Positions 1 to 64,000 of a DNA stretch of 64,000 bases are shown here, piece after piece (the stretch's first letter is position 1; every line of letters starts with the position of its first letter). The notes beneath the pieces were generated by a model that saw only the letters and a list, made by a program, of their open reading frames with translations, made no database searches and was not told where the DNA came from. The DNA comes from an uncultured Lachnospiraceae bacterium. GTDB lineage: Bacteria; Bacillota; Clostridia; Lachnospirales; Lachnospiraceae. Position numbers and translations under genes: made by a program. The stretch is taken from contig CANRWO010000009.1 in assembly GCA_947643615.1 (NCBI GenBank), positions 1 through 64,000 on the forward strand. Direction: 5' to 3'.

Positions 1-2
1 AG

Positions 3-1055
3 TCCGCGGAGCACTGCAAATGTGTGAGAGAGTTTGCGCGCAGGAACGAGATCACAAATTATTTTGAAGTGGGTGAGATGGGTATCGAGCATGCCCTGCT
101 CCCTGAGAAAGGGTTGACGGTAGCGGGGGACGTGATTATCGGGGCGGATTCCCATACCTGTACATACGGCGCTCTGGGCGCATTTTCCACAGGCGTGGGC
201 AGCACTGATATGGCGGCGGGAATGGCCACCGGCAAGGCATGGTTCAAGGTGCCCTCCGCAATCAAGTTTCATCTGACCGGGAAACCCCGGAAATGGGTCA
301 GCGGCAAGGATGTGATCTTACACATTATAGGCATGATCGGGGTGGACGGCGCACTGTATAAGTCCATGGAGTTTGTGGGGGACGGGATTGCGAACCTGTC
401 CATGGACGACCGCTTTACCATCGCCAACATGGCCATTGAGGCAGGCGGCAAAAACGGGATATTCCCTGTAGACAAGCTGGCAGAGGATTACATGAAAGCG
501 CATTCGGAGAAAGCATATCAGATTTTTGAGGCGGATGAGGATGCGGTGTATGACGAAGAGTATACCATCGACCTTTCCACACTGCGCCCTACGGTGGCGT
601 TCCCCCATTTGCCCGAAAATACACATACCATTGACGAAATTAAGAAAATGGATAAGATTGCCGTGGACCAGGTGGTGATCGGATCCTGTACCAACGGGCG
701 GCTGGACGACCTGCGCACGGCTGCGGAGGTATTAAAGGGCAGGCATGTGGCAAAGGGCATGAGATGCATTGTGATCCCTGCCACACAGGCGATTTATATG
801 CAGGCAATGGAAGAGGGACTGTTAAAGACCTTTATCCAGGCCGGCGCTATTGTCAGCACCCCTACATGCGGGCCCTGCCTGGGAGGCTATATGGGAATCC
901 TGGCAGAGGGAGAGCGCTGCGTCTCCACCACCAACCGTAATTTTGTGGGACGCATGGGACATGTGAAATCCGAGATTTACCTTGCAAGTCCCGCAGTGGC
1001 TGCTGCAAGCGCCGTCACCGGGGAGATTTCCGGCCCGGAGGAGTTGGAAGGATAA
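3..1055 (+). CDS. leuC: 3-isopropylmalate dehydratase large subunit, 5'-truncated by window edge
   Basis: Frame open from base 3 ([16 protein letters not shown]...); aconitase-family motifs [45 protein letters not shown]. Confidence 0.95.
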
Positions 1056-1157
1056 TTTTTGCCGGTCATTCGGATTGGCAGGGAAAAGATATCATGTGGT
1101 AAAACAGAAACAGTGCGCAAAGAGAGGCGGCGGAGTGACCTCTTTGGCAGCGCGGAA

Positions 1158-1655
1158 ATGAGGATTGATATGAACGCAAAAGGAACAGTTTTTAAATACG
1201 GAGATAATGTGGACACTGATGTCATTATCCCCGCAAGATACTTAAATTCTTCCGACCCCGGGGAGCTTGCAACCCACTGCATGGAAGATATTGACGCGGA
1301 GTTTATTCAGAAGGTACAGAAGGGCGACATCATTGTGGCGGAAAAGAATTTCGGCTGCGGTTCCTCCAGGGAACATGCCCCCATAGCCATAAAAGCGGCG
1401 GGGGTCAGCTGTGTGATCGCAGAGACCTTTGCCAGGATTTTTTACAGAAATGCCATAAACATCGGACTGCCTATCATCGAGTGCCCTGAAGCCAGCAGAG
1501 GGATTGAGGCAGGTGATGAGGTGGAAGTGAACTTTGACACGGGAGTGATCACCAATGTGACGAAAGGGACTACCTTCAAAGGCCAGGCGTTTCCCGAATT
1601 TATGCAGAAAATCATTGCATCCGGGGGATTAATCAATTATATTAACAGTAAGTAA
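1158..1655 (+). CDS. leuD: 3-isopropylmalate dehydratase small subunit (start at 1158 or 1170)
   Basis: [16 protein letters not shown] and [20 protein letters not shown] motifs; directly after leuC. Confidence 0.95.
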
Positions 1656-1681
1656 GCGAAAAAGTTTAGCATTCTTTTGTG

Positions 1682-1707
1682 CCCCGCTGTTTACAGCGGG
1701 GTATTTG
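1682..1707 (+). terminator. Rho-independent-like terminator after leuD
   Basis: ccccgctgt-tt-acagcgggg inverted repeat followed by tattt. Confidence 0.6.
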
Positions 1708-1755
1708 TCAATAAAGAGTGGCTGCCAACGGATGTGGAAATGATGTAGGTACATC

Positions 1756-3231
1756 ATGAAAAAGCTTTGTGAAGAAGCACGCGCGGAAATTTGCAGAATG
1801 CAGAAAGGCACGGTTGATCCAATGTCAGAAAGTAATTCAAAAAAATATGAGATAGATATGTGCAACGGCCCCCTTTTAGGGAAGATACTGATTTTTTATA
1901 TTCCGCTGATGCTCTCCGGTGTGCTGCAGCTTTTGTTTAATGCGGCGGATATTGCTGTGGTAGGACGCTTTGCCGGAAATGAGTCCTTGGCGGCGGTAGG
2001 TTCCACAGGGTCGCTGACGAACCTTATCGTCAATCTTTTTATGGGATTGTCAGTGGGGGCAAATGTGCTTGTGGCCAGGTTCTATGGCGCGGGACATAAA
2101 AAAGACTTGAAAGAGACGGTGCAGACTGCCGTGGCAACGGCGGTGATCGGCGGGATCATTTTGGTTTTCGTGGGATTTTTCGCAGCAAAACCTGCCCTTG
2201 CCCTGATGGCCACCCCGGAAAATGTAATTGACCATTCCGTGCTTTATATGCGGATTTATTTTGCCGGGATGCCGTTTATGATGGCGTATAATTTCGGAAG
2301 CGCCGTCCTGCGGGCAGTGGGTGATACCAGAAGGCCCCTTTACTATCTGATGATTGCGGGGGTAGTCAATGTGGTGCTGAACCTGATCTTCGTCATTCTT
2401 TTCAACATGGGAGTGGCAGGAGTGGCCACGGCAACAGTGATATCACAGGCCATTTCTGCAGTGCTTGTGGTTCGGTGCCTGATTCGGACGGATGGTGTCT
2501 ACAGGCTGGAATTAAAGGGACTCAAGATCAGGCCGGATAAGCTGCTCCGAATGATCCAGATCGGAGTCCCCGCAGGACTTCAGGGTTCCCTCTTTTCCAT
2601 TTCCAACGTACTGATCCAGTCCTCGGTGAACAGCTTCGGCTCTATTGCCATGGCAGGCAATACCGCAGGAAGCAATGTGGAAGGGTTTGTCTATACCTCC
2701 ATGAATGCCTTTCATCAGGCAGCGATCAGTTTTGCCGGCCAGAATTACGGTGCAATGAAATACAAGAGAGTGGGAAAAGTGCTGCTCATCTGCGAAGGCC
2801 TGGTGATATTTGTGGGACTGGCGATGGGGAATGCGGCTTATTTTTTTGCCGGCCACATATTAAAGATCTATTCCACAGACCCGGAGGTTATTTCATACGG
2901 AGTTCTGCGGATGAGTTATATTTGTGTGACGTACTTTATATGTGGTATGATGGACGTCATCGTGGGAGTCCTGAGAGGGATGGGGTGTTCCATCATGCCC
3001 ATGCTGGTGTCCCTGACCGGTGCCTGCCTGTTCAGGGTGGTCTGGATCTATACCATATTCCAGCAGGTGAGGACTCTGTCCTGCCTGTACCTTTCCTATC
3101 CCATAAGCTGGGTGTTGACCTTCTGCGTGCATCTGATTTGTTTTGCCGTTGTTTACCGGAAGCTGTTGCGCAGCAGGGACTTAAAAGAAGACGCGCCATT
3201 TTCTGCGGAAGAAATTCAGGAAAATGCTTGA
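1756..3231 (+). CDS. MATE family efflux transporter (start possibly 1822)
   Basis: ~490 aa, about 12 hydrophobic segments; NAADIAVVGRFAGNESLAAVGSTGSL is typical of MATE N-termini. Confidence 0.9.
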   Translation: MKKLCEEARAEICRMQKGTVDPMSESNSKKYEIDMCNGPLLGKILIFYIPLMLSGVLQLLFNAADIAVVGRFAGNESLAAVGSTGSLTNLIVNLFMGLSVGANVLVARFYGAGHKKDLKETVQTAVATAVIGGIILVFVGFFAAKPALALMATPENVIDHSVLYMRIYFAGMPFMMAYNFGSAVLRAVGDTRRPLYYLMIAGVVNVVLNLIFVILFNMGVAGVATATVISQAISAVLVVRCLIRTDGVYRLELKGLKIRPDKLLRMIQIGVPAGLQGSLFSISNVLIQSSVNSFGSIAMAGNTAGSNVEGFVYTSMNAFHQAAISFAGQNYGAMKYKRVGKVLLICEGLVIFVGLAMGNAAYFFAGHILKIYSTDPEVISYGVLRMSYICVTYFICGMMDVIVGVLRGMGCSIMPMLVSLTGACLFRVVWIYTIFQQVRTLSCLYLSYPISWVLTFCVHLICFAVVYRKLLRSRDLKEDAPFSAEEIQENA

Positions 3232-3357
3232 AACATATGTTCGAGCGTGATATAATGCAACATAGTATTGAAAATGCGTAAAGAGCGGTATAGGATGGAA
3301 AGGCATTTTGAAAGAGGAAATTTTGAAAAAAAGAGCATTTTGAAAGAGGTGGGTATT

Positions 3358-3897
3358 ATGAAATATGCAATAGAATTATATTATGATGAAAAAACAGAAG
3401 AGGAACTTTATGGGTTGGCTCAGAAAATTGCCGATGCAAAGATCAGTTCAAAGTTCTTGGAATGGAAGACGAGGCCCCACCTTACCCTGGCCTGTTTCAA
3501 TGATGTGGATGAGGCTTCCTGCATCGAAAAGCTGAAAGAGTTTGCGGCGGACCATAGAAGGATGCCTGCCTATATCGGCTCCGTAGGAATGTTTAACGAC
3601 TCGAAGACCATCTTTGTCTCGCCTGTTATGAACAGCGTTATGTATCAATTCCAAAGAGAGCTGCACGAGAAGCTGAGAGACTTCGATACAAAGGGATGGG
3701 AGTGGTATCGTCCCGACCGCTGGGTGCCGCACTGTACCATAGCGCTTACCGGGGAGGACGAACAGGAAGCTTTTTTCCGGGCAAGTAATTTGGTGCTGCA
3801 TGAATTTAAAAAGACCAGCGGAGAATTTACAGCCATAGGATTGACTAAGATCACATTTCCGGTAGAAGAAATTTTTGTGGCGGAGATGAGCCGATAG
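3358..3897 (+). CDS. 2'-5' RNA ligase family protein
   Basis: Two HxT/S-type motifs (RPHLTLACF, VPHCTIAL) typical of the 2H phosphoesterase/LigT fold; RBS gaggtgggt before ATG 3358. Confidence 0.75.
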   Translation: MKYAIELYYDEKTEEELYGLAQKIADAKISSKFLEWKTRPHLTLACFNDVDEASCIEKLKEFAADHRRMPAYIGSVGMFNDSKTIFVSPVMNSVMYQFQRELHEKLRDFDTKGWEWYRPDRWVPHCTIALTGEDEQEAFFRASNLVLHEFKKTSGEFTAIGLTKITFPVEEIFVAEMSR

Positions 3898-4016
3898 AAC
3901 GGATATCCAAATGGGTTCCGGATGTGGGCCATGATATTGCCGGATTGCCCCGCTGATACGACGGGATATACCCCAAAAGGAATATACAGCATTTTTAAAT
4001 TGAGGGACAGGAATTT

Positions 4017-4628
4017 ATGATAGCATATGTGAACGGAATCATAGATGATATTTCAGAGGATAATGCCGTGGTGGATGTGGGAGGGGTTGGCATAAATGTC
4101 AAGATTTCGGCCGATACGGCATCCAGGCTTCCAGGGATCGGGGAGCCGGTGAAGCTGTATACCTATACCAGTGTCAGGGAAGATGCCTTTGTGCTGTATG
4201 GCTTCCTGGCACGGAATGACTTGGATATTTTTAAGAAATTGATTACGGTAAACGGTATCGGCCCCAAGGGCGGATTGTCCATCCTTTCCGTAATGGGTGC
4301 GGATGACCTGCGTTTTGCCATTATGTCCGGAGACAGCAAGGCTATTTCCCGGGCGCCCGGCATCGGGGCCAAGACAGCCCAGCGCGTGATCCTTGACCTG
4401 AAGGATAAGATCGAGATCGACGACACCATGATCAGTAAGGAGATCAATGTCCATAACAGCGAAAGTCCCATAGCGGCGGACAGCCCCCAGAAGCAGGAGG
4501 CGGTGGCGGCCCTGGTATCCCTTGGATACAGCCAGGCGGAGAGCCTGAAAGCGGTAAATGCCATAGAGGGGATGGAAGAGATGGATTCAGGCGCCGTCTT
4601 GAAGGCGGCCCTTAAGAAAATGTTTTAA
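4017..4628 (+). CDS. ruvA: Holliday junction branch migration protein RuvA
   Basis: MIAYVNGIIDDI..., VNGIGPKGGLSILS and APGIGAKTAQRVILDLKDK helix-hairpin-helix motifs; upstream of ruvB. Confidence 0.95.
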   Translation: MIAYVNGIIDDISEDNAVVDVGGVGINVKISADTASRLPGIGEPVKLYTYTSVREDAFVLYGFLARNDLDIFKKLITVNGIGPKGGLSILSVMGADDLRFAIMSGDSKAISRAPGIGAKTAQRVILDLKDKIEIDDTMISKEINVHNSESPIAADSPQKQEAVAALVSLGYSQAESLKAVNAIEGMEEMDSGAVLKAALKKMF

Positions 4629-4726
4629 AAGATGAACGGCCTCGTACTGCAGGCCGGATGGGTCTGGCACTGTGGACGCCTGCTTAGAGACAGGAAATAT
4701 AATGTTTGACATAAAGGACAACTCAT

Positions 4727-5725
4727 ATGCCCAGAAGAATGATAGAGACGAGCATAACTGAAGAGGATATAAAAATTGAAGGATCCTTAAGGCCCCAGGT
4801 GCTTGATGACTATATCGGTCAATCCAAGGTCAAGGAAAATCTTAAGATATATATTCAGGCGGCGAAGCAGAGGGGTGATGCCCTGGACCATGTGCTTTTT
4901 TACGGCCCTCCCGGTTTGGGCAAGACAACGATTGCCTCCATTATTGCCAATGAAATGGGGGTGCACATTAAAGTTACCAGCGGCCCTGCTATTGAGAAAC
5001 CCGGTGAGATGGCAGCGATTCTCAATAACCTGGAGGAAGGGGATTTGCTGTTTGTGGATGAAATCCATCGGTTAAACAGGCAGGTTGAGGAAGTACTTTA
5101 CCCGGCCATGGAAGATTACTGCATTGACATTATGATCGGAAAGGGGTCCTCTGCCCGCTCCGTAAGGCTGGACCTTCCTAAATTTACCCTGGTGGGAGCC
5201 ACTACAAGGGCAGGTCTTTTGACAGCGCCTCTGCGTGACCGGTTCGGTATGCTTTATCATATGGAATTTTATACGGTGGAAGAACTGCAGCAGATTATCA
5301 TGCATTCTTCCAAAGTGCTTGAGGTTGAAGTGGAACCCAGGGGCGCCATGGAGATGGCCCGCAGGAGCAGGGGCACGCCAAGGCTGGCCAACAGGATTTT
5401 AAAGCGTGTCCGGGATTTTGCCCAGGTAAAATATGACGGCATTATTACAGAGGATGTGGCCAAGACGGCTTTGGACCTGATGGATGTGGATAAGCTGGGG
5501 TTGGACCATATTGACAGGAATATCCTGCTTACCATGATTGAGAAATTCGAGGGAGGCCCTGTGGGGCTTGATACGTTGGCTGCAGCCATCGGTGAGGATG
5601 CAGGAACCATTGAGGACGTTTATGAACCTTACCTGATCAAGAACGGGTTCCTGAACCGAACCCCTAGAGGTAGGGTGGTGACCCATCTTGCATATCAACA
5701 TCTTGGGTTTGATTCGCCGAAATAG
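4727..5725 (+). CDS. ruvB: Holliday junction branch migration helicase RuvB
   Basis: [22 protein letters not shown] Walker [42 protein letters not shown]. Confidence 0.98.
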
Positions 5726-5829
5726 TTTAAACAAGGTTAAAGTTTTGCTTGCCTGCCACACTGTTATGATATATAATAACCTTATGGTGGTTTTTTACCA
5801 GGGCGAAAAAGCGGCAAGAGGTGTGATAA

Positions 5830-6231
5830 ATGTCTTCCAAAACAGATACAGAAGTGATAATCGGCGGCAAAGTTTTTACGCTGAGCGGATACGAGAGCGA
5901 GGAGTACCTGCAAAAGGTAGCGTCATATATCAATAATAAAATAAATGAATACAACAAGGTAGAAAGCTTTCGCAGACGCCCCATGGATACACAGAGCGTC
6001 CTGCTTCAGCTGAATATTGCGGATGACTATTTCAAGGCAAAAAAGCAGATTTCTGTTCTTGAGGAAGAATTACAGACTAAGGAAAAAGAGCTGTACGACC
6101 TGAAGCATGAATTGATATCGGCCCAGATCAAGCTGGAGAGTTCGGAAGAACGGGTAAAGGCTCTTCTGCAGGAAGCCGATGATAACGGTAAGAAAATCGT
6201 CAAATTGGAAACAGAGCTGAAGAAAAAGTGA
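5830..6231 (+). CDS. zapA: Cell division protein ZapA
   Basis: N-terminal TEVIIGGKVFTLSGYESEEYLQKVASYINNKI plus C-terminal coiled coil. Confidence 0.8.
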   Translation: MSSKTDTEVIIGGKVFTLSGYESEEYLQKVASYINNKINEYNKVESFRRRPMDTQSVLLQLNIADDYFKAKKQISVLEEELQTKEKELYDLKHELISAQIKLESSEERVKALLQEADDNGKKIVKLETELKKK

Positions 6232-6319
6232 TACTGGCTGTCCGTGACCCGGGCAGCTTTTCCATTCCTGCGGTTTGTGCAGCTGCAGGGAAGCTTGTTT
6301 GTATGTAGAGAGGTATTTT

Positions 6320-8752
6320 ATGGTTAGTCAAGGGCGGGTAGAGCTTCTGGCTCCTGCCGGCAATGCCGAAGGTTTTTATGGTGCTGTCCATGCCGGGGCG
6401 GATGCGGTCTATCTGGGAGGAGACCGTTTTGGCGCCAGGGCATATGCTGAAAATTTTACAACACAGGAGTTAGTCGAATGTATCCGTTATGGGCATCTCC
6501 TCGGCAAAAGAGTGTATCTTACAGTGAATACTCTTTTAAAGGAAGAAGAGCTTGAGGAGCTTTCTGATTACCTTTATCCTTTTTATGAAGAAGGTTTGGA
6601 TGCTGTCATTGTACAGGATATGGGTGTCTTGGGGTTTATCCGAAAACATTTTCCATTATTGGAACTGCATGCCAGCACACAAATGACGATCTGCAGCCAT
6701 TACGGGGCAGGTTTATTAAAGGAGGCCGGCGTTTCACGGATCGTACCGGCCAGGGAGCTTAGCCTTCAGGAGCTTTCTGAGATCAGGGACAGGGTTTCTG
6801 TTGAGTTGGAGGCTTTTATTCATGGAGCCATGTGTTATTGCTATTCCGGGCAGTGCTTATTCAGCAGTATTTTGGGCGGAAGGAGCGGTAACAGGGGGCG
6901 CTGCGCCCAACCCTGCAGGCTTCCCTATCAGGTCGGCACGGATGAGGGGCAGAGCGGGGACTGCTATCCCTTAAGCCTGAAGGATATGTGTACGATCAGG
7001 CACATTCCCCGGCTGATAGGAGCAGGGATTGATTCCTTTAAAATTGAAGGCCGCATGAAGCGGCCGGAATATGCGGCAGGCGTCACCGCCGTTTACCGAA
7101 AATATATTGACAGGTATTATGAACTCAGGGAACAGTATGGGGAAGAACAGGCGGCAGAGCGTTATCAAGTGTCAAAGGAAGACCTGGGGCATCTCTCCTC
7201 CCTGTATATCCGCAGTGGGATACAGGACGGCTATTATTTTAAACAGAATGGCCGGGATATGGTGACAATGGAGAACCCTGCATACAATGGGAATGATGAA
7301 AGGCTTTTGGAGGAAATAAAGAACCGGTACCTGACGGGGCGTTTGAAGCTGCCTGTCACGGTAACAGGCTCGTTTGTGGCAGGTATGCCGGCCACTGTGG
7401 TCCTGCAGGCCGGGGGCCTGTCTGCCACCGCACAGGGGGATCCGGTGCAGAGGGCACAGAAACAGCCTGTAACAGAGGAAAATATAAAAAAACAGTTGGG
7501 AAAGATGGGGGACAGTGCGTTTATACCGGAGGAAATGATGCTGGAGGTAGGAACGGATATTTTTTATCCTCTGAAGCAGATGAATGAGTTGCGTCGGGAG
7601 GCCGTCGCAAAGCTGGAACAGCTTATCCTGGAAAAAAACGGTTACGGCGCCAAATCTCAGGCCCAAACCGAATTCCAAGCTAAAGCCGAAACTCAAGTTA
7701 AAGCCGAAACTCAGGCCAAAGCCGAACTTCAAGTCAAAGCCGAAACTCAGGCCAAAGCCGAACTTCAAGTCAAAGCCGAACTTCAGGTTAAACCTGAACC
7801 TCAGGCCGAAAGTGAATACCAGGACAGCGCTGTGTCCCAGGGCACAGGCGATTATCAGAGTATAGCTGTATCCGTGAAGGAAGGATCCCGGACCCCGGAA
7901 GGAGTGATCAGGGAATCGGATCCCCCGGGGATCGTGGCCAGTGTCAGGACTTTTGGGCAATTGCAGGGACTGGCCGGCTATTTTGCGGAGCGTCCGGAAA
8001 AGCGCCTGAAACGGCTGTATATTGACGGAGACTTACTGCCGGAGCGGACAGATAATATCCTTTCCCTTTGCGAGGGACTGCGGGAAGATTCCCAGATATA
8101 TATAGCGTTGCCTTATATTCTGCGGCAAAAGGACGATACCTATCTCAGAATGATATCCGGGGTTATGGAGAAACATTCTTTTTTCAGCGGCGTATTGGCA
8201 CGTTCCTTGGACGGCTTGGCTTATGCTTTAAAAAACGGGTATCCAAACAGGCTGGATGCCAATGTGTACTGCTGGAACAGTATGGCTTTGGATGAGATGC
8301 AGGCTGTGACGGCAGGCTTTTGCCTTCCCCTGGAGTTAAAGGCGGCGGAACAGAAAAAGCTGTTGCGGAAAGCCGAGGGCATATCCGGCGGAGGGAAATT
8401 TGAAAAGATAGTGTACGGCAGGATTCCCATGATGGTGACGGCCAACTGTCTGCTGAAAACAACCGGAGGCTGCCGGCCGGAAAGCCAAAAGCAAGTTTTC
8501 CTCAGGGACAGATACCAGAAAGAATTCCCGGTTGTCAGGATCTGCCGACATTGCATGAATATTATCTATAACAGCGTGCCCCTCTCCCTGCATCAGCTTG
8601 CGGGGGAATGGCGGGAGAAGGCAGAAATACGGCTGGATTTTACGGTTGAACCCGGCGGGGAGGTCACAAAAATATTGGAGGCTTTTCTGGAAAATGGGCA
8701 GCGCCCATACGGCGAATATACCACAGGGCACGAAAAGCGCGGTGTAAAATAA
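6320..8752 (+). CDS. U32 family peptidase with internal repeat insertion
   Basis: VELLAPAGNAEGFYGAVHAGADAVYLGG; SGQCLFSSILGGRSGNRGRCAQPCRLPY; SLKDMCTIRHIPRLIGAGIDSFKIEGRMK. Confidence 0.95.
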   Translation: MVSQGRVELLAPAGNAEGFYGAVHAGADAVYLGGDRFGARAYAENFTTQELVECIRYGHLLGKRVYLTVNTLLKEEELEELSDYLYPFYEEGLDAVIVQDMGVLGFIRKHFPLLELHASTQMTICSHYGAGLLKEAGVSRIVPARELSLQELSEIRDRVSVELEAFIHGAMCYCYSGQCLFSSILGGRSGNRGRCAQPCRLPYQVGTDEGQSGDCYPLSLKDMCTIRHIPRLIGAGIDSFKIEGRMKRPEYAAGVTAVYRKYIDRYYELREQYGEEQAAERYQVSKEDLGHLSSLYIRSGIQDGYYFKQNGRDMVTMENPAYNGNDERLLEEIKNRYLTGRLKLPVTVTGSFVAGMPATVVLQAGGLSATAQGDPVQRAQKQPVTEENIKKQLGKMGDSAFIPEEMMLEVGTDIFYPLKQMNELRREAVAKLEQLILEKNGYGAKSQAQTEFQAKAETQVKAETQAKAELQVKAETQAKAELQVKAELQVKPEPQAESEYQDSAVSQGTGDYQSIAVSVKEGSRTPEGVIRESDPPGIVASVRTFGQLQGLAGYFAERPEKRLKRLYIDGDLLPERTDNILSLCEGLREDSQIYIALPYILRQKDDTYLRMISGVMEKHSFFSGVLARSLDGLAYALKNGYPNRLDANVYCWNSMALDEMQAVTAGFCLPLELKAAEQKKLLRKAEGISGGGKFEKIVYGRIPMMVTANCLLKTTGGCRPESQKQVFLRDRYQKEFPVVRICRHCMNIIYNSVPLSLHQLAGEWREKAEIRLDFTVEPGGEVTKILEAFLENGQRPYGEYTTGHEKRGVK
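7657..7812 (+). repeat. 18-bp intragenic tandem repeat encoding (K/Q)AE(T/L)Q(A/V)-type hexapeptides
   Basis: Read directly: aaagccgaaactcaggcc / aaagccgaacttcaagtc units, about 8-9 copies. Confidence 0.9.
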
Positions 8753-8753
8753 T

Positions 8754-10301
8754 GTGAAAAAGGCCGGAAGGGAAATAGAAATGCAGGAGTATGTGACAGA
8801 ATTATCAAAATATTTTATAAATATTTGCATGGTCATTTATACATTGTTGTGTTTTCTGGTATTCGCGGGTGAAAGAGTGAATGCAAGGATCATCCATGTG
8901 ACACAGACTATTCTGATCTTTGCGGTTCAGCTGCTGTGCTTTGCGGATCTGACGTTAGTCAGTGAGGATATGCAGTATTTATTTTTCTATGTCTTTGTAC
9001 AGGTATTTTTGATTGCAGTCATGGTGATCGTGCCGATGATCTATGAAAATGTGAACCGCCTTTTGATGAACAACATGTGTATGTTGGCGGGAACAGGGCT
9101 TTGTATGATTTCCAGGCTGTCCTTTAACAAAGCAGTCAAGCAGTACATCATAATATTGGTGTCCCTGATCATTGCTCTGTTTATTCCCTACCTGCTGTCA
9201 AGGATCCGTTTCCTGAAGAAGCTCACATGGGTGTATGCCGCTGTGGGGATCGGCGCCTTAAGCCTGGTGCTGGTAATGGGAGAGGTAACATACGGCTCCA
9301 AGATTTCATTCAGCATTCGGGGGATCAGCTTCCAACCCTCCGAATTTGTAAAGATCCTCTTTATTTTCTTTCTGGCAGGCGCGCTCTGGGAAAAATACAG
9401 CTTTGCGCGGGTGGCGGTAACGGCGGTGATAGCAGGCCTGCATGTAATAGTGCTGGTGGTGTCCACAGATCTCGGAAGTGCATTGATCTTTTTTGTGGGA
9501 TATGTTTTTGTGGTATTTGCCGCTACCAGGAATTATCTGTATCTTCTCTGCGGGGCGGTTGGAGGGAGCGGCGCCGCCTATGTGGCATATCAACTATTCA
9601 GCCACGTTAAGACCAGGGTGCTTGCATGGAGGGATCCATGGACTTATATTGACAATCAGGGGTATCAGATCACCCAGTCCCTGTTTGCCATAGGCAGCGG
9701 AAGCTGGTTTGGCATGGGGCTGCTGCAGGGGGATCCGAAGAGAATCCCAAAAGTGGATGCGGATTTTATTTTTTCTTCGGTGTGTGAGGAGCTTGGAGTT
9801 ATTTTCGGCATCTGCCTGGTTTTGATCATGGTAAGCTGCTTTACCATGATGATGTATGTCGCGGCACAGATCCGTGACCGGTTTTACCAGACCATCGTTT
9901 ACGGAATCGGCATCATGTACATTTTCCAGATTTTCCTTACCGTTGGAGGCGGTATCAAGCTGATTCCCCTGACCGGGGTAACGCTTCCGTTTATCAGCTA
10001 TGGCGGAAGTTCCGTCATGACAACTATGATCATGTTTTTTATTATACAGGGCATATATATTCGGCTGCAGCAGGAAGGAGGCGGGCACAATGGCGGAAGA
10101 AAAGCAAACCACGCGCCCAAGACAGCAGGGGCGTCAGTCAGGTCAAACCGGGCAGACAGGCCGGGAACACCAGCCGGGCCAAACCGGGCAGACAGGCCGG
10201 GTACGCCAGCCGGGTCAAACCAGGCAGGCCGGGCAGCGGCAAAAGGGGCAGATGCTGCCGGAGGATCGGCAGGGACGGCAAAACAGGCAGGCCCCGTCTA
10301 A
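8754..10301 (+). CDS. SEDS family (FtsW/RodA/SpoVE) peptidoglycan polymerase with repeat-rich C-terminal tail
   Basis: Multi-TM; STDLGSALIFF, VDADFIFSSVCEELGVIFGICL, GVTLPFISYGGSSVMTTM; GTG start. Confidence 0.9.
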   Translation: MKKAGREIEMQEYVTELSKYFINICMVIYTLLCFLVFAGERVNARIIHVTQTILIFAVQLLCFADLTLVSEDMQYLFFYVFVQVFLIAVMVIVPMIYENVNRLLMNNMCMLAGTGLCMISRLSFNKAVKQYIIILVSLIIALFIPYLLSRIRFLKKLTWVYAAVGIGALSLVLVMGEVTYGSKISFSIRGISFQPSEFVKILFIFFLAGALWEKYSFARVAVTAVIAGLHVIVLVVSTDLGSALIFFVGYVFVVFAATRNYLYLLCGAVGGSGAAYVAYQLFSHVKTRVLAWRDPWTYIDNQGYQITQSLFAIGSGSWFGMGLLQGDPKRIPKVDADFIFSSVCEELGVIFGICLVLIMVSCFTMMMYVAAQIRDRFYQTIVYGIGIMYIFQIFLTVGGGIKLIPLTGVTLPFISYGGSSVMTTMIMFFIIQGIYIRLQQEGGGHNGGRKANHAPKTAGASVRSNRADRPGTPAGPNRADRPGTPAGSNQAGRAAAKGADAAGGSAGTAKQAGPV

Positions 10302-11763
10302 GGCTTTGGGGAGACAACGTCAGCCGGGGAAGGGCCGGGCTTCTGTGAAATACAGCGGTAACCGGACGGAGATTATGGTGTCCTGCGGGTTTTTCCTGGT
10401 GCTCTTTGCGGTAATGATCGGTTACCTGGGATACTTTACCGCCACCAGGGAGCAGGAGATGATAAACAACAGCTATAATTCCAGGCAGGAAATATTGCTT
10501 TCCCGGAATTACAGGGGTGCCATTTATTCCAGGGACGGGGAAGTGCTGGCGGAAACGGTTTTGGACGGTGAACAGAATGAGACCAGGGTATATCCTTTTG
10601 GCCCTCTTTTTTCCCATGTGGTGGGTTATTCCACCCAGGGGCGCATGGGGGTGGAGGCGCTGGCAAATTACTATCTGATCAACACCAACACATCCCTGAA
10701 CAATAAGGTGGCAAACGATATGGCGGGAGTTAAGAATCCCGGTGACAATGTATATACCACGCTGGATGCCCAGATCCAGGAGGTGGCAGATTCCGAATTG
10801 AGTATATACCGCGGTGCCATTGTAGTGACGGAAGTGTCCACGGGAAAGGTGTTGGCTATGGTTTCCCATCCCAATTTCGACCCCAATGAGATCCAGGAGA
10901 TCTGGGATTCCCTGGTGGAGGACGATTCCAACTCTGTGTTGCTTAACCGCAGTACCCAGGGGTTATATCCTCCGGGTTCTACTTTTAAAATTGTGACGGC
11001 TCTTGAATATATCCGGGAAAATCCCACAAGCTATAATGGGTATTCCTTCCAGTGCCCCGGCTATTTCGAGGTTGACGGCAGCCGGATTAACTGTTACCAT
11101 GGCTCTGTCCATGGGCAGGTGGATTTTAACCGGTCCTTTGCAAAGTCCTGCAACGCTTCCTTTGCCAATATCGGAATGGGACTTGACAGGGAGGCATTTG
11201 CGGACACATTGGAGGAACTGCTTTTCGGCGAAGAGCTGCCGCTGCCTTTGGCCCACGCCAAGAGCAGCACCGCCGTATCTGCTGATATTTCTGCAAACAG
11301 TATGATGCAGACTTCTATCGGCCAGGGGACGACACAGATTACCCCCATGCATTTGAATATGATCACATGTGCCATTGCGAACGACGGGATATTAATGAAG
11401 CCGTATTTTATCGACCATGTGGAAAATGATGCCGGGAATATTGTGAAATCGTTCAAACCAAACGCCTTTGGAAGATTGATGAGCGAGGAAGAAGCGGCGG
11501 CCGTGACGCAGCTGATGACGGAGGTGGTGGAGAACGGCACCGCCACAAAATTATCCGGCCTTGCTTACACGGCTGCAGGAAAAACCGGTTCTGCGGAATA
11601 TAACAATATAAAGGGAGACAGCCATGCGTGGTTTACGGGGTTTGCCCCGGCGGAGGACCCGGAGGTCTGTGTCACGATCATTGTGGAAGGGGCAGGAAGC
11701 GGCGGCGATTATGCGGTTCCCATTGCCAAGAGGATATTCGACGCATATTTCAGGGAGAAATAA
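10090..11763 (+). CDS. Class B penicillin-binding protein (transpeptidase)
   Basis: STQGLYPPGSTFKIVTAL (SxxK), SCNASFANIG (SxN), AAGKTGSAEY (KTG); RBS ggaaggaggcgggcaca before ATG. Confidence 0.93.
   Translation: MAEEKQTTRPRQQGRQSGQTGQTGREHQPGQTGQTGRVRQPGQTRQAGQRQKGQMLPEDRQGRQNRQAPSKALGRQRQPGKGRASVKYSGNRTEIMVSCGFFLVLFAVMIGYLGYFTATREQEMINNSYNSRQEILLSRNYRGAIYSRDGEVLAETVLDGEQNETRVYPFGPLFSHVVGYSTQGRMGVEALANYYLINTNTSLNNKVANDMAGVKNPGDNVYTTLDAQIQEVADSELSIYRGAIVVTEVSTGKVLAMVSHPNFDPNEIQEIWDSLVEDDSNSVLLNRSTQGLYPPGSTFKIVTALEYIRENPTSYNGYSFQCPGYFEVDGSRINCYHGSVHGQVDFNRSFAKSCNASFANIGMGLDREAFADTLEELLFGEELPLPLAHAKSSTAVSADISANSMMQTSIGQGTTQITPMHLNMITCAIANDGILMKPYFIDHVENDAGNIVKSFKPNAFGRLMSEEEAAAVTQLMTEVVENGTATKLSGLAYTAAGKTGSAEYNNIKGDSHAWFTGFAPAEDPEVCVTIIVEGAGSGGDYAVPIAKRIFDAYFREK
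10140..10230 (+). repeat. 36-bp tandem repeat (~2.5 copies) inside the SEDS/PBP overlap
   Basis: ggtcaaaccgggcagacaggccgggaacaccagccg followed by a near-identical copy and a partial third. Confidence 0.9.
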
Positions 11764-11809
11764 GGACTGATCCCTGCAAGGGAGGTTTGTCATGCAAAAA
11801 ATAAAAAGG

Positions 11810-11838
11810 TTGCGCGAAACGGCCGATTAGACTATACT
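11810..11838 (+). promoter_or_regulatory. SigA-type promoter for NUDIX gene
   Basis: TTGCGC-N17-TATACT. Confidence 0.55.
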
Positions 11839-11880
11839 GAGTTTAGGTCAGGGTTGTGACCACCGACAGGAGGAATTGCA

Positions 11881-12333
11881 ATGATAGAAGCAACAAGCTG
11901 TGGTGGTGTGGTAATTTTTCGCGGAAAGATACTGCTTTTGTATAAAAATTTCAAGAATAAATACGAAGGCTGGGTATTGCCAAAGGGTACTGTCGAGCAG
12001 GGAGAAGACTATAAGGAAACTGCTTTGAGGGAGGTTCTGGAGGAAACGGGAGCGAAGGCTACCATCATAAAGTTTGTCGGAACCAGCGAATATTCCTTTA
12101 CCGTTCCTGAGGATACGGTAGAGAAAGAGGTTCACTGGTACCTGATGATGGCGGACAGTTATTACAGTAAACCACAAAAAGAAGAGTACTTTGTAGATTC
12201 CGGGTTCTACAAATACCATGAAGCGTATCATCTTTTAAAATTTGCCAATGAAAAGCAGATTCTGGAGACTGCGTACAACGAATATCTGGAATTGAAAAAG
12301 AATAACTTATGGGGCAGCCGGAAATATTTTTAG
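11881..12333 (+). CDS. NUDIX hydrolase
   Basis: Nudix box GTVEQGEDYKETALREVLEETGAKA. Confidence 0.93.
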   Translation: MIEATSCGGVVIFRGKILLLYKNFKNKYEGWVLPKGTVEQGEDYKETALREVLEETGAKATIIKFVGTSEYSFTVPEDTVEKEVHWYLMMADSYYSKPQKEEYFVDSGFYKYHEAYHLLKFANEKQILETAYNEYLELKKNNLWGSRKYF

Positions 12334-12358
12334 CTGCCCATTTTTAAGGAATAAAACC

Positions 12359-12682
12359 ATGGCGGAAAAGGTTCGGTACCACTCCAAATTGTACCTGAGT
12401 GAGGGAATCACAGGGAAGAAATTGGATAAAATAAAGAAAAAGCTGGAAAAAAAGCCGTTGCTTTCCGGTGTTTTTTTGATTGCGGTTTCCGTGAACCCGT
12501 CCGACCAGCTTGATATTTTCGAAGCCAGGCTGCTGGCACAGTCTTATTTTGAAAAGAACCCGCCCTATGTCATCGGTATTGCAGAGAACCGCCAGGAGGC
12601 GGTATTGCTGGTGGAGCAGATTGTCCAGGAATGCCTGCGGGAGCGGGGGGACTGCGCCTTGAAGGAGTATCTGCTATGTTGA
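12359..12682 (+). CDS. Conserved hypothetical protein
   Basis: Complete ORF tightly coupled to the downstream DUF2953 gene (ATG overlaps its stop); no recognised motif. Confidence 0.65.
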   Translation: MAEKVRYHSKLYLSEGITGKKLDKIKKKLEKKPLLSGVFLIAVSVNPSDQLDIFEARLLAQSYFEKNPPYVIGIAENRQEAVLLVEQIVQECLRERGDCALKEYLLC

Positions 12683-13683
12683 GTATCCTACTGAAAATCC
12701 TTTCCATATTAGGTATCCTTCTCCTGTGGCTTCTGGGAATAGCACTGTTGTTGGTACTTTTGGCGCTGTTTTACCCTATAAGCTATAAGCTGGCGGGCAA
12801 AAAGGATACTGGGCAGACGGCCGTAAGCGCAAAGGCCTCATGGCTGTTTGGCATAGTCCGCGTCAGTTTTGAATATCCGGAGCCGGGGAGAGTGCTTTTG
12901 AAAGTATTGTTCTTTACCCTTTTTGACTCAGGGAAAGAAATTGCCGATAAAGCCGGGGCGGGTCCCGGTGAGGCTGAAAAAGCTGTAAAAGGGCCGGGCA
13001 AAGCAAAACAGGGCCAAGAACAGGGCGGACAGGGATCCGCACAGGAGGAGTGCCCGGAAATGCCCGGGAAAGGCCAGGCAAGTCCAGGAGGGAAGGAGCA
13101 GGAAAAGGGCACAGATCAGGAAAGCACATCATCGGAAGTTGCCCCAGACCAGGCCAATGCACCCCGCCAAAATCCGGAATCAGGGGACGGTTCTCCGGGC
13201 AGCGGTCCGGAACCAGGTGAATCCGAAGATAATACAGATCCTTTTCTTTTCAAAAAATTTAAAAAGATAAAGTACACATTTCGCAGTATATATGATAAAA
13301 TAAAAAATATTTGGGAGAATATATCATATTATATTGAGTTACTCCAGGAAGAGGAGACAAAGCTATTGTTTTCCCATGTGGTTTTCCGGCTGGGAAAGTT
13401 GCTGAGAAGCATACGTCCCCGGCAGGTCAGGGGCCGGGTATTGTTTGGCACGGGTTCCCCTGACACCACGGGATATGCCTATGGCATGTATGGGATGCTG
13501 TGGCCCGTCCTGGGAAACAGTTTTTTGGTAACACCCGATTTTACCAGGGCGGTACTGGAAGGTGATATCTGCCTCTCCGGGCGTATCACGGTCTTTACGA
13601 TTCTGTGGAACGGACTGGGAATACTGTTAGATAAAAAATTGAAAAGGTTTATCAGGAAAATGAAAGCAGGGAGGACAAAGTAA
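12676..13683 (+). CDS. DUF2953-like membrane protein with low-complexity linker
   Basis: N-terminal TM, Gly/Glu/Pro-rich linker, C-terminal GTGSPDTTGYAYGMYGMLWPVLG typical of DUF2953; followed by ytfJ. Confidence 0.75.
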   Translation: MLSILLKILSILGILLLWLLGIALLLVLLALFYPISYKLAGKKDTGQTAVSAKASWLFGIVRVSFEYPEPGRVLLKVLFFTLFDSGKEIADKAGAGPGEAEKAVKGPGKAKQGQEQGGQGSAQEECPEMPGKGQASPGGKEQEKGTDQESTSSEVAPDQANAPRQNPESGDGSPGSGPEPGESEDNTDPFLFKKFKKIKYTFRSIYDKIKNIWENISYYIELLQEEETKLLFSHVVFRLGKLLRSIRPRQVRGRVLFGTGSPDTTGYAYGMYGMLWPVLGNSFLVTPDFTRAVLEGDICLSGRITVFTILWNGLGILLDKKLKRFIRKMKAGRTK

Positions 13684-14106
13684 ATGGCAGATAAAGAAAA
13701 TCAGTTTCAAGGTGTAGTGGAATCACTGCTAAAGGGAATGGATACGGTGCTTTCCACCAAGACGGTAGTGGGAGAAGCCACGCAGATCGGGGATACCATT
13801 ATTCTGCCTTTGGTGGACGTGAGCTTCGGCGTAGGCGCCGGGGCCGGCAGCAACGGAGAGAAAAATTCGGCATCCGGGGCCGGCGGCTTAGGCGGCAAGA
13901 TGACTCCCAGCGCAGTCCTGGTGATCAAGAACGGCTCTACCAAGCTTGTAAATATCAAGAATCAGGATGCAGTTACCAAAGTACTGGATATGATCCCGGA
14001 TATAGTGGAAAGGTTTACCAAGCCTAAGGATCAGAACGTTGATATATCGGACGCTGAAGTAGTAGATATCGCTTTTCCCGAGGACGGAAAAGAAAGTACG
14101 GATTGA
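13684..14106 (+). CDS. ytfJ: GerW/YtfJ family sporulation protein
   Basis: VVGEATQIGDTIILPLVDVSFGVGAGAG, AVLVIKNGSTKLVNIKNQDAVTKVLDMIPDIVERF. Confidence 0.9.
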   Translation: MADKENQFQGVVESLLKGMDTVLSTKTVVGEATQIGDTIILPLVDVSFGVGAGAGSNGEKNSASGAGGLGGKMTPSAVLVIKNGSTKLVNIKNQDAVTKVLDMIPDIVERFTKPKDQNVDISDAEVVDIAFPEDGKESTD

Positions 14107-14202
14107 CAGGCATTTAACCGACAGCGGATGAATATAATAGAGTGAAGATTCTCTGGAAAAAGATCTTATGCAGGAGGACTGCGGCGGGATCCGGATTGCC
14201 AT

Positions 14203-14343
14203 ATGAAGAAAATGATTGGGTGCATTGCCTTTCTGGTCGCCATCGGGATGCTGATCATGCTGATCGCACACAACCGGTTGATCGGTTTGATCATCATCGC
14301 TCTGTTACTGTTCGTCGGATATATTTGTGTCTGCGGTGATTAA
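14203..14343 (+). CDS. Small (46 aa) hydrophobic membrane protein
   Basis: MKKMIGCIAFLVAIGMLIMLIAHNRLIGLIIIALLLFVGYICVCGD* translated by hand; upstream aggagg at 14172-14177 is far, so start is uncertain. Confidence 0.5.
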   Translation: MKKMIGCIAFLVAIGMLIMLIAHNRLIGLIIIALLLFVGYICVCGD

Positions 14344-14356
14344 GAGGTTGATTCGA

Positions 14357-14884
14357 ATGATTGATTGGGACGAGGTAAACAGCGCGGAGAATGTGGATGA
14401 GCTGAAAAGCGTCAAACTCTGGCTGTTTCAGGAAAATATACGTTTGGAAAACGAACGGAAGGAGCTTGCGCTTTCCCGGGAGAGGTTCAACAGCGAACGT
14501 GTGAAGCTCCGTCAGGAAATGGACGAGCTGAACCGTAAGACATTGATGGAAAGGAAGCGTTTGAAAGAGGAGGCTATTTTTTTTGAAAAGAAGATGGCCA
14601 TCCTGCAGGACGGTTTTAAGCATTTGGATGAAGACAGACGTTCCCTGGAGAGGCAGAAAATGGAATTTGCGGCGGAAAGGCTCAGTATTGCCAGGCAGGC
14701 AAGCTGGGGGCCGGCTTCCGAGGAAGCCGTGAAGATTCTGTTCAGGGGGGCCAACAATTCACTTGCACTGAGGAAGCGGTATCGTGACCTGGTAAAGATT
14801 TTCCATCCGGACAACCTGTTTGGGGATGAAGAGCTGGTGCAGATGATAAACCGCGAATATATGAGACGCAGGGAAGAACAATAG
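14357..14884 (+). CDS. Coiled-coil protein with C-terminal J-domain-like segment
   Basis: Long charged coiled coil, then LALRKRYRDLVKIFHPDNLFGDEELVQMINREYMRRRE, which resembles J-domain helix II-HPD-helix III. Confidence 0.7.
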   Translation: MIDWDEVNSAENVDELKSVKLWLFQENIRLENERKELALSRERFNSERVKLRQEMDELNRKTLMERKRLKEEAIFFEKKMAILQDGFKHLDEDRRSLERQKMEFAAERLSIARQASWGPASEEAVKILFRGANNSLALRKRYRDLVKIFHPDNLFGDEELVQMINREYMRRREEQ

Positions 14885-14960
14885 TCATGCGTAAGAAAAT
14901 ACAGTTAAATTTTCAGAGGTATAAATAAAACCGGCATAGAAGAGACGGAGAGGGAACAAA

Positions 14961-14990
14961 AAAAGAGCAGTCATCCTGCTCTTTTCGTTT
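14961..14990. terminator. Bidirectional terminator between J-domain-like gene and rpmB
   Basis: aaaagagcag-tcatc-ctgctcttttcgttt, perfect 10-bp stem. Confidence 0.8.
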
Positions 14991-15035
14991 AAATCCTTAT
15001 TTAATGCCTTACATTTGAAGCCTGAGTGAAGAATA

Positions 15036-15221
15036 TTAAACTCTTTCCACTTTGCCGGACTTCAGGCAGCTGGTGCAGACATGCAGCCTTTTGGAAGCAC
15101 CATTAACCATGCACTTTACTCTTTTAACGTTAGCTTTCCAAATTGCATTGCTTCTTCTATGGGAATGGCTTACGTTATTACCGAAATGAACGCCCTTGCC
15201 ACAAATATCACACTTAGCCAT
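15036..15221 (-). CDS. rpmB: 50S ribosomal protein L28
   Basis: MAKCDICGKGVHFGNNVSHSHRRSNAIWKANVKRVK...LHVCTSCLKSGKV. Confidence 0.98.
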   Translation of the reverse strand: MAKCDICGKGVHFGNNVSHSHRRSNAIWKANVKRVKCMVNGASKRLHVCTSCLKSGKVERV

Positions 15222-15465
15222 CTTGACACCTCCTCGACACTTACTTTTTCCGTATCAAAGCAGCTTTCCCGCTTTGAAAACCTGTACATTTTTGCACAGA
15301 AAACTCGCAACATTGATATATTACCAGAAATAAGCAGGAAAAGCAAGTAAAAAAAATCTTTTTTTAATTTTTATATTTATTGTTTCCTTTTTTAGGGAAA
15401 GCTGTTAGAATACAGTATATATGTCTGCTCTTTTCGGCGGACTAACAGAAAGGAATGGTAGCGAT

Positions 15466-15825
15466 ATGAAAGGTTCTTCTATGAATACCCATATGGGAAA
15501 TATTGTCATCGACAATGAAGTGATCGCTCAATACGCCGGCAGTGTGGCGGTGGAATGCTTTGGTATTGTGGGGATGGCCGGCGTGAATATGAAGGATGGA
15601 CTTGTCAGGCTGCTGAAGATGGATAGCATTACCAGGGGCATCAGCGTGTCCTTGAACCAGAATAAGCTGATCCTGGATTTCCATGTAATTGTTGCATACG
15701 GTGTGAGTATTCTGGCTGTGGCGGATAATCTGATTGACAGCGTAAAATATAAGGTGGAAGAGTTTACCGGCATTGAGATCGAAAAGATCAACATCTATGT
15801 AGATGGTGTCCGAGTGATTGATTAA
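15466..15825 (+). CDS. Asp23/Gls24 family envelope stress response protein
   Basis: GNIVIDNEVIAQYAGSVAVECFGIVGMA; IVAYGVSILAVADNLIDSVKYKVEEFTGIEIEKINIYVDGVRV. Confidence 0.92.
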   Translation: MKGSSMNTHMGNIVIDNEVIAQYAGSVAVECFGIVGMAGVNMKDGLVRLLKMDSITRGISVSLNQNKLILDFHVIVAYGVSILAVADNLIDSVKYKVEEFTGIEIEKINIYVDGVRVID

Positions 15826-15838
15826 GGAGGACTTTATC

Positions 15839-17545
15839 GTGGGTTTACAAGAAATCGATGCTAAGATGCTTTCCAAGATGTTCTTAGCCGGTGCGAAGAA
15901 TTTGGAAAATAAGAAAGAGTGGATCAATGAGCTGAATGTGTTTCCCGTTCCTGATGGCGATACCGGAACCAATATGACTATGACGATCATGTCTGCGGCA
16001 AGGGAAGTATCTTCTCTGGGAGAAGGAGCCAGTATGGAGTCCATTTGTAAGGCGATTTCCAGCGGTTCGCTGAGAGGCGCCAGGGGTAATTCCGGCGTGA
16101 TACTGTCCCAGCTGTTCCGTGGTTTTACAAAGCGTATCCAGGAAGAGAGCGATATTACGGTGGGCGTTATGGCGGAGGCCTACGAGAAAGCGGTGGAGAC
16201 GGCATACAAGGCTGTAATGAAGCCGAAGGAAGGAACGATACTGACCGTGGCCAGAGGCGTTTCGGATAAGGCCAAAGAATTGGTGGAAGACGGATGCGAC
16301 GACCTGGAAGTATTCTTTGAAAAGGTCATCGCCCATGGAAACTATGTGCTCAGCCAGACGCCGGAGATGCTGCCCGTTTTAAAACAGGCCGGGGTGGTGG
16401 ATTCCGGCGGACAGGGACTGATGGAGGTTTTACAGGGCGCTTATGACGCGTACCTGGGAAAAGAGATAGACTATTCTATTTCGGAACCTGCATCCGCAGG
16501 CGGTCCTGCTGTTAATAAATCTTCTATGGAAGTGCAGGCGGAAGCGGAAATCAAATTTGGATATTGCACAGAATTTATTATTTTATTGAATAAGACCTTT
16601 CATTTAAAAATGGAGATGGATTTCAAAGCATACTTGGAATCTATCGGTGACTCTATCGTTTGTGTGGCGGATGATGACGTGGTAAAGGTACACGTACATA
16701 CCAACGATCCCGGCCTGGCTATCCAGAGGGCGTTGAAGTATGGTGCCCTTTCCAATATGAAGATTGACAACATGCGCCTCGAACATCAGGAGAAGCTTTT
16801 TAAGATGTCGGAGAAGAGCGGCGTACCTGTCTCCGTGGATCAGGTTAAACCCCGGCAGGAACCGGAGAAAGCCGCCGAGCCTCCCAAGGACTTTGGCTTT
16901 ATTGCAGTCTCCGTGGGGGAAGGTGTGAATGAGATATTTAAGAGCCTGGGCGTGGACTATATCATTGAGGGAGGGCAGACCATGAACCCCAGCACTGCCG
17001 ATATCCTGAATGCGGTGGACCAAGTAAATGCCAAGACGGTGTTTGTGCTGCCAAACAATAAGAATATCATCCTGGCGGCTAACCAGGCGGCAGAGCTCAC
17101 GACGGAGAAGGATCTGCTGGTCATCCCTACCAAGACGATTCCTCAGGGAATTACGGCTGTAATCAATTTTGTCCCCGAGATGTCTGCGGATGAGAACGAA
17201 GCTACTATGATCCAGGAGATTGCTAATGTGAAAACCGGCCAGGTCACATATGCGGTGCGAGATACCGTGATTGATGACAAGGAGATTAAAAAAGGCGATT
17301 ATATGGGCATCGGCGATGACGGAATCCTGTCTGTTGGCAGTGATATCAACGCGGTTGCCAGGGAGACCATCCAGGAGATGGTTGATGATGATTCCGTACT
17401 GATCAGTATTTATTACGGCAGTGATGTTTCAGAAGAAGATGCGGAAGCTTTCAGGGCGGAAATTGAAAAGAGCTATTCCGCCTGCGATATAGAACTCCAG
17501 TACGGCGGACAGCCAATCTATTATTATGTGATGTCTGTGGAATAG
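15839..17545 (+). CDS. fakA: DAK2 domain / YloV-like fatty acid kinase subunit (GTG start)
   Basis: PVPDGDTGTNMTMT, GARGNSGVILSQLFRGF; RBS aggagg before GTG 15839; immediately after Asp23. Confidence 0.9.
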   Translation: MGLQEIDAKMLSKMFLAGAKNLENKKEWINELNVFPVPDGDTGTNMTMTIMSAAREVSSLGEGASMESICKAISSGSLRGARGNSGVILSQLFRGFTKRIQEESDITVGVMAEAYEKAVETAYKAVMKPKEGTILTVARGVSDKAKELVEDGCDDLEVFFEKVIAHGNYVLSQTPEMLPVLKQAGVVDSGGQGLMEVLQGAYDAYLGKEIDYSISEPASAGGPAVNKSSMEVQAEAEIKFGYCTEFIILLNKTFHLKMEMDFKAYLESIGDSIVCVADDDVVKVHVHTNDPGLAIQRALKYGALSNMKIDNMRLEHQEKLFKMSEKSGVPVSVDQVKPRQEPEKAAEPPKDFGFIAVSVGEGVNEIFKSLGVDYIIEGGQTMNPSTADILNAVDQVNAKTVFVLPNNKNIILAANQAAELTTEKDLLVIPTKTIPQGITAVINFVPEMSADENEATMIQEIANVKTGQVTYAVRDTVIDDKEIKKGDYMGIGDDGILSVGSDINAVARETIQEMVDDDSVLISIYYGSDVSEEDAEAFRAEIEKSYSACDIELQYGGQPIYYYVMSVE

Positions 17546-17614
17546 GTGAAATGGGTAGAATAGGTTGAAGGTAAGCCTGATGACCTGGATATTATTGTGG
17601 TAAGCGTAAAAATG

Positions 17615-17647
17615 AAAGGAGACAGGTTGACTCTGTCTCCTTTTTTA
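17615..17647 (+). terminator. Rho-independent terminator after fakA
   Basis: aaaggagacag-gttgact-ctgtctccttttttag. Confidence 0.85.
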
Positions 17648-17657
17648 GAACTTTCTT

Positions 17658-19787
17658 TTGGAACATTCCCACAATGTATGTAACAGGATGATTGCCCAAG
17701 GCATGCTTCCAGGCGGAATGAGAGGATATATGGATAGGAATACACCGGTCATAGAACTTAAGGGAGTTGGCGAGAAGACCCGGAAATTGTTTGAAAAACT
17801 GAATATATTCACTGTGGCAGACCTGTTGTCTTTTTATCCCAGGGATTATGAAAATTTCCGGGAACCGGTGTCAATCAGCCATGCAGGCGCCGGTGAAGTA
17901 TGCGCCCTGAGGGCGGCGGTGGCGGGAATTCCCAATGAAAAGAGGGTGAGGAACCTTCATATTTTAAACGTCAATATTTCTGACGGCACGGGTAATATGC
18001 AGCTCACTTTTTTCAACATGCAGTTTCTGAAAAAGACACTGAAAAAGGGCGGTTATTATATTTTTCGTGGAACCGTACAGACCCGTGGGAATATTAAGAT
18101 TATGGAACAACCCAAAATCTATACCATGGAAGAATACGGAAAACTGACAGACCGGTTAAACCCCAGGTATTCCCTGACCAAAGGACTTACCAATCAGGCA
18201 GTCCAGAAGGCGGTAAAGCAGGCTTTGTCCGTTTGCCCGCCGGAGGAGGAATTTTACGGCAAAGAGTTTCTGCGTACCTATGGCCTTATGGGCGCGGAGG
18301 ATGCCCTTCATGCCGTCCATTTCCCTGAAGACATGGAGCAGCTTGTCCAGGCAAGGCAGCGCCTGGTGTTCGACGAGTTCTTTGCTTTTCTGTTCCTGAT
18401 GCGGCAGAATAAGGAATTTACCGAAGGCATTGAAAATTGCTTTCCTATGTTTGAGACAGCCGACACGGTTCGTTTTCTGGAACAGCTGCCCTTTCCGCTG
18501 ACCAGGGCGCAGAAAAGGGTCTGGGGGGAAATTCGGGACGATTTGGGCAGTCCCTGCTGCATGAACCGTCTGATCCAGGGGGATGTGGGCTCCGGAAAGA
18601 CGGTGCTGGCTCTGCTGGCCCTGCTGATGACTGCCGCAAACGGTTATCAGGGAGCTCTGATGGCGCCTACAGAGGTGCTTGCTACACAGCATTTTGAGAC
18701 AATTTCGGAATATGCCAATGGTGGCTGCCCGGTGCTGAAGCCGATTCTTCTGGTAGGATCCATGACCGCAAAGGAAAAGAAAGAGGCTTACGGAAAAATT
18801 GCCTCAGGGGAAGCCAACCTGGTGATTGGCACCCACGCACTGATCCAGGGTAAAGTACAATACAAATCTCTGGCGCTGGTGGTCACGGACGAACAGCATC
18901 GGTTCGGCGTCAGACAGCGGGAGCAGCTGGCGGAAAAAGGGGAGAAGCCGCATATTCTGGTGATGAGCGCCACGCCCATTCCCAGGACGCTGGCCATTAT
19001 TCTTTATGGTGACCTGCACATTTCGGTGGTGGACGAACTGCCGGCCAACAGGCTTCCCATCAAAAACTGTGTGGTGAATACCGCCTACCGGGCAAAGGCT
19101 TATGAATTTATTGAAAAAGAGGTCAGGGCAGGAAGACAGGCTTATGTGATCTGCCCCCAGGTGGAGGAGGGGGAGCTGGATGACCTGGAAAACGTGGTGG
19201 ATTATACGGAAAAATTGCGGGGCAGGCTCTCACCGGATATCCGGGTGGCTTATTTGCACGGCAAGATGCGGCCTGGGGACAAGAACCGGATCATGGAGGA
19301 GTTTGCCGCAAAGGAAATAGATGTACTTGTGTCTACCACGGTCATTGAGGTAGGAATCAATGTGCCCAATGCTACGGTGATGATGGTGGAAAATGCAGAG
19401 CGGTTCGGCCTGGCACAGCTCCATCAGCTGCGGGGCCGGGTAGGAAGAGGGGGATATCAGAGCTATTGTATCTTTGTCAGTACAAAGGAGAACAAAGAGA
19501 CCATGGAGCGGCTGCAGATCTTAAACCAGTCAAACGACGGTTTCTATATTGCTTCCCAGGACCTGAAGCTGCGGGGACCGGGCGATCTCTTCGGCATACG
19601 GCAGAGCGGTGAGTTTTCTTTCCGCATCGGGGATATCTATAATGACGCGGGAATGCTGCAGAAGGCCTCCGCCGCCATTGATGCGCTGCTGCTGGGGGAT
19701 CCACGTCTGGAGTTGCAGGAGCATATGGCGTTAAGAAAACATTTAGAAAATGTGTCCGCCAACAGTGTTGACTTTCGATCCATATAA
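17658..19787 (+). CDS. recG: ATP-dependent DNA helicase RecG (true start may be 17703-17730)
   Basis: VIELKGVGEKTRKLFEKL, LIQGDVGSGKTVLALLALL, DEQHRFGVRQREQL, GRVGRGGYQSYCIF. Confidence 0.95.
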   Translation: MEHSHNVCNRMIAQGMLPGGMRGYMDRNTPVIELKGVGEKTRKLFEKLNIFTVADLLSFYPRDYENFREPVSISHAGAGEVCALRAAVAGIPNEKRVRNLHILNVNISDGTGNMQLTFFNMQFLKKTLKKGGYYIFRGTVQTRGNIKIMEQPKIYTMEEYGKLTDRLNPRYSLTKGLTNQAVQKAVKQALSVCPPEEEFYGKEFLRTYGLMGAEDALHAVHFPEDMEQLVQARQRLVFDEFFAFLFLMRQNKEFTEGIENCFPMFETADTVRFLEQLPFPLTRAQKRVWGEIRDDLGSPCCMNRLIQGDVGSGKTVLALLALLMTAANGYQGALMAPTEVLATQHFETISEYANGGCPVLKPILLVGSMTAKEKKEAYGKIASGEANLVIGTHALIQGKVQYKSLALVVTDEQHRFGVRQREQLAEKGEKPHILVMSATPIPRTLAIILYGDLHISVVDELPANRLPIKNCVVNTAYRAKAYEFIEKEVRAGRQAYVICPQVEEGELDDLENVVDYTEKLRGRLSPDIRVAYLHGKMRPGDKNRIMEEFAAKEIDVLVSTTVIEVGINVPNATVMMVENAERFGLAQLHQLRGRVGRGGYQSYCIFVSTKENKETMERLQILNQSNDGFYIASQDLKLRGPGDLFGIRQSGEFSFRIGDIYNDAGMLQKASAAIDALLLGDPRLELQEHMALRKHLENVSANSVDFRSI

Positions 19788-19957
19788 CATTACAATGTCT
19801 AATAGGAATCAAAAAGGTATGGTAAATAGAATCATACAATCAGCTTAGGCAAAAGTGTAACCGGTGGAAAGAGGAAGCTCACAAAGCCAACTGCGTTCAC
19901 AGAGCCGGCACCGCTGGCTTGGCCCATTGCTTGCGGAAATAAGGAAACGAGGTAAAT

Positions 19958-20827
19958 ATGAGTAGTGTTGCAATCGTAACAGACAGTAACAGCGGCATCA
20001 CACAGGCCAAGGCCAAAGAGCATGGGATCTATGTCCTGCCTATGCCGTTTATGATCAATGACGAGACTTTTTATGAGGATATTGACCTGACCCAGGAGCA
20101 ATTTTATGAGAAGCTGACAGGTGGCGCCCAGATCGGTACCAGCCAGCCTTCCCCGGAGTCCGTGATGGAATTGTGGGATAAGCTGCTGAAGGAATATGAC
20201 GAGATCGTGCATATCCCCATGAGCAGCGGACTGTCCGGTTCCTGCCAGTCCGCCATGATGCTTGCCCAGGATTATGAGGATAAGGTCCAGGTAGTCAATA
20301 ACCAGAGGATATCCGTCACCCAGCGCCAGTCCTGCCTGGACGCAAAGCTGCTTGCGGCAAAGGGGATGAATGCCAGAGAGATCAAAGATTTCCTGGAGGA
20401 AGACAAGTTCAACAGCAGTATCTATATTATGCTGGATACTTTATATTATCTGAAAAAGGGCGGCAGGATCACACCTGCGGCAGCGGCTATCGGCACTATG
20501 CTGAAGCTGAAGCCGGTGCTCCAGATCCAGGGGGATAAGCTGGACGCCTTTGCGAAAGCGCGCACCGTCAACCAGGGTAAGGCCACCATGATCAACGCCA
20601 TCCGCAACGATATCGAGAAACGGTTCGGCGGCCTTACCGAGGATAAGCATATCTGGCTGCAGATTGCCCATACCCACAATGAAGCGGCAGCGGAAGCTTA
20701 TAAGCAGGAGATTGCGGAACAGTTTCCCGGCTATGATATCCATATGGATCCCCTTTCTCTCAGTGTGGCCTGCCATATCGGCCCCGGCGCCCTGGCATTT
20801 GCCTGCTGCAGGAAGATTGAGGTTTGA
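19958..20827 (+). CDS. DegV family (fatty-acid-binding) protein
   Basis: VAIVTDSNSGITQAKAKEHGIYVLPMPFMINDETF, IPMSSGLSGSCQSA, HIGPGALAFAC. Confidence 0.95.
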   Translation: MSSVAIVTDSNSGITQAKAKEHGIYVLPMPFMINDETFYEDIDLTQEQFYEKLTGGAQIGTSQPSPESVMELWDKLLKEYDEIVHIPMSSGLSGSCQSAMMLAQDYEDKVQVVNNQRISVTQRQSCLDAKLLAAKGMNAREIKDFLEEDKFNSSIYIMLDTLYYLKKGGRITPAAAAIGTMLKLKPVLQIQGDKLDAFAKARTVNQGKATMINAIRNDIEKRFGGLTEDKHIWLQIAHTHNEAAAEAYKQEIAEQFPGYDIHMDPLSLSVACHIGPGALAFACCRKIEV

Positions 20828-20853
20828 GGCAGTTAAATAGTATTTGTTTCTGG

Positions 20854-20885
20854 CCGGAGGCTGTATCCACAGCTTCCGGTTTTTT
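20854..20885 (+). terminator. Rho-independent terminator after degV
   Basis: ccggaggctgt-atcc-acagcttccggttttttata. Confidence 0.9.
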
Positions 20886-20953
20886 ATATTTTAATGACTC
20901 ACATCGCCCCTTTCACCTCCGGCTCCCTGTTTCAGAAAAGTGTGAGTTTGTCC

Positions 20954-20984
20954 TTGACCGTCACCTTAGGTAACCCTTTATAAT
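20954..20984 (+). promoter_or_regulatory. MerR-type promoter (TTGACC-N19-TATAAT) with imperfect dyad in spacer
   Basis: 19-nt spacer containing gtcaccttaggtaac (20960-20974; 12/15 symmetric), upstream of a MerR gene. Confidence 0.75.
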
Positions 20985-21101
20985 GTGAATTGACAGAAAA
21001 CAAGATAAGAACCTTAGGGTTTTTGACGGAATTTTGAAAGGCATATGCTTTTGGGTTCTGTGGCACAAGTAATATACAGGAAGAAAGAAGGAGGTATCTT
21101 C

Positions 21102-22319
21102 ATGGAAGGAAAATTATACACGGCAGGGGAGATTGCCAGGCTGACAGGGGTATCCCTGCGCACCATCCGTTTTTATGACGAAAAGGGATTGCTGAAGCCG
21201 GTGGCCCATTCGGAGGCGGGATACCGGTACTATGACCGGGATTGTGTGAACAGGCTTCAGCGGATCCTGATCCTGAAATATTTAGGCTTTTCCCTGCGCC
21301 AGATAGAAGGGATGGTGCAGGCAGAAGGGATAAACCATACAGAAGGAGACAATGTCAGAGACATGGAAATACAGCTTTCCGAACAGAAGGCCCTTCTGCT
21401 GCAGCGGAAAAACCGGTTGGAGGAGATGGTCTCCACCATTGAGGTTATGGAGAAAAGCGGCGGGGAGGAGAGGTGGAATTACCTTCTGAGGCTGCTGAAT
21501 CTTCTGACAGACGAAGATAAAATTAAACAACAATATGAGACCCCAGATAATCTGGAGAGGAGGATCCGGCTCCATGATTACAGCACCAATCCCCGGGATT
21601 GGATGGAATGGGTGTATGAAAGACTGGGACTGGATGCCGGGGACAGGGTTTTGGAGATTGGGTGCGGGAACGGAAAGCTGTGGTGCAGGAATATCCACAG
21701 GCTGCCGGAGAGACTGCATCTGATCCTCACCGACCGCTCAGAGGGGATGCTGGCACAGGCTCGGGAACGCCTTACCCCCTATGAGAAGCTGATGGAGCGG
21801 AAGGGGATCTGCGTGGAGTATCACGTTATGGACGCGGAGGAGCTGCATCTGCCGGAGAAATGCTATGACAAAATAATTGCCAACCATATGCTTTACCATG
21901 TGAAGCACAGGGAAGAATGCCTGGGTGCGATCCAAACGGCGCTGAAAGATACGGGAATCTTTTATTGCTCAACTATCGGCAACGGCCATATGAAGGAGCT
22001 GCATGAAATCGTGGCTTCTTTTGACAGGCGTATTGAAATGCCCTTTACCAGGCTGACCACAGGGTTCCGGCTGGAAAACGGGGAAGCGCAGCTGAAAAAG
22101 TTCTTCCCCAGAGTGGAATGTGAGCGGCAGGAAAACGCCCTGATCGTGGATGACGCAGCGGTAATTTATGATTATGTGTATTCTTATCCCGGGAACGCTC
22201 CCTGTATCCTGGAGCAGAGAGGAGAGGAATTCCGGCAGCTGTTGGAAGATATGCTGAGACGGGAGGGAGCGGTCTATATCCAAAAGGAAACGGGGATGTT
22301 TATCTGCCGGAAAAGGTAA
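21102..22319 (+). CDS. MerR family regulator fused to class I SAM-dependent methyltransferase
   Basis: N-term KLYTAGEIARLTGVSLRTIRFYDEKGLLKP; C-term DRVLEIGCGNGKLW, LTDRSEGMLAQARERL, YDKIIANHMLYHV. Confidence 0.92.
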   Translation: MEGKLYTAGEIARLTGVSLRTIRFYDEKGLLKPVAHSEAGYRYYDRDCVNRLQRILILKYLGFSLRQIEGMVQAEGINHTEGDNVRDMEIQLSEQKALLLQRKNRLEEMVSTIEVMEKSGGEERWNYLLRLLNLLTDEDKIKQQYETPDNLERRIRLHDYSTNPRDWMEWVYERLGLDAGDRVLEIGCGNGKLWCRNIHRLPERLHLILTDRSEGMLAQARERLTPYEKLMERKGICVEYHVMDAEELHLPEKCYDKIIANHMLYHVKHREECLGAIQTALKDTGIFYCSTIGNGHMKELHEIVASFDRRIEMPFTRLTTGFRLENGEAQLKKFFPRVECERQENALIVDDAAVIYDYVYSYPGNAPCILEQRGEEFRQLLEDMLRREGAVYIQKETGMFICRKR

Positions 22320-22434
22320 AAGCGGGCATCACAGGCAAAGTGGGAGCGGGCAGCACCAGGCAGCACCGGACAGGGACTTTGCCCTGAAGCCGGAAGGGTT
22401 TAATTTATTTTACAGGAAACTGCGTCTGGCTGGG

Positions 22435-22476
22435 GAAGAATGCTTCGCATTCTTCGAAGCGCCGCAAGCGGCGCTT
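22435..22476. repeat. Twin perfect hairpins (palindromic element)
   Basis: gaagaatgc-ttc-gcattcttc and aagcgccg-caag-cggcgctt in tandem. Confidence 0.85.
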
Positions 22477-22498
22477 TAGTACAGGAGGGGAACTACAG

Positions 22499-23332
22499 AT
22501 GATTGATATGGATGATATGTCCTGCAAAACCGTAATCCAGGAACAGTATAAAAATACAGATAACCTTAAGGTGAGAAAAAGCTTACACGAAAAATACAGT
22601 GTGAATAAAGTGGGATTCCAGAGGTGGATGTTTGACCAGTATCCCTTTCGCAGAAAGATGAAAATCCTGGAATTGGGAAGCGGAACAGGAGAATTGTGGA
22701 ATTATTATTTTGAAAATGACGTTCTCCGGAGTTATAATATGGATATTATATTATCGGATTTTTCCGACGGAATGACAGATTACTTACAGCATCTTTTCCA
22801 GGGCAGGGGAATATCCGTCAGAAAGGCTGACATACAACATATACCCTTTGGCAACGGTACCTTTGACCTTATTATAGCAAATTCCATGCTATATCATGTG
22901 AAGGATATTGACCTGGCGATTTCCGAAGTAAGACGGGTTTTGAAAAAAGACGGCCTGTTCTGCTGCTCCACGTTCGGGATAAACGGAATGACGCAGTATC
23001 TTTATCATGCACTGGATGAACTTGGCATTCCCTGCGACCATAAATCCAATATTTCCTTTACATTACAGAACGGGGCACGGACGCTCAGAAAGCAGTTCGC
23101 AAAGGTGGATCGGCGTGATTACACGGACGCTTTAGAGATAGACAACGTGGAGGATTATCTGGAGTATATCTATTCCATGGCTTCCATGCAGGGGCTTGAC
23201 CGGGGAAAATACGGCGTTTTGCTGGATTACTTCAATTCACGGAAGGTAAACGGATACCTGCACATACCCAAAGAATACGGAATGTTTGTGGCAGGTGACG
23301 GCGGATTTGACGGATGCCGGCGGGTACGCTGA
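22499..23332 (+). CDS. Class I SAM-dependent methyltransferase, homologous to the MerR-fused domain
   Basis: MKILELGSGTGELW, LSDFSDGMTDYL, FDLIIANSMLYHVKDI; alignable along its length with 21102-22319 C-terminus; RBS aggagggg. Confidence 0.9.
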   Translation: MIDMDDMSCKTVIQEQYKNTDNLKVRKSLHEKYSVNKVGFQRWMFDQYPFRRKMKILELGSGTGELWNYYFENDVLRSYNMDIILSDFSDGMTDYLQHLFQGRGISVRKADIQHIPFGNGTFDLIIANSMLYHVKDIDLAISEVRRVLKKDGLFCCSTFGINGMTQYLYHALDELGIPCDHKSNISFTLQNGARTLRKQFAKVDRRDYTDALEIDNVEDYLEYIYSMASMQGLDRGKYGVLLDYFNSRKVNGYLHIPKEYGMFVAGDGGFDGCRRVR

Positions 23333-23369
23333 ACTTAGGTGCAAAATATAGTGTGGAAATGAGGATTTT

Positions 23370-24737
23370 ATGAACTTTTGGCAGGCAATGTCTGGAAATT
23401 TATGGAGTATGACAGTGGATGTAGGCTTCACCCTCTGGATGTCCCATATTCTTTTGGGAAGGATTCCCCGCCATGGAAGGATGCATGTGTTTAAATGTTT
23501 CATGGCTTCGGTTTTTGTGATCGTGTTATTTGCGTTTTTGGGATCTGCCTGTTATGTGGCAGGAGTATTTTACTGGAAATATCAGACAGGCACTTTGCTG
23601 TGGAAATATTTTTCGGTGTTATGTATGGCGCTTTTCCTTCGGTTTCTATACCGGGCGCCCATGAAAGACTGCTGTATCGACATCCTGACCGTGGAGATCC
23701 TGTATTCTTACGGCGATTACCTCTCGCAGCTGTACAGTGTGGGGATCATCTATAATCTCACGGTGCCGGAGGAGCGCCGGCGTTATCTGTTCTGGATCCT
23801 GGTGGTAGTACCGGCCTGCCTGGTTCTTTGCGGTTTTGTGATCCACATGTCCGGCATAGGCAGGATTTACAGACAGTGGATCGGGCAGGAAGATGTACAC
23901 AAAGGAATCCTGCTCCTGCTGTTCTCCTACCCGGCAATATACCGTATGCTGCAGATCATTGTAAACGGCAGGCAGCTGAACGGTTCCCTGCAGTTATTGC
24001 CGCTGGCGCTGCTTTTCATGATCCATGTGTTTCTGCTCTACGCAGGACGGAACTGGCAGCAAAAGCAGGAGATTACGGCGCAGCAGAACAGTCTGAAGCA
24101 GCAGACCATCTATATAGAACAGCTGGAGCAGATCCAGTCCGAACTGCGCAGGTTCCGGCATGATTTCAAAAACATGACGGCAGGAATGTATCTCCAGGCA
24201 AAGGAAGGCGATCCGGCGGCCGTGGAAGCTTTTATACAGAATATGACGGAAGACTTTGACAGGCAGGTGGGCAGCCATGTGCAGCTGGTCAACGAACTGG
24301 GCAATGTTCGCATGATGGAGGTAAAAGGCCTTCTCATGGATAAGATGATCCGGATGAAACGGGAGGGCATCCGTTTTGAACTGGAGGTAATGTTCCCTTT
24401 GGATACCACCCGGATGCGCAGTACCGATCTGTGCCGGTGCCTGGGGATCCTGCTGGATAATGCCGTGGAAGAGGCACAGGGGAAGAAGGATGGCTGGGTG
24501 CGCCTGATGATCAGCAGCCCGGGCGGTGACGTCACCGTCTTTCGGATCACGAACAGCCTGTATTCGGAGCCTGCGCTTCACCTTTTGGGAAAGGATGGCT
24601 ATACCACCAAAGGGGAAGGGCACGGGACAGGCCTGGAAAGCTATCGGAAAATATTGGACCGATATGACTTTATATTTAACCTGACCGCCGTAAGGGACGG
24701 CTGTTTTGTGCAGGAGTTTACGATTCATGAAAGATGA
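23370..24737 (+). CDS. GHKL domain (AgrC-like) sensor histidine kinase
   Basis: Multiple N-terminal TMs; LRRFRHDFKNMTAGM H-box; LGILLDNAVEEA N-box; GHGTGLESYRKIL G-box. Confidence 0.88.
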   Translation: MNFWQAMSGNLWSMTVDVGFTLWMSHILLGRIPRHGRMHVFKCFMASVFVIVLFAFLGSACYVAGVFYWKYQTGTLLWKYFSVLCMALFLRFLYRAPMKDCCIDILTVEILYSYGDYLSQLYSVGIIYNLTVPEERRRYLFWILVVVPACLVLCGFVIHMSGIGRIYRQWIGQEDVHKGILLLLFSYPAIYRMLQIIVNGRQLNGSLQLLPLALLFMIHVFLLYAGRNWQQKQEITAQQNSLKQQTIYIEQLEQIQSELRRFRHDFKNMTAGMYLQAKEGDPAAVEAFIQNMTEDFDRQVGSHVQLVNELGNVRMMEVKGLLMDKMIRMKREGIRFELEVMFPLDTTRMRSTDLCRCLGILLDNAVEEAQGKKDGWVRLMISSPGGDVTVFRITNSLYSEPALHLLGKDGYTTKGEGHGTGLESYRKILDRYDFIFNLTAVRDGCFVQEFTIHER

Positions 24738-25501
24738 CAGGAGGGGTTATGCTGCCGGTTTATATATGTGAAGATGAAGAGCAGATCAGGAACATGGAGC
24801 GTGCCTGGCTGGAAAAGCAGATCCTGATTCAGGGTTATGACATGAAGGTAGTACTTTCTACCGGTAATCCGGAGGAGCTTTTGGAGTGCCTTGACCGAAA
24901 ATCCGGGCAGGGAATCTATTTTCTGGACGTGGAACTCAAAGGTGCTTCCATGAATGGATTTCAGCTGGGAAAGGAGATCCGAAAAAGGGATGGGGGAGGA
25001 TTTCTGATCTATGTCACGGCGTTTCCCGACCTGGCTTTCGAGACCTTCCGCTATCATCTGGAAGCCCTGGACTATATCTGCAAACAAAATCCGGAACGGA
25101 TGTATACAGACCTTTCCCGCTGCCTTGACACCGTTACGGAGCGGATGAGCAAAATGCAAAATCCCCGGCAGGAGTATTTTACCCTGAAAACGCCGGAAAT
25201 GATCCGGCATATTCCTTTGGGCGATATTCTGTATTTTGCCACTTCCAGCCGCACCCACCGCATAGAGCTTCACGCAAAGAATGAACTGTTTGACTTCTCC
25301 GGAAGCATACAGGAGTTGGAAAAGGATCTGGGTGAGGGTTTTATACGGGTACACAGAGCCTATCTGGTCCATGGGGAACAGATTGACTGGATCGATGTGC
25401 ACAACAGGGAACTTGTATTGAAAAACGGGGAGCGCTGCCCCTTCTCCCGGCGCATGCGCCAGGAACTGCTTAAGCGTGGAGCCGTTTGGGCAGTGAAATG
25501 A
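24734..25501 (+). CDS. LytTR family response regulator
   Basis: VYICEDEEQIRNMER receiver, FLDVELKG phospho-acceptor region, C-terminal LytTR (DILYFATSSRTHRIELHAKN...GFIRVHRAYLVH); ATGA overlap with kinase. Confidence 0.92.
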   Translation: MTGGVMLPVYICEDEEQIRNMERAWLEKQILIQGYDMKVVLSTGNPEELLECLDRKSGQGIYFLDVELKGASMNGFQLGKEIRKRDGGGFLIYVTAFPDLAFETFRYHLEALDYICKQNPERMYTDLSRCLDTVTERMSKMQNPRQEYFTLKTPEMIRHIPLGDILYFATSSRTHRIELHAKNELFDFSGSIQELEKDLGEGFIRVHRAYLVHGEQIDWIDVHNRELVLKNGERCPFSRRMRQELLKRGAVWAVK

Positions 25502-25509
25502 CCGTTTGG
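25481..25509 (+). promoter_or_regulatory. LytTR-type direct repeats
   Basis: GCCGTTTGG-N11-ACCGTTTGG directly upstream of a promoter with TATAAT at 25542-25547 and no good -35. Confidence 0.5.
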
Positions 25510-25569
25510 GCATTTGGAACCTTTCCCAAAACGTACCGTGGTATAATCCTTCGCAAAGGACGGTTTTGC

Positions 25570-25749
25570 ATGATATCAGTGGGGACGATCCCATTCCTTT
25601 CCTGTAAGTCCCACAGGGGAAAGACAGACAGCACTGTGCCGGATTTAAAGAAATGCGGCTGGCGGCGCCTGAGAGGAAACTTTTGGAAATGGAAACCCGG
25701 GCAGGCCAGACATGGGGCTGAAAAGGGCGGATCGTACCGGACTTTATGA
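25570..25749 (+). CDS. Possible small ORF (59 aa)
   Basis: MISVGTIPFLSCKSHRGKTDSTVPDLKKCGWRRLRGNFWKWKPGQARHGAEKGGSYRTL; AAAGGA 9 nt upstream of ATG; downstream of 25542 -10. Confidence 0.3.
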   Translation: MISVGTIPFLSCKSHRGKTDSTVPDLKKCGWRRLRGNFWKWKPGQARHGAEKGGSYRTL

Positions 25750-25794
25750 AGGGCATGGCCGGACAGATGCATAAAGGAAAGGTATGGTATTAAA

Positions 25795-26844
25795 ATGACA
25801 GAGACAAAAGAAACCACCAAAAAACAGCTTATTATTTTTCTGCTTGTGGCGTATGGGTTTACTTATGTGATGGGTTTTCTCGCCTGGTACGGAAACTCGG
25901 TCCAGGCAGATCTGAGCGCATTTCCCAGTGCCCAGATGTTTTATCCGGCGGCAGGCGTCATGCTGGCATACCTGCTGACCAGACGGCAGGATGACTTGCT
26001 GCCCAAATGGTTTTACCGGTGTTTTATAGGGGTGACTTTTTGCATGGCCCTTCTTTCAGTCCTGTCCGTAGCCGCACCGGAACAGACCGTGATTCTTTAT
26101 GAAACCCCCGTTTCCCTCTGGGCGGTCCTTACACAATACGTTACCATAATCGGGAGCATACTCTGCCTTATCCCGCTGCTGTTATCAGGTAAGAAAAGAA
26201 GAGGGGCCTATGGCCTCGGCTGGAAAAACTGGAAAACCTCCTGGTTTTGTATTCTGGTTTTTCTCATACTTTATTTCGGGCGCGTCTTTGTCGCCTATGC
26301 CATGGAAGGGCAGCCGGGCATAATGCTGGAAATCTTTAAAAACCCTGCCACATGGGGTTATCTGCTCTTTGTGCCGGTGAATTTCTTTCTGGCATATGCG
26401 GCATTTCTGGGGGAGGAATACGGATGGCGCTATTACCTGCAGCCTCTGCTCCAGAAACGGTTTGGCATGCGGCGCGGCGTTCTGCTTCTGGGCGTGATTT
26501 GGGGACTCTGGCACATTTTTCTGGACTTTTTTTATTACACCACGCCGGATCAGGGACTGATCATGACCGTATCCCAGATCATTACCTGCCTGGGACTGGG
26601 GATTTTCTTTGCCTGGGCATATTTAAAGACCGGCAATATATGGGTCGTGGTGATCATGCATTATTTAAATAATAACCTTACCCTTGTGACAGCTAACAAT
26701 TACTCTGCGGATATTCTGACAAACCAGCAGCTTTCCTGGTCCATGATCCCTTCCGCGCTTCTGCTGAACGGGGTAGTATTCGGGATTTTTCTGCTTTCCA
26801 GGGAATTTCGGAATGACAAACCCAAAGCCCCCGATGCATTTTAA
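25795..26844 (+). CDS. CPBP family intramembrane glutamic endopeptidase
   Basis: Multi-TM; EEYGWRYYLQPLLQ, GVIWGLWHIFLDFFYY and VVIMHYLNNN motifs. Confidence 0.9.
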   Translation: MTETKETTKKQLIIFLLVAYGFTYVMGFLAWYGNSVQADLSAFPSAQMFYPAAGVMLAYLLTRRQDDLLPKWFYRCFIGVTFCMALLSVLSVAAPEQTVILYETPVSLWAVLTQYVTIIGSILCLIPLLLSGKKRRGAYGLGWKNWKTSWFCILVFLILYFGRVFVAYAMEGQPGIMLEIFKNPATWGYLLFVPVNFFLAYAAFLGEEYGWRYYLQPLLQKRFGMRRGVLLLGVIWGLWHIFLDFFYYTTPDQGLIMTVSQIITCLGLGIFFAWAYLKTGNIWVVVIMHYLNNNLTLVTANNYSADILTNQQLSWSMIPSALLLNGVVFGIFLLSREFRNDKPKAPDAF

Positions 26845-26856
26845 TAATTTTACGTA

Positions 26857-26884
26857 TTGACATTTACAGGTTATTGGTTATAAT
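26857..26884 (+). promoter_or_regulatory. Consensus SigA promoter
   Basis: TTGACA-N16-TATAAT. Confidence 0.6.
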
Positions 26885-26907
26885 GATATCAAATTACATT
26901 TTTATTT

Positions 26908-27171
26908 GTGCTACGGGACTTTCTGATGGAACACCGATCGGAGGTGGTAAAGGCAATGGTATTGGATTATACTTTTGAGAGGCAATTAATGCTGGAGAGA
27001 GAAGAGGGCAGAGAAGAAGGTAGGGAAGAGGGCATGGAGCAAGGCTTGAAAGCGCTTATTTCCACTTGTAAGGAGCTGCAAGTATCTTATGACGCCACCT
27101 CTGATAAAGTGAGGGAGAAATTTTCACTGTCGGACGGGGAAGTGGAAAAAAATATGCGGCTTTACTGGTGA
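26908..27171 (+). pseudogene. Truncated C-terminus of Rpn family recombination-promoting nuclease/putative transposase
   Basis: LRDFLMEHRSEVVKAMVLDYTFERQLMLEREEGREEGREEGMEQGLKALISTCKELQVS; resembles the Rpn C-terminal tail, with no nuclease domain upstream. Confidence 0.6.
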
Positions 27172-27212
27172 CAGCCGGTTCCGTTCGGTGGATTTTGAAA
27201 TGAGTTAGAAGT

Positions 27213-27258
27213 AAAAAGGTATGTGCACTTGTTCTTTGGGCAGGCACATGCCTTTTTC
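27213..27258. terminator. Terminator hairpin
   Basis: aaaaaggtatgtgc ... gcacatgcctttttc. Confidence 0.7.
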
Positions 27259-27316
27259 GTCATTGACTGCAGGAACGGTTTTTTCAAACACACTCTGGAT
27301 GTTTCATAATTTCCGT

Positions 27317-27345
27317 TTGCATTGTGTCACAATGTTATGTATAAT
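27317..27345 (+). promoter_or_regulatory. Promoter with operator-like palindrome ahead of GNAT gene
   Basis: TTGCAT-N17-TATAAT with ATTGTG-T-CACAAT at 27321-27333. Confidence 0.5.
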
Positions 27346-27456
27346 TCTATAAAAGTCAGGCACGGGGAAAAGCCTCCGATACGGACTGGAAAAATCTTGC
27401 AAAGCAGTGCTGAAATGAAGGAAAAAATGGAACAATTGAACACAACAGGAAGATCT

Positions 27457-28044
27457 ATGAATACACCACAGCTGGAAACAGAAAGGCTGATACTCAGAAG
27501 ATTCAGGGAAAATGATATTGACGCCCTGTATCTGATACTGAAGGATGAGGCAGTCAATACTTTTTTGCCGTGGTTCCCTTTAAAAAGTATAGAGGAAACA
27601 AGAGCTTTTTTCGATACGAGATATGCGGCGGAATATGCGAAACCTCAGGCTTATGCCTACGCCATCTGCCAGAAAAAGGTCAACAGTCCCATTGGCTACA
27701 TAAAGGTTTCCATGGACGAGGGTTATGACCTGGGATATGGCCTGCGGAAAGAATTCTGGCATCAGGGGATTGTCACGGAAGCCGGGAAAGCTGTTATAGA
27801 ACAGGTCAGGAGAGACGGGATTCCTTTTATTACGGCAACCCATGACATCAACAATCCACGCAGCGGCGGCGTTATGATACAGTTGGGTATGAAATACCGG
27901 TATTCTTATGTAGAGCAGTGGCAGCCGAAAGATTTCCCGGTCACATTCAGAATGTATCAGATGAATTTCTGCCAAAAAGACGACGGTGTTTTTACAAAGT
28001 ATTGGGATAATTCTGCGGTACACTTTGTAGAAACGGATATATAG
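27457..28044 (+). CDS. GNAT family N-acetyltransferase (RimJ/RimL-like)
   Basis: LETERLILRRFRENDIDALY, PIGYIKVS, GYGLRKEFWHQGIVTEAGKAV. Confidence 0.9.
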   Translation: MNTPQLETERLILRRFRENDIDALYLILKDEAVNTFLPWFPLKSIEETRAFFDTRYAAEYAKPQAYAYAICQKKVNSPIGYIKVSMDEGYDLGYGLRKEFWHQGIVTEAGKAVIEQVRRDGIPFITATHDINNPRSGGVMIQLGMKYRYSYVEQWQPKDFPVTFRMYQMNFCQKDDGVFTKYWDNSAVHFVETDI

Positions 28045-28178
28045 TTTCGAAATCCCGAGACTGTAGTGCGCCAAAATGGGCTGTTTTTGCCTGTTTTGTG
28101 TGCATTTGTTAAACTCCCGGACTTTGATGTATGGTGATACAGCTGATTGTATGGGAGTTTGGAAAGGCGGCTGTAGCA

Positions 28179-28925
28179 ATGAAAGCAATTATTACAGATT
28201 TAGACAGAACCCTGCTCCATACAGATAAAACAATTTCGGAGGATACGTATTCCGTGCTGAAGCGTTGCCGTGACAGGGGAATTCTCCTAATGGCGGCAAC
28301 TGCACGTCCCCAGAGGGCCATATTAACATATCATGGCCAAATCGGATTTGACGCCATAACCACTTTAAACGGTGCAAGGATTATTTTGCCGCAGGGAGTC
28401 ATTGAAAACGGGATTGTTCCTTCCAGTGCGGAAAGCATTTTGCAAAAGGTCTTCGGGATCCCTGACATTGTCCTGTCATTGGAAACGGCAGAGGGCCTTT
28501 TTTCAAATATTCCAATCCCGGAATGGAATTCCACTGTTTTCAGAGGCTTTCCTGCCCTGCCCACAGAAAGGGCAGTCTATAAAATTCTGGTGAGCGGCGG
28601 AGGAGAAAATCTGCAGGAGCAGATAAGGCAAAGCCTGACAGATGATACTTATATGACGGTAGCGGAAGGGACATTGATGCAGATAATGAGTACTGCGTCC
28701 ACCAAATGGAATGGTATCAGGGCCATGCTGGAGGCGGAAGGTATCGCCAGGGATGAGGCGGTATATTTCGGGGATGACAATGACGATATAGAACCCATAA
28801 AAAACTGCGGGGTGGGTGTGGCTGTCTCCAATGCCATTGATAAGGTGCTGGAAGCGGCGGATTATGTAACGGAAAGCAATGATATGGACGGAGTGGCACG
28901 TTATATTGAGAAATACATATTGTGA
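28179..28925 (+). CDS. Cof-type HAD-IIB family hydrolase
   Basis: MKAIITDLDRTLLHTDKTIS; VYFGDDNDDIEPIKNCGVGVAVSNA. Confidence 0.93.
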   Translation: MKAIITDLDRTLLHTDKTISEDTYSVLKRCRDRGILLMAATARPQRAILTYHGQIGFDAITTLNGARIILPQGVIENGIVPSSAESILQKVFGIPDIVLSLETAEGLFSNIPIPEWNSTVFRGFPALPTERAVYKILVSGGGENLQEQIRQSLTDDTYMTVAEGTLMQIMSTASTKWNGIRAMLEAEGIARDEAVYFGDDNDDIEPIKNCGVGVAVSNAIDKVLEAADYVTESNDMDGVARYIEKYIL

Positions 28926-29004
28926 TCCCCCTTGTGCTTTTCTGAAAAGAGAGCATAATAATATGTCTGGAAGCAGGCTGACAAAAGAAAAAGGAACAGA
29001 TACC

Positions 29005-29586
29005 ATGGACAAATTTGCAGTAATTGATACCGAGACAAACTGGAATGATGCGGTAATGTCGATCGGTGTGGTAGTTGCCGATTCGGAGACAATGGAAAAA
29101 GAGGATTCGGCATATTTCATAATTGACCCGGAATACAGGGTGGGAGGGATGTATTCACATGAACTGCGCCCTGATGAGGATGGAGTCCGTGTTACAGGCA
29201 GGAAGCAGGCATTAAAGGAGATCAGAAACTGGCTGGACACATATAACGTGGGGAAACTTTTCGCGTATAACGCTTCTTTTGACAGAAATCACCTGCCGGA
29301 GTATCTGGGATATGAATGGTATGATATTATGCGCCTGGCCGCTTACCGCCAGTACAATTTTGCCATACCGGATTCTGCGGAATGCTATAAAACCGGCAGG
29401 ATGAAGTGGGGATATGGTGTGGAGGATGTGCTGAGAATGCTCACTGCAGACAAAAGTTACCGGGAGACCCACAATGCGATCCTGGATGCACTGGATGAGC
29501 TTGAAATCATGAGATTGCTGGGACATAAGATAAGCGAATATGGGATTGCCCTGGTTTCGGATAAGGGCAGTAGCAGGATGAGATAA
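29005..29586 (+). CDS. DnaQ-like 3'-5' exonuclease
   Basis: FAVIDTETNWNDAVMSIGVV (DxE), AYNASFDRNHL, HNAILDALDELEIM. Confidence 0.82.
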   Translation: MDKFAVIDTETNWNDAVMSIGVVVADSETMEKEDSAYFIIDPEYRVGGMYSHELRPDEDGVRVTGRKQALKEIRNWLDTYNVGKLFAYNASFDRNHLPEYLGYEWYDIMRLAAYRQYNFAIPDSAECYKTGRMKWGYGVEDVLRMLTADKSYRETHNAILDALDELEIMRLLGHKISEYGIALVSDKGSSRMR

Positions 29587-29689
29587 CAATACTTATCGAA
29601 CATACTTTTGGTTTTCCATTTACAAAACATAATATATATGGTAAAATATGGCCTGTGTCAAGAAGAAAACAATAAGGAGAGTTTTTCCG

Positions 29690-31612
29690 ATGGTGAAAGC
29701 AGATAATTATGATGCCTCCAGTATCACAGTGCTGGAGGGACTGGAGGCGGTGCGGAAACGCCCGGGCATGTATATTGGGAGTGTTTCCACAAAAGGACTG
29801 AACCATTTAATATATGAGATCGTAGACAATTCCGTGGACGAGCATCTGGCGGGGTTTTGTGATACCATAACCGTTACCCTGGAGGCGGACGGCTCTGCCA
29901 CCATATCTGACAACGGAAGAGGGATCCCTGTGGGAATGCATGAAAAGGGGATCAGTGCAGAACGCCTGGTATTTACCACCCTTCACGCAGGGGGGAAATT
30001 CGATAATTCCGCATATAAGACCAGCGGTGGGCTGCACGGTGTGGGTTCCTCCGTGGTAAATGCCCTTTCCACGCGTCTGACCGTGCGGGTCAAGTCCGGG
30101 GGATTCATTTATGAAGATTCCTATGAGAGAGGAAACCCTGTTGTGGAACTGGTGGACGGCCTTCTGCCGGTGGCGGGGAAGACCAGGGAGTCGGGAACTA
30201 CCATTAATTTCCTGCCGGACGACACTATTTTTGACAAGACCCGTTTCAAGGAGGATGACGTAAAGAGCCGTCTTCACGAGACGGCCTACCTGAATCCCAA
30301 GCTCACAATCGTTTTCCAGGACAAACGGAAAGAAACACCGGAGAAAATCACTTACAACGAACCGGAGGGTATTGTAGGTTTTATCAAGGATATGAATAAA
30401 TCCCAGGAAGCTTTGCATGATGTGATCTATTTCAGCAGCGAGAGCGAAGGCATTTCCGTAGAAGTGGCGTTCCAATATATCAATGAGTTCCATGAGAATG
30501 TGCTGGGATTCTGTAACAATATATACAACTCCGAAGGCGGTACGCATCTTACCGGCTTTAAGACCATGTTCACGAACGTGATCAATACCTATGCCCGGGA
30601 ACTGGGTATCTTGAAAGAGAAGGATGTGAACTTCACCGGAGCAGACGTGCGCAACGGCATGACTGCGGTGGTGTCCATCAAGCACCCGGATCCCCGGTTC
30701 GAGGGCCAGACGAAGACCAAGCTGGATAATCAGGATGCGGCGAAGGTGGTCAGCAAGGTGACGGGGGAGGAAATCACCCGCTTCTTTGACCGCAATCTGG
30801 AAACTTTGAAAAATATCATTTCCTGTGCGGAGAAAGCAGCCAAGATCCGTAAGACAGAGGAACGGGCCAGGACGAACATGCTGACCAAGCAGAAATTTTC
30901 CTTTGACTCCAACGGGAAGCTGGCAAACTGTGAGTCCAAGGATCCCTCCAAATGCGAAATCTTTATCGTAGAGGGAGATTCCGCCGGAGGCAGCGCAAAG
31001 ACGGCCAGAAACCGGATGTTCCAGGCAATCCTTCCCATTCGCGGCAAGATATTGAATGTGGAGAAGGCAAGTATTGATAAGGTCCTGGCAAACGCAGAGA
31101 TCAAGACCATGATCAATGCCTTTGGCTGCGGCTTTTCCGAGGGATACGGCAACGACTTTGACATATCCAAACTGCGTTATGACAAGATCATTATCATGGC
31201 GGATGCGGATGTGGACGGTTCCCATATTTCCACCCTGCTTCTGACTCTGTTCTACCGTTTTATGCCTGAGCTGATCTTTGAGGGGCATGTGTATATTGCC
31301 ATGCCTCCGCTTTACAAAGCCATGCCCAGCAAGGGAAAAGAGGAGTATCTCTATGACGATAAGGCACTGGAGAAATACAGGAAGACCCACAAGGGGCCCT
31401 TTACGCTCCAGCGATACAAAGGCCTTGGGGAGATGGATGCCCAGCAGCTCTGGGAAACAACGCTGGACCCGGAGACCCGCCGCATGAAGCTTGTGGAGAT
31501 CGAGGATGCGCGCATGGCCACGGAGATGACGGAGCTGCTGATGGGTACGGAGGTCCCTCCCCGGAAGGCGTTTATCTACAAACATGCGCAGGAGGCGGAA
31601 CTGGATGTATAA
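29690..31612 (+). CDS. Type IIA topoisomerase subunit B (GyrB/ParE)
   Basis: VLEGLEAVRKRPGMYIGS, EIVDNSVDEHLAG, IFIVEGDSAGGSAKTARNR, IIIMADADVDGSHI. Confidence 0.95.
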   Translation: MVKADNYDASSITVLEGLEAVRKRPGMYIGSVSTKGLNHLIYEIVDNSVDEHLAGFCDTITVTLEADGSATISDNGRGIPVGMHEKGISAERLVFTTLHAGGKFDNSAYKTSGGLHGVGSSVVNALSTRLTVRVKSGGFIYEDSYERGNPVVELVDGLLPVAGKTRESGTTINFLPDDTIFDKTRFKEDDVKSRLHETAYLNPKLTIVFQDKRKETPEKITYNEPEGIVGFIKDMNKSQEALHDVIYFSSESEGISVEVAFQYINEFHENVLGFCNNIYNSEGGTHLTGFKTMFTNVINTYARELGILKEKDVNFTGADVRNGMTAVVSIKHPDPRFEGQTKTKLDNQDAAKVVSKVTGEEITRFFDRNLETLKNIISCAEKAAKIRKTEERARTNMLTKQKFSFDSNGKLANCESKDPSKCEIFIVEGDSAGGSAKTARNRMFQAILPIRGKILNVEKASIDKVLANAEIKTMINAFGCGFSEGYGNDFDISKLRYDKIIIMADADVDGSHISTLLLTLFYRFMPELIFEGHVYIAMPPLYKAMPSKGKEEYLYDDKALEKYRKTHKGPFTLQRYKGLGEMDAQQLWETTLDPETRRMKLVEIEDARMATEMTELLMGTEVPPRKAFIYKHAQEAELDV

Positions 31613-31675
31613 GCAGGCATTGGAAAGTGAAAGTGCTGCCATTTTCAGACGCATTTCAGGAAAGGTATCATAAAA

Positions 31676-33919
31676 ATGGAAGACAACAGCAGAATCATCA
31701 AAACGGAATACTCTGAGGAAATGCAGAAGTCCTTTATCGATTACGCCATGAGCGTGATCATAGCCAGGGCCCTGCCTGATGTCAGGGACGGCTTAAAACC
31801 GGTACAGCGAAGGACTCTTTACGATATGCACGAGCTGGGAATACGTTTCGACAGGCCTTACCGGAAAAGCGCCCGTATTGTGGGCGATACCATGGGTAAA
31901 TACCATCCCCACGGGGACAGTTCCATCTATGACGCACTGGTGGTCATGAGCCAGGATTTCAAGAAGGAAATGCCCCTCATCGACGGACACGGCAATTTCG
32001 GAAATATCGAGGGGGACGGCGCCGCTGCCATGCGTTACACCGAGGCGAGGCTCCAGAAGGTGACCCAGGAGGCGTTCCTCGGTGATCTGGACAAGGACGT
32101 GGTGGACTTCATGCCCAACTTTGACGAGACGGAGAAGGAACCCACGGTGCTTCCGGTGAAGATCCCCAATTTTCTGGTGAACGGTTCAGAGGGCATCGCG
32201 GTGGGGATGACCACCAGCACGCCGCCCCACAACCTGAATGAAGTCATAGACGCCACAAAAGCGTACATGTTGGATGGAAATATTACCACGAAGGAATTGA
32301 TGCGCCATATAAAGGGGCCGGATTTCCCCACCGGGGGCATTGTCACCAACAAGGACGAGCTGCTCAATATTTACGAGACCGGCGTGGGAAAGATCAAGAT
32401 CCGGGGTAAGGTGGAGTATGAGAAAATAAAGGGCGGCAAGACCAATGTGGTCATTACGGAAATCCCCTACACCATGATCGGCGCCAATATCGCCAAGTTC
32501 CTGTCCGATGTGGCGGCACTGGCGGAGACCAAGAAGACACAGGATATTGTGGACATCTCCAACCAGTCCTCCAAGGAGGGCATCCGTATCGTGATCGAGC
32601 TTAGGAAGGATGCCGACCCCGAGAATTTTGTGAACCTGCTGTATAAGAAGACAAGGCTGGAGGATACCTTCGGCGTCAATATGCTTGCCATTTACAACGG
32701 CAGGCCGGAAACCATGGGGCTGAAGGCCGTTATCAAGGCAAATGTGGACTTTCAGTTTGAGATTGCTACCAGAAAATATACGAACCTACTGGCGAAAGAG
32801 CTGGAGAAGAAGGAGATCCAGGAGGGTCTCATCAAAGCCTGTAACGTGATTGACCTGATTATTGAAATCTTACGCGGCTCCAAGGACCGGGCTATGGCGA
32901 AAGCCTGCCTGGTGGAGGGAAAGATTGACGGAATCCGGTTCAAATCCAAAGAATCCAAAATTATGGCCACCCAGCTCATGTTTACGGAGAAGCAGGCCAA
33001 TGCCATTTTGGAAATGCGCCTGTACAAATTGATCGGCCTGGAGATCGAAGCGCTGATCAACGAGCATGAGGACACACTGGCGAATATTTACCGCTATGAG
33101 GATATCCTGGATCGCAGGGACTCCATGGCTCAGGTCATTATGAACGAATTGGACGGTTATAAGAAGGAATACGGAAGAAAACGCAGGACATCTATTGAGA
33201 ATGCGGAGGAAGCCGTTTACAGGGAAAAGGAAGTGGAAGAAACGGAGGTGATCTTCCTGATGGACCGCTTCGGCTATGCCAAGACAGTGGATATGGCCAC
33301 ATACGAGAGGAACAGGGAGGCGGCCGACAGCGAGAATAAATATATCCTTACCTGCAAAAATACAGGAAAAGTATGCCTTTTCACCAATACGGGCCAGCTC
33401 CACACTATCAAGGTCATGGATCTGCCTTTCGGTAAATTTCGTGACAAAGGCACGCCAATAGATAATGTCAGCAACTTTAATTCCGAGAAGGAACAGATTG
33501 TCTACATTGCCAGCCAGACGGACCTGAACCTGCGGCAATTGGTTTTCGTCACAGCACAGTCCATGATGAAGATCGTGGACGGCGGAGAGTTTGATGTGGC
33601 GAAGCGTACGGTAGCCGCCACAAAACTTTCCGAGGGAGACAGTGTGGTCAGCGTCACAACACTGCTGGAGCAGCGTAATATTATCCTGCAGACAAAGGAA
33701 GGATATTTCCTGCGCTTTTTAATCGAAGAGATCCCGGAGAAGAAAAAGGGCGCCGTGGGCGTCCGGGGAATGAAGCTCGGGGCGAAGGATAGCGTAGAAG
33801 GCGTATACTATACCAAAGTGATCGATAATGAGGAAATTGTCTACAAAGAAAAGCATATTACGCTGAACGATCTGAAGCTTGCAAAGCGCGACGGCAAGGG
33901 GACGAAGATTCGTGTATAA
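31676..33919 (+). CDS. Type IIA topoisomerase subunit A (GyrA/ParC)
   Basis: YAMSVIIARALPDVRDGLKPVQRRTLYDM, KYHPHGDSSIYDALVVMSQDF, GNIEGDGAAAMRYTEARL. Confidence 0.95.
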   Translation: MEDNSRIIKTEYSEEMQKSFIDYAMSVIIARALPDVRDGLKPVQRRTLYDMHELGIRFDRPYRKSARIVGDTMGKYHPHGDSSIYDALVVMSQDFKKEMPLIDGHGNFGNIEGDGAAAMRYTEARLQKVTQEAFLGDLDKDVVDFMPNFDETEKEPTVLPVKIPNFLVNGSEGIAVGMTTSTPPHNLNEVIDATKAYMLDGNITTKELMRHIKGPDFPTGGIVTNKDELLNIYETGVGKIKIRGKVEYEKIKGGKTNVVITEIPYTMIGANIAKFLSDVAALAETKKTQDIVDISNQSSKEGIRIVIELRKDADPENFVNLLYKKTRLEDTFGVNMLAIYNGRPETMGLKAVIKANVDFQFEIATRKYTNLLAKELEKKEIQEGLIKACNVIDLIIEILRGSKDRAMAKACLVEGKIDGIRFKSKESKIMATQLMFTEKQANAILEMRLYKLIGLEIEALINEHEDTLANIYRYEDILDRRDSMAQVIMNELDGYKKEYGRKRRTSIENAEEAVYREKEVEETEVIFLMDRFGYAKTVDMATYERNREAADSENKYILTCKNTGKVCLFTNTGQLHTIKVMDLPFGKFRDKGTPIDNVSNFNSEKEQIVYIASQTDLNLRQLVFVTAQSMMKIVDGGEFDVAKRTVAATKLSEGDSVVSVTTLLEQRNIILQTKEGYFLRFLIEEIPEKKKGAVGVRGMKLGAKDSVEGVYYTKVIDNEEIVYKEKHITLNDLKLAKRDGKGTKIRV

Positions 33920-34033
33920 GCGTGAAGGGAATGAAGTTTTCGGGGCAGGATTTAGTCCCTGGGACTGTCGGTGCCGCCGGAGGCATGGGCGGAAATATAA
34001 GGAAATATCTGATAAAGGAGAAAATGATAGAAT

Positions 34034-34591
34034 ATGAGAGTGATCGCAGGAACTGCCAGAAGCCTTCCCTTGAAGGCGCCACAGGGGCTGGACACACGGC
34101 CGACCTCCGACCGGATCAAAGAAACGCTGTTTAATATGCTGCAGGCATATGTCCCCGGCGCTGTTTTTGTGGATCTTTACAGCGGAAGCGGCGGCATCGG
34201 CATCGAGGCGTTAAGCCGGGGGGCAAAAAAGGCATACTTTATTGAAAATGCGCCGAAAGCCATCTCCTGTATTCAGCACAATCTGGCATTTACGAAAATG
34301 GAAGACCGTGCTATAGTATTAAAGCAGGATGTATTCAGCGCCTTGCCCGGGATCAGTGAGAGGAACGTGGACGTAATCTTTATGGACCCTCCTTACCAGA
34401 GCGGGCAGGAAAAGAATGTCCTTGCAATGCTGTGGAATATGCGCTATGTCACGGAAGATACCCTGATTGTGGTGGAGGCCGCGTTGAAGACGGATTTTTC
34501 CTGGCTGGAGGAAATGGGGTATAGGGTAGAAAAGGATAAAAGGTACAAGACGAACAAGCATGTATTTCTCCGAAAAGCGCCAATGCCCTGA
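34034..34591 (+). CDS. rsmD: 16S rRNA (guanine(966)-N(2))-methyltransferase RsmD
   Basis: MRVIAGTARSLPLKAPQGLDTRPTSDRIKETLFNML; IFMDPPYQSG. Confidence 0.95.
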   Translation: MRVIAGTARSLPLKAPQGLDTRPTSDRIKETLFNMLQAYVPGAVFVDLYSGSGGIGIEALSRGAKKAYFIENAPKAISCIQHNLAFTKMEDRAIVLKQDVFSALPGISERNVDVIFMDPPYQSGQEKNVLAMLWNMRYVTEDTLIVVEAALKTDFSWLEEMGYRVEKDKRYKTNKHVFLRKAPMP

Positions 34592-34624
34592 CATTTTATG
34601 CCTGATGGAAAGGAACGGAAATTT

Positions 34625-35113
34625 ATGAAAAGAGCAGTTTATCCCGGAAGCTTTGATCCGGTTACATACGGTCATTTGGATGTCATAAAGCGTGCTGCGG
34701 AAATATTTGATGTCCTTATTGTCAGTGTTTTAAACAATAAGGTTAAGACACCGTTGTTTTCTGTGGAGGAACGTGTTAAGATATTGGAGGAGGCTACAAA
34801 AGATATCCCCAATGTGCAGGTGGACAGCTTCAGCGGACTTTTGATCAACTATGCCGCTGAGAACAATCTTCATGTGGCGGTGAGAGGACTGCGGGCCATC
34901 ACCGATTTTGAGTACGAACTGCAGATTGCCCAGACCAACCGGCTTCTTTCCAAGGGGAAGCTGGATACCATGTTTTTGACTACCAGTCTGGAATATGCTT
35001 ACCTCAGTTCCTCAAGCGTAAAGGAGATTGCCTGCTTTGGCGGCGATATCAGCCAATGTGTCCCTGACTTCGTGGCTGATTTGATTTACGGGAAATATCA
35101 GATCAAAAGGTGA
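34625..35113 (+). CDS. coaD: Phosphopantetheine adenylyltransferase
   Basis: [52 protein letters not shown]. Confidence 0.97.
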
Positions 35114-35123
35114 GGAGAGTGGA

Positions 35124-35723
35124 ATGAGCAGCAGAATTGAACAACTAATTGACGAGTTAGAAGAATACATTGAAAGCTGTAAACCCAAGTTCATGTCCAA
35201 TTCGGAGATCATAGTCAACAAGGATGAGATCGACGAACTGCTGCGTGAGCTGCGGATGAAGACGCCGGATGAGATCAAGCGTTACCAGAAGATCATAAGC
35301 AATAAAGAAGCAATTTTGAATGATGCCAGGGCAAAGGCGGAGGCGCTTATCAATGAGACGAACGTAAAGACCAACGAGCTGATCAGCGAGCATGAGATCA
35401 TGCAGCAGGCTTACGCCCAGGCAAATGAAGTGGTGTCCATGGCGTCAAAACAGGCACAGGATATTCTGGATAAGGCAACCATGGAGGCCAATGAACTGAA
35501 AATGCAGGCGGCAAGATACACCGAGGGGCAGCTGGCAGATTTGGAGAACCTGATCCTGTCTGCCATCCAATCTGCAAGCGGCCATTACGAGGGATTGCTG
35601 GGGTCACTGAACCAGTATAAAGAGGTGATACAGTCCAACAGGCAGGCATTACAGCCTATGGAGGATCTGGAGGATATTTCCATGGGCGCTGTCGGCAATA
35701 ACAGTGGAATTGACTTGATCTGA
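35124..35723 (+). CDS. Coiled-coil protein (ATP synthase subunit-like), function unknown
   Basis: Predominantly heptad-like charged/Ala-rich sequence; directly downstream of coaD. Confidence 0.7.
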   Translation: MSSRIEQLIDELEEYIESCKPKFMSNSEIIVNKDEIDELLRELRMKTPDEIKRYQKIISNKEAILNDARAKAEALINETNVKTNELISEHEIMQQAYAQANEVVSMASKQAQDILDKATMEANELKMQAARYTEGQLADLENLILSAIQSASGHYEGLLGSLNQYKEVIQSNRQALQPMEDLEDISMGAVGNNSGIDLI

Positions 35724-35790
35724 CGAAACAATCCGGACATGTATAGGGGATTGTTATTGTACAGTTCATTTAACTTTAAGGACGGAAAGT

Positions 35791-35827
35791 GAAGAACCGG
35801 TTTTCGCAAGGAAGCGGGTTCTTTATT
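35791..35827 (+). terminator. Probable terminator
   Basis: gaagaaccggttttcgcaaggaagcgggttctttatt imperfect stem-loop. Confidence 0.5.
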
Positions 35828-35885
35828 AAATAGTGCGGTTGTGTTTTAAAGCATTTGCATGTATAAGGCGGAAATAAGGAGGCCT

Positions 35886-37271
35886 ATGATAAAAGATTTA
35901 TTACGACGTTTTACTATACTGGTTGCCGCCATCCCTATCCTTTTGTACCCTATGGGGGCGGAGGCAGCCACCAGGCTGCAGGATACGGGAGACAAGCTTG
36001 TAGTGGTCATCGACCCGGGGCATGGAGGGGATAATCAAGGTACACTGGAAAATAACCATGAAGAAAAATTTATGACTATGGTTACCGCCCAGGCAATGTA
36101 CGATGAACTGATAAAATATGACAATGTGGAAGTTTATCTGACCAGGACGGAAGATATAAAGATGTCCCTGGCGGAGCGGGCGGAATTTGCGGCAAGTGTG
36201 GATGCCGATTTTATGTTCAGCATCCATTATAACGCTTCGGAAAACCATGAGCTTTTCGGTTCTGAAGTGTGGGTTTCTTCCGTATCACCCTATAACGGTT
36301 ACGGCCTACAGTTCGGATATGAATTCCTCACGGAAGCCAGGGATATGGGACTGCTGGTCCGTGGGGTAAAGACAAGGCTGGGGGACAAGGGTGACTATTA
36401 TGGCATTATCCGGGAATCCGTGGAACGGAATCTGCCGGCCCTTATCATAGAACACTGCCATGTGGACAATGAAATGGACACGGATTTTTGCGATTCGGAA
36501 GCAGACTTAAAAGCCTTTGGCATTGCGGATGCCAGGGCAGTGGCAAAGTATTTCGGATTAAGCAGCAGTAAACTGGGTGTAGATTATTCCGGCCATGATC
36601 TCATAGATGCCAGCGCCACCTCCTTGAACAGTATCACGAAAAACGACGATACGGAACCGGATATCTGCCAGATCTCACTTTCTTCGGACGAAGGTTATGG
36701 CAGTGACGGTATCCTTACCATAGATGTGGCTGCGGCGGATTTTGATACGCCGCTTATGTATTACAGTTACAGCTTAGACGGCGGGGTTACTTTCTGCGAG
36801 AGGGAGGTCTGGCCCGGCTGCGATGCCTTGACCGGCGCTTATTCGGACACCTTTCAGCTGGATTTGGAGGTCCCTGCAAATGTGACACCGGAAATCATTT
36901 TTCGTGCCTATAATCCCTATGATCTGTATACGGACAGCAATCTTCTGACAGGGCCTGAAAGAGTTGTGGAAGAAACCCACGGCAGTGGCCCGGATAACCG
37001 GGACGGGGCGGGTCCCGCATCCGGGGAAACTGCGGCAGCCTCCGGGGAGAAGGAGTATCCCGGCACCACTACTTTCCGCCCAGCCGTCTCGGAAAGCGTA
37101 GAAGAAGAGCAGGAGGTCAGTCTTCTGAGTTTTTTAAAGCTGTGTTTGGCCTTTGTAGTTCTCTTGTTTATTACGGTTTTCGTGTCACAGTGTATTTCTT
37201 ACCAGAAGCGCAGAAAACGGCGCCGTCAACGCAGGAATGAATTCGGTGACAGAAGAAACCAGATAAAATAA
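35886..37271 (+). CDS. N-acetylmuramoyl-L-alanine amidase with signal peptide and C-terminal TM
   Basis: VVVIDPGHGGDNQGT, FMFSIHYNASENHELFGSEVW, PALIIEHCHVDNEMD; C-terminal hydrophobic LCLAFVVLLFITVFV. Confidence 0.88.
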   Translation: MIKDLLRRFTILVAAIPILLYPMGAEAATRLQDTGDKLVVVIDPGHGGDNQGTLENNHEEKFMTMVTAQAMYDELIKYDNVEVYLTRTEDIKMSLAERAEFAASVDADFMFSIHYNASENHELFGSEVWVSSVSPYNGYGLQFGYEFLTEARDMGLLVRGVKTRLGDKGDYYGIIRESVERNLPALIIEHCHVDNEMDTDFCDSEADLKAFGIADARAVAKYFGLSSSKLGVDYSGHDLIDASATSLNSITKNDDTEPDICQISLSSDEGYGSDGILTIDVAAADFDTPLMYYSYSLDGGVTFCEREVWPGCDALTGAYSDTFQLDLEVPANVTPEIIFRAYNPYDLYTDSNLLTGPERVVEETHGSGPDNRDGAGPASGETAAASGEKEYPGTTTFRPAVSESVEEEQEVSLLSFLKLCLAFVVLLFITVFVSQCISYQKRRKRRRQRRNEFGDRRNQIK

Positions 37272-38293
37272 TAGAATGCGTTGAGCAGTGTCAGGATGAC
37301 CTTGTGTAAGGTGTAGTCCACAATGGAGAGATCCGTGTCCCGGATACAGCTATAGGTCTGGGCTATGCAGGAAAATCCTCCGAAGGACAGTACCAGAAGG
37401 CTATACAGAGGCGCCTGTACCTGCAGCATGTTTAATCCTCCGGTAATCTCCAACAGCGGCGCCGGCAGGGCCACCTGCTCACCAAACAGTACGTGGGGAA
37501 TCAGGTTTAGCAGATTGAATAAGATCATATATCCCCCCAGGGTGAGAATACTGCGGATGGCGGCGCTGATGGACCGGTCCGTCTCGGAGAGCAGGCGTTC
37601 CCCTCTGTGAACGGAGGTTTTTTGATGCTTTTTAAAGGCATCCAGGATGCGGTGTGCCTTTGAGGGCGCGCCCCGCCGGGTGCAGATGCTCAGTTCGCCG
37701 GCAGCTTTTAGGGCAGCCTGTGGGGCGATATGTTTCCCCAGGCACTGATAGCGGGTGTAGCGCAGAAAGATCCCGTACAGAGCGGGAATGCCGTACATGC
37801 CGAACAGATATGGGGCAGTAAGCTCCCTGTGCAGGAGCGGCAGCACAAAGCTGCAGTAGTAGACCGGGCCGATATTGTTGCAGAAGGCAAGCAGATATTC
37901 CCCTTCCTCTCTGGTGAGCTGCCCTCTTGAATAGAGGTCTGAGACCACCCTGGCCCCCATGGGGAAGCCACATAGAAAACCCAGCATCATGCAATAACAG
38001 ACATTTTTACGGACGTGATAAACGGGACGGACCAGAGGATAGATAAAGGAAGCAATGGTTTCCGTCAAACCTAGCCGTATAACGATTCCGGAAAGGATCA
38101 TGAAAGGAAGCAGGGAAGGGATCATCTTTTCGAACCACAGCTTAAGGCCCATGGAGGCGTAGCTCAGGCTGAGTTCCGAGTGGGTCAGGATACAGGCGGT
38201 GCATAACAAGAACAAAAGAGTACCGGCCAGCCTTACGCCGGATATATGTATTCCGCGGGATTTCTTATGAGGCGGATTTGTTTTGTAAATCAT
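37226..38293 (-). CDS. YlbJ-like sporulation integral membrane / nucleoside recognition domain protein
   Basis: Multi-TM; MILSGIVIRLGLTETIASFIYPLVRPVY, MMLGFLCGFPMGARVVSDLYSRGQLTREEGEYLLAFCNNIGPVY. Confidence 0.88.
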   Translation of the reverse strand: MIYKTNPPHKKSRGIHISGVRLAGTLLFLLCTACILTHSELSLSYASMGLKLWFEKMIPSLLPFMILSGIVIRLGLTETIASFIYPLVRPVYHVRKNVCYCMMLGFLCGFPMGARVVSDLYSRGQLTREEGEYLLAFCNNIGPVYYCSFVLPLLHRELTAPYLFGMYGIPALYGIFLRYTRYQCLGKHIAPQAALKAAGELSICTRRGAPSKAHRILDAFKKHQKTSVHRGERLLSETDRSISAAIRSILTLGGYMILFNLLNLIPHVLFGEQVALPAPLLEITGGLNMLQVQAPLYSLLVLSFGGFSCIAQTYSCIRDTDLSIVDYTLHKVILTLLNAFYYFIWFLLSPNSFLR

Positions 38294-38348
38294 AATGGCT
38301 CCAAAAATACAGGCTCCTTACTTGTATATGTAGTTTCAGGGAGGTTTT

Positions 38349-39071
38349 ATGCGTCTTGACAAATATTTATGTGAACTGAACACAGGAAGCCGGAGCCAGG
38401 TCAGGGAATTGATCAGAAAAGGCCTTGTCTCTGTAAACGGCCTGGTGGTCCGCCAGGCCGACCATAAAATAGAAGAAGAAAAGGACTGCGTGGCGGTCCG
38501 GGGAAAAGAACTGGCATACCGGAAATTTGTCTATTATATGCTGAATAAGCCTCAGGGCGTGGTTTCCGCCACCCAGGACAATACCGCAGGAACGGTGACG
38601 GAGCTGCTTGCGGCGGAGGGAAGGAAGGATTTGTTCCCTGTGGGGCGGCTGGACAAAGACACGGAGGGACTGCTGCTTTTGACCAATGACGGGGAGTTGG
38701 CGCATCGCCTTCTGTCGCCGAAAAAGCATGTGGATAAGACTTATCAGGTAACAATTGCCCACCCTCTGTCAAAACAGGATATCCTGCAGCTGGAACAGGG
38801 TGTGGATATCGGGGAAAACAGGCTGACCCTGCCGGCCAGGGTTGAGATATTGTCGGAAAATACCATTTATCTGACCATACAGGAAGGAAAGTACCATCAG
38901 GTGAAGCGGATGCTGCAGGCGGTAAATAATCAGGTGGCCGCATTAAAAAGGATACGTTTTGGGGGGATTGTTTTAGATGAAAGGCTGGCGCCGGGAGATT
39001 ACCGTCCCCTGACCCTGCAGGAGGAGAACTGCCTGCAAGAGAGTTCTGCCCAGGGAAATAAGATACAATGA
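38349..39071 (+). CDS. Pseudouridine synthase (RsuA/RluB/RluF family)
   Basis: S4 domain MRLDKYLCELNTGSRSQVRELIRKGLVSVNG; YYMLNKPQGVVSATQD; FPVGRLDKDTEGLLLLTNDGELAHRL. Confidence 0.95.
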   Translation: MRLDKYLCELNTGSRSQVRELIRKGLVSVNGLVVRQADHKIEEEKDCVAVRGKELAYRKFVYYMLNKPQGVVSATQDNTAGTVTELLAAEGRKDLFPVGRLDKDTEGLLLLTNDGELAHRLLSPKKHVDKTYQVTIAHPLSKQDILQLEQGVDIGENRLTLPARVEILSENTIYLTIQEGKYHQVKRMLQAVNNQVAALKRIRFGGIVLDERLAPGDYRPLTLQEENCLQESSAQGNKIQ

Positions 39072-39175
39072 AATGAATTTCCCCAATGATGCCTGCAGAT
39101 TTCAGTATCCAAAGCGATGCTTCATGCAGAATGCGCTTTTCGGACATGGGTTAAGACACAGGAGGTAAAAATTAC

Positions 39176-39841
39176 ATGAAAGCTGATATGTTGAGGGATA
39201 TTGATGCCATTATTTTTGATATGGACGGTTCGCTGGTGGATTCCATGTGGATGTGGCATGAGATTGATATCGAATACCTGGGCAGATACGGCATTGAACT
39301 GCCGCCGGGACTTCAGTCGAAGATTGAGGGCATGAGCTTCCATGAGACAGCGGTGTATTTTAAAGAACATTTCCCGATTCCGGACTCCCTGGAGGAGATC
39401 AAGCGGACCTGGAATGAGATGGCCTGGGATAAATATACGCATGAAGTACCGCTGAAACCCGGGATCCCTGAATTTTTAAAAGGCTGCAGGGACCGAGGGA
39501 TCAAGCTTGGCATTGCCACCAGCAACTCAAGGGAACTGGTGGAAAACATAGCGGCGGTGCACCGTTTCAGGGATTATTTTACCTGTATCGTGACAGGCTG
39601 TGATGTGGAGAGAGGGAAGCCTTCGCCGGATATCTATTTTGCAGCGGCGACAGGTTTGGGGGTGGCTTGCGGACGCTGTCTGGTGTTTGAAGACATCCTG
39701 CCCGGCATCCAGGCAGGCAAAAATGCCGGAATGAAGGTCTGTGCCGTGGAAGACGTATATTCCGCCCCGGACCGGGAGGCCAAGAAAGAACTTGCAGATT
39801 ATTATATAGAGGATTATTATGGATTTTTTGAAGAAAAATAA
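39176..39841 (+). CDS. HAD family hydrolase (beta-phosphoglucomutase-like)
   Basis: [64 protein letters not shown]. Confidence 0.93.
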
Positions 39842-41816
39842 CGGATTTTTACCTGTGTCTCCCGAGGATATGCGGGAGAGGGGGATCCAACAGCTTGATT
39901 TTGTGTATGTGACAGGGGATGCCTATGTGGACCATCCTTCCTTCGGCCATGCCATTATCAGCCGTGTACTGGAGGCCCACGGATATTCGGTGGGGATTCT
40001 TTCCCAGCCGGACTGGAAAAGGGATGACAGTATCAGCTTACTGGGATGCCCACGGCTGGGGTTTCTCATCTCAGCGGGAAATATGGACAGCTGTGTGAAC
40101 CATTATTCCGTGTCCAGGAAAAGACGTTCCTCGGATGCCTACACTCCCGGCGGTGAAATGGGAAGGCGTCCCGACCACGCTACGGTTGTTTACGGGAATC
40201 TGATCCGCAGGACATATAAAAACATTCCTGTGATCATCGGCGGCATCGAGGCCAGTCTGCGCCGTATGGCACATTACGATTATTGGACAGACAGCTTTAA
40301 GCGTTCCGTGCTTTTGGACAGTCAGGCGGATATCATCTCATACGGGATGGGGGAGCGGTCCATTGTGGAAATTGCCGACGCACTGGCGGCAGGCATCGCG
40401 GTATCCGATATCACATTCATTCCGGGGACCGTTTACCGCACCAAAGATATCTCAGGAATATATGATGCCATAAAGCTGCCCTCCTATGAGGAAATGAAAG
40501 AAGACAAATCCCAGTATGCCAAAAGCTTTGCCATACAGAACGAAAATACGGATTTCTGCAATGGCAAAATATTGATAGAGGAGTATCCCAAGGGGATATA
40601 TGTGGTCCAGAATCCGCCCCAGCAGCCCCTTACCACGGAAGAGATGGATGATGTCTATGCCCTTCCCTATATGCGGACATATCACCCTTCTTACGAAGAA
40701 AGAGGCGGCGTCCCGGCTATTGCAGAGATCAAGTTTTCACTGATCAGCAACCGGGGGTGCTTTGGCGGATGCAGCTTCTGTGCCCTGACGTTCCATCAGG
40801 GGAGGACAGTGCAGGTCAGGAGCCATGAATCCATTCTCAAGGAAGCGGAATTGTTGATACAGGAGCCGGACTTTAAAGGATACATTCATGATGTGGGGGG
40901 GCCTACGGCGAATTTCCGGCATCCGTCCTGCCAAAAGCAGATGTCCCACGGCGTCTGCAAGAACAAACAATGCCTTTTCCCTTCACCCTGCAAGAATCTC
41001 CATGTGGATCACTCCGATTATCTGGAACTTTTGCGGAAGCTTCGGAAACTTCCTGGGGTAAAGAAGGTATTTGTGCGTTCCGGTATCCGTTTTGATTATC
41101 TGCTGGCGGATCCGGATGATACCTTTTTCAGGGAGCTGGTGGAGCATCACGTGAGCGGGCAGCTTAAGGTGGCGCCGGAACACATTTCCGACGCGGTCCT
41201 TGCCAGGATGGGAAAACCGGAAAATGCGGTTTACGAACGCTTTGTGGCAAAATACAAAAAATGGAATGCACAGATGGGCAAAAACCAGTTCCTGGTGCCA
41301 TACCTGATGTCTTCCCACCCCGGTTCTACCTTAAAAGAAGCCATAGAGCTGGCGGAGTACCTGAGGGATTTGGGATACATGCCGGAGCAGGTGCAGGATT
41401 TCTATCCCACGCCGTCCACCTTATCTACGGTCATGTACTACACGGGACTGGACCCCAGGGATATGAAGCCGGTTTATGTGTGCAGGAATCCTCATGAGAA
41501 AGCAATGCAGAGGGCATTGATACAGTACCGTAATCCGAAAAATTATGAGCTTGTCCATGAAGCGCTGACCAAAGCCGGCAGGACGGACCTCATCGGATTT
41601 GATAAAAAATGCCTGATCCGTCCCCGGAGGACGGCCAAGGAGAGGACGGCGGGAGACTACGGAAGTACTGGAGGGAAAAAGCGGCTCGGAAAGGAATTGC
41701 GCAAGGAAAGCGGTTCACAACAGAAGAGCAGTATGCGGCAGAAGAACGACACACAGTCAAATAAGATACCAAAGAAGAAAACCATACGGAACGTACATAA
41801 GAAAAAGAGTGTATGA
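39819..41816 (+). CDS. YgiQ family radical SAM protein
   Basis: [57 protein letters not shown]; basic C-terminal tail. Confidence 0.95.
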
Positions 41817-41885
41817 GACCCATGATTGGGAGGAGTGCTGTAGACATTAAATTAGATTGACTTGGCAGAAAGGAAGGAATAGGAT

Positions 41886-42659
41886 ATGAACATTGCGATT
41901 ATTACAGGGGCGTCCTCCGGTATCGGTATGGAGTTTGCCCTGCAAATGGACAGCTATTTTGTTACCATTGACGAATTTTGGCTGATCGCCAGAAACAGGG
42001 AACACTTGGAAGAGGTGGCGAAGGTATTGGACCACAAGGCCAGGATTATCGTTATGGATATCACGGATGAGAAGAAGCAGGATGCCCTGGAGGATCTGCT
42101 GATTGAGAAGAACGCTGTGGTGAGGGTGTTGGTCAATGCCGCCGGTTTCGGTGTTATGGGGCCTTTCAGTGAGCAGGAGAGGATGACGGCACAGGATATG
42201 GTACGATTAAACTGCGAGGCATTGACTGCGCTGACCCATCGCATGCTCCCCTATATGCGCAAAAACAGCAGGATCCTTCAGATGGCATCCAGTGCCGCCT
42301 TCCTGCCACAGCCGGATTTTGCGGTATATGCAGCCACAAAGGCATATGTACTGAGCTTTTCCAGAGCTTTGGGGGAGGAGCTCAGGGAGGCGGGAATTTA
42401 TGTTACAAGCGTATGCCCGGGGCCCGTGGATACCCCCTTTTTTGATATTGCAGAGAAGACGGGAACTACCCTTTCCATCAAAAAATATACTATGGTAAGC
42501 CCGGAAAAGGTAGTGGCCCTGGCATTGAAGGATTCATACCACAAGCGCTCCATGTCGGTGTGCAGCCTGCCCATCAAATGTTTGCGCTGTCTTTCAAAGA
42601 CGGTTCCCCACAGCTTTCTCTTAAAGGGGATGGGACTGTTGAAAAAGAAAGGATTATGA
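41886..42659 (+). CDS. SDR family oxidoreductase
   Basis: IAIITGASSGIGMEFALQMD; LVNAAGFGVMGPF; YAATKAYVLSFSRALGEEL. Confidence 0.95.
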   Translation: MNIAIITGASSGIGMEFALQMDSYFVTIDEFWLIARNREHLEEVAKVLDHKARIIVMDITDEKKQDALEDLLIEKNAVVRVLVNAAGFGVMGPFSEQERMTAQDMVRLNCEALTALTHRMLPYMRKNSRILQMASSAAFLPQPDFAVYAATKAYVLSFSRALGEELREAGIYVTSVCPGPVDTPFFDIAEKTGTTLSIKKYTMVSPEKVVALALKDSYHKRSMSVCSLPIKCLRCLSKTVPHSFLLKGMGLLKKKGL

Positions 42660-43246
42660 ACATGCAATTACTCAGAATATTTTCCGCAGAAAAGTACAAA
42701 GGGACTAAGGACTATATCAACACCCAGAAGAAATTTGAGATTATTCGGACACTTCTCTATTTTGCGATCTCCGTTTCTCTGTTTGCGGCAGGGTATATCC
42801 AGACGGGAAGAAAGACAAACCTGCTGACGGTGGTGGCGGTCCTCGGCTGTCTCCCTGCCAGCAAGAGCGCAGTGAATGCCATTATGTTCCTCAGGTTTAA
42901 GAGCTGCGGGGAGGAAGCCGCTGCCGGGATTGAGAAACATTGTCAGGGGCTTCATACACTTTATGATATGGTATTTACTTCCTATCAGAAGAATTATGTA
43001 GTCAGCCATCTTGCAGTCAGGGGGAATACGGTCTGTGGGTATTCCGAAAAGCCGGATTTTCCGGAGAATGATTTTTATAAGCATATTGACAATATCTTAA
43101 AGATGGACGGCTTAAAAGATGTGACGGTGAAGATTTTTACGGATTTAAAAAAATATACGGATCGCCTGGAGCAAATGAAAGAGTTGGAAACGGATGAGAG
43201 CCGGTCGGAAACCATTGCAGGCACGCTGAAAAGCGTGGTCCTGTAA
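42656..43246 (+). CDS. Conserved hypothetical membrane protein
   Basis: Two hydrophobic segments near the N-terminus; ATGA coupling to upstream SDR stop. Confidence 0.7.
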   Translation: MNMQLLRIFSAEKYKGTKDYINTQKKFEIIRTLLYFAISVSLFAAGYIQTGRKTNLLTVVAVLGCLPASKSAVNAIMFLRFKSCGEEAAAGIEKHCQGLHTLYDMVFTSYQKNYVVSHLAVRGNTVCGYSEKPDFPENDFYKHIDNILKMDGLKDVTVKIFTDLKKYTDRLEQMKELETDESRSETIAGTLKSVVL

Positions 43247-43362
43247 CGGTCAGCCTGCTGTACCGTTGGCATTTTGCCATAAATCCGGCGGCCCCGTAAG
43301 CTTTGTGGTCCTATAGGATGTGGCGCTTCCGGGAAATGTGCCGGAATGGAAACGAGGGAAAT

Positions 43363-44589
43363 ATGCAGTCAACTACCATTGGAAAGAATCAGGCGGGGCA
43401 ACGCCTGGACAAATTTTTGCATAAGTTTCTGCCCAATGCCGGATCCGGTTTCTTGTATAAGATGCTGCGGAAAAAGAACATTACCTTGAATGGCAGGAAA
43501 GCAGAAGGAGCCGAATTGCTGCGAGAGGGTGATTCCGTATGCTTTTACTTCTCGGCGGAAACCTTTGAGAAGTTTTCAGGAAGGCCCATACAGGCGGAAA
43601 GCCGGACCGCCCTTTCCGCAAGGCCGGAATTTGCCGGAAAACCGTCATGCGTTTCCCTGGGGTCGGAAGAGGCCGAATCCTTGCCGGGCGTCTCCCTGGG
43701 GTCGGAAGAGGCCGAATCCCTGCCGGGCGTTTCCCCGGGGTCGGGAGAGGCCGAATCCTTGCCGGGCGTCTCCCCGGGGTCGGAAGAGGCGGTGGCGACA
43801 AACGGCTTCTCTAATCCCCTGGCCGCAGAATACAGGAAAGCATACCGGCTGCTCAAGGGAATACAGATAGTATACGAAGACGAGCACTTCCTGTTTTTAA
43901 ATAAACCGTCTGGAATCCTGTCCCAGAAGGCAAAACCGGAGGACTGCAGCATCAATGAATGGATGATTGGTTATCTGCTGCAAGGGAACCCCTCCCTGGC
44001 AGATGAGCTTATCAGCTTCCGTCCTTCCGTCTGCAACCGTCTTGACCGGAACACCAGCGGCATTGTGCTGTGTGGAAAGACATTGGCAGGCCTGCAGTTC
44101 CTGAACCGGATTTTAAAAGAAAGACAGGTTCGGAAGTTTTACCAGACCATTTGTGTGGGCAAGCTGGAAGAGCCTGCGCAGATTCAGGGATATTTGGTGA
44201 AAGACGAGAAGAGTAACAGGGTCAGCGTGGCCTCCTCAAAACAAAAGGATTGCCCGAAACAGAATTCCATAAAGACAGGCTATATTCCCCTGAACGCCAA
44301 CGGAGGCTTCACTTACCTGGAAGTGGAACTGTTCACCGGTAAGACGCACCAGATCCGCGCCCATCTGGCCGGTATAGGCCATCCCCTGGTTGGGGATTTC
44401 AAGTATGGGAATGTTCAGGTAAACCAGAAAATGAAGCGGGAATATGGGTTGGGGCATCATCTGCTCCACGCCTGCCGGGTGGCATTCCCAAAAGTTGCAG
44501 ACGGACCGGGGGCGGCTCTCAGCCAGCGTGAATTTACTGTCCCGGAACCGGAGCAGTTTACCGCTGTGAGAAAGGCATTGGAATTGTAG
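43363..44589 (+). CDS. RluA family pseudouridine synthase with repeat insertion
   Basis: S4-like AGQRLDKFLHKFLPNAGSGFLYKMLRKKNITLNG; VCNRLDRNTSGIVLCGK; FTGKTHQIRAHLAGIGHPLVGDFKYG. Confidence 0.93.
   Translation: MQSTTIGKNQAGQRLDKFLHKFLPNAGSGFLYKMLRKKNITLNGRKAEGAELLREGDSVCFYFSAETFEKFSGRPIQAESRTALSARPEFAGKPSCVSLGSEEAESLPGVSLGSEEAESLPGVSPGSGEAESLPGVSPGSEEAVATNGFSNPLAAEYRKAYRLLKGIQIVYEDEHFLFLNKPSGILSQKAKPEDCSINEWMIGYLLQGNPSLADELISFRPSVCNRLDRNTSGIVLCGKTLAGLQFLNRILKERQVRKFYQTICVGKLEEPAQIQGYLVKDEKSNRVSVASSKQKDCPKQNSIKTGYIPLNANGGFTYLEVELFTGKTHQIRAHLAGIGHPLVGDFKYGNVQVNQKMKREYGLGHHLLHACRVAFPKVADGPGAALSQREFTVPEPEQFTAVRKALEL
43654..43800 (+). repeat. 39-bp tandem repeat encoding S(L/P)GSEEAESLPGV, 3 full copies plus partial fourth
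   Basis: Direct reading of nucleotide and protein repeats between the S4 and catalytic domains. Confidence 0.95.
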
Positions 44590-44658
44590 TGTTACACAGG
44601 CAAAAATTGAAATATATGAAACAAGTGAAAACCGGGCAGGAAAGGGATAAGATATAAT

Positions 44659-45192
44659 ATGGCAACATGGAATTCCAGAGGCCTGAGAGGCTCCACCCTG
44701 GAGGATATGATCAACCGTACAAATGAAAAATACGAGGAAGCGGGCCTAGCCCTGATCCAGAAAATCCCAACTCCCATTACACCCATCAAAATAGACAAGG
44801 AGCAACGTCACATCACCCTCGCCTATTTTGAACAGAAGAGTACCGTTGACTATATCGGGGCAGTTCAGGGGATTCCCGTGTGCTTTGACGCAAAGGAATG
44901 CGCTGCGGATACCTTTGCCCTTCAGAATATACATGAACATCAGGTAAAGTTCATGGAAAACTTTGAGAAGCAGGGGGGCATTTCTTTCTTTCTGATCTAT
45001 TACACCCATAAGGACGTCCTTTACTACCTGCCCCTGGAGATGCTGTTGTTTTTCTGGAATCGGGCACAGGGGGGAGGGCGGAAAAGCTTCCGTTACGAAG
45101 AACTGAACCCGGCCTATATCCTGCCTAAGAAACATGGTATTCTGGTTCCCTATCTGGATATGCTGCAGAGGGACTTAGAGGACAGGGATTGA
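44659..45192 (+). CDS. recU: Holliday junction resolvase RecU
   Basis: WNSRGLRGSTLEDMINRTNEKY; STVDYIGAVQGIPVCFDAKEC. Confidence 0.88.
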   Translation: MATWNSRGLRGSTLEDMINRTNEKYEEAGLALIQKIPTPITPIKIDKEQRHITLAYFEQKSTVDYIGAVQGIPVCFDAKECAADTFALQNIHEHQVKFMENFEKQGGISFFLIYYTHKDVLYYLPLEMLLFFWNRAQGGGRKSFRYEELNPAYILPKKHGILVPYLDMLQRDLEDRD

Positions 45193-45304
45193 GATAACAC
45201 CGTCCATTGGGTAGCGGACGAAACCACCATTTTAGTCTGTTCATTCCCGCATGTTTTATGTTATACTATGTTATGTGGTTTTGTTTTTCCGGCTTTTCAT
45301 GCCC

Positions 45305-45426
45305 GGATAGAAACAGATTCGGATGGAAAAAGAGCCGAATAGAAACAGGTTTGGATAGAAACAGGTTTGGATAAAAACAGGTCCGAATAAAAACAAGTTC
45401 GAACAAAACCGGATAGAAACGAGTGT
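45305..45426. repeat. Intergenic 16-bp tandem repeat (8 copies, one with 6-bp deletion)
   Basis: Consensus GGATAGAAACAGGTTT read directly. Confidence 0.93.
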
Positions 45427-45518
45427 CTAAAAGAAAGCGGCCCTGCACATGGCATGGTTAAAATGCGCAAAGGGATCTGCCCACATACACTATTATACAG
45501 TGGGGAAATGAGGAAAAT

Positions 45519-46643
45519 ATGAGCAAACGATTATTGCATACTCCCGAGGGTGTCCGGGATCTCTACGGAAAAGAATATGAGAGAAAGCTTTTTGTGGAGA
45601 AAAGACTGCATGAGAAGCTGAGGCTATACGGCTATGAGGATATCCAGACGCCCACCTTTGAATTTTTTGACGTCTTTTCAAAGGAGGTTGGAACTACCCC
45701 CAGTAAAGAACTGTATAAGTTCTTTGACAAGGAAAACAATACCCTTGTGCTGAGGCCTGATTTTACCCCGTCCATCGCCCGCTGCGCGGCTAAATATTTC
45801 TGCGGGGATCAGCTGCCCTTAAGGTTCAGCTATATGGGAAACACCTTTAATAATACATCAAGCCTTCAGGGGAAGCTTAAGGAAACGACCCAGATGGGCG
45901 CGGAGCTGATAGGCGAGCCTTCCGTGGAAGCGGACGGGGAGATGATCAGCCTGGTCATTGAAGCCCTCTTAAGCACAGGCCTGAACCGTTTCCAGGTCAG
46001 CATCGGCCAGGTGGAATATTTTAAAGGATTATGCGAGGAGGCCGGGTTGGATGAAGAGACGGAGTATGCTTTAAGAGACTGCATTTCCGGGAAAAACTAT
46101 TTTGCAACCCAGGAGCTTTTGATTGAAAGAGAAGTGGCGGAACCTTACCAGAGCAGGCTGCTCCGGGTGGCGGATATGTTCGGAAATATGTGTTCCCTGG
46201 CGGAGGCCAGGGAGATGGTAAGCAATCCCCGTTCCATCGCGGCAATCCAACGCCTTGAGAAATTGTATGAAGTGCTGGAGGCTTACGGCGTGGCGGAATA
46301 CATATCCTTTGACCTTGGAATGTTAAGCAAATATAATTATTACACAGGCGTCATTTTCAAGGCCTATACCTATGGCGTGGGGGAAGCCGTTGTAAAAGGC
46401 GGCAGGTATGACCGTCTTCTGGAACAGTTTGGCAAAAAGGCTCCCGCCGTGGGGTTCTGCGTGGTCATTGACAGCATAATGGAAGCACTCTCCAGACAGA
46501 GGGTCGAAATCCCTCTTCCAGAGGCTGCAAGGATATTGTATTATGATGGGGCAGATTACCGTGAGAAGCTGGCAATGGCCCGGAAGCTGCGGGGGGAGAA
46601 TGTAGCGGTAGCGCTGGTAAGGAAGGACGACATAAATGAGTGA
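45519..46643 (+). CDS. hisZ: ATP phosphoribosyltransferase regulatory subunit
   Basis: HisRS-like LLHTPEGVRDLYGKEYERK, LVLRPDFTPSIARCAAKYF; overlaps hisG. Confidence 0.93.
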   Translation: MSKRLLHTPEGVRDLYGKEYERKLFVEKRLHEKLRLYGYEDIQTPTFEFFDVFSKEVGTTPSKELYKFFDKENNTLVLRPDFTPSIARCAAKYFCGDQLPLRFSYMGNTFNNTSSLQGKLKETTQMGAELIGEPSVEADGEMISLVIEALLSTGLNRFQVSIGQVEYFKGLCEEAGLDEETEYALRDCISGKNYFATQELLIEREVAEPYQSRLLRVADMFGNMCSLAEAREMVSNPRSIAAIQRLEKLYEVLEAYGVAEYISFDLGMLSKYNYYTGVIFKAYTYGVGEAVVKGGRYDRLLEQFGKKAPAVGFCVVIDSIMEALSRQRVEIPLPEAARILYYDGADYREKLAMARKLRGENVAVALVRKDDINE

Positions 46644-47286
46644 CTATAGGTATCTGACCTTTGCCTTGGGCAAAGGAAGGCTGGCAAATAAGACAATGGA
46701 ATTATTTGAAGAGATCGGGATTACCTGTGAGGAGATGAAGGACAAAAGCTCCCGGAAACTGATCTTTGTCAACGAAGAGCTGAAGCTCCGCTTCTTTCTG
46801 TCCAAAGGGCCGGACGTGCCCACCTATGTGGAATACGGCGCGGCAGATATTGGCATTGTGGGAAGGGATACTATTCTGGAGGAGAACCGGAATGTCTATG
46901 AGGTGCTGGATTTGGGTTATGGGAGGTGCCGCATGTGCGTCTGCGGTCCGGCCTCAGCCAGGGAGCTTCTGCAGCACCATGAAAGGATCCGGGTAGCCAG
47001 TAAATATCCCAACATTGCCAGGGACTATTTCTATGATAAGAAGCATCAAACCGTGGACATCATTAAGCTTAACGGTTCCGTTGAACTGGGACCTCTGGTA
47101 GAGTTGTCCGACGTGATCGTGGATATTGTGGAAACAGGTTCCACCTTAAAGGAGAACGGCCTTGAGGTACTGGAGGAGGTCTGCCCGCTGTCCGCCAGGA
47201 TGATCGTGAACCCAGTGAGTATGCAGATGGAGACGGAGCGCATCAAGGATTTGGTAAATAGGCTGCGCAGGCGTTTGTCTTCTTAA
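46636..47286 (+). CDS. hisG: ATP phosphoribosyltransferase (short form)
   Basis: YLTFALGKGRLANKTMELFEEIGI; DIGIVGRDTILEE; DVIVDIVETGSTLKENGL. Confidence 0.97.
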   Translation: MSDYRYLTFALGKGRLANKTMELFEEIGITCEEMKDKSSRKLIFVNEELKLRFFLSKGPDVPTYVEYGAADIGIVGRDTILEENRNVYEVLDLGYGRCRMCVCGPASARELLQHHERIRVASKYPNIARDYFYDKKHQTVDIIKLNGSVELGPLVELSDVIVDIVETGSTLKENGLEVLEEVCPLSARMIVNPVSMQMETERIKDLVNRLRRRLSS

Positions 47287-47337
47287 ACGGTACATATTGC
47301 GCGGAAAACTGCCTGTAGAAATTCGGGAGGACAATCA

Positions 47338-48027
47338 ATGAAGAGCTTGCTTGAGACTACCATGAATACCAGAAGATTGGGACGGCCCGGAACCATACAG
47401 GGTGGGTTGCTTCGGAGCGATGAGATTAAGCATCCCAACGAAAGGGACATCCGATATCTGCTGGACAGTCAGATCACTACCATCATTGATATGCGCGGGA
47501 AAGCTGACGTGGCCAGGTTCCCCAGTCCGTTTGCGTCCAGGCAAGACTTTGATTATCATAACATTGCTATAGAAGAAGGCAGCAGCGTGCCGGAATCGGT
47601 GGCCGCAGTCCCGGGCAGCTATTTGGAGATTGCCGGTTCTGCCAATATGGCCCATGTGTTCCGGTGCATTGCCAATGCGCCCAGGGGGGCGCTGTTCCAT
47701 TGTGCGGCGGGAAAGGACCGGACGGGAGTGGTTTCCGCCATCCTGCTCATGTTTGCAGGCGCGGGTCAGGAAGAGATTGTTGAAGATTACATGCTGACAA
47801 AAGAGTATAACCGAAGAAGGTTTGCGCTGGTACGGAAGAACTGTCCCCATATCGACATCAATATCATCATACCCAGGGAAGAGTATATGGTGCATTTCCT
47901 GCAGTTATTCCGTCACAGGTATGGCTGTGTGCAGTCCTATTTCCAGGCCATAGGCCTTGCGCCGGAGGAAACAGGGTTACTGGAAAGAAAATTGCAATAC
48001 CTATCTCCAGATAAGCCGCAAAAATAA
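47338..48027 (+). CDS. Tyrosine/serine protein phosphatase
   Basis: CX5R signature FHCAAGKDRTGVVSAILL. Confidence 0.88.
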   Translation: MKSLLETTMNTRRLGRPGTIQGGLLRSDEIKHPNERDIRYLLDSQITTIIDMRGKADVARFPSPFASRQDFDYHNIAIEEGSSVPESVAAVPGSYLEIAGSANMAHVFRCIANAPRGALFHCAAGKDRTGVVSAILLMFAGAGQEEIVEDYMLTKEYNRRRFALVRKNCPHIDINIIIPREEYMVHFLQLFRHRYGCVQSYFQAIGLAPEETGLLERKLQYLSPDKPQK

Positions 48028-48118
48028 CGATTGTAAAGGTATGCATATAAAGGGCACAAGGCAGAAAAATTATTGCAGCAGAAACGGAAAGACAGAAACA
48101 GAAAGGATAATAGCGGCA

Positions 48119-48607
48119 ATGAAGCTCATCATTACAGACCTGGAAAATTTTAATATTGCGGTAGAAGGAGAATATAAGCTTATCAATCCCCACGGGGAGG
48201 TCCATCCCTGCATCGGCTGCTTTGGCTGCTGGGTCAGGACGCCGGGGAAATGTGTGATCCGTGACGGTTACGAGGGCACGGGGATAGAAATGGGAAAATG
48301 CAGTGAGCTTATATTTATCAGCAAGTGTTGTTACGGCGGCTTAAGTCCTTTCATAAAGACCGTGCAGGACAGGGCGATCTCTTACATACATCCCGATTTT
48401 GTCCTGCGTAAAGGTGAGATGCATCACAAGCGCAGGTATCAAAATATCATTTCCCTGTCCGCATATTTCTATGGGGAGAATATAACGGAACAGGAAAAGG
48501 AGACCGCCCGGAATATCCTGGAAGCAAACGCCGACAACTATGACGGGACGGTAAAGACGGTCTGTTTTTATCAAACGGCAGAGGAGCTGGAGGACATACG
48601 TTTATGA
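48119..48607 (+). CDS. Flavodoxin-fold / FMN reductase-like protein with Cys cluster
   Basis: PCIGCFGCWVRTPGKCVIRDGYEG; lacks N-terminal flavin-loop NGSP motif. Confidence 0.7.
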   Translation: MKLIITDLENFNIAVEGEYKLINPHGEVHPCIGCFGCWVRTPGKCVIRDGYEGTGIEMGKCSELIFISKCCYGGLSPFIKTVQDRAISYIHPDFVLRKGEMHHKRRYQNIISLSAYFYGENITEQEKETARNILEANADNYDGTVKTVCFYQTAEELEDIRL

Positions 48608-49290
48608 AGATTATATTAGCCAATGGCAGTCCCAAGGTAGGAGACAGCGCCAGCAGAATCTTTCTGGCCTATTTAAAAGATTACTTTACAGACCAATCCC
48701 GTCAGCAGCCGGAAGCTGTATTGAGGGACGAAGAACGAAAGATCCTGGAGGCGGAATTCCATGCCGCCCATATTCCGGAAGGAACCATGGAGGAACTGAA
48801 AAGTGCGGATGCGTTGATTTTTGCCTGTCCTCTTTATGTAGATGGCCTTCCAGGGCATTTGTTGTCCTGCCTTATGCAGATGGAAAGCCTGCTCCGAAAT
48901 CCTCAATGGCAGAACCCGGGATTGCGGATTTACGGTATCGTGAACTGTGGCTTTTATGAGGGGATCCAGGCTCAATACGCCCTGGAACTTTTGCGAAACT
49001 GGTGTGCCAGAACAGGTCTAGCCTGGTGTGGCGGTATAGGTATCGGCGGAGGCGGTGGAATTTCCATGATGCCTGCGGTGGAGGGCGGTCATGGCCCCAG
49101 GGCGCCTGTGGAAAAGGCGCTGGCGGAAATGACGGACACGGTACTTCAACAGAAGATTCAGGAAAATAAGTATGTTTCCGTTGCCTTCCCCAGATTTCTA
49201 TATAAACTGGCAGCACAGGCAGGGTGGCGCCAGTCGATCAGGGCAAACGGCGGTAAAGTAAGGGACTTGGGGAAGCGGCCGGAAGAGTAA
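48604..49290 (+). CDS. NAD(P)H-dependent oxidoreductase / flavodoxin family protein
   Basis: MKIILANGSPKVGDSASRIF; ADALIFACPLYVDGLPGHLLSCL; ATGA overlap with preceding gene. Confidence 0.78.
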   Translation: MKIILANGSPKVGDSASRIFLAYLKDYFTDQSRQQPEAVLRDEERKILEAEFHAAHIPEGTMEELKSADALIFACPLYVDGLPGHLLSCLMQMESLLRNPQWQNPGLRIYGIVNCGFYEGIQAQYALELLRNWCARTGLAWCGGIGIGGGGGISMMPAVEGGHGPRAPVEKALAEMTDTVLQQKIQENKYVSVAFPRFLYKLAAQAGWRQSIRANGGKVRDLGKRPEE

Positions 49291-49418
49291 TACAGGAGGG
49301 TAATCCGCCTTTAGGGCAGGAACCCTTTTGGAATATGTATCCGCCTGGGCGGTTGGATGCCCTGAAACGCATCCGGCCGCCCGTCTGGCATCGCAATACA
49401 AATCCAGCGTCGGAAACT

Positions 49419-51857
49419 TTATGACCCCATGCTGACCACCACATGGTATTCCTTTTTTCCCTTTTCATAAGGGATCACGTTTCCTTCCACAGGCTTTCCT
49501 TCCACTGTCATGGAAGTCACGCCTTTCTCTGAATTCCCCGAATGTTTCACTTGTATGTGGTATATGCCTTCCCGGAACTGTCTGGTGACCTTAAAATCTC
49601 CGAACTCTTTGGGTACACAGGGATTTACGGACAGACCCTGATGGGTGGGGCAGACCCCTAAAATATACTGTGATATATTGACAAATGCCCATGCCGCCGT
49701 GCCGGAAAGCCAGCTGTTTTTCGCTTCTCCATGGAACTTTGCGTCCCGTCCCGCGATCATCTGGGAATACACATAGGGTTCGGTGCGATGGATCTCACTG
49801 ATATCCTCCACATATGCAGGACATGTTTTCCGGTAGATTTCAAAAGCTCTGTCCCCTCTGCCCACGATCGTTTCGGCAATGGATACCCAGGGATTGCTGT
49901 GACAGAAAATGCCGGCATTTTCTTTATATCCCGGAGGATAAGAGGAAACCTCCCCCAATTCCAGATGATATTCGGTATAAGCGGGTTGCAGGATCATCAC
50001 GCCGTAGTCGGTATCCAGCCTTTCTTTCACAGCGTCCAGAGCCTTCCCGGCAAGGCCTTCTTTTACACCTATCCCTGCCAGTACACAGAACCCCTGGGGT
50101 TCTATATAAATCTGTCCTTCTTTGCACTCTCTGGAACCCACTTTATGGCCGAAGGCATCGTAAGCCCTGAGGAACCAGTCACCGTCCCAGCCTTGGGCCA
50201 AAACGGTGTCATACATAACGCGGACTTCTTTTCTGGCACGCCCTGCCTCTGCTGCATCTCCCATTAGGTCGCACAGCAGGGCGTATTCCTCCCCGTATTT
50301 CACAAACATCCCTGCGATGAACACAGATTCCGCCACCGGCCCTTCGCTGGGGCCGAAGGTCTGGAATGATTCACCCGGATGTGCGGAAAAGCAATTCAAA
50401 TTCAGGCAGTCGTTCCAGTCTGCCCGCCCAATCAGAGGAAGGCCATGGGGGCCTTTGTGGGTTACGGTAAAATCAAAGGAACGTTTCAGGTGCTCCATAA
50501 GCGGTTTGGCTTTTGCCATATCGTTATCAAACGGAACCATCTGTGTCAGGATACTGGTATCCCCAGTCTCTTTTACATAAGCGGAGGTCCCTGCGATAAG
50601 CCATAAGGGATCGTCGTTAAAACCGCTGCCGATATCGGAGTTGCCTTTCTTGGTCAATGGCTGGTACTGATGATAAGCGCTGCCGTCTTCAAATTGTGTG
50701 GATGCGATATCAATGATCCGTTCCCTGGCCCTGTCAGGAATCAAATGCACAAATCCCAGCAGATCCTGGCAGGAATCACGGAACCCCATTCCTCTGCCGA
50801 TGCCGGATTCATAATAGGATGCGGAGCGGGACATATTGAAGGTAACCATACATTGATATTGGTTCCACACATTGACCATGCGGTTTATTTTTTCGTCGGA
50901 TGTTTCTGCTGTATATTTGGAAAGCAGCTGTTTCCAATAGCCGCACAGTTTCCTGAAAGCGCTGTCTACCGCTTCTTCTGTGCCGTATTTTTCCAGAAGG
51001 GCATAGGCTCTTTCCTTATTGATCACTCCCGGAGACTCCCATTTCCTGTCTTCAGGATTCTCCACATAACCCAGCACAAACACATACGTACGGCTTTCCC
51101 CGGGAGCCAGAGCCAGATCCAGCTGATGAACCCCAATGGGAGACCAGCCGCTGGCAATGGAATTGGTACAGTTTCCTTTTTCCACTGCCTCCGGGTCTTC
51201 GGTGCCACGGTAAGCCCCAAGAAAGGCATCCCTGCTGGTATCGAAACCGGAGATGGGGGCATTGACGGAAAAAAGGCCAAAGTGATTACGCCTCTCCCTG
51301 TATTCCGTCTTATGGTAGATTGTGGATCCTGTAACCTCCACCTCCCCGGTGCTCAAATTGCGCTGGAAATTCTTCATGTCGTCGTCTGCGTTCCATAAAC
51401 ACCATTCCACATAGGAAAATACAGTAATCTTTTTTTCGGAAGGGGACTCATTGGTAATGGTGAAATTAGTGATTTCACAATTGTCTTCCATGGGAACAAA
51501 TGTCAGGAGAGCGGCTTTCACCTGATCTTTGGAGGAGCTGAAACGGCTGTACCCCAACCCGTGGCGGCATTCGTAACTGTCCAGGGCGGCCTTGGAAGGC
51601 TGCCAGCCGGGATTCCACACCGTATCGCCGTCCTTGATATAAAAATATTTGCCGTTTATATCCTGGGGCACATTATTATAACGGTATCTGGTCAGCCGCA
51701 GAAGCTTTGCGTCTTTGTAGAAGGAATAGCCGCCGCAGGTATTGGATATCAGGCTGAAAAATTCATTGCAGCCAAGGTAATTGATCCAGGGAAGGGGCGT
51801 CCTGGGGGTAGTGACAACGTATTCCTGATGGGTATCGTCAAAATAACCAAACTTCAT
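49419..51857 (-). CDS. GH94 cellobiose phosphorylase
   Basis: [89 protein letters not shown]. Confidence 0.93.
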
Positions 51858-51968
51858 AATTCCCTCATTTCCGCGCTGCTTTATAAGGTGCGCATGCCTT
51901 TTCGCATAATCTAAATCTAATACCGGGATTCACAGGTATGTTACATTTGGAAAAATGAATGAATGTTT

Positions 51969-51982
51969 CGAAAACGTTTAAG
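51969..51982. promoter_or_regulatory. LacI-family operator-like site
   Basis: cgaaaacgtttaag in divergent intergenic region. Confidence 0.6.
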
Positions 51983-52163
51983 CATATATGGCTTAATTTG
52001 AATTATACATAAGAAAAAAGAAAAATGCAATAGTATCAGTATAAGACATTATGTATAAAAACAGGGGTTTTAAATTAGTGATAAAGGATAAAAAAGACAA
52101 TTGCATGAAAAAAATTAAAAAAATATGTTGCAAATTCTATAAAAACATTGTATATTAAAGTTA

Positions 52164-52177
52164 CGAAAACGATTAAG
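52164..52177. promoter_or_regulatory. LacI-family operator-like site, second copy
   Basis: cgaaaacgattaag; 13/14 identical to 51969-51982. Confidence 0.6.
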
Positions 52178-52249
52178 TTAAGACAATTCCAACAAAACAA
52201 CATTGATGATGCGGCATATCGATAGAGCCGGCTCTGGGAAGGAAAATGT

Positions 52250-53260
52250 ATGGCATCTTTGAAAGATATATCCAAAATATGCGGAGTATCGGTGGCTACG
52301 GTAAGTAAAGCCTTGAACAACCAATCGGATATCGGCGAAGAGACAAAAGAACATATCAGGAAAGTGGCAAAAGAATTGGGTTATTCACCGAATTCTTCCG
52401 CCAGGGCACTGAAGACCCGGCGTACATATGGAATCGGAGTGTTGTTCGTGGACGAAGCAATGAGCGGCCTGACTCACGATTACTTTTCGGCAGTGCTGGA
52501 CAGTTTTAAACGCACGGTTGAGAAATTCGGGTATGACATTACCTTTATCAATTGCTGTAAAGAGAGGGATAACAGAATGTCTTACCTGGAGCACAGCCGT
52601 TATAGGGGATTTGACGGCGTGGTGCTGGCCTGTATTGATTTTCATGACCCGGAAGTCATCGAATTGGTACAGAGCGATATCCCGGTAGTGACCATCGACC
52701 ATCTTTTTAACGACCGGATTGGAGTTGTGTCCGATAATGTGGGCGGAATCCGGGAGCTTCTGGAATATATACACAGCTGCGGGCACAGCAGGATCGCTTA
52801 TATCCATGGCGCGCCCTCGGCGGTAACCACCAACCGTCTCAGCAGCTTCTACCGGACGGCGGAACGGTTGGGGATGGAGATTCCGGATGAATATATCCGA
52901 GAGGCAGCCTACAGGGACACTCATACAACGTATCAGATGACAAACGAGCTGCTGGATCTGCCGGCCCCGCCTACCTGCATCCTGTACCCGGATGATTTCG
53001 CAGCCTTTGGAGGGATCAACGCCATCCGGGAGAGAGGGTTGCACATACCGGCGGATATATCTATAGCGGGTTACGACGGCATCCGGACAGCAAGGCATCT
53101 GGAACCGAAGCTGACAACCGTGCGGCAGGATACGGAACAGATCGGCTGTGTGGCGGCCAGACAGCTGGTAAGCCTGATTGAAAGGCCCAAAAGCACGGTG
53201 ATCGAACATATCACAATATCCGGCACGGTGGTCGAAGGAAAGTCGGTTGCAAAAATTTAG
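52250..53260 (+). CDS. LacI family transcriptional regulator
   Basis: ASLKDISKICGVSVATVSKALNNQSDIGEETKEHIRKVAKELGYSPNSSARAL. Confidence 0.96.
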   Translation: MASLKDISKICGVSVATVSKALNNQSDIGEETKEHIRKVAKELGYSPNSSARALKTRRTYGIGVLFVDEAMSGLTHDYFSAVLDSFKRTVEKFGYDITFINCCKERDNRMSYLEHSRYRGFDGVVLACIDFHDPEVIELVQSDIPVVTIDHLFNDRIGVVSDNVGGIRELLEYIHSCGHSRIAYIHGAPSAVTTNRLSSFYRTAERLGMEIPDEYIREAAYRDTHTTYQMTNELLDLPAPPTCILYPDDFAAFGGINAIRERGLHIPADISIAGYDGIRTARHLEPKLTTVRQDTEQIGCVAARQLVSLIERPKSTVIEHITISGTVVEGKSVAKI

Positions 53261-53340
53261 GCATTTGTGCGAGGAGTTTCCCCGCGTATCCAAATAAATG
53301 CAAACATGCAGACAACACAAACTAATAGGGAGGTTATACT

Positions 53341-54717
53341 ATGAAGAAGAAAATCATGAGCACCATTTTAGCGGCAATAACAATGGCTTCCATGTTGACA
53401 GGCTGCGGCGGCCAAACGGCAAATGGGGGAGGCGGTTCTGTTTCCGACGGAGGCAAGGTCTTGAATATCGCCTGCTGGAACGAAGAATTTAAGAGCCGTA
53501 TGGAAGACCATTATCCCGGTTATCAGGTTGTGGACGCCACCACAGGTAAGATAGGAGATGTGACCGTAAGGTGGAACATTACTCCTAATGAGAACAACGC
53601 ATATCAGAACAAGCTGGACGAAAACCTGTTGAACCAGGCATCCGCAGCTGCCGACGACAAGATTGACATTTTCCTGATTGAGGCCGACTATGCGTTAAAG
53701 TATGTGGACACAGAGTATGCGGTGCCGGTATCCGCACTGGGAATCACAGACGCAGACCTGGCAAATCAGTATCAGTACACCAAGGATGTGGTTACCGACT
53801 CTAACGGTAATATCAAAGGTGTATCATGGCAGGGGTGTCCCGGTGTATTGATCTACAGGCGTGACATTGCCAAAGAAGTCCTGGGCAGTGACGATCCCGA
53901 TGCAGTGCAGGGTTATCTATCCGACTGGGATAAGTTCTCAGAGACGGCAGCCAGGATGCAGGAAGCAGGATATTATATGATGTCTTCCGCAAACGACAGC
54001 TACCGTGTCTACTCCAATAACGTGACCAGTAAATGGGTGGTTGACGGCAAGATCAATATTGATGACAACCTGATGGCATGGGTGGAAGATTCCAAGGCTA
54101 TGGTAGACGCAGGACAGACAAATACTTATGACCTGTGGAGCAGTGACTGGAGCGCAGGTTTCTTCCAGGACGGTAAGGTATTCTGCTACTTTGGCCCCGC
54201 ATGGTTCATTGATTTCTCCATGTCCGCAGGGACGGAAGGAGCTGTTGCTACCGACGGCGGCTGGGGTGCAGCGGCAGGCCCTCAGGGATTCTTCTGGGGA
54301 GGCACCTGGATTTGTGCGGCAAACGGAACCGATAATTCCGCGTTGGTAAAGGATATCATTCTCCAGATGACTACAAATGAAGAAATCATGACCGATATCG
54401 TTGTGGCAGACAATGACTTTGTAAACAACAAACCTGCCATGGAAGCCCTGGCAAGCGGTGCACAGAAGGTTAAGGATGAGAATGGCAATGATGTAGAATA
54501 TTCCAGCAAGGTACTGGGCGGCCAGAATCCTCTGCCCATGTTCTGCGCAGGTGCCGAGAAAGTTGACCTGAGCAATCAGGGCGCATACGACCAGGGATGT
54601 AACGAAGAATTCCAGAAGGCCATGAAGAACTATTTCGACGGTAATGCAACTCTGGAAGCGGCATTAGAGCTTTTTTATAAGGCAGTGGAAGAGAAATATC
54701 CCGGACTGACTCACTGA
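53341..54717 (+). CDS. Sugar ABC transporter substrate-binding lipoprotein
   Basis: Lipobox SMLTGCGGQ; VLNIACWNEEFKSRM; family 1 solute-binding protein. Confidence 0.93.
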   Translation: MKKKIMSTILAAITMASMLTGCGGQTANGGGGSVSDGGKVLNIACWNEEFKSRMEDHYPGYQVVDATTGKIGDVTVRWNITPNENNAYQNKLDENLLNQASAAADDKIDIFLIEADYALKYVDTEYAVPVSALGITDADLANQYQYTKDVVTDSNGNIKGVSWQGCPGVLIYRRDIAKEVLGSDDPDAVQGYLSDWDKFSETAARMQEAGYYMMSSANDSYRVYSNNVTSKWVVDGKINIDDNLMAWVEDSKAMVDAGQTNTYDLWSSDWSAGFFQDGKVFCYFGPAWFIDFSMSAGTEGAVATDGGWGAAAGPQGFFWGGTWICAANGTDNSALVKDIILQMTTNEEIMTDIVVADNDFVNNKPAMEALASGAQKVKDENGNDVEYSSKVLGGQNPLPMFCAGAEKVDLSNQGAYDQGCNEEFQKAMKNYFDGNATLEAALELFYKAVEEKYPGLTH

Positions 54718-54766
54718 ACCCGGTAACGGTGCATGGCTTGCCCAGAACCGGAAAAAAGAAGATATG

Positions 54767-54791
54767 CGGGCCTGCTCGGTTGGCAGGCCCG
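54767..54791. promoter_or_regulatory. Stem-loop between substrate-binding protein and permease genes
   Basis: cgggcctg ... caggcccg, 8-bp GC-rich stem. Confidence 0.5.
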
Positions 54792-54943
54792 GAATATCCT
54801 ACAGGGCCGGCAGCAAAATGCCGTGGATATCGGCTTTTGCTTCGGGTTCTGTGATATCGGAAGAAAGCAAATATGCAATGTATGCTGACGGGGAGCTTTC
54901 GGACACAGGATCATTGCCCGCCGAGTTGGGCAGGGAGGTATCT

Positions 54944-55858
54944 ATGAGCGGAAAAAAGAAGAGAGGAAAAGTTGTCAGCTATAACAAATGGGGATACATT
55001 TTTCTGATTCCTTTTGTGCTGGTATATGTAATATTTCAGCTGATTCCTCTGGTGACTACTATTTATAACAGCTTTTTTGAGAATTACCGCCAGGGTCTAA
55101 TGCAGGTGGGGCCGAACTTCGTAGGGTTTGATAACTATAAGGCCATATTGACCAACGGGGATATGTGGGTTTATGCCCAGAATACATTTATCATGTGGAT
55201 ATTGGGGTTCATACCTCAGATCATAGTATCTCTGCTTCTGGGGGCATGGTTTTCCGATACCAGGCTGCGGCTAAAAGGGACGCGGTTTTTCAAGACGGTA
55301 ATCTATCTTCCGAACCTGATTATGGCTTCTGCGTTTTCCATGCTGTTTTTCACGCTGTTTTCCGACGGCGGGCCTATCAACTCCATCTTAATGCAGATCG
55401 GGATCCTGGACAGTCCCTACAGCTTCCTGTCCCATGCAGGCAGCGCCAGGGGCCTGGTGGCCTTTATGAACTTTATCATGTGGTTCGGAAATACTACGAT
55501 ACTGCTCATGGCAGGTATGATGGGGATTGATACAGCCCTCTTCGAAGCGGCGGAAGTGGACGGAGCCACCTCCACACAGGTGTTTTTCAGGATCACGCTG
55601 CCGCTGCTCAAACCCATCCTGATCTATGTGATGATCACTTCCCTGATCGGCGGCCTCCAAATGTTCGATGTGCCTCAGATCCTGACCAATGGCACCGGGG
55701 ATCCCATGAGATCCTCCATGACACTTATCATGTATTTGAATAAGCATCTGTTCAGCAAAAATTATGGCCTTGCCGGTGCGCTTTCTGTGTTCCTTTTCAT
55801 TATCACGGCGATTCTGAGCATGCTGGTATACCGGTTCTCTAACAGGAAGGAGGCATAG
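54944..55858 (+). CDS. Sugar ABC transporter permease (MalF-like)
   Basis: KWGYIFLIPFVLVYVIFQLIPLVTTIYNSF; EAAEVDGATSTQVFFRITLPLLKP EAA loop; RBS gggaggt. Confidence 0.93.
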   Translation: MSGKKKRGKVVSYNKWGYIFLIPFVLVYVIFQLIPLVTTIYNSFFENYRQGLMQVGPNFVGFDNYKAILTNGDMWVYAQNTFIMWILGFIPQIIVSLLLGAWFSDTRLRLKGTRFFKTVIYLPNLIMASAFSMLFFTLFSDGGPINSILMQIGILDSPYSFLSHAGSARGLVAFMNFIMWFGNTTILLMAGMMGIDTALFEAAEVDGATSTQVFFRITLPLLKPILIYVMITSLIGGLQMFDVPQILTNGTGDPMRSSMTLIMYLNKHLFSKNYGLAGALSVFLFIITAILSMLVYRFSNRKEA

Positions 55859-55860
55859 AT

Positions 55861-56727
55861 ATGGCGAACAATAACGGGCAACAGTTGAAAAAAGGGATGA
55901 ATATCCATGTCAGGAGAACATTGGCCTATATTGTGTTGGCAATCATATCTTTTCTCTGCCTATGCTGGTTTTATATCCTGGTTATAAACGCCACCAGATC
56001 CCATGCAGACCTGCAAAGAGGCTTTACGCCGATTCCCAGCAGTTTTCTGGCAAAGAACATGAACGGAGTGCTGCACGGCACGCTGCCGGTATTTTACGGG
56101 TTGATGAACAGCCTGATCGTTTCTTCACTGAGCGCAGTGCTGTGCACTTATTTTTCCGCTATGACGGCTTATGCCATCCATGCTTATCATTTTAAGATGA
56201 AGAGATTCATGTTCACTTTTATCTTGATGATTATGATGATACCAACGCAGGTAACGGCTCTGGGATTTGTACAGCTGATCGACAAAATGCATCTGAGGGA
56301 TTCGTTGATTCCGTTGATCGTGCCGGCCATTGCCGCACCTATTACCTTTTTTTACATGAAACAATATATGGAGAGTGCGTTGCCTCTGGCCATTGTGGAA
56401 TCGGCGAGGATTGACGGGGCGGGAGAGTTTAAGACCTTCAACACTATTGTGATCCCGATGATGAAACCTGCTATTGCGGTACAGGCAATTTTTACCTTTG
56501 TGTCCAGCTGGAATAATTACTTTACTCCGGCGCTGATATTGAACTCCGATAAGAGAAAGACCCTGCCCATACTGATCGCACAGCTGCGGAGTGCGGATTT
56601 CCTGAAATTCGATATGGGGCAGGTGTATGTAATGGTGGCTTTTTCCATACTTCCCGTTGTAGTGATCTACCTGCTTCTTTCCAAGTTCATCGTCCAGGGC
56701 GTGGCCATGGGCAGTGTGAAAGGTTAA
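55861..56727 (+). CDS. Sugar ABC transporter permease (MalG-like)
   Basis: EAA loop ESARIDGAGEFKTFNTIVIPMMKPAIAVQAIFTFVSSWNNY. Confidence 0.94.
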   Translation: MANNNGQQLKKGMNIHVRRTLAYIVLAIISFLCLCWFYILVINATRSHADLQRGFTPIPSSFLAKNMNGVLHGTLPVFYGLMNSLIVSSLSAVLCTYFSAMTAYAIHAYHFKMKRFMFTFILMIMMIPTQVTALGFVQLIDKMHLRDSLIPLIVPAIAAPITFFYMKQYMESALPLAIVESARIDGAGEFKTFNTIVIPMMKPAIAVQAIFTFVSSWNNYFTPALILNSDKRKTLPILIAQLRSADFLKFDMGQVYVMVAFSILPVVVIYLLLSKFIVQGVAMGSVKG

Positions 56728-56731
56728 ACGT

Positions 56732-56772
56732 TTAAAGGAAGAGGATGTGTGTTACACGTCCTCTTCCTTTAA
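56732..56772. terminator. Long stem-loop after the ABC operon
   Basis: ttaaaggaagaggatgtgt-gtt-acacgtcctcttcctttaa, 19-bp stem; no clear U-tract. Confidence 0.6.
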
Positions 56773-57006
56773 GCATTCTTTGCCGGGTACCTTTGCGGTA
56801 TTGTCGTAGATTTTGGAAATTCCGGATAAAAACCTTTTGTCAGGCTTTGGTGTAACCAGGCTAACATGTTTATTTTTACATATACAAAAAATCGATTATA
56901 AATAAATGTAGTCAATATTTCAGAACAGTGCTATAATAATTTTATAAAAAATATGGTGCTTCGGAGATATACATAATATGGATATGTCATTGCTTGAAAA
57001 ATTTCT

Positions 57007-59067
57007 ATGAGGTTGCCAGGAACGGGGGCATTTATGCAAAATGAAAACAGTAACAGGCCATCACCTACTCCGAAAGGAGGAAAACAGGGCGGCGGGTTTG
57101 TCAGTATCGAGAAAAAGATATCTTCCAGCTTTGCCAGGACCATCGTGGTCTGTTGTATCGTCTTAGGGATTATCACCTCTATATTAAGTTATAATTCTTC
57201 TATAAACGCTGTTTCACAGACTATTAACAACACTTCTGACGTAGCGGCATATTATGTATCCGCGGCACTCCAGCAATACATTGCAATTGCATATGAGACA
57301 GGGAGCATAGCGCGACTTGCAGACCCTGGCCTGCCGGTGGAAGAGAAGGCGGCTATCCTGAACCAGAGGATTGAGGACCATGGTTTTGAGAGAGGATTTC
57401 TTATAGACAGCAACGGTATTGATGTCATCACAGGCACGGACTTTTCGGACCGGAAATTTTTCACCGAAGTTATGAATGGCAATACTTATATATCTACGCC
57501 TGCATACAGCGAAGTTACGAAATCGGTGTCCTATGCGGTTTCCGCACCCCTGTGGGAGGGCGGCGTTCCCGGTACGACGCCGGTGGGCGCCATAGTCTAT
57601 GTCCCTAACGGGGAATCCCTGAACGATATCATGCGCTCCATCAAAGTAGGGGAGGGCGGTACTGCATTTATGCTTGACGCCAACGGCATCACCATTGCAG
57701 ACCTGGATTCTTCGCTCGTAGGCGTGGAGGACAGCGTTGCCCTGGGGGATACCAATCCCAGGCTCCGAAAGTACAGCGAGATCTGTAAGCGCATGGTCAC
57801 AGGGGAGGCAGGTACGGGAACCTACTCCTACGGAGGGGTAACAAAGGTAGTTGCCTATTCGCCGGTTCCCGGGACGGACGGCTGGAGTATCGGCGTGGCG
57901 GCAGTTCGGAACGAGTTTCTTGGAATGTTTTATCTTTCGCTGGGACTTACCGTCATCGTTGTCATCGCGTTTACGGTGTACGGCATCCGGAGCGGGGTGA
58001 GCCTGGGACGGAAGGTTGTGCAGCCTATCACGGTAGTGGTAAAGCGCCTTGAACTTTTGGCAGAGGGGGATCTCCATACCGAGACACCAGTGCCGGAGGT
58101 GAATGACGAGACGGCCACGCTGATGAACAGCCTTGCTCAGACAGTCCAGGATCTGAAAAACGTGATAAACGATATCGATGCCCATCTGGCGGAATTGTCG
58201 GAAGGCAATTTCCTGATTGCAATTGAGGATGACTACAAGGGCGACTTTGCAGAGATCAGCCGCTCCTTCCGGGGAATCGTGGCATCCCTGAGTACCGCCA
58301 TGCGGGATATTGACAACAACGCGAAGAATGTCCAGAGAGGCGCGGAGGATTTGGCGGGCGCCGCAACGCAGCTGGCAGAAGGGGCCACTGACCAGGCCAG
58401 CGCCGTGGAAGAGCTGACGGCAACCATTGCGGAGATTTCCGAGAAGATTCGCATCAATGCGGAAAATGCAGAAAAGACTAGAGGAATCGTCTCGGAGATG
58501 AATAACAGGGTGATGGAAAGCAACGATCAAATGAAAAACAATACGGACGCCATGGAGAAGATCAGGGTGGCTTCCGACAAAATCGCGGCTATTATCAGCA
58601 GCATTGAAGATATCGCCGACCAGACAGCCCTGCTGGCGCTGAATGCCTCCATTGAGGCTGCAAGGGCCGGCGAACATGGAAAAGGGTTCGGAGTGGTAGC
58701 CACACAGGTTGGTGCGTTAGCAGACCAGAGTTCGGAAGCCGCAAGGAACACAAAGGATCTGATCCAGAATGCCATTGCCGCGGTGGATGAGGGCATCCAG
58801 TTTGCAAATTCTACAGCAAATTCCCTGATTTCCGTGGTTGAAAACGCCACCATCGTAAATAAATCGATGGAAGAGATCGCCACCGCATCCGATGATCAGG
58901 CAGTAGCGGCGGCCCAGGTTTCGGAAGGAATCCAGCAGATTGCCGAGGTTGTGGAATCCAATTCCGCGACTTCGGAGGAAAGCGCCGCAGCATCCGAAGA
59001 ATTGTCCAGGCAGGCAGACTTGCTGAAGGAGTTGGTGGGCAGGTTCCAATATGAAAGAGAAAGCTGA
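57007..59067 (+). CDS. Methyl-accepting chemotaxis protein with extracellular Cache-like sensor
   Basis: TM1 ~57130 and TM2 ~57930 flank sensor; HAMP; signalling hairpin [54 protein letters not shown]. Confidence 0.95.
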
Positions 59068-59195
59068 TATGAAAATTTTAGATTGTATTTGCACTTGTCC
59101 TGTTATCCGGCCATACAGGGTTGACTTTTCTATATCGGCAAGGGATAATTTTGAAAGGATTATGATGCAGTAGCTGCATGAGTTTGTGCTCGTAG

Positions 59196-61622
59196 ATGAG
59201 TCTATTGAAAAAGGTAAAATGGAAAGGGAGAGCTTTGGAAATGCAAAAGAGTCTTAAGAAACTTCTCTGCTGGCTGATGGCGGCAATGCTTTGCGCTGAG
59301 GCAGGGACCCCGACGGTGCGGGCGGAGGCGGCTGCCGTGGGGGAGACCTTTCAGGAAGACACGCTCCAATATACGGTGGATGAAACAAATGCCGTTACGG
59401 GTATTGGCAGGGTTACCTGCACAGGGCCAAAGGACGGCTTGACCGAGATCCATGTCCCGGCTTCGGTGACCCATGACGGTGTGGAATATGAGGTTTGGCG
59501 TATCGGCAAAAATGCCTTTGGGGAAATAAACAAACATAATTCCCTGGCTACGGTAACCATAGCGGAAGGCGTGACGGTAATAGAGGAGAGGGCTTTCCAG
59601 AGTTGTGAAAGACTGGTAAGCATATCCCTGCCGGAAAGCCTTACGGAAATAGGGGAGGCTGCATTTCATGGCTGTCTTGATTTGCCAAGCATAAGCCTGC
59701 CGGGAGGAATTACTGAGATTAAGGACTCTACATTTATGAACTGCCATAGCTTAACCAAAGTCGATATTCCGGACGGGGTTAGGCATATCGGAGTTGCGGC
59801 GTTTATGAATGGTAGAAGATTGGAGAATATACAATTACCGGGGTCTCTTGAGTCGATTGGTGAGAGTGCGTTTGCCGGCTGTGAGGCTTTGGCTGAGGGA
59901 ATAACGATTCCACAGAAGGTTCCAGTGATTTCATTGCTGACATTCGGATCATGCGAGAGTTTGCCGGAGATAACCCTCTGGGACACTACAAAAATCCAGG
60001 GACAGGGTGTATTCTCTGATTGCATAAAGCTGGGGACCTTAAAGATTGTTGTGACCAGTGACCCGCCGGTCCCTCTGGTGGTGGCTGACCCTGACGACTG
60101 CTTTGAGGGGTGCCCCACAGACCGCAGGCTGGTATTTTTGGACGGGAACGGGGCCGAGCTTAGGGGGGGTGCATTGGCAGCGGCACAGGAGGCTTACCGG
60201 GCTGTGGACGACGGGGACCCCACGGACGGCCTGTGGTATGGCTGGAAGATAGGCGAGACCCCTGCCCGCCCTTATGCCGTAACCATTAAGGTGAATAAGG
60301 ATAACCAGCCATGGCCGGACTCCGGCAAGGTGTTCCAGCTGTCCCGGGACGGCGGGAACACGTACATAACCGACCTGGCCAAGGTTGGGGACGGGACATA
60401 CCGCATTTATGAAATTACGGGGACGGGGCCGCTGGATACCGGCGTTGACATCACTGTAAACGGGAAGGATGCGGAAGCAACGGTGGATTACTATACAGTG
60501 GGTTTCTACGACGGGGACACCCTGTATGGCATGGATACCCCGCAGCATCCCCAGGTCGTGCTGAAGGGCGGCAGGGCGGTAAGGCCTGCGGACCCCGAGA
60601 AAAAGGGTTTTATATTCAAGGACTGGGTGACGGCGAAGGACGGGGATGTGCCCTTTGACTTCCCCACTGCCGGCATTACTGCCCCCACAAGCGTATATGC
60701 GGCCTGGGAGAAGGACGCAGCCATCGTTTACCATATTACCGCGTCGGCCGGTGAGGGAGGCAGCATATCCCCAGAGGGGGCTGTGGAGGTATATGGGGGT
60801 GGGGACCAACCCTTCACCATTACACCCCAGGAGGGTTACAAGATCAAGGAAGTGCTGGTGGACGGCCAACCCCAGGGAGCCATAACATCCTATACATTTA
60901 CCAATGTCACGGAAGACCATACTATTTCCGTCTCGTTCCAAAAGAAAGAGGATCCCGGTGACACAGAAAACCCTGGTGAAGGAGAGCCGGGCGATACGGA
61001 GAAGCCTGGTGAAGGGGACCCAGACGATACGGAGAAGCCGGGAGAAGGGGACCCTGGCGATACGGAGAACCCCGGTGAAGGGGACCCCGGTGACACAGAG
61101 AACCCCGGTGAAGGGGACCCCGGTGACACAGAGAACCCCGGTGAAGGGGATCCGGATGACCCCGATGGCCCAGGCGCAGGAGAAACGCCTGGAGGGACTG
61201 ACACCCCCGGGGACAGCCAGGAGGATGAAGGCGCGGGAACCCCTGGGGAAGAGGACCAAACGGACGATGATGACGGAAATACCGGTACAGCCTCCGGAGG
61301 AAGCGGCCATACAGGGAGGCCGGGGGACCCCGGCGCCGCCAAGGAGCCGAAGACCGGTGACGGGGCTCCTGTGGGAGTATATGCCACGGTGGCCATGGTA
61401 TCCGGCCTGCTCTACACACAGCTGTATTTTGCCGGGAAAAAGGGAATGACAAAGGCACGTAAGAGTGAGCTGGTCTCAGCCATTGCGGGATGGGCGAAAA
61501 AGGGAGGAAAGTGCCGCAGGTATGCGGCTCTGGCAGCCATCTTTTTCATCCTGGTGTACTACCACAGCATCGGGAAGTGCACTGAGGCGGAATTTGGGGA
61601 AAATATGCAGGCTGTCAAATAA
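59196..61622 (+). CDS. BspA-like leucine-rich-repeat surface protein with PGEGDP repeats and PKTGD motif
   Basis: LRR_5 repeats (IGKNAFGEI, IEERAFQSCERLVSISLPESLTEIGEAAFHGC); InlB-type/Bacterial-repeat segments; C-terminal PKTGDGAPVGVYATVAMVSGLLYTQLYF. Confidence 0.9.
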   Translation: MSLLKKVKWKGRALEMQKSLKKLLCWLMAAMLCAEAGTPTVRAEAAAVGETFQEDTLQYTVDETNAVTGIGRVTCTGPKDGLTEIHVPASVTHDGVEYEVWRIGKNAFGEINKHNSLATVTIAEGVTVIEERAFQSCERLVSISLPESLTEIGEAAFHGCLDLPSISLPGGITEIKDSTFMNCHSLTKVDIPDGVRHIGVAAFMNGRRLENIQLPGSLESIGESAFAGCEALAEGITIPQKVPVISLLTFGSCESLPEITLWDTTKIQGQGVFSDCIKLGTLKIVVTSDPPVPLVVADPDDCFEGCPTDRRLVFLDGNGAELRGGALAAAQEAYRAVDDGDPTDGLWYGWKIGETPARPYAVTIKVNKDNQPWPDSGKVFQLSRDGGNTYITDLAKVGDGTYRIYEITGTGPLDTGVDITVNGKDAEATVDYYTVGFYDGDTLYGMDTPQHPQVVLKGGRAVRPADPEKKGFIFKDWVTAKDGDVPFDFPTAGITAPTSVYAAWEKDAAIVYHITASAGEGGSISPEGAVEVYGGGDQPFTITPQEGYKIKEVLVDGQPQGAITSYTFTNVTEDHTISVSFQKKEDPGDTENPGEGEPGDTEKPGEGDPDDTEKPGEGDPGDTENPGEGDPGDTENPGEGDPGDTENPGEGDPDDPDGPGAGETPGGTDTPGDSQEDEGAGTPGEEDQTDDDDGNTGTASGGSGHTGRPGDPGAAKEPKTGDGAPVGVYATVAMVSGLLYTQLYFAGKKGMTKARKSELVSAIAGWAKKGGKCRRYAALAAIFFILVYYHSIGKCTEAEFGENMQAVK
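60957..61154 (+). repeat. 33-bp tandem repeat, 6 copies, encoding (G/D)DTE(N/K)PGEGDP
   Basis: Direct reading. Confidence 0.95.
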
Positions 61623-61649
61623 ATGACCTATCATGCCGAAATCAAAAAA

Positions 61650-61674
61650 GGGCCACCTCAAATCGGGGTGGCCT
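61650..61674. terminator. Possible terminator hairpin after LRR gene
   Basis: ggccacc-tcaaatcgg-ggtggcc; weak U-tract. Confidence 0.45.
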
Positions 61675-61901
61675 GTTTGGCAGTCAGGCTGTGCCGATAG
61701 TCCCTCCTCCGCCTTGCAGACTGAAAATTCATTCTGCGCTATTTTTATCTCTGACAAGTGTTTTATTTTCAAAAATAATATGGTATACTGGAACGAATCA
61801 TTTTGGCAAAATAAAAACGAAAACAGTATTTGTGTACATAGTACATTTACATATGCAAATAAGGATCAAACCGGATTTTACAGAAAGGAAGGTATCAGAA
61901 A

Positions 61902-63200
61902 ATGAGGATTATTGCTTTGACAAACGAGGCAAAAAAAGATATCCTTGATAATCTGCTCAAGAGAAGCCCTAACAATTATGCGGAGTATGAAGCTACCGTA
62001 AATCAGATTATATCCGATGTACGCACCCGGCGGGACGAGGCGGTTTTTGACTATACGCTGAAATTTGATAAGTTTGCGCTGGACGCCCATAATATCAAAG
62101 TGACCAAAGAGGAAATGAAAGAAGCATATGAGAAGTTAGATGCCGGCCTGGTGGGCACCATCAAAAGGGCCGCGGAAAATATCCGTACCTTCCATATGAA
62201 GCAGCTGCGCAACAGTTGGTTTGATACCGGGTCTGACGGCAGCATCCTGGGCATGAAGATTACCCCCATTGCCAGAGCCGGCGTCTATGTGCCCGGCGGA
62301 AAGGCGGCATACCCTTCCAGCGTTCTCATGAATGTGATTCCCGCGAAGGTAGCGGGCGTTGACAATATCATTATCACTACGCCTCCCGGGACTGACGGCA
62401 AAGTCAATCCGGGAACCCTGGTTGCCGCAGACATTGCAGGAGTGGATACCATATATAAAGTAGGCGGGGCACAGGCAATTGCCGCCATGGCATTCGGCAC
62501 GGAATCAATTCCCAAAGTGGATAAAGTGACAGGCCCCGGCAATATTTTTGTGGCGCTGGCGAAAAAGGCAGTTTACGGATATGTCAGCATCGACTCCATT
62601 GCCGGGCCCAGCGAGATATTGGTGCTTGCGGATGAAACGGCAAACCCCCGCTATGTGGCGGCAGACCTGCTTTCCCAGGCAGAGCACGACGAGATGGCCA
62701 GCGCTATTTTGATCACAACCTCGGAAGAATTGGCACAAAAAGTTTCTGACCAGGTGGATGCCTTTGTCAATGAGCTTCCCCGGAAGGCAATCATGCAAAA
62801 GTCCCTGGATAATTACGGGTATATCCTTGTGGCGGAAACGTTGGGGGATGCCATTGACGCAGTGAATGAGATTGCCTCCGAGCACCTTGAGATTTTGACG
62901 GCTAACCCGTTTGAGGTAATGACCAGGGTGCGCAATGCAGGCGCCATATTTATGGGTGAGTATGCATCCGAGCCGCTGGGGGACTATTTTGCGGGGCCCA
63001 ACCACATACTCCCTACCAACGGAACGGCGAAGTTCTTCTCTCCCGTGAACGTGGACGATTTTATTAAAAAGACCAGCATCATCTCTTATTCCAGGGAGGC
63101 CCTTGAAAAGGTGCATGAGGATATTGAGGCTTTTGCCGAGAGCGAAGGTCTGACGGCCCACGCCAACAGCATAAAAGTCCGGTTTGAAAACGGGCAATAA
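61902..63200 (+). CDS. hisD: Histidinol dehydrogenase
   Basis: RAGVYVPGGKAAYPSSVLMNVIPAKVAGV; DLLSQAEHDEMASAILIT; NHILPTNGTAKFFSPVNVDDF. Confidence 0.98.
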   Translation: MRIIALTNEAKKDILDNLLKRSPNNYAEYEATVNQIISDVRTRRDEAVFDYTLKFDKFALDAHNIKVTKEEMKEAYEKLDAGLVGTIKRAAENIRTFHMKQLRNSWFDTGSDGSILGMKITPIARAGVYVPGGKAAYPSSVLMNVIPAKVAGVDNIIITTPPGTDGKVNPGTLVAADIAGVDTIYKVGGAQAIAAMAFGTESIPKVDKVTGPGNIFVALAKKAVYGYVSIDSIAGPSEILVLADETANPRYVAADLLSQAEHDEMASAILITTSEELAQKVSDQVDAFVNELPRKAIMQKSLDNYGYILVAETLGDAIDAVNEIASEHLEILTANPFEVMTRVRNAGAIFMGEYASEPLGDYFAGPNHILPTNGTAKFFSPVNVDDFIKKTSIISYSREALEKVHEDIEAFAESEGLTAHANSIKVRFENGQ

Positions 63201-63310
63201 TAACCGTAAGAATACATAGAATCATTTTGCCGTTTGTACATAAATTTTACTGCAATGGCAGGCGCAGGGGAAATTTGGGATGGCAGCAAATAAGGGATGG
63301 AGGATATTTT

Positions 63311-63898
63311 ATGGCACGGATGGCTACGATAAACCGGAAAACAAAAGAAACGGATATTTCCGTGACGTTGGATCTGGATGGGGCGGGGATACCGGAGGTT
63401 TCCACCGGCATCGGTTTCTTTGACCATATGCTGGAAGGTTTCTCCAAGCATGGCTTTTTTGACCTGAAATGTATGGTAAAGGGTGACCTGAATGTGGACG
63501 GGCACCATACGGTGGAGGATACGGGGATTGTCCTTGGCCAGGCCATTGCCAGGGCGGTGGGAGATAAGAAGGGAATCCGCAGGTATGGTTCGTTTATCCT
63601 GCCCATGGACGATGCATTGGCGCTTTGCGCAGTGGACCTCTGCGGCAGGCCCTACCTGAATTTTGACTGTACTTTCCCTGTTGAGCGGGTTGGCGGGCTG
63701 GATACAGAGCTTGTCAGGGAATTTTTCTACGCCATTTCTTACAGTGCCGGCATGAATTTGCATATAAAAATGCTGGACGGCATGAACGCACATCATATGA
63801 TAGAAGCTATGTTTAAGGCTTTTGCAAAAGCTTTGGACCAGGCGGTTGGGACGGATCCGCGCATCCAGGATGTGCTCAGTACAAAAGGAAGCCTGTAA
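63311..63898 (+). CDS. hisB: Imidazoleglycerol-phosphate dehydratase
   Basis: TGIGFFDHMLEGFSKHGFFDL; GDLNVDGHHTVEDTGIVLGQA; NAHHMIEAMFKAFAKAL. Confidence 0.97.
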   Translation: MARMATINRKTKETDISVTLDLDGAGIPEVSTGIGFFDHMLEGFSKHGFFDLKCMVKGDLNVDGHHTVEDTGIVLGQAIARAVGDKKGIRRYGSFILPMDDALALCAVDLCGRPYLNFDCTFPVERVGGLDTELVREFFYAISYSAGMNLHIKMLDGMNAHHMIEAMFKAFAKALDQAVGTDPRIQDVLSTKGSL

Positions 63899-63922
63899 GG
63901 CTGCGAAAGGTGTGATTTCCAT

Positions 63923-64000
63923 ATGATAACGAAAAAATTTGTACCCTGTATCTATTTGTACCATGAACATGCGGTAAAGAGCCTTTCCGACATTTCCATT
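63923..64000 (+). CDS. Start of next his gene (HisF-like/HisIE-type), truncated by window end
   Basis: MITKKFVPCIYLYHEHAVKSLSDISI; HisF-like N-terminus as in Lachnospiraceae HisIE proteins. Confidence 0.5.
   Translation, partial: MITKKFVPCIYLYHEHAVKSLSDISI

Follow-up and report, generated by a model that had tools for sequence, protein, structure and literature searches.

An accessory stretch between degV and gyrB

The window analysed here is a stretch of 64,000 nucleotides from an uncultured Lachnospiraceae bacterium, in which degV ends at 20827 and gyrB starts at 29648. Between these two genes, we found a MerR-type regulator fused to a methyltransferase (MerR-MT), a stand-alone methyltransferase (MT), a GHKL sensor kinase, a LytTR response regulator, a CPBP protease and an Rpn remnant (Table 1), together with genes for a GNAT and a HAD protein and an ORF that matches no Pfam family, which also lie within the stretch before gyrB. 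Among seven genomes of the same genus that were examined, degV is directly next to gyrB in five, with gaps of less than 400 bp, and the interval measures roughly 2 and 4 kb in the remaining two (G154 and G184, respectively). Since degV lies beside gyrB in most of these genomes, the degV-gyrB junction is an insertion site, and the window carries about 8.8 kb of extra DNA. The earlier note on this DNA was therefore right to call it accessory, and right in principle about housekeeping flanks, but the accessory DNA extends beyond the interval that it had delimited, up to gyrB.

Table 1. Features of the accessory stretch, with positions in the window.
Feature	Position	Strand	Basis
Accessory stretch between degV and gyrB	20825..29647	.	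degV abuts gyrB (gaps <400 bp) in G170, G177, G159, G175, G155
MerR-type promoter of unit 1, TTGACC-19 bp (GTCACCTTAGGTAACCCTT)-TATAAT	20954..20984	+	Sequence; geometry kept in homologues
MerR-MT, MerR DNA-binding domain fused to class I methyltransferase	21102..22319	+	Pfam MerR_1 6e-20, Methyltransf_31 3e-16
MT, stand-alone methyltransferase	22499..23332	+	Pfam Methyltransf_11 1.5e-18; tandem with MerR-MT in G150, G163
GHKL (AgrC-like) sensor kinase	23370..24737	+	Pfam HATPase_c_5; AgrC kinase module in PDB, E 8e-39
LytTR (AgrA-like) response regulator	24749..25501	+	Pfam LytTR 1e-18, Response_reg; tree: all-CPBP clade
Putative operator for the LytTR regulator, direct repeat of two CCGTTTGGGCA copies, period 20	25482..25512	+	Pattern conserved across loci
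-10 box TATAAT	25542..25547	+	Conserved 29-nt spacing from operator
CPBP (Rce1-like) intramembrane glutamic protease, predicted regulator target	25795..26844	+	Pfam Rce1-like (PF02517) 1e-18
Rpn C-terminal remnant, in neither unit	26926..27171	+	TIGR01784 matched only at positions 212-272 of 273

Pfam and NCBIfam searches placed the genes where the earlier note had called them, apart from one small ORF that is discussed below, and they bore out its degraded Rpn-family remnant, of which only the C-terminal part is matched. The kinase core matches AgrC structures, and a GHKL kinase followed by a LytTR response regulator makes the pair a LytTR two-component system; the regulator most likely starts at 24749, as judged from its Shine-Dalgarno site, and not at 24734 as in the ORF list. 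The protease has the Rce1-like domain, the EExxxR motif and the catalytic histidines of the CPBP family and matches the MmRce1 structure; its EExxxR and H/H/N residues are invariant across 13 aligned homologues, and its other motif reads WxxxH where FxxxH is usual. Comparison with PADLOC profiles gave no full match to a catalogued anti-phage defence system, MADS included: the generic methyltransferase and MerR helix-turn-helix regions match mad2/mad1 only partially, and neither the kinase, the regulator, CPBP nor the Rpn remnant gave a match. Relatives of CPBP and MerR-MT were also sought in viral contigs, and none was found.

The kinase, the regulator and CPBP recur as a set

A regulator alignment was scanned against 84,980 species genomes, which yielded 123 relatives, and the best 80 loci, most of which come from Lachnospiraceae or unclassified Clostridia, and many from metagenome assemblies, were analysed. 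Among these best 80 of 123, CPBP lies beside the regulator in 30 loci and an ABC exporter in 41 (CPBP only, 27; CPBP and ABC, 3; ABC only, 38; neither, 12), and CPBP has the same orientation as the regulator in 30 of 30 cases, after it in 17 and before it in 13. In a maximum-likelihood tree of the regulators, the window falls inside an 18-row clade made up entirely of CPBP loci (support 100/97), and the CPBP-only label requires 4 changes on the tree versus 23 in shuffles. Within these 18 loci of the window's kind, CPBP recurs in 18, the kinase in 15 and the regulator in 13, the last being a clustering figure since every one of the 18 was found through its regulator, and the next family appears in 5. 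Since only the kinase, the regulator and CPBP recur, they form a self-contained three-gene set, whose order is that of the window in G404 and G013 and has CPBP between kinase and regulator in G348, G385 and the culturable commensal Sporofaciens musculi WCA-9-b2, while G461 carries CPBP, regulator and ABC genes together. The association of a GHKL/LytTR pair with CPBP is thus genuinely conserved, and the view of CPBP as a chance neighbour, drawn from the same-genus sample only, was overturned by this wider family search. A scan of genome contigs with the single kinase as query gave no match.

A putative operator with fixed spacing precedes the CPBP gene

The DNA between the regulator and CPBP genes reads CCGTTTGGGCA-gtgaaatga-CCGTTTGGGCA, two repeats separated by an N9 gap, followed after 29 nt by TATAAT, so that a candidate direct-repeat operator lies upstream of the promoter of the presumed target. 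According to the published rule for LytTR sites, the direct repeats are separated by 11-13 bp and often lie 10 bp ahead of the -35 (PMC6193735); the spacing of the window's repeats agrees with it. A repeat pair with a period of 20 or 21 is found in 14 promoters located before CPBP or an ABC operon in 13 genomes, and a hexamer with at least 4 matches to TATAAT starts exactly 29 nt past the repeat in 13 of these 14 and at 30 in the other one; in G461, a better -10-like hexamer stands at 34 than at 29. Among the best 80 of 123 regulator loci, the operator pattern occurs 47 times in 45 loci, ahead of CPBP or ABC genes, as compared with 0 for the reversed pattern and 0.05 in shuffled loci. TAnnnT follows at a distance of 29 in 43 of the 47 matches, and no other distance accounts for more than 7; about 35 of the 80 loci lack a match, some of them with diverged half-sites or truncated.

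Across the whole genome of the window, the strict pattern matches once, exactly at the CPBP promoter. This uniqueness alone is weak because the genome also has one match, at another place, to a reversed control pattern, and the case rests on conserved position and spacing. In G013, the single strict match precedes CPBP, and in G385 there are two, one before CPBP and one before ABC genes. The -35 position of the window's promoter has no good hexamer, which would suit an activated promoter. Comparison between genomes thus establishes the gene set, a putative operator with its spacing and single genomic site, and an apparently dedicated target.

The small ORF that the earlier note had counted as a component of the system is an 87-aa ORF (25486-25749) that overlaps the putative operator and promoter. 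Neither Pfam nor, in related loci, tblastn gave a match for its 59-aa core, and 10 of 12 relatives have a leader of just 27-100 nt ahead of CPBP, in which this ORF would not fit. We therefore rejected it as not conserved.

Two unrelated gene sets are stacked at one insertion site

The supposed island consists of two unrelated gene sets placed side by side between degV and gyrB, MerR-MT and MT forming unit 1, and the kinase, the LytTR regulator and CPBP forming unit 2. In 36 genomes of the same genus, MerR-MT is present in ten besides that of the window and the kinase in none of those ten, and the one other genome that has the kinase lacks MerR-MT. In no relative examined do both units occur together: neither MT nor MerR-MT lies beside the regulator in any of the best 80 of 123 regulator loci, where the sole match to MerR-MT comes from generic DNA-binding sequence of the MerR type, and unit 2 is found without unit 1 in other genera (G404, G013, G348, G385 and G461).

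The earlier note had proposed one integrated island, its methyltransferases possibly acting on a peptide or a toxic small molecule; in such an island, the kinase would sense this compound and CPBP would deal with it. The genes are indeed adjacent and on the same strand, with only 37 bp and no clear terminator between MT and the kinase gene, so that transcription of unit 1 may continue into unit 2; but the two units co-occur in no other genome examined, and each has a conserved promoter type of its own. We therefore consider a single island that includes the methyltransferases hardly credible, and rejected it. The conserved association that the note had expected stands for kinase, regulator and CPBP (CPBP in 30 of the 80 loci) and fails for the methyltransferases, whose independent occurrence the note had itself named as counting against its proposal. 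In our judgement, it is highly probable that there are two units and that, within unit 2, the regulator controls CPBP.

A candidate immunity circuit with an exchangeable output

In the mechanism that we propose for unit 2, the AgrC-like kinase would respond to a compound, probably a peptide, that is extracellular or acts on the membrane, by phosphorylating the LytTR regulator, which would bind the direct repeat and activate, rather than repress, the promoter from which CPBP would be transcribed. CPBP would then most likely protect the membrane, either in the manner of bacteriocin immunity proteins or by proteolysis of the harmful peptide. This role is probable by analogy and from the exporter swap, as the finding of protease and ABC-2 exporter outputs, singly or together, under the same operator suggests that both serve one purpose. 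We see about even chances that unit 2 works as a self-contained LytTR two-component system whose sole target is CPBP, the protective role included. We propose more tentatively, at somewhat less than even chances, that it exemplifies a widespread, unnamed and stand-alone immunity circuit of gut Lachnospiraceae, in which an AgrC/AgrA-like pair would detect an antimicrobial peptide of foreign origin and, by way of an operator with constant geometry, turn on a CPBP protease or an ABC-2 exporter as interchangeable outputs.

CPBP proteins are known to confer immunity to bacteriocins, to process signal peptides (SilX, MroQ) and to modulate a kinase (Abx1) (PMC9298176, PMC10482373). Two other readings of the locus have to be weighed. 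In the first, a small cationic peptide of 59 aa (25570-25749) would be encoded in the leader before CPBP and act as a regulator-controlled bacteriocin or signal, with CPBP as its immunity protein: this peptide has a net charge of +10, its ORF starts just past the -10 box, and AAAGGA stands a few bases upstream of its ATG. However, the lack of Pfam and tblastn matches and the short leaders described above argue against it, as does the fact that no small peptide gene recurs in the module among the 18 loci of the window's kind, and we regard it as very improbable. No bacteriocin gene recurs near CPBP in these 18 loci either. CPBP might otherwise act inside the signalling pathway and not as its output, by processing or exporting a peptide signal encoded elsewhere or by binding and tuning the kinase, regulator control then being a feedback loop. 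The AgrC-like kinase core is in favor of this, as are published cases in which SilX, located beside a LytTR regulator, is required for the SilCR signal, MroQ trims AgrD and Abx1 binds CovS (PMC9298176, PMC10482373). Against it, the module has neither AgrB/AgrD nor a recurring peptide gene, and 38 ABC-only loci among the best 80 of 123 keep kinase and regulator under the same operator, which makes CPBP dispensable for signalling in general. Because kinase and regulator persist without CPBP, the CPBP/ABC-2 swap under one operator makes a shared protective output likelier than a part for CPBP in signal generation, which we consider unlikely. The peptide quorum sensing suggested by the earlier note fell for want of parts: AgrB and AgrD are absent next to the kinase and regulator, and the only AgrB of the genome is on another contig (G000:C1:119567), so that an AgrB/AgrD quorum-sensing locus was rejected.

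Several described systems resemble the putative protective circuit in part. The Sil locus of Streptococcus anginosus also has a CPBP gene (the CAAX protease SilX) right after a LytTR regulator and in the same orientation, but it also encodes bacteriocins and a signal peptide with the corresponding exporter, and none of these recurs in the window's module; SilX, for its part, works in signal maturation, not immunity (PMC9298176). Staphylococcal agr with MroQ shares an AgrC-type kinase core, an AgrA-like regulator and a CPBP protease in the pathway, whereas the window's locus has neither AgrB nor AgrD and places CPBP under the regulator's putative operator (PMC10482373). Fixed-spacing repeats just upstream of the -35 are likewise present in VirR-type direct-repeat promoters and in LytTR-controlled systems associated with ABC transporters, and a transporter output is also seen in sister loci of the window's system; in LytTR Regulatory Systems, however, the partner is a membrane inhibitor and not a kinase, while here CPBP or an ABC-2 exporter stands under one operator type (PMC6193735, PMC2838878). 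The circuit of kinase, regulator and CPBP is a novel form of LytTR two-component control, in which the operator is fixed and the output can be exchanged. CPBP proteases lie beside regulators in many bacteria, but what they respond to and what they do has rarely been established; in this case the wiring can be read with unusual ease, with one kinase, one regulator, one conserved operator and one target in dozens of Lachnospiraceae genomes, and a natural swap of protease for exporter, so that what bacterial CPBP proteases protect against becomes directly testable.

The MerR-methyltransferase unit

MT and the methyltransferase half of MerR-MT are paralogues (31% identity). In G150, unit 1 adjoins degV, the two genes having 75% and 76% identity to those of the window; in G163, it lies away from degV, elsewhere in the genome; other members of the genus have MerR-MT without MT. 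The region upstream of the MerR-MT gene itself was inspected in eight close homologues (window, G150, G163, G177, G169, G170, G159 and G115), and in every one a TTGAC-type -35 and a -10 box flank a 19-bp spacer that contains a dyad. Such long-spacer dyad promoters are typical of MerR control (PMC9909328), and MerR-MT combines the MerR helix-turn-helix of family activators with a promoter spacer in their 19-20 bp range; we thus read MerR-MT as controlling its own promoter. Unit 1 is probably an independent unit, in which a ligand sensed by the fused methyltransferase domain would lead MerR-MT to activate its own expression and so induce both methyltransferases.

Among solved structures, the MerR half is closest to MtaN, and TipA also matches. 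The multidrug regulators TipA, Mta and BmrR share with MerR-MT a 19-bp-spacer dyad promoter upstream of their own gene, but the effector half is here a class I methyltransferase, and the review describing them makes no mention of methyltransferases (PMC9909328). A search of the open-access literature on MerR fused to a methyltransferase returned nothing relevant, which is weak evidence of novelty. Distant MerR-MT homologues adjoin rmlA/rmlB in 25 of 39 loci, and in about a dozen of the distant loci a MerR-type operator lies between the MerR-MT gene and rmlA or rmlB, directed toward the rml gene. This adjacency and the direction of the operators hint at a link with cell-surface sugar metabolism in that branch.

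MerR-methyltransferase homologues usually adjoin dTDP-rhamnose genes

In Lachnospiraceae, rmlA/rmlB, the genes of dTDP-rhamnose synthesis, adjoin homologues of MerR-MT, a MerR DNA-binding domain fused to a class I methyltransferase, in 25 of the 39 loci, and an operator with a 19-bp spacer, such as TTGAAGGTGACCTAAGGTCACCTTTTATAAT, is directed toward rmlA/rmlB in about 12 of the homologue loci. A candidate methyltransferase-sensing MerR regulator for a surface-sugar pathway is a subject that deserves a separate study.

The layout in which MerR-MT is followed by a second methyltransferase may have arisen at least twice: two genomes, G125 and G154, carry other proteins at this place, with a MerR-type operator upstream in both loci.

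Features discussed in this part
Feature	Location	Details
MerR-MT homologue loci (rmlA/rmlB observation)	L010-L034, L074, L075	
Methyltransferase other than the window's MT, 3' of MerR-MT	L008 (G125) 1699-2385	Pfam
Methyltransferase-like protein after MerR-MT	L073 (G154) 2669-3442	Resemblance; no Pfam match
1401-aa protein	L101 (G150) 950-5155	N-terminal TIR_2 domain (Pfam)
MerR-MT/MT intergenic gap, 180 bp	Window 22310-22498	Short repeats, two hairpins
Promoter and Rpn C-terminal remnant	Window 26857-27171	Perfect TTGACA-16-TATAAT upstream of remnant
Second, distant LytTR regulator and GHKL kinase pair	L110 5207-7397 (window's contig, about 69-71 kb)	

Variation at the degV site and other features

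At the degV site of G150, MerR-MT and the stand-alone methyltransferase (MT) are followed by the TIR_2 protein in place of the kinase-regulator-CPBP set. The MerR-MT/MT gap of the window is possibly an inserted element; the short gaps of G150 and G163 are devoid of its repeats and hairpins.

C-terminal pieces of Rpn (RpnS) have been described as antitoxins of the full-length protein (PMC10327210), and since a perfect promoter also precedes the window's Rpn remnant, this remnant may be expressed.

The second LytTR/GHKL pair lies about 45 kb downstream.
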